Assembly (NCBI RefSeq): GCF_020085105.1
Contig: NC_058056.1
Location: forward strand, 19,950,429-20,014,428
Direction of reading: 5' to 3'
Length of the DNA: 64,000 nt
From: Siniperca chuatsi
Taxonomy: Eukaryota > Chordata > Actinopteri > Centrarchiformes > Sinipercidae
The notes under the pieces are model-generated. The model was not told the DNA's origin. It searched no databases and worked only from the letters and a program-made list of their open reading frames with translations. Positions 1 to 64,000 of this stretch are shown here, in pieces. The first letter of the stretch is position 1, and each line of letters begins with the position of its first letter. The position numbers and the translations under genes are program-made.

Positions 1-342
1 GTATCTTTCTCACAAATACACTCTCACAAATACAAACGTGTGCACCTCTGTTTTCTCTTCTCTGCCTACTGCTCTGCCACAGCATCCTTTTTAGCTACCA
101 AACACTAGAACCCGACACCCCCCCACACACGTACATGCACACACACGCACACCCTCAGCCCTCTCTACGGCCTTTCTCCAGCTCCTGCTCTCTCAGTACT
201 TTGGAACGGCCTGCTCTCTCTGTTTCAAATAAAGGCAAATGAGAGATGAGAGGCTTTGTATTAGGAACCATCGCCTACAGTGAACAAGCAGTGATGTTAA
301 TTAGCAATTTAACCTTGATTTGAATTGTAAAGTAGCATTTTT
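1..342. other. intergenic, CA-rich
   Basis: No gene recognised. The first 160 bases are rich in CA/CAC runs (interrupted microsatellite), followed by ordinary AT-rich sequence up to a palindromic repeat element. Confidence 0.6.
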
Positions 343-823
343 TTTAAAGAAATAGTTTTCACATATTAGGAAATGTGCTTATTTTCTGTCTTGTTGAGAG
401 TTAGATGAGAAGATTGATATCACTCTCAGGTTTGTATGGTAAATATGAAGCTAAAGACAGCAGCCAGTTAGCTTAGCTTAGCATAAAGACTGGAGACAGG
501 GAGAAACATAAAGCCTGGCTCTGTCCAAAGGTAACAAAATCAGCCTGCCAACACCTCAAAAGCTCAACTCCCCGCACAGATTAAACAAATGAGATGTAAC
601 ATGTTAATTAATTAGTGAGCTTTACAGGTGCTGGTAGGTTGATTTTGATACCTTTGGACAGAGCCAGGCTAGCTGTTTCTCCCTGTTTCCAGTCATTATG
701 CTAAGATAAGCTAACCAGCTGCTGGCTTTAGCTTCATATTGAATGGGTAGACATGAGAGTGGGATAGATCTTCTCATTTAACTCTCTGCAATTACTTCAC
801 AAAATGTCAAACTATTCCTTTAA
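343..823. repeat. palindromic MITE-like element, copy 1
   Basis: The two halves are inverted copies of each other. The left half has a TTAAAGAAATAG end, GATGAGAAGATTGATA, then CAGCCAGTTAGCTTAGC and CCTGGCTCTGTCCAAAGGTA; the right half carries the reverse complements and ends CTATTCCTTTAA. It is about 480 bp without coding potential. From general knowledge, this GTTAGCTTAGC/CTGGCTCTGTCC palindrome is extremely common in percomorph genomes and behaves like a non-autonomous DNA transposon. A second copy lies at 24945-25445. Confidence 0.8.
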
Positions 824-3611
824 AGAGAAGTTCACAAACTGGTCAAGGGGGGCCTCATTTCAAGATATTTTCATTCTGATACAAAACATTCAGAAAATGT
901 GGAGCTGTAAATTTTGTTTAAAGAATATAAGTTGTCCCCAGCAGTCTCCTTTTCAAACTATGTGCACACCCACACACAAGAGCACTTGTGGACTCATCAA
1001 GACACAAACAACTGCTCACCTCTTACCACCTCCATACAAACTCCTGACTCTCAAAAGTCGGTGTAGCAGGTGGCTCATATTGACCTAGTGATTAGGGAAC
1101 AGAAACGCAGCGGGTTCAACTCCCCTGACAGTCCATCAGCAGCCATAAGTCCTTTCCAAATGACTCCACCCTGATCCTGACAAAAGCATTGGCTAAATGC
1201 TCAAATGTAAATATGATGGCACAAAGCTTACCACTCCTTTAACCTTTGACCTCTAACAATTAAACCTAAAAAACAACTGCAAGAGAGAGTGTGTGTTATG
1301 TGTATGTGTATGTGTGTGTCTTGTCCTAGTTGCCTGTTGCCCACCAAAACCAGCACTTGAGAAAAACGTGTGGGCTGCTCTGGTGTTAAAGGATAGATCG
1401 GGAGGTTGGTTTTTGCCACTGGAATGAGGTCCGATGTTGATTCATCCTCTAACAGGATATGATCCTAAACCTAACAGGGCCTTTTAACTTTCTATCTTTT
1501 TACATTATTTTAATATATCCTCATTAGGTGTTTGTGTTTGTATGTGTGGTTAAAACCATCCTCTGCTATCGCAAGCCTCTAATACCAGAATGACAAAAAA
1601 TAAATAAATAAATGAAGACAGACATGATCCTGACTGACAGAACAGAATAAGTAATACTTAAAAAATCCAACATCCACAGAGGGCGATTCTGTGTTTAGAT
1701 TTTGTATCTTACAAACACTGTACAGGGTAATACTCAACTGACCAGGTTCCATGGACTCCATAGAAAGAAGAAACTCAAAAATAAACCCAAAACAGCTACT
1801 CTTCAACTTATCACTTCTGCACATGTCTGAAAGAAAGTTTATACACAGTTTATTTCTCTTGACTTCATTTTTTTTCACTTCATCTTCAGTTTTTACAATC
1901 AAGTTTGGTTTGTCAGAGGAGAGGAGCATTGTGGAGGAGAGGAGGGAACAGGGGACTGCTGGCTCTTACCAATCCAGTCCCTGACCAGTTTGAGCTCACA
2001 CTGGAGCAAGCTCTTCTACTGGGGAAACTGGAAACTTTAAAGAGTGGTAAAGCCAGGTAATATTTATTCTAATCTGATTTAAAGCCAGAATTGTTATGCA
2101 TTAAAACAAGACATATCCCCCTTCTCTACTGTAGAGGCAAACAAAACAAACACCTCCATCTTTTCACTATCCAGTGCAATATATCTCTTCTTTTCCTTCC
2201 ATTAACCTTATAAAAACTGCCAATTGAAAGAATCAAACATAAGCGGAGAAGGTCGGAAAGGGAACGCTTCATTTTTACTTTTTGGGACAGCTTCACTTTT
2301 GAAGTTTGGGTTTTCTCCTCCAGCCTCGCAGTCCTTGTAGCCTGATTCTCAGGTGTGGTCAGTCTGTATCCTTGCCCTCTCTTAGGGTAAAGCACAGGGA
2401 GGCTTGATGTACAGTAGAAACTTTTTGTTTAAGATCCTAGCAGGTATCTGGTTAGGTATGACCCCTGGCTTACAACCAGATCTCCTGTCATTTCATTAAC
2501 ATTTAATGTCAGACAGGAAGAGAAACCTGATCAGCCAGGGGCAACACCTATGTCAAAGCAAAACAATAAAAAAAAAGTACAGTATTTTCTTATCTGTTAA
2601 GTAATGTTTCAACAAAATATCAAAACGTACATTAAGTTCACAAACAAGTATTTCTTAAGAAAAATGCAGTAAACGTCCAGGGTTAATAGCTTGAGTTCTG
2701 CGTAGAGCAGTTCACTATGTTCCCCTCATAGGTGCAGATCTGAGGTCAGCTTAGACATCGATTTCAACCAACAGCAGCCGTAATGAACTGCAGTGGAATC
2801 GGTGACAGCAGATCAGCATCTAGAAACGACTTTCTGTACAGGATGGCACAGCTGGAGGTTTGGCCAAAGGCTGCAGACGGCCATAGTGAGGCCACAGGCA
2901 GAGAAGGTCTGTTGAAACAGGTTTGGGTGGGAACATGCTAGCCCGATAAAGGGAAAAGCTTCAACCACTCGCTCCAAAATGACCCGCCATGATTTAGCAC
3001 TGGCAGGTTCGAGGGCAAAGCTCTCAGACCTTTTTTATCTACCAAAAAAACCCAACGCATTAATTGAGCTTTTAATGGGACACCAGGTCGGTTTTGGCAC
3101 GGTTGGCAGGAGCGCCTACCGTACATTTCTGTTGCCCACATGCATCCTCCCACTCCTTGCCTATGGCACTGCTGTCCATCCTTTATCCCAACCCTTTATT
3201 TCATAACAGAAGAAGGAAAAATCCTGGTTTCCTACCGATTATTAATGTCCAAATCCCTTTTCAAGTTAAGCTGACACTTGTAGTTAATTTACCAGCATAT
3301 ATGAATATTACCAAAGCACCTTGGGTCATACTCAGTGATATACTGATCTCAGCCACTGTGAGCACAAGATACCTGCCCCCGAGCTGTGGCTCCAGGGTAT
3401 GGCGCTTTTCCAGAGTGGCTATTTTGGGAATGCGTGTGTTTCTATGAGTGAGTGTGTGTATGCTAGATGGGCTGCTTGAAGTGTGCGTTTGCATGTGTGT
3501 GTCTGGGGATCAATTTAAGTACTGAATGTGTATGTGTGAGTGTGTGTCTGTATGTGCATGGGTGTATGTGAATGTGTGTGTGTGTGTGAGGGCTGGAGGG
3601 GCGTAGCGCGG
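824..3611. other. gng7 3' UTR and intergenic DNA
   Basis: No convincing coding exon on either strand. The part next to 3611 should be the 3' UTR of gng7 (minus strand). Minus-strand AATAAA hexamers occur at 3195-3200 and near 2060, and either could end the transcript; which one is used cannot be told from sequence. TG-rich runs lie at about 1290-1320 and 3480-3590. Confidence 0.4.
3536..3590. repeat. TG microsatellite, interrupted
   Basis: Imperfect TG dinucleotide run (TGTGTATGTGTGAG through TGTGTGTGTGTGTGAG) directly downstream of the gng7 stop codon, so probably within its 3' UTR. Confidence 0.8.
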
Positions 3612-4048
3612 CTATAGGATGATGCAGGGTTTCTTGTCCTTGAAAGGGTTTTCGGAGGTGGGAACCCCAACCAGCAGAGGGTCGCTACGAGCGTGCTGCT
3701 CACAGTAACTCATCAGTTCTGCTGCTGCTTTAGACACCTGACAGGAGAGAAGGAGGGGTGAGGGAAGGCCGGGGGTGGGGGGGACAAGAAAAAGAGGATG
3801 GTGGAAGATGGAGGACAGGAGAAAAGGGAGTTGTGAGGGAGGTAGATGAGAGAGGAAGCAACAGGAGGAAAAATGAGAAAGAGAAAGGTATAAGGAGAGA
3901 ACAGTCAGATGTGGATGAATAATCACACTCACACATACACAAACATGGCAGTAAACTATTGTCCTACCTTAATGCGTTCAATCCCTGCCTCAATCCTCAG
4001 CTGTTCCACCAGTTTCCTGGCCTGGGCGATATTATTAGTGGTAGACAT
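3612..4048 (-). CDS. gng7: G protein subunit gamma-7
   Basis: Small gamma subunit that pairs with G-beta and anchors the heterotrimer to the inner plasma membrane. Two coding exons: 3968-4048 (ATG at 4046-4048, donor AAG|GTAGG) and 3612-3737 (acceptor CTGTCAG, stop TAG). They join in frame to 68 aa, the length I recall for mammalian GNG7. The N-terminus [20 protein letters not shown] and the [19 protein letters not shown] block are diagnostic. The C-terminus is a CIIL CAAX box; a final Leu predicts geranylgeranylation. GNG12 was considered, but it has a longer N-terminus and TCIIL rather than PCIIL. The coding exon probably starts near 4062, just after a GGTGTAG acceptor. Human GNG7 and DIRAS1 are neighbours on 19p13.3, and diras1 follows here at 17.5 kb in the same orientation. 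Confidence 0.95.
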
Positions 4049-4489
4049 ACTGATCCATCAGACTACACCAACACAGGAGAAAACTGAATGAGAGCGAAAG
4101 AGAGAGAGTAAGAAAATGTTTACTATGCAGAGAATGTTGAATGATTTCATCAAATATGCTGGCACGCCTTAGCTGGATACACAGGGAGAGGAAGGGCTAG
4201 GTGACTCCTGGCTACTAAAAACTGACTTTGGAACATTTGCATGTACAGAGTACACACCTGCCATGCTTTCAGTATGTTTTGACTTGTCTATCTTGTGTGT
4301 ACAAGATTGAGTGGATTGTCCTAGTGACATAAAGGTGACATCTGAGTTGTGTGTACATATATAGCGTATCTTATAAAAGATAACATAAAAGATACATTTG
4401 TTGTGGTTGATCAAGTTGTTGGTTGCTGCTAGTGGTGGTCTAACTGCATACATTTGCCCCAGTACTGTATTTACAGTAAATACAGTTTT

Positions 4490-4960
4490 GATAAACTGAT
4501 AAACTGAGTATTTTCATTTTATTCCACTTCTACTTCACTACATTTGAGAGGCAAATATTGCACTTTTTACTCAATTGTATTTATCTGGCAGCTACAGATA
4601 CTAGTTACTTTGCAGATTATAATTTCTCATATGATCAGATTATTAAATATCATAGACTGTTATAGATTAAATTACCCAACAGTTCATAAAGTACTTTGAC
4701 TAGACTAACTTCTGTACAACATTAAAATGCTGCTTACACATGAATGCGTTGAATACGTTTATTCTGATTTCTGATAAAACTGTGCCACTGACTTCTCTCT
4801 ATAAAGCCAACTATGTATTTTTTAACATTGCAAAATCAACCTTTATGAAACTTTTTCCTCCTTAGCAATTCTGAAGTAGTTTGCACTATACAGGAGGAGT
4901 ATTCTGCATAATCTATAATTTTCTTTTTACAATACTGCATTTATTTATGAGCTGAATAAC
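4490..4960. repeat. fragment of CTACTTCACTACATTT-type repeat (family S)
   Basis: Contains TTCCACTTCTACTTCACTAC, a shortened CTGGCAGCTACAGATACTAG segment and ACTTTGCAGATTATAATTT, matching the same blocks at 11118-11830, 20286-20849, 58933-59397 and 61190-61376. Lies in the gng7 5' intron. Confidence 0.65.
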
Positions 4961-5239
4961 CCTTTAAGTCATCAACTATATGGCTTCAGTTGCAGAGTTA
5001 TAGCACCGCTGTGAGGTGAGTACATGGTGGTGCACCACTATCATTGATGAAATATTGCAGTTAAAAATACAGTTTATGTAGGTGATATGCACAGTATAAC
5101 TAAAGACGGATCTTGACAATTTTAAAAGCAACTTATACAATATTTGATTATTAGATCTATGTTTGTCAGTCATGCTAAATATTCTTTTAGTGTGTCATCA
5201 CACACATAGATAAATACACAGAAATAATGAGAGTGTTAC

Positions 5240-5379
5240 CTGACTGATGGTAGACAGACAGGACTCTCTCTCTCAACACAAATGTGACTGGACGGAGAGG
5301 ACGATCTGAGTGGTGCAGGGACAGTTGCCAAGTCAAAACGACAGAGCTGGACGGCAGCTGAGCTCACATCGGCTTGTCT
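5240..5379 (-). other. gng7: candidate gng7 5' UTR exon
   Basis: On the minus strand a pyrimidine-rich TTTTTTCACAG acceptor precedes 5379 and a CAGTCAG|GTAACA donor follows 5240, defining a 140-nt exon without a long open frame. It sits 1.2 kb upstream of the gng7 start exon in the same orientation. Inference from splice consensus only. Confidence 0.45.
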
Positions 5380-6179
5380 CTGTGAAAAAAGGAGAACAGG
5401 TGATGTGGCTGCTTACAAAGCTAGGTTACAGACAGGCAAACATTTTATACATTTCAAACTGTTAGCTTCCATTTGCAGTTTATAAAATGTTTGATGTCAC
5501 AGATCCAAAACACTCACTGGATTTAAGATTTAGTTCCATGGATCCATATGGGGAGAGTTTTGTTGTTTTACTAATGAGAGTGAAATCTGCATTAAAACAG
5601 TCATTCTTATACAATTTTGAGTTGGGATAACTGCTGACTGAAATTATGAAAATCTCAAACTATCCCACATTTTGCTTTGTGGAGGGCCAAATTAAATCGT
5701 AGTTGAAGTTTTCATATTTCAGTAATAAAACTGCAAACATTTTGAGATCATGAGGGTGGAATTTACTTCAATGCCAAACTGTCATCATCAGCCTTATCAT
5801 TCATGTTACAATATCTGTCATCACAACTTCATTTTTCTTCACAAAGCACCAGTAATACCACATAATTGATCAGTTGGTAGGACATTCCTGCATCGCTGAT
5901 CCCAACAAAAAGGAATTTTCAAGTCCTTTCATACCTGCGGTGTCCAAAACTCATTTAAAAACCTCATAAACCTCCAATCTTTTTCTTTTACACTTCTGTT
6001 AGCACAGCGTAGACGTTTCCCCACCGGTGCATATGATCAAAACACACCTCGCTCCTCACATACATCACGATGAGTGTGTTACGACTGTGTCTCTCACTCT
6101 GTCTCTCACCCTCTCTGCCGGGAGGAGAGGCCTGCTTTAATTACTCCTACTCTGGAGTAGCTCAGAGATTCATGTCTGT

Positions 6180-6250
6180 AATTAGGGATTTTGTGTGTGT
6201 GCGTGTGTGCGTGTGTGCGTGTGTGCGTGTGTGCGTGCATGTGTGTGTTT
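6180..6250. repeat. (TGTGTGCG)n microsatellite
   Basis: Repeated TGTGTGCG units from about 6190, degenerating on both sides. The short ORFs over it on both strands are artefacts of the repeat. Confidence 0.85.
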
Positions 6251-6339
6251 GCGAGAAAATGAGAGAGAAAGAAAGGAGTGAATAGACTTATAACACCAAA
6301 TGAAATTATCTCTCTCTTTCTGTCTCTGCACACATATTT

Positions 6340-6990
6340 ATATTATTATACTTCTGAGGACATTTATTGATTGTCCCCCAACCTAACCCTAATTCTAAAT
6401 CCTAATCCTAATCTTAACCCTGAGCCCAAATCCTAATCCCAGCTAGACCCTTAGAGGCCAAATGCCCCCACTTAGGAGGGTTTTTGCTCTTTTTCAGTTT
6501 ATTTGTTCTCTCTCACACACGTGGGAACGTGTTTCTGACGACACTGCATTGACTTAAATTAATTCCCTGGAGATTAGAGATGGGCGTATCAATACTGCTG
6601 ACACTTAATTCTAGTTTTGAGTATCAATACTAGCGTCGATATAATTCATACCAAAAGAAATTTATTTGTGCCACGTTATATTAAACGTGAACACTCGTTA
6701 GTTCAGAGAATTCACACAATAAACATTTGTTTTCTTACCATTAAAAACTGCCTTGTGTTTTTACAGGGGTAAAAAAATTAAGTAGCTGTATCTATATATT
6801 GGTGATTCTTGTATTACTTGGTATCGGTTTGGAATACATTTTTGAGGGGTTTTTGGGGTATTACCCAACCCTAGTGGAAATTTACCTAACTACATAAATC
6901 TAACTACTACATGCCCAAGCACAACCCCGACCTGAATATAAGTAGTTTACCTTGTGGGGACCTGCTGTTTGTCCCCAAATAGGAGGTGAC
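6340..6990. repeat. degenerate CCTAACCCTAA-containing fish repeat, interrupted
   Basis: Outer parts (about 6340-6575 and 6883-6990) contain GAGGACATTTATTGATTGTC, degenerate CCTAACCCTAA units, GCATTGACTTAAATTAATTC and GTGGGGACCTGCTGTTTGTC. This resembles a widespread teleost element whose middle is rich in CCTAACCC. The middle has been split by the 299-bp element at 6576-6874. The telomere-like units belong to the repeat and do not indicate a chromosome end. Confidence 0.6.
6576..6874. mobile_element. hAT-like MITE with 8-bp target duplication
   Basis: A 299-bp element flanked by TGGAGATT (6568-6575) and TGGAAATT (6875-6882), an 8-bp target-site duplication with one mismatch. Ends are imperfect inverted repeats: AGAGATGGGCGTAT at the left, and CTAGGGTTGGGTAAT when the right end is reverse-complemented. 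The interior contains TATCAATACT motifs and no ORF. An 8-bp duplication and a GGGTTGGGTAA-type end fit the hAT superfamily. Confidence 0.7.
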
Positions 6991-6999
6991 TGTCAATAA

Positions 7000-8487
7000 T
7001 GTGACAGATGTACAGATGTATGTCCCTAAAATGTGTTTATTACAAGTGCACACACACAGACACACAACCTTTCCATGACAACATACGTTCTCATTCTCTG
7101 TCAGGGTTTAGAGGAGTGTCTCTAAATCACCTCACATGCAGCATCACTGACAGCAAACAGAAGAATATAGATGTGCATATGAACAACAGCAGCTCCTTAC
7201 AATAAACCAAGTAAACACCACACTCTACAGCCTGACAAAATATCAGAGTTGATACAACACCAGTCACAACAAAGAAAAAGAAAACTACAAGCTTATTAAA
7301 GTTTTTGTGTGTGCTCTTATTTTGTTGTCAAACCCCTATAGGATCTGCTTCCACTAAAATAATAAAAGTACCACCTTTTCTTACAACATAACTTGGCAAA
7401 TATTGAAAGGAGGTGACAGCACTTTTATCCTCTTACAACCTTTCACAAACAATGTTCAGTGGTATCATAAACCTGGTGCTTTGATTTCTTCAGCCTGTTG
7501 ATTTTTCAAACTTTCTCCTATTGCGCATTCCGTGCTGAAACAAGGAATGAAAAAACCATCACAAATATGAATGTCTGCCTCTCTACAGTCAAATCTCTTC
7601 TACGCCCCCAAATTTACAACATTTCCTTGTAAAGCCGTTGCACAGAAGCAAAACCTATACAGTAAGCTGGTCATTTGTCTTGGCCTGGACCAAAGACATC
7701 ACCAGAACTGGACAGGCCTCGGCCAGCCAGCCAGCCAACGAGCCCAAAGCCGCTCTCGAGACGCGCAAAAATGCATCAATCCTTATTGATCTAGCAGCTC
7801 CTGGGCCTGCACTTCGAAGCCATGTCCTCCGCTATAGGCCCTGCTTGCTGCTCTACCGTGTGAAAACACAATGCGGGCATTTTGATGGATAGAACAGCAT
7901 GTCCTCTCTCTCCCATGGCTGTCCACACTCCACACACGCGTACATACACACGCATACGCACAAGCGCGCAAACACAGGCAGACCTTGTGCACATATCAGA
8001 GCCAGAGATATTTTCCCAAGTGAAGACCAGACTAGACCGCTTCAGGTCTGCAAATAGGCCATGATTGTTAGCCGTGGGAGCAGGGTGGTGACATGTTTTG
8101 AGGGAGGCAGGCGCCAGCAGCCAAAATGAACCCATCCAGCGACAATGGGCACAAGACTGGAGCGCATGCCTTTATGTTCCGCTATTATGCAAATTGATCG
8201 GCATACGGCCTACTTCAGCATTTAAAATCCAGAGGTTTTTGGATACAGTGGCTTGTGCGTCCTCAGAGTCCAGCCGAGCTGTAGGAAATCTTCCACTGAC
8301 CCTGTCCCCGGTCCTCCCCACCCTCCCTGCCGGCAAAGGGCTGGGGAAAACCGGATTCGTGACACTGATGAAGCCCTTCTCCGCTGCAGCCGCCCTCGGT
8401 GACGAGAAGCCGGGGTTGCAGAGGCGCACAGACGCGTTACAATTATTAAACACAGGGAGAAAAATACCCGAATATCTCCAAACTCAC
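7000..8487. other. gng7 5' intron, no gene seen
   Basis: No coding exon supported. Contains CA-rich stretches (7046-7070, 7928-7980) and, towards 8100-8480, more CpG-containing sequence leading into the candidate promoter exon. Confidence 0.5.
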
Positions 8488-8700
8488 CTCCGAATGCGCT
8501 GTATTGGTGATTTAAAGGGCCAGATCCGTTGGTTTCTCACCCTCTCTGCTCGTTCACTCCCCGTCTTCACCGAGCCAAACGCCTCCCCCTCCACTTCCAG
8601 TGTCTGTCCACTCCTCTACCCCCCTCCCTTCCTGTCCCTTCCTTTCCTCCCTCTCTCCTTCTCCCTCCCTTCATCCGATCCGGTGACAGCCCCTTTAACC
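8488..8700 (-). other. gng7: candidate gng7 first exon / promoter, CpG- and GA-rich
   Basis: On the minus strand, 8488 is followed by a near-perfect donor, GGAG|GTGAGTTT. The sequence ahead of it is purine-rich on that strand (GGGAGGGAGAAGGAGAGAGG type), and CpGs are denser at 8270-8700 than elsewhere nearby. This fits a non-coding first exon of gng7, 3.1 kb upstream of the 5240-5379 candidate exon. The upstream boundary is arbitrary. Confidence 0.45.
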
Positions 8701-10860
8701 CAGGGGCTCCCAAACAAACATTTTCAGACATTCACGCAGATATGTTCGTTTAAAGAAATAAATAATAGTAGGCTATAATGTAAGTCATCTATTTTGTTGG
8801 GGACCCCTGGTGTCCTAACAGGATCCGTAAAGACTTTGTAGCCCGGTAAGTTTGGAAATGTTGGTGGATATTTTGAGGTGTGGATTGGGTAACAATTGCA
8901 TGAATGAAAGCCCCATTCTTGCTCGATCCCCTCGAAAACCAATTTTTTTTTAGACTTTGATCTGTAGGACACTGGCTTGGTATTTGAATGGCTTTATCTT
9001 CCCACCAGCAGGTTTAATCTCTGATCTTAATGTAAATAATAGCTGTTGGCTCAGATTCCAGGCAAATAATCAAATAGGTTGCTACAGTATTTGCCTGAAT
9101 ACTTTCAGTGCATATGAAATGAACTAAAAATACATTTTAGTTGTGGTTGACCCGTATTCAAAATACTGCATAAAACATTTAGAGTGGCTCAAATAGATAT
9201 ATTTTGTATATATTTTCAGATTTTGGTTATGTTGTCTATTTCAAATGTCGCAACACATTGCTTTACATATTCTTTTGATTATAATATGTGATGATAAGTA
9301 CTCCAAATGCACTGAGAAACATGTTTCTAAAATGTTACAGCTTAAAAATCTGTTTTTCTCTTTATAATCCTCTTCTTTGTGGAGGCTATATTAAGGGAAA
9401 GCAAAAATAAATAATCGAGTGTACCTTGATTTCGCTTATCTATAAATTTGATGAAGATTGTAGTGCATGACCCTTTTATTTTCTACAATCATTGTAGCTA
9501 CTTTTGGACTATGTTAGTGCTCAAATAAACTGACCTGTCCTTTTTTCTGCTGCAAGCCTGACATAAAATAAAACATATTCCACAACTCTACCATGACTTT
9601 AACCCAGCTCCATACTCCAACCTGCAAGATATGTGTTTTTCCTCTGTCATGCACATCTGGATCTGTGTACCACACAGTAAGAATGACACTTCTCCACATG
9701 AGTCCACTGCGCTGAGCTGCCACACGGCGGCGCCATTGACTCAGCTGGAGTTCTGTCTTCTCCAGGGAGGTGTGGGCCGCTCCTTCTATTCCTGGCAGGC
9801 CCGGCGCAAACACGCATCCTCCGTTTCCACCGAGCTGTAGTCCACTCCTCCACACAGAGCTAAAAGTGCTGCAACTGCTGCATGATTGTTGGCTGAATGT
9901 GGACGGTTTGCTCTGTGTTGAAGAGGACATAAAGGTCTGATGTGTAGGATAACATCTTATTTTTACATTAGATCTTTGTTTGTGGGCCAGAACACCATGG
10001 TGATGCTGATGAGATGGAGATAGGTACATTCACTCACGCATACACATTTCTACAGCCACTTCTTCATGACTGTAAGGAAACCTATTCTAGCTGCTTATTA
10101 TAACCACAGGAGGGCTTTTTATAACTCCCACACAGTACCGCATTGGCACTGATGTGTGAAATTATGCTGATGCCTGTACATTTCTCCTTCATTTCCTCAC
10201 CTTTTAGCTCTATTTCTCCTTCTCCCTCCTTCATTTGTCTCACATCCTTCTTCCATTTCACTCTCTGTACTCCCCCCACCCTTCCCTCTTGTGTGTCTTG
10301 TTGAAGAGGCAGCATGATTACAGTGGATTATAGCAGAGCTCTTCATTTTCTAAGAAATCAGCGGTGGAAGCCCATGAGTCACAACTAAAATTTGCTCACA
10401 GGCTGACAGAGGTGCACCCCCACCAACCCACCCACACAGACCTTTTTTTGTCTCTTGCTCTGAGCTGTCATGTGTATAGGTTTACTGGCAGGCATATCTT
10501 TGACCTAATAGGCTGCATAGACTTTCCCCAATGTCTAGAAGCACATGTGTGTGTCTCTGCATGTGTGTTTGTGGGCAAGAGGATTATCTCATTAAGATCC
10601 AGCAGATGGGTTGCCACACTGGCCCGGTGGGTGGGGGGGTGGGGGGAGAGTTGTTATACACTCCATCAGCAGCATGGGAGACCTCTGCCTGTCGTAACGC
10701 ATCTCCGTCCCCACCAGGGTCACACCACACTGATGCGACAACCGTCGTCAACGTCACACCGTCTCCATAGCAACCGCGCCGGGCACAGCATCCCCAAGCA
10801 GATGTTGGAGGGTTAAGAGAAAAGTGAGAGTGAAAGGAGGAGTGGGAGGCTGTGAATCCA

Positions 10861-10863
<3 letters not shown>
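8701..10863. other. intergenic, no gene seen
   Basis: Mostly AT-rich sequence. A GC-richer island at about 9700-9840 contains several CpGs and could be a conserved regulatory element, but no start, splice pair or family resemblance was found. A (G)n-rich stretch lies at 10628-10650. Confidence 0.45.

Positions 10864-10900
<37 letters not shown>
10864..10900. repeat. (TC)n microsatellite
   Basis: Uninterrupted TC dinucleotide run of about 37 bp, followed by GTATGTATG. Confidence 0.95.
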
Positions 10901-10904
<4 letters not shown>

Positions 10905-10954
10905 GTATGTTTTGTGTGTTATATTTCAAGTGTGAATTCAGCCAGAAGAAAACA

Positions 10955-11880
10955 AGAATGAGTCTACAGCCATGCTAGCAGAGCCGGTACAACGGTGTTT
11001 TGAGCTAAATGCTAACATGCTCATAATGAAAATGCTAACGTGCTGATGCCAAGCAGTTATAATGTTGACCATGTTCACCATCTTAGAAAAGTTGTAATTT
11101 TTACTCCACTATATTTAGTGGTGGAATGTACATAAGTAATTTGCTCAAGTAGGCCTACTGTATTCGAGGTACTTGTACTTTATTTGAGTATTTCCATTTT
11201 ATGCAACTATATACTTCTACTTCACTACATCTCAGAGGAAAATATAGTACTTTTAACTTTTTCTGACAGCTTTACTTACTAGTGACTTTACAGATTACAC
11301 TTTTTGAATTAGATTTTTTCTGATAAACTGGAGACTTAAGTGTTCCTTAATGGGTTGAGAAAATTCTCCTAACTAAAAATCGTTTGGATTAGCTGGAAAA
11401 TGCATCGTCACAAAGCTGAACACAGGGCTGTTTTTCTGAGCTCATGAAAAGTTGACTTTTTATAGATACGTGGTTCTGACAGGACAGCGACGCTACAAAC
11501 ATATGATGATCTTATATAATATGATGCATTGCTGTGGATTAAACTACACAATAGTATATAAGTAAATAATATTAGTTAAACATCTACAGCAGTAAAATGC
11601 AACATACACATTAATGCATCAGTAATATTAATCCAATAATATATTGTAGTGTAACACTCACAGGGGCTATTTGTCTGCATAATGCATTCTTTTGATACTT
11701 CATTTTCTAATAATATTTTTGTACTTTTACTTTTTAAGTGACACTTTCAATGCAGGAGTATTGGAGTATTTTATATTGCAGTATTTCTACTTTTACTTAA
11801 GTAAAGGCTCTGAAAACTTCCCCCACCACTGTTGGAATCCTAACATTGGCTAATTAGCACTAATATACACCAGTGGCAAG
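10955..11880. repeat. CTACAGCCATGCTAGC repeat (family D), split by family S
   Basis: The left part (10955-11092) has GAGTCTACAGCCATGCTAGC, GAGCTAAATGCTAACATGCT and CTAACGTGCTGATGCCAAGC. The right part (11835-11880) resumes with CTAACATTGGCTAATTAGCA. At 32388-32600 the same blocks are contiguous, so the intervening 0.7 kb (11118-11830) is an insertion. Confidence 0.7.
11118..11830. mobile_element. family S element (about 0.7 kb) inserted in family D
   Basis: Starts AGTGGTGGAATGTACATAAG and ends TTCCCCCACCACTG, so the ends are inverted repeats of a CAGTGGTGG core. The interior has the teleost-typical TACTTTATTTGAGTATTTCC, ACTTCTACTTCACTACATCT and TTACTTTTTAAGTGACACTT blocks. No ORF of note, so non-autonomous. 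Other copies: 20286-20849 and 58933-59397; fragments near 4490, 44300, 51560 and 61190. Confidence 0.7.
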
Positions 11881-11971
11881 CAAGAGGAGAAAATCAAAAA
11901 GACAAGAAACACTCCTCAGTTCACATTTTTATTAGGAAAATCATTTTGCAGATTTGATTATTATTATCATC

Positions 11972-12010
<39 letters not shown>
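11972..12010. repeat. (AT)n(GT)n microsatellite
   Basis: Compound run of TATATATATATATAT followed by GTGTGTGTGTGTGTGTGTGTG. Confidence 0.95.
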
Positions 12011-13650
12011 TACTTTCAGTTATTCAGAGGATGCATCAGCACAGTATATCTTAATAGGAAGACTATTGCTAGAATAAATATCTATACATCATAATTAAAT
12101 AAAAAAAAGTCCCAACAGAAAAACAAAACAATAGAATAATTTACAAAAAACAGTACTTAAAAGAAATAAACCATTTGCAAAACTGAAGTCGTAAATGCTG
12201 CTGAGGAATTTATTTAAAAAATACAAAGATGATTCACAGTTTGTGTCCTTGTTCTCATGCTGGCTGGAACACCAATAGGGACCATGCAGGAATGAAGGGC
12301 CAGAGCGACAGGATAGTACCAAACTACTTACCCACAAAGTCTATATGCCCCACTTTATGCACCCTGTCCACAAAAAACAGCTTGTCAGGATCTGAGGTGA
12401 TCAGACAAGATGTAAAGGGGTGAGCCAGAGAGGTTAACAGGGTCAGTTTTCCACCTCCAACACTGATTTCCTTCAGATCCTCTGCCTCTTAGCTTGACTC
12501 AACAGGACTGTAACCTGTCCTGGTTGTAGAAATTAGTTTAAGGAACATACCTTCATTAGATTAGAAAAACTACAACCTTTCCTGCATATTTAGATTTTAC
12601 TGTCCTTTGTTTCAGCATCACAGGGTCATGTTCTCCATCCTGCTATGGAAGAACAGATGTGAACCACGCTTCCTCTGCTATACGAGACTCGTCAGCAACA
12701 TGACGATTAAGACCTCACTGACGGCAAACAAGGTGAGGTGAACTTCGCCTGGTCCTAATCAAAATTTAGGTGCTGCCTATGTAGATATCTATGGAGACCC
12801 AAAGTGCTCAATATTAAAAAAAGAAATATGACATTATGAAATAAAAATAACAAATTAAAAAGAGACTTTTTAAAACTGAAATTTGGAAATAAAAAAATGC
12901 TGAATTAGATTTAAAAAATTAGCCTACTTGCAATAAACACTATTATTATTTACTATTCTGATTATTTCAGAATTTCATGGTTTTATTATACATTTTTAGT
13001 TATATGATTATTCATTTTACAACATTATTAAGATTAATTAACTTATTTAATTAATCTAATACTGAACATGTTGGGCCTCCATAGTTTCCTCATTTAAAGT
13101 TAATTAGCTGTTTTTCTTGCAGAGAAAATTAAAGCATACTTTGGAAAAAGCCCAAAGTTTTAACGGCTTCCTGACAACTGGTGAAATTGACATAAAATCA
13201 CCTCTGAAGGAAACTCTTACTTTTGCTGTGTTACTTCTAATTAGACGCTTTGAGTATAAGAAGAGCAGGTGACAGCACCTTCCCACCACAGCATCCTTCC
13301 CTCTGCACACTCTCTCATCTCTGAAATATTAAGTACTTTGAACACTATTTACAACTATCTACAATCAGATGTGAGCAGGGTCGACCTTCAGTCTGTTCAA
13401 GTGCAACCGACTCACAAAAAATCAGAGGGATTAATGTAAAAGAAACTTTTCAGGGGGAGGACAGCTGATTTATGGAGAAGTAATGCTGACAGTGGTGCTT
13501 GTACAACAGCGCAGAGCAGAAAAACAGCCAGCGAGCAAATAAGGTCTCACTGACAAGGCCTGTGTGAATGTAATGTGTATAAGTATGTGTGTGCAACTAA
13601 TTGCATGCGGTCTGTCTATTTTGCCTCCACACCTGTTTTATATGCTTGTT

Positions 13651-13683
<33 letters not shown>

Positions 13684-16600
13684 AGGGACGTGTTTGAGCA
13701 GTGCAGGATGACTCATGCAGAAATGTGTAGGCATTCTCTACAGGAAAGCTTCAAATATTTGACAGACATTTCATAAGATGGTACAACAACAGCACACAAA
13801 CATGCAGGCCAGAATGAAGGAATGCAAATAGGTGGCTGATTGCACACATACATGGATGCACTCATGGTCACACACAGACACAGACAGCAGCAGTGAATAT
13901 GCTTCATTGACAAATGAGATGAGACAAACCATGGGAGGATGGGGGCAGAGGTGTCTGTCCTGATTCATGCCAACATTTAACTCACACAGCTCAGAAAACT
14001 CAACGGACGCTCACACACTTCCCATGCACACCTCCCCACATGCAAACACATTTGAATCCTACACAGGCCACGGCCCATATTTTCACACTATTACTATGAA
14101 CAGCACAGCACCCTCTCTCGCTCCAGCTTGCTGTCCATACTGATCTCGCATGCTGTCTCATTGTTTTTCCTCCCTGCTGTATCATATTCCACGCAGGAAC
14201 ATGAGCAACGACAGCCTCCTGTAGACGTCAGCAGAACAACAGATTGCACAAACATGCACTCGCAATCTGGCGTTTGCGTGAAGCGAACAGACATGTCAAG
14301 CTCATATTTATGCAGTGTGTGTGCATCACCACTGCCGGTAGCTACACATCAGATCAGACACGAACTGTCTGAAAGTTGTACGGATCATTTACAGCTTTAA
14401 AAAAAAAAAGTTTTAGCTTTTTAACCTTTAGATGGACACATCAGGTATGTACATGACAGAAATCATTCCATCCTTCTGGTATCTTAACAGGCTAATACAA
14501 ACCAAGACAAACAATTTCAAATACAACTTGTTTTTTAAAATATAAACTGATGAAAAAAAGAAAATGAAAGAGTACGAGTGAGCATCCCTGGTATTTAACA
14601 GGTAAAGGGTACGTTTACAATGCAAATCTTTGAGTTTAACAGGACCTCACATTAGTGCAAAAGTACAACACATTGATAATAACAGATTCATTCAGCTTTC
14701 AAAATAAAAAAGTAACAGCCATGGAGTGGAACCTTTAGTTACATATTCACATTTTGCTAGTATTATCTGACTGATAGATCTGAAGAGAGGATGTGTCAAA
14801 TACAATATATCATGAGCATCATTATTAAGCTGTATATCATAGTACATAGCAACATCGAACCTCTTAGTGTAACATCATTTCCTGGTTACAAAGGACTTAT
14901 TCCCAGAAAGACAGTGGGTACAGTTTTTCTTTACATGGGTAACATCTTACTTGAAGCTCTTATAAACATTTCATTCAACTACCATATGCTTATTTACAAA
15001 AACTACACATTTGAAGTAGTTTTTATGTGAGTAGCGTGAGTAATGTAGGAGGAACATTTTACATGGTGCTTATAAATGAGGCATTGCTGATTAGTAAGCA
15101 AGTCTTCAAGTAGAATGTCACCCTAAAGTGCCCAGTTGTTGATTCTGCTGCACACATAAAGACAGAAGGCGACAGATGAAAATATTTGCTGTGCTTTTTC
15201 TTTTTTTCCAAAGAGATGGACACACAGTTAAAAGGGGCATCATCTGTGTCTTTGGGTTTAACAGTACTGGAGCAGATTATCCTCCACCCAAATTGTTGTT
15301 AAAAACCGCCTGAGAGATGGAGAAATGTAGACAAAATAATCTGACCCTTCTCTGCGTCCTACGAGCTATGATCCTGTGAGGTGAGGTCACATTTACACGC
15401 TTCATGACCACAGCTAACCGGTCACATCACGATACCCTGTTGTTCAGCAGAACCACAACCTCATTGTGCCATGTACCAGGACAAATAAAACACTTTTATC
15501 GAGACGGAGAGCTATCTGTGATCATGATGCGATTGTTCCTCCATGTTCAGGACTGGTGAATAAATGTTAAAAGATGAAAATTGCACAAAGAAGACAAAAA
15601 GGAAACAATATACAAAAAAGAAACACAAACAAATGTACAAATAGATATGTCGGTAAAAAAGTATTGTGCTTTTGGCTGTCTTGTGTACACTGTGTACAAT
15701 AGTCAGAGCTCCTGTGTGAAAAAAGGGTGACATACAGTAGAGCTATTAAATGACTCCAGGAGGATATTCTGTGTTAAGCGGAGATCATTAATACATAATA
15801 TAGGCAAAAACACGACAAATTACAGTTGTTTGTGTTTGTGTGGGTGTGTGTTTATGATATAAAGTGCAATGTGAGGGCATTTAGGCTGAGTGAGCCCTGT
15901 TTGTCTTCATGTAATCAGTCAAATGTGTTACTCAGATTGACTTTTATTTTTTGACACTTGCATGAATGCATTTGTGCGCATGCTGTGTGTGTATATGTGT
16001 GTGTGACCCATTCTGTTTCCTGTTAACCGATGCCTGCATGAGCGTGTATGAGAGGTAATGTGACCAAACCAACCCGAGAGGAAACAGAATTACCGATTCA
16101 GGTCGCACTGAATAATCTGCATGGAGCAATTTTACATCCATCCCTTATTTATTTATCTTTCTCTGTGTGCTTTTTGTTTAAGGAGGGTTTTTTTACATTA
16201 ATTTAAAGAGCATCATGAAGCAAACAAACAAACAAAAAAGGCAAAAGAAGAGAAACCTTCACATGAAAAGTGCCAAAGCAAACTGACATTCTCGACCTCA
16301 GAACCAAAAATCATCCCAGTTCACTTTCGTTACCATCTTGGCAATGATTATCTAAGTGTATCATCCTCTTAGACAAGGCAGACTTGTATTTCTGTTTCGT
16401 ATTTTGATGAGAGTCCAGCTTCTTTTCATCCAGAGTGATTCTACACCAGATGAGAGTCTTAAAAGGATTGTTGCGTCGTATCAGTAGCGTGTGTGCATAC
16501 CCTGCTGCTGGATGCTTCTCCACTTCAGATGAAGACATTTAGAGAGTTCCCAGATGAGTTTTTAACATAACGCCAGCTTGATAAAGGTAAAGTAGGGTCT

Positions 16601-17095
16601 TTTTTTACCTTCAGGAAGGATGGTTAGGACGTGAAAATGAGAAGATTTGTCCTCTAGCTAAAAATTTAAGCTTTAATGCTTCTAACGTCAGCATATTCCT
16701 GTGACTGATATACTCGTTTGGGCAGGGCATGTGTAGACTAATTCAAATATATTTAAATATCCCATGTTTATATACATCAGAGTCCTCAGGAGTGGCTCTG
16801 GGATGTAGCTGGGTTGTATGTTTTGCTGCTGTAATGCGTGTCGTTCATGCTAGGAGCCTCAAACCTTCGGGGTCCTGTGCTTTCTAGCATGATGGACACC
16901 TCAGTCTCTTAAAATAGTGTTTCTATCAGATGACTGAGCTTAACTAACTGTGTCGACTCTGTTACATATACATTATGTTTCTCTATATTTGTTATAGTAG
17001 AGGGTATGCGAAGGATGAGGGTGCTGGGATGACGAGGGGGAGTTATAGTGTGAGCTGAGCGGGGAGGGAGGGAAGGGTACATCAGAAACCTTCAG
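12011..17095. other. intergenic and diras1 3' flank, no coding exon seen
   Basis: About 5 kb of AT-rich sequence with short spurious frames. A TG microsatellite is at 13657-13682. The part nearest 17095 is likely 3' UTR of diras1; several minus-strand AATAAA-type hexamers occur (for example near 16145-16155), so the polyadenylation site cannot be assigned. Confidence 0.45.
13657..13682. repeat. (TG)n microsatellite
   Basis: Uninterrupted TG dinucleotide run of about 26 bp, with imperfect TG units just before it. Confidence 0.9.
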
Positions 17096-17538
17096 TCATT
17101 TTTGCTGCAGTCTGTGGTCTTTATTGGAGTCCAAGGTCTTGATGAGCTCCTCAGCTAGGTTTTGTGGCACTCGGATGATGCAAAAGTCCACACCCACGCT
17201 GTTTCCGACTATGGCTGGCATCCACAGGTAGTTCATCCATGACACACACCTCTTGTTATTAATTTGCTTTTCGATATTCTGTGGCAGCAGGATGGATGTA
17301 ATGCTCCAAACTGAAATCCTGTATGTTTTCAAAATAACTGCTGAGTTGTGTTTGTGAATGCACCAGTCAAATGGAGGAGGATGTGGATGATGAGATTCCC
17401 GTTGCCTTCCAGACATTTTGCTCTGAGTGATACATATAGTGAGTCTCTCTTCTCTCTCGTCTTCCTTCTTTTCCTCCTTTTCTCTGTATTTCCCCCCTCC
17501 TTTCTCGCCTCCACCTCCAGTCTCCTCCTCTCCTGGAT

Positions 17539-18628
<1,090 letters not shown>

Positions 18629-18699
18629 TCTGCCCCCCTCAGGCTTAAGACAGTGTTACACCTATGATGTTGAGGGTGGGAGCATGGGGAGGAAGCAGG

Positions 18700-19640
18700 G
18701 TGAGAAGGGTGAGGGGTGGGGAGAAGAGGAAAATTTTAGCAAAGAGGAATTTTAGCAAGTGAGCAGTCAGCAGATACAAAGCAGAGGGGGGAACAGGAAG
18801 GGAAGTGCTGGCGGGACTCAAACTCAGGCCAGTGGGTGTGAAAGCACTCTATCTGTCCTTATGGTCTGACTATGAGCCAGAGTACAAATTAGAGAGGATG
18901 AGGTTGGTGAGGCTCCAAGTGTTTCACTTGACGCAGACATTTCCCTTAATCAATACTGTTCGCAGAGTCACAGTTTCTCTGTTTCAGCCCCCAAAATATT
19001 CCAGGGTTTCCTCATTTATCAACTTCAGCAACTGCAGCAAACCCTGGAAGAGACAAAGACAGAGAGTCCTTGCAGCAACAGAGAGCAACAATAACAATAA
19101 CATGACCTCATGTATAATACAACACAACAAAACCTCAAAAAATAGCTTTAAAAATGACTACAGAGTTGAAATGACACCTCTCTAATACAAAAACAGAACA
19201 TTATTAGCATCACAAAGGAAGTATATACTGCAGGGCTGTGTGTGTGCGATAATGTGTACATATCTTGAAAGTATGTATGACAAGACTGACTAAACATCAA
19301 CTAAAACTGATTCACTTCAGTGCCTCTCTGCTGTGGTTCCTTATGGTATGGATCCAAGCACAGGGTAGCGAGGATAGGCTGTTATTGTAAATGTAAACTA
19401 AAATTAAAAAGATGAAAACTAGAAGTGAAAACCCCTGCATGTGTCATATGTTTTTCATTGTCATTTTTGTTCATGTAAAAGGAAAACATAAAAATTAATT
19501 CTGAAACAGATTTTTCTGCCCTGTGAGGTGGCGTTAATCTGCAACATACTCTCAAACACCTCTGGCTCTATGGGGAAACGTGAATGTTGCCATCAATTCC
19601 ATTTCTGTTTGTATGACTCATACTAAAAAACTAAACTGAA
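18700..19640. other. diras1 upstream region, no gene seen
   Basis: AT-rich intron or 5' flank of diras1. On the minus strand a CATCATAG acceptor-like site lies about 30 bp upstream of the diras1 ATG, compatible with an upstream non-coding exon. No other structure identified. Confidence 0.4.
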
Positions 19641-19649
19641 AGGCTGAAT

Positions 19650-20230
19650 ATAAAAATTAAAGCTGCTCTAATCAATATTTTCATATTAACTATGGATCAA
19701 ATAACTATGTATGTGTGAAAGGTATTGCTCTATTATCACAAACTCTGCAATTCCATTTAGCTCTACAGAGCCTTTAGGCATCTTTCAGCTCATTGTTTTG
19801 GCTTTACAGCCTGCAACTTAGGTTCAGTCTCAAAGCTCTCATAGCCTCATTTCTAGCAGCAGCAGCAGACATCTGTTTTCATGGAAAAACTCTGATAAAC
19901 CAACTGTACGCTACCTACCAAGCACCAAATGACAGACAGACAAAGTTAGCAACTAGCTCGTGAACACAGTGGAGCATTTAGCTGCCTACAAAGCAGATAT
20001 TTCCCTCAGAAGTTAAGGAGACCAAAAACAGAGCTAAAATGAGGATGAATACTGGACTTAAATTCACCAGAAACACAACTCCAAATGAGTGATAATGTTG
20101 CTCCGTATCTGCTGGATGTGTATATAGGCAACTAATGAGCAACTGTTTGCTAACAAGTTTGCCATATCAACTTAAAAGGTGATGATATGTCATTGTTGTG
20201 TTGACAGCTTGTTGTGCTACACCTAAGTGG
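19650..20230 (+). repeat. interspersed repeat family R3, copy A
   Basis: Shares ordered blocks with 54110-54660 (same strand) and 21790-22335 (opposite strand): CTAATCAATATTTTCATATT, GTGGAGCATTTA, AAATATTTCCCTC-type, GAGACCAAAAACAGAGCTAAAA, AGAAACACAACTCCAAATGA, CTGCTGGATGTGTATATAGG and CTAACAAGTTTGCCATATCA. About 560 bp, no ORF. Confidence 0.75.
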
Positions 20231-20285
20231 CCAAAAAAATCAATTAATGCAGGCAAAGCATAAGGCAAGTCATTTAGAAACCAGT

Positions 20286-20849
20286 TATGGTGGAAGAAGT
20301 ATTCAGATCTTTTACATAAGTAAAAGTAGCAATATCAAGTAAAAGTCCTGCATTCAAAATTTTACTTAAAGTACACAAGTATAAAAGCATTAGCAACAAA
20401 ACGTTCAGTATCAAAAGTAAAATTACTCATTAAGCAGCAGAATGGCCCCTGTCAGTGTAATGCTACTGTATCATATACTATATTATCCAATTATTATTAC
20501 TATAACATTACTATTAATACTATTAATGTTGTAGCTGGTCGTGGTGGAGCTAATTTTAACTACCATACTAAGTTACTATTTGGTAGTTCAGCCCTTAACA
20601 ATATATAATTTTTAGAAACTCATTATAGGTTTTCTGTGTAAGATTTTAATCTTCAAAGTAACTAGTAACTAAAGCTGTCAGATAAATATAGTGGAGGAAA
20701 AAGTACAATATTTCCTTATGAAATGTAGTGGAGTAGAAGTATAAAGTGGCTTCAAATGGAAACTCAAGTACATCAAGTAAAGTACAAGCACATCAAAATT
20801 GTACTTGAGTAAATGTACAGTTATGTCAGTTACTTTCCACCATTGTGTG
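20286..20849. repeat. family S element, about 0.56 kb
   Basis: Starts ATGGTGGAAGAAGTATTCAG and ends CAGTTACTTTCCACCATTG, imperfect inverted ends. The interior contains AAGTAAAAGTAGCAATATCA, AGTAACTAGTAACTAAAGCT and CTTGAGTAAATGTACAG blocks typical of this family. Confidence 0.75.
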
Positions 20850-21789
20850 CACATCTAGTGTTATACCTTTAAGATACCCCTTCCAGAAATACAGAAATTG
20901 AAACAAAACCAGGATTGTATCATAGCTAATCTACAATTAAACACAGTGTACAACAAACTTGACTAAAATGTCCAAATCCAAACTGTGTGCAGTCAGGTTA
21001 TAAAATGCAATATATTAAGTGAAAAGAGTATACAGATAAAACAAAGAATTCCAAAGCTACAATAAACCTGGTTTGTAGTCAGCAGCAACACTGCACATTG
21101 AAGGACTCTTCACTCTAAATATTACCTGCTGCAACTCATACATATGCATCTGAACACCCCTAATCTATTGCTATCTCTGTAAGTGCTTGTTGTTGCTGAG
21201 TCTCTGTTCATGATTACGCATTGTATCCGTTCCATTATTTATCTGCTGTGGTTCTAAACTTGCTTTAAGGTCCCATAATAAGATACTCATCCAGTTGTGA
21301 TCATGTTCTGCTCTCCAAGCTCTTGCTGTAATGAAACAGTAAATTGACATCAATACCAGATGGAATAAGAGGATTTCTGTCATGCTTGCACTGCTGGAAC
21401 CCACTATTGATGGCAGGGTCCCTGTAATTGCATCGCCAGGTTGTAGATAATATCAGTCAAGGAGTTAAAAATAAATGGGGTTTCAGGGAATGCCTCATGA
21501 GTTTTATAGTCAATCTATAGCTATAAGTCTGGGTGACATAAAAGAGTGTTTTATATCCATGCTGAACACACAACCACAGTTTCATTTGTAGGTGAGCCTG
21601 TGTCTTCTGCTCATATGCCTGAAGACTGTTGACTGTTTTACTCTGGTTTGGCAAAGCAGAAAATCTTGTTTAATGGCTCTCTGGTGCCTTAGGGTGATGA
21701 TGTACTCTGCATTTTTGAGCTAGTGAGGGATACTGTCTAAACTCTCTCTAAATGTTGCCTGTCAACACGATTTTCCAGTGTGATTGAAG
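20850..21789. other. intergenic, no gene seen
   Basis: AT-rich, no splice-supported exon, RNA gene or clear repeat identified between a family S copy and an inverted R3 copy. Confidence 0.4.
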
Positions 21790-22335
21790 CATAAATTCTG
21801 AGATAAATGCTTAAACCTGCAATAACAGATTTTTTTTGCCACTTAAGGGCAATGGAAATAAGAGAGACAGAGATAAGGGAGACATGCCGAACTCTAGCAG
21901 TTAGAGAGTGACATTATGATTCATTTAGAGTCGTGTTTCTGGCCACCTGATGAATGTCTAATATTCACTCTCTTTTAGCTCTGTTTTTGGTCTCTACCAA
22001 CTGAGGGAAATATCTGGCTCTTTAGCTGCTAAATGCTCCACTATGTTCATCAGCTAGTCTTTAACTGTGTCTGTCTGCTGTTTGGTGCTAAGGCAGGTAG
22101 TGTACAGTGGGTTTTTAGAGCTTTTCACTGAAAATAGCTGCCTGCTGCAGCCGAAAACGATGCTATGAGTGTGGCAAGAGTAAACCAAAACAGTAAAGTT
22201 GCAGGCCGGACAGCTAAACAATGAGCTGAAACTCAAAAAAGCTATAAGCTACATAAAGCTCCATAAAACTGAGGGGAGCTGCAGATTCAGGTGATAATTC
22301 TCTGTAGGTTCATCACTGCGAGCGACGCCTCGCAC
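21790..22335 (-). repeat. interspersed repeat family R3, copy B (inverted)
   Basis: Reverse-complement counterpart of copy A: plus-strand text has TTTTAGCTCTGTTTTTGGTC, ACTGAGGGAAATATCTGGCT, CTGCTAAATGCTCCACTATG and AGTGTACAGTGGGTTTTTAG. It faces copy A about 1.6 kb away, giving a large inverted-repeat pair. The outer end carries a small TGCGAG...CTCGCA palindrome (22317-22334). Confidence 0.75.
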
Positions 22336-22366
22336 ATTGTCACATTGTCACATTGTCACATTGTCA
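22331..22366. repeat. tandem CACATTGT repeat
   Basis: Four direct copies of the 8-mer CACATTGT at the outer edge of R3 copy B, suggesting slippage or repeated end addition. Confidence 0.85.
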
Positions 22367-23298
22367 TTTGATAAATTGTTAATATAAAAATATTTAGAAA
22401 AGTTGAACCAGCAAGTTGCTCTGTAAACTGTAAAGGTTTTGGGTAATAATATTACAGTTTGTCTTAATTTTCTCTTCCAAAACATTTGGCCAAACTGGGG
22501 ATTTCTTGTCCTGCTTGACTTATTTTTAGAAGAGTATTTGTGTTCCCAGATCTCAGCAACTTGGTGAGTATATTTTTGAAGATCGAAATGATGACCAAAA
22601 CTACAAAAAATAAAACCCAACTTATAATAAACCAGAATTATCCTTTGAAAAAAAGACCCCACTGCTTATATTCTGCTGATAATTTGACAACAGAATAGAA
22701 GCACCTGCAGAAATACTGCAAGGAAACATAACAAAATTACAAATTTCACAACTGGCAAAATATTTATAATAAAAGTATATGGACTGGTATGATTAATGTG
22801 TTTTAAAGCTCATATGTTGGTGCGTCTGTGATGGAGCCACACATTCGTACATGCTCTAATACTGATATGCTCGCAAATATTCTCTTTATTTTGCCCTTCT
22901 GTAGCTCTTAGTCTGACTTTTCTCTTAATTTATGCATCTTGAAAATGTTTTTCTTTGATCTGCTCCCTGAGCTTCTTCTTTCAGTTTCTCCTTTGTTTCC
23001 TGCTCTCTCACTCCCCAGGTCTCCATGCTGTATGATCAATAAACTAAGACCGCTGTGGTTTTGATCGATGGGGCTCGTCTGTCTGGGCGCTGTCAGCCTG
23101 TCATCCTGCTTCACTTGGTGCCTGTTGGGTTTTTTTGGACGCGGATTTCAGCTCCGCGACAACGATCCTGCTCATCAAAACCTTCCTCCGCTCCCTCCTT
23201 TCTTTCACCTGAACTAAAATTAGCTGTCTCCCTCCCTCCGTCAGCAGCTATAACTGCGCACACAGGTGCAACCTCACAGTGGCACGCATACACATGAA

Positions 23299-23349
<51 letters not shown>

Positions 23350-24439
23350 ACGCACACACACACACACACGCACACGCACTGTACTTTCGCTCCGTCACCA
23401 TTTGTCCTTGACACCAGGCCTCTGAGAGTAATGACACTCCTCCCAAATGCAAGCTGTCTCTCTCCCTTTCCTCCTCCTCTACTCTTGTTTTATTTGAAAT
23501 GAGAGGACTGCAATTCCTTAATGAATTAATGGTATACTATAAATGCATCTGTGGCAGAGCAGCCAAATTCCATTAGCAGATAGCTTTGGCACAGACCAAA
23601 CAGGCCTCGTCTCCTCTCAGTCAGAAAATAGATGCAACGCAGCCTTCTCCACTCGTTTATTTCACAGAGCGAGCAAGGAAATGTCACCTTTAGCAAAAAT
23701 ATGCACATAATTTCCCTCAAGAGAGCCACTTACGCAGCGGCACAAAGGAAGCGCATTAACCAACATCAAACACAATGCCATTCAACAGATCAAGAGCGTG
23801 ATTAAATAGACACCCACAAAGTGGTCCCATGGTATCTTGTGGAAAAAGGATTTTAATGAAGCCGTGGATACTGGAATGCTGTGGATACACGGCTATTTGG
23901 CGTTGGTGTTTTACAGGATCAACAGATTTTGGGCTCAAGGACTTTCTGAAATATTCTGTCCTCTTCTGACCACAGCTGTGTGCACACACACTCACATACA
24001 CACTCATCATGATGTCTAAAACCTGCGCAAAGTTTCTTTAGCTGCCAGACTGTCAGTTGGTGTATGTGTGTTTGTGATGTGCGTTTGCGTCTGTCAAGCA
24101 GGAGATTCTCTGTTCTCTATGCACACTCAAGTTCAGGCTTTTTAAGTGTGTGTTTTACCAGAGCAATTTTTAGACCCGGGCGTTTTCATTAGGTTTGCGC
24201 AGACTGGAGGTTCAATTTATAAATTTTGATTCAGTCTCACACATTCAGTCATGCTGCTGCTTCGCTGTGTTCACACCTGCTAACAAAGCACACAAATGGA
24301 AAGCCCACAGGAAAACAGCTCACATGTGCTAATTTTAAAATCTTTGATAATCTGTTGGAGGTAATTTAAGATTTATGAATGTGAATGTGAATTTTCCCAA
24401 AAAAAGGAGGATAAGACCACATATTTTCCTGTCTGCTTC

Positions 24440-24440
<1 letters not shown>
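22367..24440. other. intergenic with CA microsatellite, no gene seen
   Basis: No supported exon. Short frames at 23111-23502 translate the CA/GT microsatellite and its flanks and are not genes. Confidence 0.45.
23300..23380. repeat. (CA)n microsatellite, about 80 bp
   Basis: Long CA run with a few CACACG interruptions towards its right end. Confidence 0.95.

Positions 24441-24484
<44 letters not shown>
24441..24484. repeat. (TG)n microsatellite
   Basis: Uninterrupted TG run of about 44 bp. Confidence 0.95.
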
Positions 24485-24485
<1 letters not shown>

Positions 24486-24944
24486 TATTGGTGGGTGATG
24501 ATGCAAAGAAAGGAAACATTCCTTTCATGTCCATCAGAGCCAAATCTATAAAATATGTTCACGACCCATCAGAATAATGGATCCTCTTCATTAAATATAG
24601 AGTGTACATTTTTGTGTGACGCACCGGTTTTGTCAAGTGTTGCAAAAGATGTAAAATATGGCTTCTTGTTGTTAGATATACATATACGTAAAGGGATGAA
24701 AGTTTAAAAAAAAAAGTACCACTCTGGATTTTTCTTATAGCACATAAATTTTTTTTAATATTTTAACATTATCTTATATATGATTGGCTGCTGGAAAATT
24801 GCTTCTTTGCAAGTTTTTACATCCCACCAATAAATCTAAACTCTGGTTCTTAGGGTCGTTAGATGAAAACCTACAAAATGTCTGCTCTTCATAAACTTAG
24901 AGAAGCAGCGTCATTTTTAGTTGGACAACAGTGCATTTTTGAAG

Positions 24945-25445
24945 TTAAAGGAATAGTTTATTAGGCTCTTGCCGATAGTTGGATGAGAAGATCGATACCA
25001 CTCTCATGTGTGTACAGTAAGCTACAGCCAGCTGCTGTTTAGCTTAAACTGGAAATGGGGAAACAGCTAACCTGGCTCTCTCCGAAGGCACTCACTAATT
25101 AACATGACTAATCCATACAAATAAAACAAAAAATACAAAAATCAAAGTGTAAAAATTTGTATTTTTGGAGCATTGTCATTACTGATTGCAAGGCAACCTT
25201 ACTGCAGGAAGTCACTGCACCCAGCCAAGAAATATGAATAGTCCTCCCATAACCCCTTGTAAAAGCACAAATTGTTGTTGTTTCTGTACAAATTAAACAA
25301 ACAAACAGGTTGATATAACATGTTAATTGGTGAGCTTTAGAGGTGCTGGTAGGCAGATTTTGTGACCATTGGCCAGAGCCAGGCTAGCTGTTTCCCCTTG
25401 TTTCCAGTCTTTGTGCTAAGCTAAGCTAACTGGCTGCTGTCAATC
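24945..25445. repeat. palindromic MITE-like element, copy 2
   Basis: Same family as 343-823: TTAAAGGAATAGTTTATTAGG start, GATGAGAAGATCGATACCAC, AACCTGGCTCTCTCCGAAGG, later GAGCCAGGCTAGCTGTTTCC and GCTAAGCTAAGCTAACTGGC. The right terminal segment is missing, so the copy is truncated after about 25440. Confidence 0.75.
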
Positions 25446-28400
25446 TATACTGTGATTGAGAAACACAACACTGTATATGCATGGAGTATGTGTGTTAGAC
25501 TGTACAAGAGATTGTAGCAGTGTGGTCTTGGCTTAGAGCTAATCATTGAGCTTAACCTCCTCTGTGCTCCTGGCCTGCACTGCATTGACCCAATTCCCTT
25601 AAGTTACCAGCGGTCTCCCTACAAGACTACATGCAGCTCCTGATGCACGCTGAAGCCCTCTGATACTCCATGCACATCCGTTTGGCTCACCTATGCACTG
25701 ACACTAACATTGTGGCATGGGAATATCAGCAGAGCCAGATATACAAACAATAAAGGTGACATGTATCTGTCTATTGATAGTCACAGCATCACATTTTTTT
25801 TTTACTAAATTCACCGGTGAGCTACGCACAGTTTAGGCTTGTCCTGGCTGATTCTGGTTGTAAAAAAATGAAAACAAACCCAAATGTTTTATTACTTTTA
25901 CCAAAACGATAGTGGGTTTTGACTAAACTTTCAACTTTATCCAATCCAAGCACAGATGTGTAGGCCTGCCAATGTAAATCAATAAATCAGTAAAATGAAG
26001 AACTGCTACAACACAGTCTCATCATCCAGTCAAAAACAGGGAAGTTTTCTTATAGTTCCTGACACACTGACATTTTGGAGTCATTAGGTTTTCACCAAAA
26101 AAACTGCAGTTTTCAGATTATCTAAGAAAAACACTGGATTATTGCAAATTGCAGTTTTTATGGTGGTAAATCCTCACACCTAAGCAAAAAAGCCTTGTTT
26201 TTGCCTGGATAATAAGCATTTTTTAGTTAAAGTTTTAATCCTTAATCCTTGATTTGGCAACTCCCACAGTTAACATAGTAACAGCAAGTGTGGTTTAATA
26301 CAAACAGGAGAAACTGGTGTATCTGTTTAAAGTGCAACCAAATAAACTCAAGTTGGTATGCAGAGATAGGCAATTTGAATCCGGTGTGGCAAAAGCGGAT
26401 TCCGCCACAAATGATGAAAACTACTATGTAGAGAGGTAATTACTGAACGTAAATACATTGAATGGTTGCTGCAGAAGAAAAATGCAGAAAATCTTCTAAA
26501 ATATCTTTAAACAATCCACAGAATGAAGCAAACAGGCCTGTTTTACGGCAAAATCCAAATATTTATCATCATTAGCATTTAGCTTATTAGCACTAGTGCT
26601 TGCTGTTGCCCATAGAGACGAGCAATGGTTAGTCTGACTGTTAAATGATCATTAAGACGCATGTTCAATACACAGCAGCTTCAGGTGTTAGAGTCTGTAT
26701 CTAAAACATCCCTCTACCTGCAACTTCTCCAAATATATGTGCACTTTCAGTAAGAGTTTAGGAAAACATTTCCCCTGAGCTGAATCCTGAGCTGTAATGA
26801 AACCCTGCAACAATAATCACGCTGATTCTATGCAGCAGCTTTTACACAGGATTGGATGCAAGATGGCCATGTAATTAGTCTTTGAGTGTGTATTAGTACT
26901 GAGTATTAGCTTGACCTGGGGAACCCTGGGTTTCTCCGTCTGGCCTCTCCATAAGACCCTGCTAATACCACGGCCTGGCAGTCTGGGAAACACAGAGGCA
27001 CTTGGCTATTACCACCAGAAATGGCCCAAGAAAGAGTAAAGAAATTCAGTTTCCAGCACTGGCAATACAGCAATAATATTTGTTTTCAAGTCTGCATAAT
27101 GTATTCAAATTTTTAGTTTTTTTTTTTTTAAGAAAGTCTATTCTTAGAAGCTGTGAAGGCCCCAACCTGACTGAAGCACTAATTACAGACTGGTGGAGTG
27201 TGTAGAAGAAGCCTGCCTGCAGCGACAGATGGTGACAGGGTTGATAGTTTTGGATTGATTCCACTGGTTTCTACAGGCGAGATCAACCAGGCACAGCTTT
27301 TTTATAATACCAGTTGATCCACGTCTGATAATAACGCAGATGGTTAAAAGCGGAGACAACATGGGAACCCCGCTCCAGACTGCTTGGGACACTCCCATGA
27401 TGCAACAGGGATTATATGAAACTGGCCGTTAACTTTTCTTTATCTCAAACCACAAAATACTTTCAATTTTCTCTCAGTTCTCATAATTTCTTTCTTTCAG
27501 ATTTAAAGATGGATTGTGGCAATAGTGTTTTACATTAAATGAACGGCTGATATTTGAACAAAATGTCAGATAAAACACGGTAACTCAGAGGTCTCAGTAT
27601 GCATAATTGACCAGAACAGCCATCCTGGCCTTAGATTAGTTATGCACGAGGCCAAAAAAATCCTGCCTAATGCCATGTATAATGAAGACTATATAGACCT
27701 TTCGAATGAGCTGATGCTGTCAGAACAACTAAAAGCCTTCAGCATTGATCTGTTCCAGTATTAAAACACGCTGTATGCAGTATTTAGTTATATATAGCTC
27801 AGAAGTGCTCAACAGTGATGGTGCACCTGACTAGACTTGTGCTGTCAAAGCAACAGACAAACTTAAACATCATGAGGAGACAGCAGTTAACTATTTTTAT
27901 CAGTGAGAATAACTGGGTGAAGATAAGGCTAAAAAAAGCCTTATAGTGGTAAGCTCAGTATGAGAAGAGAATACATTTTTGTTTGATGCTTTTGGGATTA
28001 AACTGGTTGTAAATCAAGCCTGAAATTACATGTTATGACTATTTTCTACACTGAAGGGCTGCTACTCGTTCAATGAAATGCCCAGATTGTGGATAAACAA
28101 AAGCCAGATTTATTATAGAATTAAATATAGCTCACCAATTTCTGTTGCCAACATTATCAATAGTTTCCTCCTTTAAATAAGCTAAATTGTTCCACAAAAA
28201 GTAGAAAACCGCAAATGCGCAGGAACACAAGCTGGAGCATGGTCATAAACAGTATGCTTCTCTCACGCGAAGCAGCAACACCTGAACCTGATTAAATTAA
28301 CTTCCTTAAGTACTTCTCTGTATTAATTACTTCAAAATAAGGATGCTACACCTGGTAGTCGGAGGTGTAAATATAATTAAACACAAACACATGCATAGAA

Positions 28401-30540
28401 CTGAAAAATTCTATATTTTAATATTACCTTTATTTATTCAGGAATAGTTCATTGAGCATGCATCTTCCTCCTGAGCAACAACCAGTGTCAAATTCACACA
28501 GTTTCTCATTACAAATGGCAACAACAAAATAACTATGTCACACAGGCTTCAAACACTAAATGAAAGTTGCTCTACATTCATTTTTTAAGAAAAGGGGAGA
28601 AACGCCTTTCCCTGAGACATTTTATCAGCCAGACACCTTCAAGTCATGGGCATGTTTCTGCATCTTCTGGCCTACTGATGCCTCACTGTAAGCCAATATG
28701 TATATTTGTGTATATTTATTTTTATATTTTATTTTCCTCATTTTGTTCTTGCTATTTGACTTAAAATGTTCTCTTTTCACTTGATTATTCTTACAGCCAT
28801 GTTAGCACTTTGTAATCGCTGATTTTGGAAAGTGCTATATAATAAACCTTATTATTATTATTTAAAACAGAAAAGGATGACAATGGCACAAAAGTGGCAG
28901 AAAGTAAATGGTGAAAATGAACATTGTTGGATGGATTTTCACTCAAGGGAGAACAACTGCTGTCAGACCTTGGTAACCCTGGGTAACACTGCAATTATAC
29001 CCTTTTAGATCTTATATGCATGCATGGTTAAATAATTAAGTTAAAAGAAATCAACCAGCTAAACATCCATCTCAGAAACTGCACCCACATAATACCAATA
29101 ATAATTGTTTTTTCATTCTCTGAATCCACAAAAACTTCTCTGCAAGCCAAATTTCTGACCTGATCTGATCATGATAATTGCAGAAAAACTGGCGGCTGCT
29201 AGTGTGTGTGGAGCTGCCCAGCCTGCCTGCAGACATAAGCAGACATAAATGACTTCCCCGAGAAAATTCACATTTTTCTCAACATCTAGCCATCCGGACC
29301 TTGGTTATCTCACACAACTTTGTGTAGTGTGGTTTAGTGGGCCTTAGTGAGAAAAACAAAAACAAAAACAAAACAAAAAAACCCCATCCCAATCATCAAT
29401 TATCAGCATCTATACTCATCTCCAGCATCAACAGAAACGTCAGCATCATCTCCTCTTTCTGTGTTTCTCCTTGTTACCATGTATTGAGTCATTTCTGTGT
29501 CCTGCCTAAGCAGAGAGAAGTGTTCTTATGCAATTGTACTGTGGCCATTCAAGACAGACAAACGGACAGGCAGACACTCCCCCACACTTCCACTTATCCC
29601 CCATCCTCAACCGACACATGCATGCTTTAACATCTGCATCCCTATGCTACTCTCAACCACACACTTTTAAGCGTCATAACAGGATTTACTGTCATACAGC
29701 TCTCTTCTCTTGTCTCGCAAACCCTGCAACCCCCACACACACCCATGACTGGCAGTGTTCAATGCATACAGGAAGTTGAGTCACATACATATTCACACAT
29801 ACATAGAGAAGGCCTGAATGATTCACAACTCCTTTTGCATGTCATGATGGCTCTCCTCTCCGCACATCAGGCATGGAGGAGGAGACATGGAGAAACATCC
29901 AGATGGAGGATTAACCATGGCATTTGCCACAGAAATCGGGCTTCATGCGTCACGCAGGCGTCATTATTAGTGTATAGTGTAATGTTGGCGTGCATCTCCG
30001 TCTCGGCTGTAGTCAGGAAGGGGTGGCAGGAGAGGGCTTGCCGTCGGTCCGCAGATTGGTGCGCAGCGCCATTACAGACCACCCCACTCTGCTTGGTTCA
30101 TTCATAAATACCAGAGGATCGCCATCTCGCAGAGGTGCCATCATTTCGCAGTCGCAGCAACCCCCCCACCCCCCTCCCACCACCACCAACCCCTCCTCCC
30201 GTTACTCCTCAAAGCAATATGATAAACCCTCATATCTTTGCCCTGTCTCTCCCTCTCCTGCTGACTGCCAATATGGCTGTACGGGCAAAGGCTGCATACA
30301 ATTCACACGACGGAGTTTATCAAACACAAATGTGAGTCGTGATAGGAACCGGTGCGGATGAATTTAAATCAATAGCAACCGGACAAATAAACAAAATGAC
30401 ATGTGTTATCCCGTATTGGCCGCGAACAGCAGGAATCGTGTGCGCTCAACAGTCAGCCAGGCAGAAGGACCGCGGTTACGCCACTGAATACCAACATCTA
30501 ACCTCCATGTAAGATGTGGGGATGAGCGGCATCTCCCTAC
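25446..30540. other. intergenic, no coding exon seen
   Basis: About 5 kb without a supported gene. It includes a retroposon-like tail at 28797-28862, an (AAAAC)n stretch at 29350-29378, and at 29880-30130 a GC-richer block containing TGCGTCACGCAGGCGTCATT, which looks like promoter or enhancer sequence but is unassigned. Confidence 0.45.
28797..28862 (+). repeat. retroposon 3' tail
   Basis: TTTGGAAAGTGCTATATAAT followed by AAACC and (TTA)n resembles the common fish LINE/SINE tail in which a GAAAAGTGCTATATAA block precedes an (ATT)n microsatellite. Upstream body not recognisable. Confidence 0.5.
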
Positions 30541-30720
30541 CTGGTCGTGAAGTATAGCTCCGCTTCAGGCTCGTCCTTGGTTTAGACGGTTGAAAGACAA
30601 ACGCCGAAAGCGTCTTAAAGCATTTTACACGGTTCATGTAGAGCTCATGTCGTCCGATTTCCAACGCCACCACAGCAGACTCTCTCTCTCTCCTTTCTCC
30701 CTCTCTCGCATTTAGGACGT
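30541..30720 (-). other. diras1: candidate diras1 non-coding first exon
   Basis: The minus strand shows a GACCAG|GTAGGG donor after 30541, preceded by CpG-containing sequence and a GA-rich stretch (GAGAGAGGGAGAAAGGAGAG) like many vertebrate first exons. It is in diras1 orientation about 12 kb upstream. No other gene between 18.7 and 34.8 kb explains it. Assignment is inference. Confidence 0.3.
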
Positions 30721-32387
30721 GGGAGGTGCTATGCCCTCTCCCTTTTCTGTCCACACTTGGGTTTTCTTTCAGTTCATACACTTCCTAGTGGTTGGATGCC
30801 AGCAAAATAAGCTATTTCAAAAAGACTTCCTCTAAAAGAAATTTATTTTATCCTGGAAGAGCGCAACTGTGAAAATGTGTGGCATTAATAATAGGACACC
30901 GTACAGGCCAACTAATCCTAATATTCCTATGTGGAGCCACAATCTAATCATGTGTAATATAAAATAGCTAAAAAACCTAGAAGTAAAACTATTGATGGTC
31001 CCTGAGCAACAGATCACATTAAAGTAGCCCTATTGATTAAATTAAATTCACGGTCAAAAATGTAACCTAAGCAGAGCCCCATTTCATTTCCAAATCAATT
31101 TGTCGATGTTTCAGCCACAGCCAAGTGTAATGCAGCTACTAGATACCAGATGTATGCCAGTTTCACTTTGGCTTATAGCTGCAGAAATTAAAATACGACT
31201 AAAACGTGAATTCTTGAGTGAAATTACTCTTGAGTGAGAGTAAAAGGGCAGAATTGTTGGATTCGACATAAACAAGGGTTATATAAACGCACATAACTGT
31301 ATCAATCAGATATGAGTTATATCAAGGAAGGGTATCTAGAGATACTAGAAATACATGACAGAATGTTTTGTATTTCGTTTTATTAATAAGGTCATATGTG
31401 AAGTCAGCCTGGAGAGCTTTTAATGAAAAAAAACAAAAACAAATCAGCACCACGGACAGCGACCTGATTGTGTTTCAGCACCACGGACAGGGGAAAGAAT
31501 ACAGTAGTGTATACAGTAGGCTATAGGATGCATATAACATAAATGCACACATAATAGAGAAAAACAACATGTAATAGGTGGAAAGGTGGTACGAGATCAG
31601 AGTCGATAAACAAGGAAGTATACTAGCCCAGTATAAAGACGCCCAGAAGAATTCTCAGCCCATCTCGGCAAAAATGATAACATTTCATTAATTTCGTTTA
31701 ATATCACAAATAAGTGTGAGGAGGCTTAGCCCTGGTGCTAATAAGGGCCTATGGCCGAGTTAGACCAGGCCTTGTTTTGAGCTGTTTCTCTGTACGTGAC
31801 GGTCTCACTGTATGACTCACCAACTCTCCATCCACACAGCTTTGTGTTTGTCCCCCTCTGTCGGTGAGCCTGGGAACTGCAGGAGACGGTACAAACCAGC
31901 CAGTGACGGTCAAACAAACAGACAGGGTGGTTACAACTAGCATTGATTGTTTCAGTCTGGGGGATAATGAGCAGAAGATCAGGGAGGAGCGGGATAATGC
32001 AGGGTTAGACAGGAGAAAAGAGTATGCAAGAATATGCAGATGGAGAGTCAGATTGCACAGGAGAAGAGAGGGATACAGAGACTCTGTTCAAAACAGGACT
32101 TAAGAAGAGTCTACAGCCATACTTGTGGCATTGTGAAGCTGTAAACCTACCTAACCTCGGTGCTCCCAGCCTTTATTTTCAGAATTAAGTCTTCTTACCT
32201 ACCTAGGTTAACATTAGTATTAACTTAGCTTATTATATGAAGAAGCTTAAATGTGTTGTTTGCAGTAGAATACATGAGTAACTTTTAGGCCCTATCAAAA
32301 TGAAGTTCCTTAATATCATTATTCAGGTATAAGAATAAACTTTAAAATCTCAACTTTGAAGGAGAAGTCCTCAGAAAACATCACTAA
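30721..32387. other. intergenic, no gene seen
   Basis: AT-rich; a direct repeat of CAGCACCACGGACAG occurs at 31445-31490. No splice-supported exon. Confidence 0.4.
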
Positions 32388-33065
32388 GAGTCTACAGCCA
32401 TGCTAGCGGCTCGGTAAGGCTGTGCTAGACACAGCAGTGCTTTGAGCTAAATGCTAACATCAGCGTGCTAACATGCACACAATGACAATGCTAACATGCT
32501 GATGTTGTTAAGCAGGTATGTTTACCACAGTCACTAGCTTAGATTAGCGTGTTAGCAGGCTAACATTTGCTAATTTGCACTAAACAAAGTACAGCTGAGG
32601 TGGGAATGTCATTGGAAAATTAAAAATTAGCTACAACTTTGACCAGATGATGGCGCTACAGGAAAGGTCAGGGGGATCACCAAAGTCAGCAGGATTCATC
32701 ATCTGGAAACCATGTCTGTGCAAAATCTTGCGCCAAACAATCAAGTAGATGTTGCGATATTTCACAGGTTAAGTGAAAACTTTGACCTGCTGGTGGCGCT
32801 ACATGGAAATTTAGAACATCACCAAAATCATTAGAATTCATCATCTGGGCACAATGAATATCTGTACCAAATTTCATGGCAATCCACTAAAACCAAAAAT
32901 GTCAACCTGCTAGTGGCACTTGAGGAAAAGTCAGGCAATCACCAAAGTCAGTAGGATTCATCCTCTGGGGACCATGAACATGTGTACATAATTCTATGTC
33001 AAACCATTCAATAGTTGTTGAGATATTCAGTCTTTAGACCCACGCTGCTATAGCGTGGCTAAAAA
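32388..33065. repeat. family D repeat, long copy
   Basis: Contains GAGTCTACAGCCATGCTAGC, GTGCTAACATGC, GATGGCGCTACAGGAAAGTC and ATTCATCATCTGG...CCATG. A module of 'ATTCATCATCTGGG..ACCATG', 'CCAAATTTCATGGCAATCCA' and 'CTGGTGGCGCTA' recurs about every 120 bp, so the element is internally tandem. Matching copies: 10955-11880, 51775-51985 (reverse), 57245-57560. Confidence 0.75.
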
Positions 33066-34801
33066 GTAGCTTATAATAAGAAAAAAACCCACTGAAAAAT
33101 GTTTGTGTATGTATAAAACATGCTTTCATCATCCACTCCTTTCCTTCTTTGTCCCATTCTCTTCAGCTTTTCTTCTACTGTCCTAAGCCATTACAGGCCT
33201 ACTCAATACAAGGCCTTGGATCAAACCACACAGCAACACAATGCAATAATTGGTTTCTGTGTCCAATTTCTGTTTAATCAATAACCCGTCGGCCACCGGT
33301 GGCTGAGGGTATACATAACAAACACCCAGCAGACACATCTTCACAGCAGCCATTTCCAGATGGGTGCCCTCTTCTCCCTGTGGCGGTGTTTGGCCATCGC
33401 ACTGGCTCTGTCCACCATTTCCCATGCATTACATCCAGCGCACAAACACAAAGGGCCTCCCATTCAGATCCTCTCAAGTGTGAATACAGAGCCAAACACA
33501 AATTAAAGCGTGGGTGGTTAGGCTGTCTGAATGCCGGTAAATGTACTTGAGGGTGACAGGTCAAAAGATCAAGTGGATACGTAGGATGGGAGAGACAATA
33601 TGCATGGTATTAGTATTTTCCCTGCAACAAATCACACATTTATACCAAATTTAAAATAGAGTTTAATTCAAAATTATCTACAGCTACAAATTTGGTAACA
33701 AAAATTTGATTTTCATTAAAAAAACATTCTGTAGTTTAGAGATGTTTCAAAGAATTTGAGGTAATCATTATTTAAAGGGATAAATAACAATTTGGAAAAT
33801 GGTAACTGAAACGTTTAATGTTTCCCAAGACAGAGCGAGCTATTTAGGCACTATTTACTATTACTGCAGATAAAGAAAACATTTGGTGCTGCAAAATGAA
33901 CTACAACTAAATGTGCAGAGGTTATGGATCCAGAAATATAATTTCCCTGACTTGCTGCTGCTACAAAAAAAAAAAAAAAACAATTACAGAAATCACTGGT
34001 GTGTGAACATTGTAATTTGGACCAAATAAAATCCAATTTCCCACTTTGTGAGGAATGACACCGCTTGGAGAAAGGGCACCAGAAGACAGAAATAAATCTG
34101 AAAGTTTAAAGCCAGAAAGGAAGACACTGTTCTTCAGTCCATTAGGGTCCCAATTTTATTGTTTCAACATTATGATATGATAAATTAAGACATATGAAAA
34201 GGCAGAAGTCACCCAGTTAACTTAGATTGAAAACCTTCCCAATAGCTCAAACAGACTTTAAATGCTGCTTGGCACATGCAATAGTATGGCTTTTAAGAGC
34301 AAGAAGACATTAATGACATGTAAAAGGTCCAGTTTTGTTAACAATGTTAGAAAATGCTGTTTATGGACACATTTGAAGACAACCTGCTTTTATAACCGTT
34401 ATGTTACTCAGTCTCAGTCTCAGTTTTCTGGTCACAAATGGCTCAATTAGACATAATAATATTGACTTCACTGCCAATCTTACTGAAACCTGCAGGCACA
34501 CAATCAGAATTTTTGCTATCAATGTATTTCTTTCCACTTATTTTGTCACACTAGAACAACAATGAAAATAAGATCACATAAAAGGCCACAGTTTCACCAA
34601 TTGTCTTCGCAGTACTGATGGCAGTAAACTGATGTGAATGCACAAACAAGCTTTTATTTATTTTTAAGAGTGTGAAGCTTCAGTTCACCACATGACGGGG
34701 TGGTTCATCATTCGTCATGGAGGAGGGAGGATGACACACACAAAGTCTTTCAAGTACCCAAACACACATATGTGCACATACACAAAGCCTTCCCTTGTCT
34801 C
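33066..34801. other. reep6 3' UTR and intergenic DNA
   Basis: No coding exon seen. Sequence next to 34801 should be reep6 3' UTR (minus strand). An A-run lies at 33965-33981. Confidence 0.4.
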
Positions 34802-43416
<8,615 letters not shown>

Positions 43417-43529
43417 TTTCGGGCTTTACTGAGCCTGTGGCCGACACAAACCGCACAGAAACAGAATAAATGTTAAACGTGTCAATGTTTGAGGTATTTG
43501 TAATAAAAACAAGGGGTTATTTTACTAAC

Positions 43530-43625
43530 CTTGATTTGATAATTTGCCCGAAAACTTGCCGCTGGATGACAGTCTGCTGACACCGCCGAGTTGCGGTGGC
43601 AGTGAGGGAGGAGTTTGAAAGTCGC
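43530..43625 (-). promoter_or_regulatory. reep6: reep6 non-coding first exon and promoter
   Basis: A minus-strand CAAG|GTTAGT donor after 43530 gives a short 5' UTR intron to 43435. The exon is CpG-bearing (CCGCCGAGTTGCGG), and just upstream on the minus strand is GTGATTGGTC (reverse of GACCAATCAC at 43631-43640), a CCAAT-box sequence. No TATA box seen. The transcription start is not fixed. Confidence 0.5.
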
Positions 43626-44604
43626 CCGCTGACCAATCACAGAGCTCCGGTGAGTAACGTTTACTGCTGCAGGTGATTAAACAACGGTTTGTGCTGAGCA
43701 TAATGGTGGAAGAAGTTCAGTTTGAAGTCCTGGAGCCCTTTTTAACAGCTAAAAACATACTTATTGTTTGATATTGCTTATAAGCATTATTTTGAATTGA
43801 TGACGTGTTTCAGAAGTCTTGACTTACAGACTCACTGTTCTGGTACAGAAATATATCAGGGCATGTGACTACTTTTTTAACAGCATTTCCCCTACTAAAT
43901 CCTCAAACATATGCTGATTAGATAATGAAATGTTTTCCTTTGACCAAAGCTTTATGGTCATTTCTGTATTTTTTTCTTCATCAAATGTGCAAGTCCAGTT
44001 TGTGGCAAAGGGAAAGGGCTACTTCTACATTGGGTTGTGGATAAGGTCAGAAGAAAAGAATACAAACATTTGTAGGGGAAAATGGGTTAATTTTACAATT
44101 ACTGATATATTTTGACTCATGCAGCATTGGATTCTGTGAAACCGCAAAAAAAAAAAAAAATGGAAGTAAAGCTCATGTCCAAATGTACTAAAAGTAGTAT
44201 TTGAATGTAATCTATACATTTGCATCATCATATTTTATTACAATTATCATGTTTAAACTGCATAATCTTAATCTACAAAGAAACTAAGTGAGTATAGCCA
44301 TCAAAAAAGTGTAGTGGATTAAAAAGTATAATATTTTCCTCTGAATTGTACAGTACTTGAATAAATGTACTTCTTACATTCAACCACCAAAACCACCACC
44401 ACTACTTTCAATTTAGGTTCCATGTTTTTTTGGTAAAAATTGTTTAAAATGTTGCACTGGCCTAGTATTTGTTAAGGAGACTGTACAGCTGCAATGTTTT
44501 AGAAAATCCTAACTCAAGATCCACTTACTACTTTTTTCCAGGGTTTTCTATTGCATCTCATGGTCTTCCTCAGCAGACGGAGATTGCTCAGTTGTGATGA
44601 AGTT

Positions 44605-44685
44605 AGTCACAGTATAGTATAATATATATAGTATAGTATAGTATAGTATAGTATAGTATAGTATAGTATAGTATAGTATATATAA
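44605..44685. repeat. (GTATA)n array
   Basis: At least ten consecutive GTATA units with an ATATATA interruption, ending in TATATAAAATATATATAAA. Confidence 0.9.
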
Positions 44686-44979
44686 AATATATATAAACCT
44701 TTACATTTAGTATTGTTTAAATATATTGAAATGGGATAAGATCTGGGATTTATGATAAATGTTGGGGGTTGTAAAACATCTACCTCGTGTTAAGTCACAA
44801 ACAAATTGCTAAATAGTAGATAAATATATTAATAGCTTTAAAAATGGTAACAGTTGGTGTATAATCTTGAAAGAAAAAAAACAACCAGCAATATAAATGT
44901 AAACAAATCACCAGTTTACAAAAAATATCTAATATGCTGTTTTGTTTGTTTTAAAAGCAGTATACCTACCAAACCATCT

Positions 44980-45150
44980 ATCCTCATGGTCCATTTAGTA
45001 GCTGTTCTAGACCTTATGATCACATCACATGATCTTCATCAGCAGATGGAGCCTGTTTAGTTTTGATAGACCTGTAGATGTTAAATTACCATTTTTTTCT
45101 GAGCACTTTAAGGACTTATTGTACATATTGGCTTAAAAGTTTAGAATTCA
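44980..45150. repeat. interspersed repeat (family E), copy 1
   Basis: GGTCCATTTAGTAGCTGTTC, GATCACATCACATGATCTTC and AGCACTTTAAGGACTTATTG have close counterparts at 59745-60020. Confidence 0.6.
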
Positions 45151-45480
45151 AAGTTAATTTATATACCTGTATACCAAAAGAGTGATGGTAGGAAACGTTG
45201 ATAGGACCCAGAAGTTACTAATATACTCTGCTGTAAATAACACATTAAGGCCTATGAGTGCTAATGGTAACCAGGGTAAAAAAAATTAATTTCTGAAAAT
45301 AAATGCCTGAGAACAATAAGGTTAGGTTGCATTCATGGTCTCTGTTTGAATGTATAGTTAATTTTTCCTAATATCACTGCTGAAGCCTCTGGATTGACAG
45401 ATTGACATACATGATCATGAAAGTAGTGAATGACCGAAAATTACAAAATTAATCTCATGTCAATATGAAGATGTTGTGAA

Positions 45481-45715
45481 GCTGGAGTGCCAGCAGAGGG
45501 CAGCCTGCATCTATTTATGAACACAAAGGCCTTTGGGAAACAGCAGAGAGATGAGGAACATTAAGTCTGAAGTTTCTACATGTGCTTAATAAGTCCACAG
45601 GAAGATGTAACCTGTAGTCACTCCACCTCATCTCTCCCTTTCAGTTTCACAAGGACAGGACTTTTTTGCATCGCTGCTCCTCTGAGTTTAAGATCTTATG
45701 TCACAGAGCTGTCTG
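45481..45715 (+). pseudogene. relic of an Ig light-chain V promoter (V2 type)
   Basis: Colinear with the V2 upstream region 47430-47735: a GCCAGCAG(A/G)GGGC block, CTACATG, CTCCACCTCATCTCTCC(C)TTTCAGTTTCACAAG(A/G)ACAGG, an octamer-like TTTTGCAT (45664-45671), and CTGCTCCTCTGAGTTTAAG followed by TCATGTCACAGAG. After about 45715 similarity stops; there is no leader, V exon or recombination signal, so this is the 5' flank of a lost or truncated V gene. Confidence 0.65.
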
Positions 45716-46062
45716 ACAGAGAAACTATTACAGTCTCAGTTTTATATCAGTTGATACATGATTAAATGATGTTTTTTGATGACAATAATTTCAAAACTCA
45801 TATTAAGCAGAACTGAAATATGTTATTTATCTACAGTTAAACCCTGTAAGTAAATTAAAGGCAGACAAACAGATATATCATACCAACCACAGTGGACACA
45901 AACTTATCCTTAAATCCTCAACTGCACTTCTAATATAAATGTTTTCTTCTATTCCATTAAGATCATAGATTTTGTTAATCCAAGCAGTATTCCTCCTGAT
46001 TTTGTGTCCCACGTTGCCTTCAGTCTGTTGAGAGCAGAGAAATCATTTCCATAGAGAGGAGG

Positions 46063-46105
46063 TTTTGCATCGTCAGCTGATCTGCAGTGAACTGAGAAGG
46101 TTTAT
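46063..46105 (+). promoter_or_regulatory. V1 promoter: octamer-like and TATA-like motifs
   Basis: TTTTGCAT at 46063-46070 matches the Ig octamer ATTTGCAT in 7 of 8 positions, about 100 bp before the leader ATG; GGTTTATAG near 46098 is a possible TATA element. The same layout is kept at V4. Confidence 0.55.
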
Positions 46106-46171
46106 AGTTCTGTGAGTTCAACACTGCAGGACTCAGATCTGTCAGTCAACACAGCAGAAACCACAACCACC

Positions 46172-46642
46172 ATGACTCTCATCACCATCCTCATCTGGAC
46201 GCTGGCCTGCTGCTGTTTCACAGGTTCATTCACTCAGCAACATTTCAAACATGATGTGCTGTCTTTTCTCTCATTTATTTCTGCTGATAAATGAATGAGT
46301 TGTTTTTGTCTGCAGGATGCAGCGGTCAGGTGACGGTGACTCAGCCTCCAGTAGTGACATCTACTCCAGGATCCACTGTCACTCTCACCTGTAAGACCAA
46401 CCAAGCTGTTGCAGGGTGTGGTAGTGATGGCCAGTGTATGTTCTGGTATCAACAGAAATCTGGACAGCCTCCAAAGCTCCTAATAAGACATGTCAGCATA
46501 AGTCATTCAGGAACACCAGCTCGGTTTAGTGGCAGTGGAAGCAGCTCTGACTTCACATTGACCATCACTGGAGTTCAGACTGAAGATGCAGCAGTTTATT
46601 ACTGTAAGAGTATTCATGTAATAAACAGTGCTGATGTGTTCA
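46172..46642 (+). CDS. Ig light-chain V segment V1 (kappa-like)
   Basis: Germline variable segment for an immunoglobulin light chain. Leader exon 46172-46223 (hydrophobic [18 protein letters not shown], donor ACAG|GTTCAT), intron, V exon 46316-46642 (acceptor TCTGCAG). FR1 [20 protein letters not shown] with canonical Cys in LTCKTNQ; FR2 [16 protein letters not shown]3 [16 protein letters not shown], then [11 protein letters not shown]1 carries two additional cysteines (codons at 46417 and 46435) in C-GSDGQ-C, unusual for a light chain. No stop or frameshift. A 12-spacer recombination signal follows directly. The kappa-like FRs, the V-side 12 spacer and the four-segment cluster fit teleost L1/L3-type light chains; the isotype needs phylogeny. 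Confidence 0.92.
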
Positions 46643-46670
46643 CACAGTGATTTGTCGTCGTACAAAAACC
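46643..46670 (+). promoter_or_regulatory. V1 recombination signal (12 spacer)
   Basis: Consensus heptamer CACAGTG (46643-46649), 12-bp spacer, nonamer ACAAAAACC (46662-46670). Confidence 0.95.
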
Positions 46671-47430
46671 TCCCTCAGTCAGACTGCAGAGACACTGAGC
46701 TGTTACAGCAGGAACCGACTGCAGCTGCTGAAGAGGAAGAGACTCTGACACAGACCACTGAACACACAGCTGACAGTAACCTCACCAAGCACAAACTACA
46801 GATTCACACTAATATATTGGCATATTTTATATATTTTTATTTTCTTTCATTTTGATTACATATTTCTCAACATTGTAATACTTTATTTAAAGAAGAATCT
46901 TTTCTTGATGTTGCTGTTTAGTGTGGCGAGAAAGTTCAGGTATTTGGGATGGTCAGCTGAAACACAGAGGGCTCTAAACTAAATACACTGAGGTCAGATG
47001 GGTTTACTGTTACAGTTGGAGAGTTTTAATAAGAAAAACTGATTCCAACAAAACAGACAACCTGACAGCAGGTGGCAGAGGAGAAGACAAACTGTGGACA
47101 CAGGTAAAATACTACAAACGCAGGGTGAGGACGCAACAATGAACTGGCAGACACACTGTGAAACAATAATCAGGGGGCACTACGGACAATCAAAACTGGA
47201 GGAAAAAGACACAAAGGCAGGAAGTAAAGTTGAAAACAGAGGTGAGCATTACAAAATAAAACAGGAAATGACTGAACTCAAGACCCAAACCATGACATTT
47301 ACATCTCATTATCCTAAATGCAACACCTGGATCTGGAAAATAAGAATGACATACATGACAATGAAATTAATGAAGAAATTCTAAATCAATCAAAAATCAC
47401 TTTTAAGTGAGTTCAGTGTCTACACAGTTT
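46671..47430. other. V1-V2 spacer
   Basis: The first 130 bp (to about 46800) are shared with the V4 3' flank. The rest is AT-rich with no exon recognised. Confidence 0.5.
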
Positions 47431-47447
47431 GCCAGCAGGGGGCGCTA
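47431..47447 (+). promoter_or_regulatory. CTCF-type motif upstream of V2
   Basis: GCCAGCAGGGGGCGCTA is a near-consensus CTCF core, 0.34 kb upstream of the V2 leader. A related GCCAGCAGAGGGCAG is at 45490-45504 in the relic promoter. Confidence 0.5.
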
Positions 47448-47667
47448 TAGACCTGTTAATGAGGACAAAGGTACGTGAGCAGATAAAGAAATAAAAAGGA
47501 GAGTGTTTACAATGAAGAAAAGCACGATGAAAAGGAGCATGAAGTCAAACTTTTCTACATGGACTTTAATTGGCCGAATGATCCTCAAGATGAAGAACTC
47601 TCACTCCACCTCACCTCTGCTTTTTCAGTTTCACAAGAACAGGTGTGTGTTTGCCTTCTTAAATATA

Positions 47668-47675
47668 TTTTGCAT
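47668..47675 (+). promoter_or_regulatory. V2 octamer-like motif
   Basis: TTTTGCAT, 7 of 8 match to the Ig octamer, 98 bp before the V2 leader ATG and at the same relative position as in the relic and in V1. Confidence 0.5.
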
Positions 47676-47772
47676 GAATTTTATGCATCACTGCTCCTCA
47701 GAGTTTAAGTTCTCATGTCACAGAGAGTCTGAACTGTTTTCATGCACTCACACTGAAAGCTTCATCAGGACG

Positions 47773-48279
47773 ATGTTGTCAATAACTCTGCTTGTCATGT
47801 TGGGTTTTCTGAGTCAGGGTGAGAAGTTTAAAAAAATGTTTGGTGTAAATCCAGTCTGTGCAATCCCTTTTTACATTTGTTTAAATGTGTTTATTACTGT
47901 CTTCTACTATAACCTGAACTGCTTCTCCCTCGGCTGGTAAACATTTCTCCTTAATATTTTTCTTTTCTCATTTCAGAGTCTTCTGCCAACAATTTTCTGA
48001 CTCAGGCTGACAAATCCAAGTCTGTTAGTCTTGGAGGGACTGTGACCATCAGCGCCACAGGGAGTTCAAATATTGGTGCTGATCTCAGTTGGTACCTTCA
48101 GAAACCTGGACAGGCTCCCAAACTTCTTATATACAGTACATCAACTCTCTTCTCTGGAACTCCGTCTCGATTCAGTGGCAGTAGATCTGGTTCTCACTAC
48201 ACTCTGACCATCAGTGGTGTTCAGGCTGAAGATGCTGGAGATTACTACTGTCTGGGTGACCATGGTGGTGGAGTGTTCA
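47773..48279 (+). CDS. Ig light-chain V segment V2 (divergent subgroup, lacks Cys23)
   Basis: Leader exon 47773-47818 ([15 protein letters not shown], donor GG|GTGAGA), V exon 47977-48279 (acceptor TTTCAG). Mature start [22 protein letters not shown]2 [17 protein letters not shown]3 [20 protein letters not shown], then EDAGDYYC; germline CDR3 LGDHGGGV. The frame is open, but the first canonical cysteine is replaced: the sequence reads TISATGSS where light chains have TISCTGSS (GCC codon at 48054-48056). The intradomain disulphide cannot form, so it is either a pseudogene by function or a non-canonical domain. Only about a third of residues match V1, so it is a separate subgroup. Signal sequence and recombination signal look intact. 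Confidence 0.88.
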
Positions 48280-48307
48280 CACAGTGATTTAGAGCCGTAC
48301 AAAAACC
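48280..48307 (+). promoter_or_regulatory. V2 recombination signal (12 spacer)
   Basis: Heptamer CACAGTG (48280-48286), 12-bp spacer ATTTAGAGCCGT, nonamer ACAAAAACC (48299-48307). Confidence 0.95.
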
Positions 48308-49100
48308 TCCTTCAGTTTGACTGAAGTGAAAACGGCCTGCTGCAGGTGCAGAGGGTTGGTGTAGAGACTGTGATGAGGATAACTGGTCCAGTGAACACAA
48401 CACAAGAGTCATCAAGCAGAACCACAATGAATCTAAATAAAACTGAAACAAACTCACAGACGCTCTTCCAGACACAATTTTAGACTTATAATCTCATCAG
48501 TTTATTCAGTCTTTTTATGAGTAAGCAGGGAAATGAAATTCTTGTTGGACTACAGACACTGATATCAAAAATATTTAACAGTGTCGCTACTGATAGCTGC
48601 ACAAAACAATTTAATGTAACAACAGTCCAAGCAGAAACTAAAATTCACAATTTATTACTCTTCATTTTGAAAATCCAAATGATGTCATTCTCAAAATGGA
48701 GAATTTTCTATTCAAAGTAATACATATACAACCATCTCCTGTACTATCAGGTATAGGATAATGTCAGGTATGATACTGACAATGTTTTTCATAATGAATA
48801 TATTCTAAAAGAAATACAAAGACACTGACTCATTATAATCCACAGTTTTATCTAATGATGGTTTAATGTTCATGCCACATTTTTGATGATTGAGATTCTC
48901 TTGGAGTGAAACTACCAATAATCAGTTTAATTTGAAAAGTAATTAACATAAGAAGAATATGCAGAAGATCAGTATTAGAAAGCAACATGCACACTAAAAC
49001 ACTGAGTAGAGAGCTGTGAAAATTGCAGAAATATCTGAACAGAGGAGCTCTGTAGCTTCATCGAGATCTCTGTCAAAGAAGCAGCATCATTTCCAGACAG
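48308..49100. other. V2-V3 spacer
   Basis: AT-rich; inspected on both strands for an Ig constant exon and none was found (no frame of about 100 codons with Cys-Trp-Cys spacing). Confidence 0.5.
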
Positions 49101-49513
49101 GAAGTTCATTCACTCAGCAGCATTTCAAACATGATGTGCTGCCTTTTCTCTCATTTAGTTCTGCTGATAAATGAATGAGTTGTTTTTGTCTGCAGGATGC
49201 AGCGGTCAGGTGACGGTGACTCAGCCTCCAGTAGTGACATCTACTCCAGGATCCACTGTCACTCTCACCTGTAAGACCAACCAAGCTGTTTACAGAGACA
49301 GTGAAGGAGATGACTATATGCACTGGTATCAACAGAAATCTGGACAGCCTCCAAAGCTTCTAATAAAATTTGTGAGCACACGTGAATCAGAAACACCAGC
49401 TCGGTTTAGTGGCAGTGGATGCAGCTCTGACTTCACTTTGACCATCAGTGGAGTTCAGACTGAAGATGCAGCAGTTTATTACTGTCAGAGTTACCACAGT
49501 GGTGGAGTGTTCC
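49101..49513 (+). pseudogene. Ig light-chain V segment V3, leader exon missing
   Basis: The V exon (49196-49513, acceptor TCTGCAG) is open, with the same frameworks as V1/V4, CDR1 around [11 protein letters not shown] and CDR3 QSYHSGGV. The preceding intron matches V1 from GTTCATTCACTCAGCA onward, but similarity ends exactly at the leader donor: upstream is CATTTCCAGACAGGAA instead of the leader, and no octamer or TATA counterpart is seen. FR3 also has SGSGC where V1 has SGSGS (extra Cys). The V exon could still recombine or act as a conversion donor, but it lacks its own signal peptide and promoter as written. Confidence 0.85.
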
Positions 49514-49541
49514 CACAGTGATTTGTCGTCGTACAAAAACC
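49514..49541 (+). promoter_or_regulatory. V3 recombination signal (12 spacer)
   Basis: Heptamer CACAGTG (49514-49520), spacer ATTTGTCGTCGT identical to V1, nonamer ACAAAAACC (49533-49541). Confidence 0.95.
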
Positions 49542-49977
49542 TCCCTCAGTCAGACTGCAGAGATACATCTAATGACGCCAAATCACATTCGGCTCAGTTG
49601 GAAAGAGAGACAAATGTTGCCTAATCACATATTCACAAAATTGATTGTTCAAGTTTTTTTTTATCATGATAAAAACATGTATTCTTTCCTTTTTCACGAT
49701 ACTATGTAATATCAACTTCAGTAACTCCACATAAAAAGCAATAGTGATGTTAATATTTACATGATCAATCCAAACCGTTTCTTTTTCCACAGAGAGGAGT
49801 ATCAGCTGAAGTTATAAAACCATTGAATTTCTTACTCCTCTTAGCTGAACTTCATAAATGTTAAAAATTATCCACAACATGTAAATTAGCCAAAATAATG
49901 TCTTGTTTTATCACATTATCATGCAAAATGTATTATATTATTTTATGTTGTAGAAAATAAAAATCTCTGGTACTTAC
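49542..49977. other. V3-J spacer (would-be J-C intron), no C exon
   Basis: About 20 bp match the V1 3' flank, then divergent AT-rich sequence. This is where a minus-strand intron leading to a constant exon would start; no Ig constant domain is visible. Confidence 0.5.
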
Positions 49978-50015
49978 AGTCAATGATGAGTTTGGTTCCT
50001 CCACCAAAAGTCCAC
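49978..50015 (-). CDS. Ig light-chain J segment, opposite orientation to the V segments
   Basis: Read on the minus strand this 38-nt segment encodes [12 protein letters not shown] after the first base, the canonical light-chain J motif FGxGT. It ends at a good splice donor, GACT|GTAAGTA (GT at 49977-49976). Thirty-eight nt is the usual kappa-type J length. On its 5' side (higher coordinates) is a 23-spacer recombination signal. All four V segments are on the plus strand, so V-J joining would be by inversion. No constant exon was found on the minus strand downstream to V2. Confidence 0.92.
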
Positions 50016-50054
50016 CACAGTGATACAAACTCATTAAGTGGCCGTACAAAAACC
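50016..50054 (-). promoter_or_regulatory. J recombination signal (23 spacer)
   Basis: Minus-strand order: nonamer GGTTTTTGT (50054-50046), 23-bp spacer, heptamer CACTGTG (50022-50016) abutting the J. It pairs with the 12-spacer V signals under the 12/23 rule; 12 on V and 23 on J is the kappa (and sigma) arrangement, not lambda. Confidence 0.95.
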
Positions 50055-50394
50055 TCCTGCACTGTGAACAAGCTTTTATCCACTGAAAACTCTTTTTTTC
50101 AGGTAAAACTGCATAATTAATAATTGATTCATTGTACAAAAAAATTTAACTCATGTGGCTTCAAATTTCTTCATGAATCAAGATCATTTAAATTATTTTA
50201 TTGTAACTTTTAACTGTTAATTATTAAGTTCCACTTTAATATATTTATAATTATTATATTTATAAACTTATTTTACTTAACGTATTTGACTGTAAAGAAA
50301 AGGAAAAGTTTTTTTCAAAAAATCTTGACTTACAAGTCTATAACAAGAAGCTTTGAAATGTATAATGTACCCTATAGGTAAATATAGGAAAAGA
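50055..50394. other. J-V4 spacer
   Basis: AT-rich, no feature recognised until V1-like 5' flank begins near 50395. Confidence 0.45.
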
Positions 50395-50591
50395 AATAGA
50401 CATGTCATACCAACCACAGTGACACCATTTTAATCCAAACGTTGAACATCCTCAATTCTATTTCTAATCTATTTTTTCCCATCACAATAATACCATAGAT
50501 TTTGTTAATCCAGCAGTATTCCTCCTGATTTTGTGTCCCACATTGCCTTCAGTCTGTTGAGAGCAGAGAAATCATTTCCATAGAGAGGAGG

Positions 50592-50635
50592 CTTTGCATC
50601 GTCAGCTGATCTGCAGTGAACTGAGAAGGTTTATA
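50592..50635 (+). promoter_or_regulatory. V4 promoter: octamer-like and TATA-like motifs
   Basis: CTTTGCAT at 50592-50599 (7 of 8 match to ATTTGCAT) and GGTTTATAG about 30 bp later; the surrounding sequence is nearly identical to the V1 promoter. Confidence 0.5.
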
Positions 50636-50700
50636 GTCCTGTGAGTTCAACACTGCAGCACTCAGATCTGTCAGTCAACACAGCAGAAACCACAACCACC

Positions 50701-51162
50701 ATGACTCTCATCACCATCCTCATCTGGACGCTGGCCTGCTGCTGTTTCACAGGTTCATTCACTCAGCAACATTTCAAACATGATGTGCTGCCTTTTCTCT
50801 CATTTATTTCTGCTGATAAATGAATGATTTGTTTTTGTCTGCAGGATGCAGCGGTCAGGTGACGGTGACTCAGCCTCCAGTAGTGACATCTACTCCAGGA
50901 TCCACTGTCACTCTCACCTGTAAGACCAACCAAGCTGTTCATTCCACCTTTGCTCACGGTGAGCATATGTTCTGGTATCAACAGAAATCTGGACAGCCTA
51001 TAAAGCTCCTAATAAGACATGTCAGCACAAGTCACTCAGGAACACCAGCTCGGTTTAGTGGCAGTGGACGTAGCTCTGACTTCACATTGACCATCATTGG
51101 AGTTCAGACTGAAGATGCAGCAGTTTATTACTGTCAGAGTTACCACAGTCCTTGGGTGTTCA
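50701..51162 (+). CDS. Ig light-chain V segment V4 (kappa-like)
   Basis: Leader exon 50701-50752 with the same peptide as V1, V exon 50845-51162 (acceptor TCTGCAG). All canonical positions are present: Cys in LTCKTNQ, Trp in FWYQQKSGQ, Cys in [11 protein letters not shown]1 is around [10 protein letters not shown] and germline CDR3 QSYHSPWV. Open frame with intact signal peptide and promoter motifs, so this is the segment most likely to be functional. The 5' flank (from about 50395) and 3' flank (to about 51320) are nearly the same as those of V1, showing a recent duplication. Confidence 0.93.
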
Positions 51163-51190
51163 CACAGTGATTTGTCGTCGTATAAAAACC
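51163..51190 (+). promoter_or_regulatory. V4 recombination signal (12 spacer)
   Basis: Heptamer CACAGTG (51163-51169), spacer ATTTGTCGTCGT, nonamer ATAAAAACC (51182-51190) with C to T at position 2 relative to the other three. Confidence 0.93.
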
Positions 51191-51583
51191 TCCCTCAGTC
51201 AGACTGCAGAGACACTGAGCTGTTACAGCAGGAACCGACTGCAGCTGCTGAAGAGGAAGAGACTCTGACACAGACCACTGAACACAGAGCTGACAGTAAC
51301 CTCACCAAGCACAAACTACATGTATACATTAACATATTGGTATATTACACTTTATTTTTCAGACTTCTTTTGGTCAGTTTAGCAAAAATTGTATGAAGAG
51401 CTTTAATGACATCATGATGCATTTTTCACTATTGCAGAAGTGTACTTGCAGAACTATACTTCATTCCACTATTTTCCCCAGTCCTCACAAATTAAGGTTA
51501 TTTTCATTCCGAGATGTTAATTTTAAATGAAATCTCAGTAGAAGATATAAAAGTAGCCTACATTTACTCTAGTGCTGCATTAA

Positions 51584-51727
51584 AAGGACCAGTGTGTAAG
51601 ATTTAGTTTTGCGACCACCGTAGGTTCTCCTACATGCTTTGAAGGAGAGGGTGAAGCAAGCAGTATTCAGTTGGTTGCAATCTGTTACCTCACTGCTAGA
51701 TACCACTAAATCCTACACACTGGTCCT
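51584..51727. mobile_element. 144-bp MITE with TTAA flanks
   Basis: Inverted ends AAGGACCAGTGTGTAAGATT and (reverse-complemented right end) AAGGACCAGTGTGTAGGATT differ at one position. The element is flanked by TTAA at 51580-51583 and 51728-51731, the piggyBac-type target. It sits inside a family S fragment (CTACATTTACTCTAGTGC before, AGTACATTTTTGAGATACTT after). Confidence 0.8.
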
Positions 51728-51774
51728 TTAAGTACATTTTTGAGATACTTGTAGCTACTTGAATATTCCCATTT

Positions 51775-51985
51775 TCTGCTTCATGGTCCCCAGAGGATGA
51801 ATCCTACTGACTGTGGTCAGTGACGTTGCTGACTTTACCGCTAGCATCACCAGCAGGTTAACATTTTTGGTTTTTAGTGAAATGTCACTAATTTATGGAT
51901 GGATTGCCCTGAAATTTGGTTCAGATATCCATGGTGCTCAGAAGATCTATTCTAATGATTTATGTGTTCCCCTGACTCTTCCTGT
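51775..51985 (-). repeat. family D fragment, reverse orientation
   Basis: ATGGTCCCCAGAGGATGAAT, CCAGCAGGTTAACATTTTTG and TTCCTGTAGCGCCACTC are reverse complements of blocks at 32640-32990. Confidence 0.7.
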
Positions 51986-53019
51986 AGCGCCACTCAAAGC
52001 TAGGCCATTTTTGTTTTCAGAAGGGGAATACAAAACACTGATGACAGTGGTTGGGGTTACAGCTCTGCTAGTAAATTTAAAATAAGTTTCAGATTTAGAA
52101 TTAAGTTTAAATTTGGGTAATTTTTTGCTAATCTTACTGGTAAATTTAGAGTTAATTTGTGGGTTTACAGCTAAGGAATTGCGATTTAGAAGAGGAGAGA
52201 AAAGTTTGCAAAGAAACAGAGATAAAATTCTTAAGTGTGTGTGTCTCGTTTGTAGTATTTGTTGATCTTGCTGCATGCATTGTTCAAGACAAGGATTAGA
52301 TGTTATTGGATTGGTTACAGGTGACGTAGGCAGACATTGTTGGACAGGACAGAGTCAAATTTGGATCTGTTCCCAGGTCAGCATGGACGCTGTGATGTCA
52401 GCAGACGTAGGTTGACTGCAGAATTAACGAGACATGCAAACAACACACTACAAAAACTGAGACGGATGATAGCAATGGCATGCCATGATTTCTGTTAACA
52501 GCTCCATTGGTACTGCAGTTGATATCCCACTGTTTTTAAAAAACCTTCACATTATTCCCTTCAATTATTTTCCTATTATCTACAGCCATACGTAAATAAA
52601 TCTGATTCCACCTTTTAGGTATTTAATTCTGCTAAAAAAATGTACAGTATACACCATGTTGATGTTGCAGTAATAATTTTCCTCAATAGCCTGCAGGGTT
52701 TACGTCCACAGTGACACCTCCAAGTTCCTCCAAGTTGCTGCTGCAACAAGACATTGTTTACCAGTTAAAATACCAAGTCCTGATGTTAAGATGTTAAGGT
52801 CTCTCAGTGTACGCCCTGAACCCGGAAGAGATGATAAAACCTAACGTCACGGTGAGATCAAGGCATGTCCTGAATATTGAGGACTGATGCTGGTGTTTTA
52901 CCTTTGGTGTCCTGCCTGTACAGTGCAAGTCCTTCACTTACACATAGTGAAATCAAAGATCCATCATTACTATGTCCTTAGAAAGGAATAGTTGTATCAT
53001 TGGTCATTTAAACAGTAAT

Positions 53020-53222
53020 AGTCTGGGTGGGTGCCTTTCAAATTGGTAGGAGACCCACTGGAGAGATTGTATAGCTCATATGGCTTGGGAATGCCTCGGG
53101 ATCCCCCAGGAGGAGCTGGAAAACATTGTTGGGGAGAGGGAGATCTAGACTACCTTGCTTAGCCTGCTGCCACCATGGCCTGGCCCCAGATAAGCAGCAG
53201 AAAATGGATGGAGTCTGGGTAG
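53020..53222 (+). repeat. LINE 3' end fragment
   Basis: A degraded frame reads WRDYIAHMAWE(C)LGIPQ then EELENIVGERE, the C-terminal signature of fish non-LTR reverse-transcriptase polyproteins, followed by CTGCTGCCACCATGGCCTGG, CCCCAGATAAGCAG and AAAATGGATGGA, the usual 3' tail. 5'-truncated, as usual for LINE insertions. Confidence 0.7.
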
Positions 53223-53699
53223 ATGTCACATGCTACGTTTAATGCAACAGCTTTGATCTTGTTTAGAAAACTCTTATTTATAATTCCTTTCAATAACTTT
53301 TTTCTTGTGAGTGAGTGTCATCTAATCAATTAATGATCCCAAAACATGATTGATTGGAGGATGTAGAACATACATGTTAGCAAAAATGGTGTTGCACGTG
53401 TTGACCTTGTCCACATGAGAGCTAAATGCAAGTCACAGAGGTCAAAGTTCAAAGCATGGGATAGGAATAATCCTTTTAGGCAATGCTGTACCAGGAATTA
53501 GCTAGTCAACACTTCCTCTCTCAGACTGGATGAGCTCTTTACTGTGAGACAGGATCCACAGTTGATCAGTTTCACTGGCTGTCCTCCGCCTCGGATCTTG
53601 TGGGATACATACTGACCACCTCACTCACCAGGAGATTCGGATATCTGTAGTCACTCAGGGGGGAGGGGGGCCTGCTGGGATACGGACCAAGCCTGAATC

Positions 53700-56600
53700 A
53701 TGATGGAGGGGTTGAAGACATGGTTGAAGAGTATGGTGTCGGTGAAAATCAGAGCGTACATGAAGGACTACTGCAAGAGGAATGGCCTGCTGACACTCTC
53801 GGTCATTGCTGTAGTAACGGGCTGTGCACTTGGATTTGTCCTCAGGTCACTCAACCTGTCCACACAGGTATGGATGGATAGAAATTTAACAGGAACATCT
53901 GACAGTCTTCCATTATATTACCTTGATAGAATGTAGTGGGATTTTTAACATTGTGTGCAAATTAACTCCACATTCAGGATGGGAAGTCTGTCCTGTTCAC
54001 TTCTGTCGTGCACTGACACTGTAGTTAAAGCCAGTTATGTCATAGTGAGAGTGGAAGCAGATAACAGGTATAACAGGGAACCGAAGGTGTCAGAAGAAGT
54101 GTAGAATTAGTTCAAGCGGTTATAATCAATATTTTGATATTAATATAAGAAAGACGTTGAATTATCATCCGACTAGGTAGTTCCCCTCAGCTTTATGGAG
54201 TTTTATAACATCTTTAAACTTATTGTTTTTAATTTCACTGTTTTGGTTCACTCTCATAGCTTCATTTTCAGCCACAAATGTTTTCATTTTTAAAAAAGCT
54301 CTAAAAACCCACTGTACACTACTGCTCAGCAGCTAACAGCTGACAGACACAGTTAGTGACTAGCTGGTGAACATAGTGGAGCATTTATCGGCTAAAAAGC
54401 AAAATATTTCCCTCAGTAGTTGGTGGAGACCAAAACAGAGCTAAAAGAGAGCGAATATTGGACCTACATTCACCAGGTGGCCAGAAACACAACTCCAGAT
54501 GAATCAAAATGTTGCTCTGTAACTGCTGGATGTGTAAATAGGCAACTATATGCTAATAAGTTTGCCATACAGTATCAGCTCAAAAGGTGATGTCAGTGTT
54601 CTGTTTACAGCTTGTTTCTGCTAGTGGCCACAAACTCAGCTATTGCAGGTTAAAAGAGTAAATGTTATTTGTTTGCTAAAACTCTTTTAAATGTGTTTTG
54701 TTGTTATTTCATGATCAATTTCTCTCATCAAAGTTTTTCTCCAGTATTCAGCAAATTATTCAGAAATGTTTAATTGTCTGTTCAAAGGCTACATGTTCTC
54801 CAGACATTACGTTACTGTGATGTAGGATGCTCTAAATTGACCAAGTAGCTTATGTATTATGGCAGAGACTGAATCAACGATTAGTGTCCAGTGTGCTCAG
54901 CAATGTCACCTTGTGTGCTGGCAGCAACTCATAGAACATACAGCATTTGCAAAAAAGAAACACAAACAGCAAATTGCAACAAACGGATACATTCACAGCT
55001 GCTGGGAATGTGGACAATAATGTCTTTAATATGTTGAATCTAATATTAAGAAATTAGTTACGTGTGATTTCTAAAATACTAACAATGTGACATGTTTGAC
55101 ATGGACTTCCTTTATTTGATCTTAAACAACTTTCATAAATACTGTTGTGATGACACTTTTACTAAATAAAAGCAGTTATGATCAGTTTACACTTAAATTC
55201 ACATACACAAAGGTTTAAGGTGAAGAAAAACATAATGGAGGTATTGAAAAGATCTTGACATATGAGTTACACTCAAATGAAACAAATAAAAAATTACTTG
55301 ACAACATAATTTTAAAGAGCATTGTATTTGATTTCAATGTCAGCAAAACTAGTTTGGTCCTTTTTGACCAAAGAAAAGTTTATCAAAATCAGGAACAGGA
55401 TCAATTTATGGTTTATTATCAGGTGTACTAACTTGGGTGCACAATAAAGAGATTTCATAATATCAACCGTAAATCTATTTGCAAAAAACATGCACATCTT
55501 TCTTGTCCAAGTGCTGAATCCAAAACTGTAGGAAAAACATAACAAAAGTTTTAGTGTAGCAAGTCCATGGGTGGTATAAATCATAACCTCAACAGTACTT
55601 AAATACACCCAGTATCAGATTTATTTAGCTGACATCGTGTTGTTCTGCACACTACTACGCTGTACTAGAAGTGTGTCCCCACTGGATTTTCAGTTGCGAG
55701 ATGTTATTTGGTCTTCACAGTATGATGGTAAACTCTGAGAGGACAGCCATTTATAGATATAAGGTTTGCTTCAGGTGTTTCTCTCTTACACTCAGGCTAA
55801 GATTTACTTCTCCTTCCCTGGAGAACTGCTGATGAGGATGTTAAAGATGCTGATTCTGCCGCTCATCACTTCCAGGTAAGAAAAGTCCTCACCTGTTAGT
55901 CCAGACTCAGGTGAAATACAGTTGAAGCTGTTGTATTAATGCAGATAAGACCCCTGAAATACCAACAGATAAACATCCTGATGTTATTACAACTGTAAGA
56001 TTAAGCATCACATCCCATCACCTGGAATTCTGGAAGAAAAGTTTTTACTCGCATGTCTTAATGGAAGCTCTCGTCACTGAAAGAGCAAGAGCTGGATTTT
56101 TAATTGAGTGTATGCAGATTGTTTTATTGAGCAATATTTGTATAACAATTTTTGTATCTGACACTCCATTCTCAAAGAAGAAATATTTTTCATGTAGCAT
56201 TCGAGGTTACAAGGGATAGCTGACTATAAAAAATATACATTTTGGGGGGAGGATATTTCTTTATAAGTGAGAAGTCTCAGTAATCCTGGTGGTTCACTTG
56301 GCAAAGATCAATCCAGCATTCAAACAAGATGCTAACTTTGAATCTGATCTTGGAGAAATTGTTCCACATCATTCCCTCCTCCTCTCAGATTCTTCAGTTT
56401 AAAGTAACGAACATGCTGATTTAAACAGGAGAAATCAGCAATCTTAAAACTGCAACATCTACAACTGAAAAGTGAACATCGTCACTGAAAACCTCACAGC
56501 AATGAATATCATTAAAGAATAATGCTGCAAAAAACACAATTTATTTCACTTTAGATTCATCTATCTGTTATTGTTTCAATTAATTGTTCAATTGTTAGGT

Positions 56601-59600
56601 GAATGAAATGTCAAAAATAATAACACCCATCACAAGTCACTAAATCACGTTTTTCATCACAATCACATTAATTAATTAATTATCAAATTTACAATCATTT
56701 AATTTTCTTTTGATCAACAAATAGATAAATCAGTTAATTGTTTTAATTAAACTACTGAAGGTACATTGAAACTAAATTATACAACTCTTTAATTCACTGT
56801 TTTGAAATGAGTTCAAAACTTAGCATTTCACAGTTTAAGCCAGAATTAATCGAACACCTCCTGTTTTCCCATCCAGTCTTATGTCCGGCCTGTCTGCCAT
56901 GGACACAAAGGCAAGCGGTCGGCTGGGAGTCCTGACCATCACCTACTACCTGTGGACGACCTTCATTGCTGTCATCGTCGGCATCGTGCTTGTGCTCATC
57001 ATCCACCCGGGGACGGGCTCAGAGAAAGATGGCCACCATGCAAGTTCAGGGCCTGTTATGACCTCCGCTGACGCTCTGCTGGACCTCATCAGGTTAACAT
57101 ACACAAACGCTATCACACTTTGACAAAGTGATGGGAATGCTGTCATTTAAACATTTACCTTACTGAAAGAAATGGGTGCACAATAAAAAGATTTCATAAT
57201 ATCAACCGTAAATCTATTTGCGATATAATTCTTCCTTCCATGAACAAGACTTAGAGTTTACAGCCATGTTAGCAGCTCTGTGAGGCTGCACTTAGGCACA
57301 GCCGAAGGCAAAGTCATCAAGATTCATCATCTGAGAACCATGAATGTCTACACAAACTTTGGTGCCAATCCATCTAATAGAGAGAGATATATTACCGGAT
57401 AAGTGAAAATTTTAACTTGCTGGTGGCACTAGATGAAAACTCTGGGGATCCTCACAGTCATTGGAATTCATCCTCTGGGCACCATGAATATACGTACCAA
57501 ATTTCATGGCAATCCAACAAATAGTTGTTGAGACACTTCAGTCTGGACCAAAGACTTACAGATTGACATTGCAATCCGTAGAGCCATGTCGTCTCTTCTT
57601 TCAGTCAGCTAGGTTAAGCTGTTCTTCCTTTTTAGCCTTTCATGAGAACAGCTTACAGGACTATACAGAATTTTGTCAAAGTAAACAAAAAAACAAATCA
57701 GCCTTTCCAAGATTTGTCTTCCATTTGTTGCATGTTCCAAAGCAGATTTCCCATCAAAAACAATAAAAAGACATTGTGACATAATTGGGGTCTCTGCTAT
57801 TTTTGGATCTGATAACTGGAAAAAGTACTTCCCATCTGTACTTCCTTCTCCTATAAGATTGAGAAAGTCTCCCTCCTGGTATGTGCTTTTCAGGAAATTC
57901 CAGATTTTCCAACTATCTTATTAGTGTTGTTTTCCAGGATGAGGATATGTTGTGTAATACCCTTTAACACCTGCGAAAAATCAGTACAGACCAGTTAAAT
58001 CCAGTAAAGATCCACCTTCGACCTTATGACCTCCCTGTGCTTCCTCACAAACAGTAAGCTCCTTAATTGCAAAATCTCAAGGCATCAGTATGCCTGGGAG
58101 CTCTTCACTTTCACAACAAAACAAGGAGACATCAGAAATCATGAAATCCTCTGCAAGTAAAGCTTCCTGAAAATATGGTTTCTTCTAACATTTAGTGAAC
58201 TCCAAGGACTGTTTTTATATATTATAATACAACAAATAAAATGGCAGCACATTTGAATTGATTATTACATATTATAAAACTAATCAAAATCTGAATCTAC
58301 ACTTTTTGTCAGCAGGGGAAGCATTTCAGCATTAAATTATAAAGGAGAAGCAAAAAATAAATAAAAAATTGCTTGTAAGATAGTTGCAGTGTCACCCTTA
58401 TACGCAGCAGGTTGGCTAAGAATAGGGAGACACTTGTGATCTGTTAAGCCTGCCCTTTCTCAGAAGATCCTTGGCCAATGTTACACTCTATAAGATGGAT
58501 CCTGCAGTCTGGTGTGTGTGCTCAGGCTTACTGCAGGGCCATTCATGTCAGAGATCCACTAATACCTCCTTCTCAATCCTGATTGTTGTAGTGAGCTGTG
58601 CCCGGTGTGTATCTCTTGCTGTAAGCCAAAGGTCAGGTGTACATTTCAGTCTTCTTAAGTGTTTGACAAGCTTTCTGCCTGGCTTCAGTGTCATTGACGC
58701 ATGCTGTAAATACAGTCCCAGTACATGACGCCGGCTGTGCCCATGCACCTTCCACCTTGTTAACATGTGAAGGCCTCTCTCTGTTTTCCTATGTGGTGTT
58801 AAAGTGTATCCCCTGGTTTTGTTGGAGTTTATTTTGTTGCTATTCTTTTGTTGCGTGTAAAATAGAAATTAATAGCCTGATCTCTGTAGGAACAGAGATC
58901 AGGCTATTAATAATTCCACCTAATTACAACAGCCAGTGGTGTAGGACATATTCAGATCATTTACTGAAGTAAAAGTAGCATTTCCACAAAATAGAAATAC
59001 TCAGTTTCAAGTAAATGTCCGTTTTGAAAATGTTACTTAAGTAAAAATGCGTAGTTATCACCAGCAAAATGTATCAAAAGTAGTCCATGCAGAAAAATGC
59101 CCCCTTGTGAGTGTTATACTATTATATTTATTATATTAAGAAATTATACTACTGATGCATTAACATGTAAGTAGCATTTTATTGGAGCTAATTTAGCTTT
59201 ATATGTTATTTACTGATGGGTGGTTTAATTAATAATAATGCATCGTATTTTTATAATTTGCTCTGTTTTCCATGTAAAATCTTTATATGTAAAGTAACTA
59301 GTGACTGCAACAGTATAAAGTGAAATAGATATATTCACGTAAAGCACAAGTACTTCAGAGTTGCACAGAACTTCAGTAAATGTACAATTCACCACTGCCA
59401 ACAGCCAGTGTCATTACAATATTACCTCAACTAATGTTATCTAGCTGCAATCAGACACTAATACAGATGTACAGCAGGTAAGACAAACTATATAATAAGT
59501 AATTGTATTTCTTACATGACACTGGTTAGTCAGAAATTCACCAAAATTTCTAATGAAACTTGTATCTCAATGTGTAAATTAAATAACTTCATCAATACAC

Positions 59601-62600
59601 CGCAACTTCTTCTGCATTTAAAGGAACAATTAGCTCATGTTGTACCAGAAGAAAGAAAACAGCTACTGCCTTCTTAAGCATTTCATATCTGTTTCAAACA
59701 TAAGATTCAGAAATAAAAACAGTTAAGAAAACAATCTCACCACAAGTTCCATTTAGAAGCTGTGCCGGTGCCTTCGATCATATCACGTAATCCTCATCAG
59801 CAGTTTTTAAGACATTGTTGATGTTCAAATTGCCATTTTCTTCTCAGCACTTTTAGGACTTCTCGCCCTTGATGGCTTAAAAGTTGAGGTTTGAAGTTTA
59901 TTGTATTGAGAAAACAAGGTCCATTTAGTAGCTGTTCTGGAGCCTTCATCAGTGGAAATCTACAACTCCATGAAACTGGGCACACTCCATCTGCTGATCA
60001 AGATCATGTGATATGAAAACTCATACTATATTAACCTTGGATTGTTTTCTCCACTGCTGTTTCCAAGGTTAAGATTGAACTTTGACCCTCATAAGAAAAA
60101 CATGTACAAAAGTCTTCAGCTCTTTATATGCACTGTAAAATAGCAGTGGGACATATTCAAATTGAATTTATTTGCCAGGCTGTGTATTGTTTGTTGAATT
60201 CTATATTTCACTACAGAACTGATCTGATATATTTGTCTGTATCTTTTCTTTTATAGGAACATGATCCCGTCAAATCTAATTGAAGCAACTTTTCAGCAGG
60301 TGAGTGGACAAAAGGAGGAAACTCACATTGGATTGCATAATACTTTTAATTAATTCAATGTTCAAAATCCACATATTAACAAATCTCTATGTGTTTGTTT
60401 CATCCCACTCCAGTATCGAACAGACCTGGTACCTACTATACAGAACTCTGATATAAAAGATTCCCAGGCCAACTATGTATATATCATGCCCGACTACCAC
60501 AACCCTCAATTGGGCCACCCAGTCTTCCTGGAGATCACCCCTGCTCCGGACATTAGGTATAAAATCGTCCCCAGTACAAGCAAGGGCATGAACGTATTGG
60601 GGATTGTCATCTTCTCGGCTACCATGGGTAAGACAATCACACAGCTCATTATATCACAAAAAGCATCCCAAAACCCTAACCCTTATTTATTCAAGTATAA
60701 TCCTTTTGGTACTACTTTCTAATAAGCCAGCCTCTATAAAGGGTTTATAGGTTGTTACTAATAGCTTCATTGGTTGTTAATAAATCTCATGCTAACTAAT
60801 GCTTTATAGTTACCAAGCCAGTATTACATCACATTATAAACCATAACAACCTTTGGGTTGACATGTTGTGAAAAATTCCCCTGGCTGGTGTTTATTCTGC
60901 TGAAAATGGCCCTGATATAATATATATTATGAGACTGTTTTTGATGCATTAATGGTTAAGCAGTATTTTACTGTTGTTGTAGGTTGAGGTGGATACAGTT
61001 AGGTAGTGTAGTCTCATGGTTCCCAACCTAGGGCTACCGCCTTAAACTGTTAACGAAACCTTTTGAGAGGAGAAATGGTGGAACTGCTAACAACTCATAG
61101 ACATCAGAAATGTGCCAAGGGGCCCCAACTAGACAGCTTTTTTGAAAGGTGTCATAAGCCAAAAAGGTTGGGAACCAGGCTCAATCTTTAACAATGCATT
61201 CTGTTTTATGTAAAATCTTAATCTCAAAAGTAAATAGGGACCACAGCTCTCAGATAAATGTAGTGGGAAAAAGTACAATAAGTAGCTGAAAATGGAATTA
61301 CTCAAGTAAAGTACAAGTATCTTAAGATTCAGTACAGTGTTGGAGTAAATGTACTTAGTTACTTTCTACCACTATTAATTATTTACGAACATTGTCAATT
61401 GCAGACATGATAGCCATCCAAAGGGAGTTTTCACAACTACAAAGTTGCTCTTATTAATGGCTTATATCTGATCTATAAAGCATTAGTAAATGATTTATTA
61501 ACCATTAAGTAATTAGGTACAACTTACAACCATTTATCAGGGGTGAGTTGTAAGACAGTTGTACCATAATTACTAACTACAAAAACACATGTGAATGTAC
61601 TGTCTGTTCTCAGGTCTGCTGCTGGGGAAGATGGGAGAACGTGGCGCGCCGCTGGTCAACGTGTGCCAGTGCATCAACGAGTGCGTCATGAAGATCATTA
61701 ATGCTGCTATGTGGTAAGATTGCACTCTCACACACACACTTTTAAAAATAGACTATTTTGTCAGGCACGGCAGACTACACACTGTTCGCAGAGCAGAGCC
61801 AGATTATATCCAAAAATAAATCTCACATAGCAACTCAGGGAAGAGTCACTGGTGGCGTCTGAAGTGTCCTTACTGCTTTTTACAGGAGCTGATGAGCCGA
61901 CTCTTGGATTACAGCAAAGAGGCCCTTTCATAAATAAGATTAACACTGAATAATCGTAAATACAAATACAATTGGTTGGGATGGTGGACACTTGAGAAAA
62001 CATTGTGGCCACCTGTTACACCCATATGTGATTTTTGAACATCTCATTCCAAAGTCACAGGCATTAATCTGCTGATGTAACAGCCTCCAGCTTCTGGAGC
62101 CTGGCTGAAGGGATTTGCGCACATTCAGCCATAAGAGCATTAGTGAGGTCCAACACTGATGCTGGGCAATAAGACCAGATAAGGCTCCCAGTCTGCATTC
62201 CAATTAATCCCAAAGATGTTCGATGGGGTTGAGGTCAGGCCAGTCAAGTTCTTCCACACCAAACTCTGAAAACCTTTCTTTATGGACCTGGTGTTGTGCA
62301 CAGGAGCATTGTCAAGTTAAAAGACAAAAGAGCCTTACCCCTGAAGTTTGAAATTTCAAAAGTTTTATTTGTTACTTTCTCATACAATGTGTGCGTTGAA
62401 ATGCAGGGTGTTATAAATTTGAGGAAGTGCTGAGAAGGTTAGTGTGCAATAAAGAATGACAATCAGAAGAGTAAAAATAAGAGTTTGAGAAATAAATGAG
62501 GCATAAAAATTCTAGAACAAAACATTTATAAATATATGTATGTATGTACTTTATATGTATATAAAGTACATATCTGTTGGATCTGTATGTGGGCTATGCA

Positions 62601-64000
62601 TTTTTTAAGTATAGAAGAATATAAGCATGCTAATGTCTAAAATATTACTGTAGCATCAACATTTCCCTTAATTGGCACTAACCAAACCAGACCAAAATTG
62701 CACACAAGTATGTGGACAGGGTCTATATCCTTTTTGGCCATATAGTGTATGAATAAACCTAATGTATCACAGGCTAAGTACACAATGTCTTTGATGTTGT
62801 AGAATAAAGCTCTTGATTTTGTTCTTTTCACATTATAAGAAAGTGAAGACCACTGACTGTTTCTGTTGTGTAAATACACATGCTCAGCCAGAAGGTGCAG
62901 TGTGAGATCAACACTTTCACAACAACGTCCATGACCACGATCTTCTCTCCCTCCTCTCCTCCATGCAGGTACTTCCCCTTTGGCATTGTGTTCCTTGTGG
63001 CAGGGAAGATCCTGGACATGCACGACCCGGCCCACCTGGGAGAGAAGCTGGGCATGTACTTCATCACGGTCCTGTCTGGATTGTTTGTGCATGGCCTCAT
63101 CCTGCTGCCTCTCTTCTTCTACTTCTTCACTCGCAAAAACCCCTTCACGTATATCAGAGGGCTGCTGCAGGCTCTTGTCATTGCCCTGGCCACGTCATCC
63201 AGGTAAGAGGAGACAGGTTTGTTTTTTTATCCCAGCCAGGTAGATGTAGTCCAGTGTCTTGGTTCTCTCTGTCTAAATGGACATGTTTGAGACTGGAGCC
63301 CATTGAGTACCCTGACCTGACCGTTTCCTCTTGTTCTCTTCCTCTGCAGCTCTGCCACATTGCCAATCACCATGAAGTGTCTCCTGGAGAACTGTGGAGT
63401 GGACCGGCAGATCGCTCGCTTTGTGCTGCCAGTGGGAGCTACCATCAACATGGATGGAACAGCCCTGTATGAGGCAGTGGCGGCCATCTTTATCGCTCAG
63501 GTTAATGAGTATGACTTGGACTTTGGCCAGCTGGTCACTATTAGGTGAGAATAAACACTAAACTCATTAACCCCCCATGATAAGTTTTTTGTGTCAAGAA
63601 CTGATTTATTTTACATCTCTAACATCCCGACTCTTGTCTCATCAGTATAACGGCAACAGCAGCCAGCATCGGGGCAGCTGGGATACCTCAAGCTGGTCTG
63701 GTTACCATGGTGATTGTCCTGACCTCTGTGGGGTTACCGCCTGCTGACATCTCGCTGATTGTGGCCATCGATTGGGTTCTGTGAGTCCCACAAAATTATT
63801 ATACTATATAAAGCATCAGTGGGCTTTCTAGGGGCTGTTGGGACATTGTGTAAATTATTTTTTCCACCCCTTTCACAGTGATCGCTTCCGGACGATGATC
63901 AATGTTCTTGGTGATGCCTTAGCTGCTGGGATTATGGCTCATTTATGTAGGAAGGACTTTGAGAAAGCAGCCACTGCTGCTGCAGCTACTACCACTGCTG
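53700..64000 (+). CDS. EAAT5-like glutamate transporter (SLC1A7/8/9-type), 3' end outside window
   Basis: Na+-coupled acidic amino-acid transporter with associated anion conductance, plasma membrane. Exons: 53700-53867, 55796-55875, 56877-57092, 60257-60299, 60414-60627, 61614-61713, 62969-63202, 63350-63544, 63646-63780, 63879-64000 (cut). All are GT-AG and phases match throughout, giving about 502 codons. Landmarks: [20 protein letters not shown] (TM1), [20 protein letters not shown] (TM2), [20 protein letters not shown], the serine-rich hairpin [19 protein letters not shown] formed across exons 7/8, [15 protein letters not shown] (TM7), [20 protein letters not shown] (HP2), and [20 protein letters not shown] (TM8). 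Closest recalled relative is human EAAT5; which teleost paralogue (slc1a7a/b, slc1a8, slc1a9) is unresolved because the variable C-terminus is missing. The start could equally be the second Met (53703). Confidence 0.93.
54110..54660 (+). repeat. interspersed repeat family R3, copy C
   Basis: Intron 1 of the transporter gene. Blocks ATAATCAATATTTTGATATT, GTGGAGCATTTATCGGCTAA, TATTTCCCTCAGTAGTTGG, AGACCAAAACAGAGCTAAAA, CAGAAACACAACTCCAGATG and ACTGCTGGATGTGTAAATAG match copies A and B. Confidence 0.75.
57245..57560 (+). repeat. family D repeat, intron 3 of the transporter gene
   Basis: GAGTTTACAGCCATGTTAGC, AGATTCATCATCTGAGAACC, CTTGCTGGTGGCACTAGATG and CCAAATTTCATGGCAATCCA match the 32388-33065 copy. 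Confidence 0.75.
58868..58911. repeat. perfect 20-bp inverted repeat with 4-base loop
   Basis: Left arm ATTAATAGCCTGATCTCTGT (58868-58887), loop AGGA, right arm an exact reverse complement (58892-58911). In intron 3 of the transporter gene, just before a family S copy. Confidence 0.95.
58933..59397. repeat. family S element, about 0.47 kb
   Basis: Starts CCAGTGGTGTAGGACATATT and ends TACAATTCACCACTGCC, with AAGTAAAAGTAGCATTTCCA and GTAAAGTAACTAGTGACTGC inside. Confidence 0.75.
59745..60020. repeat. interspersed repeat (family E), copy 2, inverted halves
   Basis: CCATTTAGAAGCTGTGCCGG, GATCATATCACGTAATCCTC and CATCAGCAG match 44980-45150. The right part (CTCCATCTGCTGATCAAGAT, CATGTGATATGA) is an inverted version of the left. 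Confidence 0.65.
61190..61376. repeat. family S fragment
   Basis: ATTCTGTTTTATGTAAAATC, AAAGTAAATAGGGACCACAG, CTCAAGTAAAGTACAAGTAT and TAGTTACTTTCTACCACTAT; only the right end is kept. Confidence 0.65.
61960..62752. repeat. decayed DNA-element repeat ending TGGCCATATAGTGTAT
   Basis: Blocks TACACCCATATGTGATTTTT, GAACATCTCATTCCAAAGTC, GATGTTCGATGGGGTTGAGG, CAGTCAAGTTCTTCCACACC, GTATGTGGACAGGG and the terminal TTTGGCCATATAGTGTAT match a very common fish repeat. Lies in intron 6 of the transporter gene; frames in it are degraded. Confidence 0.65.
62544..62571. repeat. 13-bp perfect palindrome
   Basis: ATGTACTTTATAT, loop GT, then ATATAAAGTACAT. AT-rich hairpin inside the decayed repeat. Confidence 0.9.

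Follow-up and report, generated by a model that had tools for sequence, protein, structure and literature searches.

L1/L3-type light-chain clusters of teleosts have been described in torafugu (PMC5241823), zebrafish (PMC3014032) and cod (PMC11223323). In these clusters, V segments lie opposite to J and C, V segments carry 12-spacer and J segments 23-spacer recombination signals (RSS), and IGLV1 and IGLV3 V segments are mixed. Torafugu IGLV3 segments have a promoter with ATTTCCAT and TTTATA and a 52-nt leader, and IGLV1 segments carry alanine in place of the first conserved cysteine. Precedents for unusual V orientation and for distant joining are also found in this literature: five cod kappa V segments are oriented like J-C (PMC11223323), and joining between clusters has been reported over 81 kb in zebrafish (PMC3014032). 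The Siniperca chuatsi locus analysed here shows the same opposition of V to J-C in its main array, the same signals and mixture of V types, the IGLV3 promoter and leader in two segments (V1 and V4) and the IGLV1 substitution in a third (V2).

Organization of the window cluster

The window analysed is a stretch of 64,000 nucleotides. An earlier note, made from its letters alone, had described a compact teleost light-chain V cluster with four plus-strand V exons bearing 12-spacer signals, and a single inverted J on the minus strand with a 23-spacer signal and a splice donor. V exons and J were confirmed, as was the 12/23 pairing, which holds between the J and each of the four V segments. The cluster is, furthermore, kappa-type (L1/L3): all four V exons match the Pfam V-set domain (E 3e-13 to 4e-18), V4 finds its best matches among solved structures in kappa-like light chains and scFv, and V1 and V4 have the promoter and leader of torafugu IGLV3. 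The V set must be corrected in two respects, as V3 lacks a leader exon and V2 carries alanine at the first conserved cysteine.

V1 and V4, both IGLV3-type and on the plus strand, each have promoter motifs, a 52-nt leader, splice sites, an open frame and an RSS. V1 (46172-46670) is intact, with ATTTCCAT at 46045, TTTATA at 46101, the leader at 46172-46223, the V exon at 46316-46642 and the 12-RSS at 46643-46670. V4 (50701-51190) is intact apart from one nonamer change, with ATTTCCAT at 50574, TTTATA at 50630, the leader at 50701-50752, the V exon at 50845-51162 and the 12-RSS at 51163-51190. V2 (IGLV1-type, 47773-48307, plus strand) has an open frame, an ATG at 47773, a V exon at 47977-48279 and a 12-RSS at 48280-48307; its promoter motifs are approximate only (TTATGCAT at 47681 and TTTAAG at 47704). 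V3 (49104-49566, plus strand) is an IGLV3-type fragment whose leader exon and promoter have been deleted, and which retains its V exon (49196-49513) and 12-RSS (49514-49541). A remnant with weak resemblance to the 5' flank of an IGLV1-type V (45540-45716, plus strand, 63-85% identity in pieces) forms the left edge of the cluster.

The J segment (38 nt, 49978-50015, minus strand) lies opposite to the V segments and has a GTAAGT splice donor at 49977-49972; its reading frame ends in LIID. Its 23-spacer RSS (50016-50054, minus strand) is perfect and, spacer included, identical in 39 of 39 nt to the signals of all five J segments of the main array described below; the spacer differs at 2 of 23 nt from that of torafugu J1/J3 (PMC5241823). 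Perfect 12-spacer signals are present in three of the four V segments (V1, V2 and V3). The window thus holds four perfect 16-base signals with a spacer of 12 or 23, one of them that of the J, against a calculated chance expectation of about 0.00006 per 64 kb.

Loss of the constant exons

The absence of a constant exon, pointed out in the earlier note, was borne out by profile scans, which detected no constant domain on either strand of the whole 64-kb window; no C exon lies 3' of the J, where a complete L1/L3 cluster is expected to have one. The best domain obtained with a first profile scored 0.6 bits, while ten shuffles scored with that profile gave up to 3.5 bits. A second profile, built without fish sequence, reached 2.2 bits in the window and 80 bits with its positive control, an approximate teleost C domain. 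The constant-profile domain that scores best in the window lies on V3; the best human kappa tblastn match among those listed (49225-49503, E 0.007) is V3 itself.

A complete V-J-C array was found in the same genome at C15:20035176-20068135, 21-54 kb to the right of the window and invisible from within it; hence, the cluster is not to be viewed alone, as it had been initially. The main array contains 12 V exons on the minus strand and, opposite to them, five J and seven C on the plus strand, and all seven C are above the Pfam C1-set cut-off. Two regular-expression matches, a C-like one at C15:19929820 (minus strand) and a J-like one at 20082450 (plus strand), were left out of the counts; both lie outside the array, lack an RSS and were treated as chance. 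The window cluster, hereafter the satellite, is a unit of this kind turned the other way, with two genes, one SLC1A-type and one ELAVL-type, lying between it and the main array. The SLC1A-type transporter gene (56839-63545, plus strand) has SDF exons matched by Pfam at 56839-57120, 62874-63203 and 63321-63545; judged by eye only, it extends from 53697 (an open reading frame without a Pfam match) to about 65.9k, past the window.

In all the alignments listed (at least 70, with 70-100% identity), satellite blocks run opposite to the main array; the 20 highest-scoring alignments show 82-95% identity, and C exons are absent between the aligned satellite blocks. Scar 1 (49841-49842) lacks 1,332-1,333 bp compared with three main units, a loss that took the remainder of the J-C intron, the L3-type C exon and the 3' end of that exon. 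Scar 2 (49104-49105), measured against one main unit, lacks 1,234 bp, comprising the V3 leader and promoter and the entire L1-type C exon; the deletion ends 12-14 nt beyond the stop codon of the latter. Scar 3 (49565-49566), a minor one, lacks 129 bp compared with three main units and lies where the post-C block meets the V3 3' flank. The missing lengths at scars 1 and 3 are concordant across the three main copies. Inspection by eye, without statistics, revealed 2-nt overlaps at two of the three junctions and no heptamer at the breaks; a V-J fusion or a RAG-made germline joint behind the loss of C was rejected on this basis.

The earlier note had left two options, that C was lost or that it was too diverged to be seen. 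The first one stands, as both C exons have been deleted; the second was rejected because the profile scans are at background and the alignment shows exons that are deleted rather than decayed. Therefore, the window cluster alone is a derived piece and not a complete V-J-C cluster. As a consequence of the loss of C, the satellite J is an orphan that keeps a consensus signal and a donor.

Block B of the satellite diverges by 2.8-3.3% from four main copies, which differ among themselves by 2.0-2.8%; for block A, the values are 5.8-6.6% from three main copies and 2.2-4.1% among those copies. On these figures, the satellite is best regarded as a copy that is young and separate. A common non-Ig flank at the outer edges, examined as a clue to an inversion breakpoint, consists of short pieces only (62-84% identity). 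The V 3' flank common to the copies stops at a similar point in several of the main units, so that the matching edges resemble a unit boundary and not a breakpoint.

Inspection for gaps, as proposed in the earlier note, found no N in 194 kb. Together with the private divergence and the private deletion scars, this makes mis-assembly of the satellite unlikely. A main-array piece that was misplaced and wrongly turned would suit a block that is array-like and only about 6 kb long, and whose structure and orientation rest on one assembly; private CDR1s, unmatched to within 7 of 27 nt across the same 194 kb, argue further against such an artefact, to which we assign a very low probability.

Joining geometry

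Joins were enumerated from the germline configuration with 14 main V signals, of which one belongs to a V pseudogene and another is weak and frameless. All 70 joins between main V and main J are inversional. The opposite orientation of satellite and main array places the satellite V segments in ordinary deletional orientation to main J-C: 20 of 20 joins between satellite V and main J are deletional, with C about 0.9 kb beyond the J. The need for inversion stated in the earlier note does not extend, therefore, to a J that has a C, as the window V segments are deletional to all five main J. The main J-C units lie 35-68 kb from the satellite V segments, and each of the 20 joins would excise the SLC1A-type and ELAVL-type genes; the former does not belong to the Ig locus, yet any join of a window V to a main J takes it away.

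The explanation that we favour, with reasonable though not strong confidence, is that of a flipped, C-less satellite of a kappa-type array, in which V1, V4 and perhaps V2 serve as occasional long-range donors and a join to the satellite J leads nowhere. To judge from their sequence, V1 and V4 are likely long-range V donors. What counts against donor use is that V3 is dead, the V4 nonamer is changed and the V2 promoter motifs are approximate. In addition, main V segments are nearer to main J, and use of satellite V may thus be rare or nil.

A different route to a C exon would be inversion of V1-V3 onto the satellite J, then on the plus strand, with splicing across 37-40 kb to the first main C. 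For V1, V2 and V3, the enumeration indeed places C3_20037 before any other C on the J strand, at 37.3-40.2 kb. However, the SLC1A-type gene lies in between in the same orientation, with its own exons and end, and the route is impossible for V4; we consider it extremely improbable.

The satellite J also has the geometry of a Kde/RS-type element, with a 23-spacer signal that lies outside C and is deletional to V. Each of the 14 main V signals is deletional to it, its signal matches those of the main J segments throughout, and in none of the 14 joins is a C left downstream of it. An attractive speculation is that the orphan J, whose perfect 23-spacer signal sits at the outside of a mirror-image array, is a teleost counterpart of the kappa-deleting element, acting like mammalian Kde/RS: deletion between a main V and the satellite J would remove C, and would let a B cell silence or edit its light-chain chromosome. 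The argument is one of geometry, however, and an intact frame and donor are expected of any recently orphaned J. All seven C would be removed in two of the 14 joins (those of the last two main signals), some in 11 and none in one, so that 12 joins leave at least one C; moreover, one of the two signals that delete all C (20068) is weak and lacks a V frame. A role of this kind seems hardly probable.

CDR1 divergence of V1 and V4

The CDR1s of V1 (AGCGSDGQC) and V4 (HSTFAHGEH) differ from each of seven main V segments at 15-19 of 27 nt, and their noncoding flanks at 2-15 of 395-426 nt. Comparison of CDR1+2 with noncoding differences for V1 and V4 against the seven main V gave Fisher p values of 1e-15 to 2e-24. 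Among the 21 pairs of main V, CDR1 differences are 0-11 of 27 nt; for CDR1+2, main pairs differ at 0-21 of 54 nt versus 23-28 in satellite-main pairs. The CDR1 of the leaderless V3 is one base from that of a main V. Import from a neighbouring V was rejected: in the 194 kb searched for a donor of the V1 and V4 CDR1s, nothing came within 7 of 27 nt, and in 90 kb of C17 nothing came within 8 of 27 nt.

The satellite might, alternatively, be a pure relic: a decaying duplicate that never rearranges, or whose products are never kept, and whose intact V segments and RSS reflect youth only. Both C exons and one leader are already gone, and the low divergence (3-7%) implies little time for decay. An excess of CDR change characterizes the family as a whole, main V pairs included; hence, the distinct CDR1s of V1 and V4 are no proof of present use, and may represent older V diversity. 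Nonetheless, V1 and V4 remain complete, promoter motifs and RSS included, and their private CDR1s exceed what change at the flanking rate would yield. We view a pure relic as rather unlikely, albeit worthy of consideration.

Discussion

Read on its minus strand, the satellite has the order of an array unit: V, J, the L3-type C now absent, V, the L1-type C now absent, V (IGLV1) and V. Three deletions have stripped this unit of its two C exons and of one V leader. The cluster has also been flipped and severed from the main locus, and is usable, if at all, only via joins across two unrelated genes. We propose that V1, V4 and perhaps V2 would now and then be joined to main J-C, with the SLC1A-type and the ELAVL-type gene looped out of the rearranging chromosome in the B cell concerned, and that joins onto the satellite J would be dead ends.

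The satellite illustrates the stepwise change of a V-J-C unit into a C-less unit, and places both joining modes on one chromosome: inversions within the main array, where nothing is lost as all joins are inversional, and deletions, which are irreversible, from satellite to array. Are deletional and inversional V donors used differently? Do B cells lose two non-immune genes when making antibody? Can an orphan J terminate the use of a locus? If the Kde-like reading were true, a B cell could delete C exons, and all of them via the outermost V.

The human IGK locus has a distal inverted V cluster, mirror-image and apart from J-C, and the human IGL locus contains non-Ig genes, so that joins there delete unrelated genes. 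The satellite resembles the former in being a mirror-image group of V segments set apart from J-C, and the latter in that joins of its V segments to main J would delete unrelated genes. Unlike the human IGK distal cluster, which has no J, the satellite has one. Polarity is also reversed, as in human IGK the distal V segments are inversional and the proximal ones deletional.

In mammalian Kde/RS (PMC3014032, PMC3570791), a signal lies outside C and V joins to it by deletion, so that C is removed; main V segments could likewise join the satellite J by deletion, which would take out C exons in most of the 14 joins. Unlike Kde/RS, the satellite element is a J with a reading frame and a donor. For zebrafish, the authors' 2008 search reportedly found no Kde/RS homologue (PMC3014032), and a 2013 review cites later work on deleting-element-like signals 3' of C exons (PMC3570791).

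Close parallels are minority groups of deletional V segments in inversional loci: like the satellite V segments, three V on torafugu chromosome 2 are oriented like C1g, and the cod kappa V mentioned above are oriented like J-C (PMC11223323). The excerpts on these two groups report no J without C, unlike the satellite. Compared with the teleost L1/L3 clusters of torafugu, zebrafish and cod, the locus of S. chuatsi is distinguished by one inverted cluster, two non-Ig genes in between, the loss of both C exons and an orphaned J.

V and J segments of the satellite cluster

The cluster found in the window at approximately 45.5-51.4 kb (hereafter, the satellite) contains four V exons, named V1 to V4. 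All are on the plus strand, each with a 12-spacer recombination signal (RSS) that is perfect in three of the four, and all match the Pfam V-set domain; kappa-like light chains and scFv are the top solved matches of V4. The single J (50015-49978) is on the minus strand; its 23-spacer signal is perfect and its donor reads GTAAGT. Both sets of segments had been described in an earlier note from the sequence alone, and the description was confirmed.

V1 and V4 are complete: they possess upstream ATTTCCAT and TTTATA motifs, a 52-nt leader exon, splice sites, an open frame and an RSS. The same promoter motifs and leader length are listed for torafugu IGLV3 in the tables of PMC5241823. V2 has a leader and an open frame, with Ala in place of the first conserved Cys and promoter motifs that are approximate only. 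V3 is devoid of a leader, and its homology starts at the leader-intron donor.

Ala at the first conserved Cys is present in all five IGLV1-type V copies, one in the satellite (window 47977-48279) and the others in the main array described below (C15:20042158, 20047196, 20058908 and 20066962, in sequence pieces L011, L012, L013 and L014). In the torafugu study, such V genes are expressed and the trait is considered possibly torafugu-specific (PMC5241823). Provided that the fish studied here is not torafugu, the trait reaches beyond that species.

A main array to the right of the window

The window occupies C15:19950429-20014428 in a 719-Mb genome of 65 contigs, and plus-strand C1-set matches above the Pfam cut-off were detected 23-52 kb past its right end. 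The adjoining 130 kb were added to the analysis; the resulting 194 kb contain no N. In the main array (C15:20035176-20068135), 12 V exons lie on the minus strand, and the plus strand carries 5 J and 7 C exons. Fourteen 12-spacer signals are found on the minus strand, and the two beyond the V exons correspond to one V pseudogene and one weak signal without a V frame. The C exons are of two types, three like L3 and four like L1, labels that we take from resemblance, not from a tree. No J of their own was found for two of the four L1-type exons (L011:6176-6571 and L013:3244-3639, at C15:20040604 and 20057672), and a J-L3 unit lies upstream. Either an L3 or an L1 exon might be spliced to one V-J in this array.

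Satellite and main array are separated by at least two genes, which we take to be of SLC1A type (Pfam SDF, three exons) and ELAVL type (RRM, three exons). The outermost V-J units on either side of this interval are inverted repeats (window 49841-51334 and C15:20035035-20036523; 92% over 1.5 kb), through which an inversion of ~33 kb might occur recurrently. Other neighbors in the window, all on the minus strand, are a G-protein gamma type gene (3615-3968) and a Ras type gene (17542-17907), the latter presumably DIRAS-like, and a REEP-like gene (36072-36290; Pfam TB2_DP1_HVA22, below its cut-off). A short element at ~51590-51735, with inverted ends by eye (ggaccagtgtgta...tacacactggtcc), looks like a MITE and has a relative (84%) at C15:20030466-20030593.

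Loss of the constant exons

The lack of a visible C exon was borne out by a six-frame profile scan of the entire 64-kb window: the top domain scored 0.6 bits; for a second profile, made without the fish sequence, the score was 2.2 bits. The maximum of 10 shuffles was 3.5 bits for the first profile, and a teleost C domain (approximate sequence) gave 80 bits with the second. The top-scoring domain of the window falls on V3.

When read on the minus strand, the satellite shows the order of a main unit, V-J-C(L3)-V-C(L1)-V(IGLV1)-V, in opposite orientation and with three pieces missing: 1,332-1,333 bp between 49841 and 49842, with the L3-type C exon; 129 bp between 49565 and 49566; and 1,234 bp between 49104 and 49105, with the V3 leader and the L1-type C exon in full, the stop codon and 12-14 nt beyond it included. 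Inspection of the junction bases by eye revealed 2-nt overlaps at two deletion junctions and no recombination heptamer at the breaks. C was thus lost through ordinary deletions, a separate one for each of the two C exons. The earlier note had proposed that C was either lost or too diverged to be seen; comparison with the main units shows the former, and no C is hidden. The satellite J and its signal find their closest match, 99% over 96 nt, in the J of an L1 unit, and the intron piece that follows matches the J-L3 intron; the satellite unit is thus a mosaic.

Possible V-J joins

Primary joins, those possible from the germline order, were listed by strand and position, with approximate C starts. 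All 70 pairs of main V and main J are inversional. Pairs of satellite V and main J are deletional (20/20) and span 34.8-67.9 kb; in every one, C stays ~0.9 kb past J and the SLC1A- and ELAVL-type genes are looped out, and joins to the four later main J also lose 2 to 6 C exons. Main V signals would join the satellite J by deletion (14/14), leaving no C downstream of J. Within the satellite, the four V-J pairs are inversional, as previously claimed; after inversion of V1-V3, the J strand has its first C 37-40 kb away, and for V4 it has none. Hence, the satellite V are able to serve the main array, and the satellite J can serve nothing in the ordinary way. Spans of 35-68 kb are no bar to joining because an inter-cluster joint over 81 kb is reported for zebrafish (PMC3014032).

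Age of the satellite and CDR1 divergence

For a 1.5-kb block, divergence between the satellite and four main copies is 2.8-3.3%, against 2.0-2.8% among the latter; for the V-J block, the values are 5.8-6.6% (three main copies) and 2.2-4.1%. By this measure, the satellite is a young, separate copy.

Compared with every one of 7 main V, the CDR1s of V1 (window 46411-46437, containing two Cys) and V4 (50940-50966) show 15-19 differences in 27 nt; in the noncoding flanks, only 2-15 of 395-426 nt differ. This count excluded V3, the V pseudogene (20043), a V of another group (20051) and IGLV1-type V. Because the 21 main V pairs also differ at 0-11 of 27 nt, the CDR excess is a family trait, stronger in the satellite. 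The CDR1 of V3, a dead copy, is one base away from that of a main V. The pattern fits with selection on live V1 and V4, and could alternatively represent older diversity; a search of the 194 kb and of 90 kb from C17, a second contig of the same genome, revealed no donor for either CDR1. Any function of the satellite is putative.

Comparison with other light-chain loci

Among 18 J (6 on C15 and 12 in 90 kb of C17), the window J is the only one without a C within ~1.3 kb. A second, larger kappa-type locus lies at C17:1.58-1.80 Mb and 3.44-3.68 Mb; in the 90 kb sampled (L022-L030), J segments come in pairs for each C, V lie in the opposite orientation to J-C, and the C is closely similar to the teleost L1 domain. 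When the genome was searched for the 39-nt J signal with up to 3 mismatches allowed, exact matches were located at 6 places, all of them on C15, and a further 17 places, on C17, matched with 3 mismatches. The six C15 signals, those of the satellite J (window 50016-50054) and of the five main J, are identical over 39 nt, 23-nt spacer included; the spacer differs at 2 of 23 bases from torafugu J1/J3, as given in PMC5241823.

Mixed V orientation is already known in print: previous reports describe five kappa V that share the J-C orientation in cod (PMC11223323), three V in J-C orientation on torafugu chromosome 2 (PMC5241823), and both orientations, on two chromosomes, in zebrafish (PMC3014032). 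No title on a C-less J cluster or on this SLC1A/ELAVL neighborhood was found in a literature search with subscription journals largely outside its reach. The satellite is a real finding of an ordinary kind, and it was well described. New aspects are the main array alongside the satellite, the dissection of two deletions, a change from inversional to deletional use that spans two unrelated genes, and the placing of the satellite J in a geometry like that of Kde, the mammalian kappa-deleting element. In zebrafish, according to PMC3570791 (citing Zimmerman 2011), RSS-like elements lie 3' of most C genes, recalling the kappa-deleting system.
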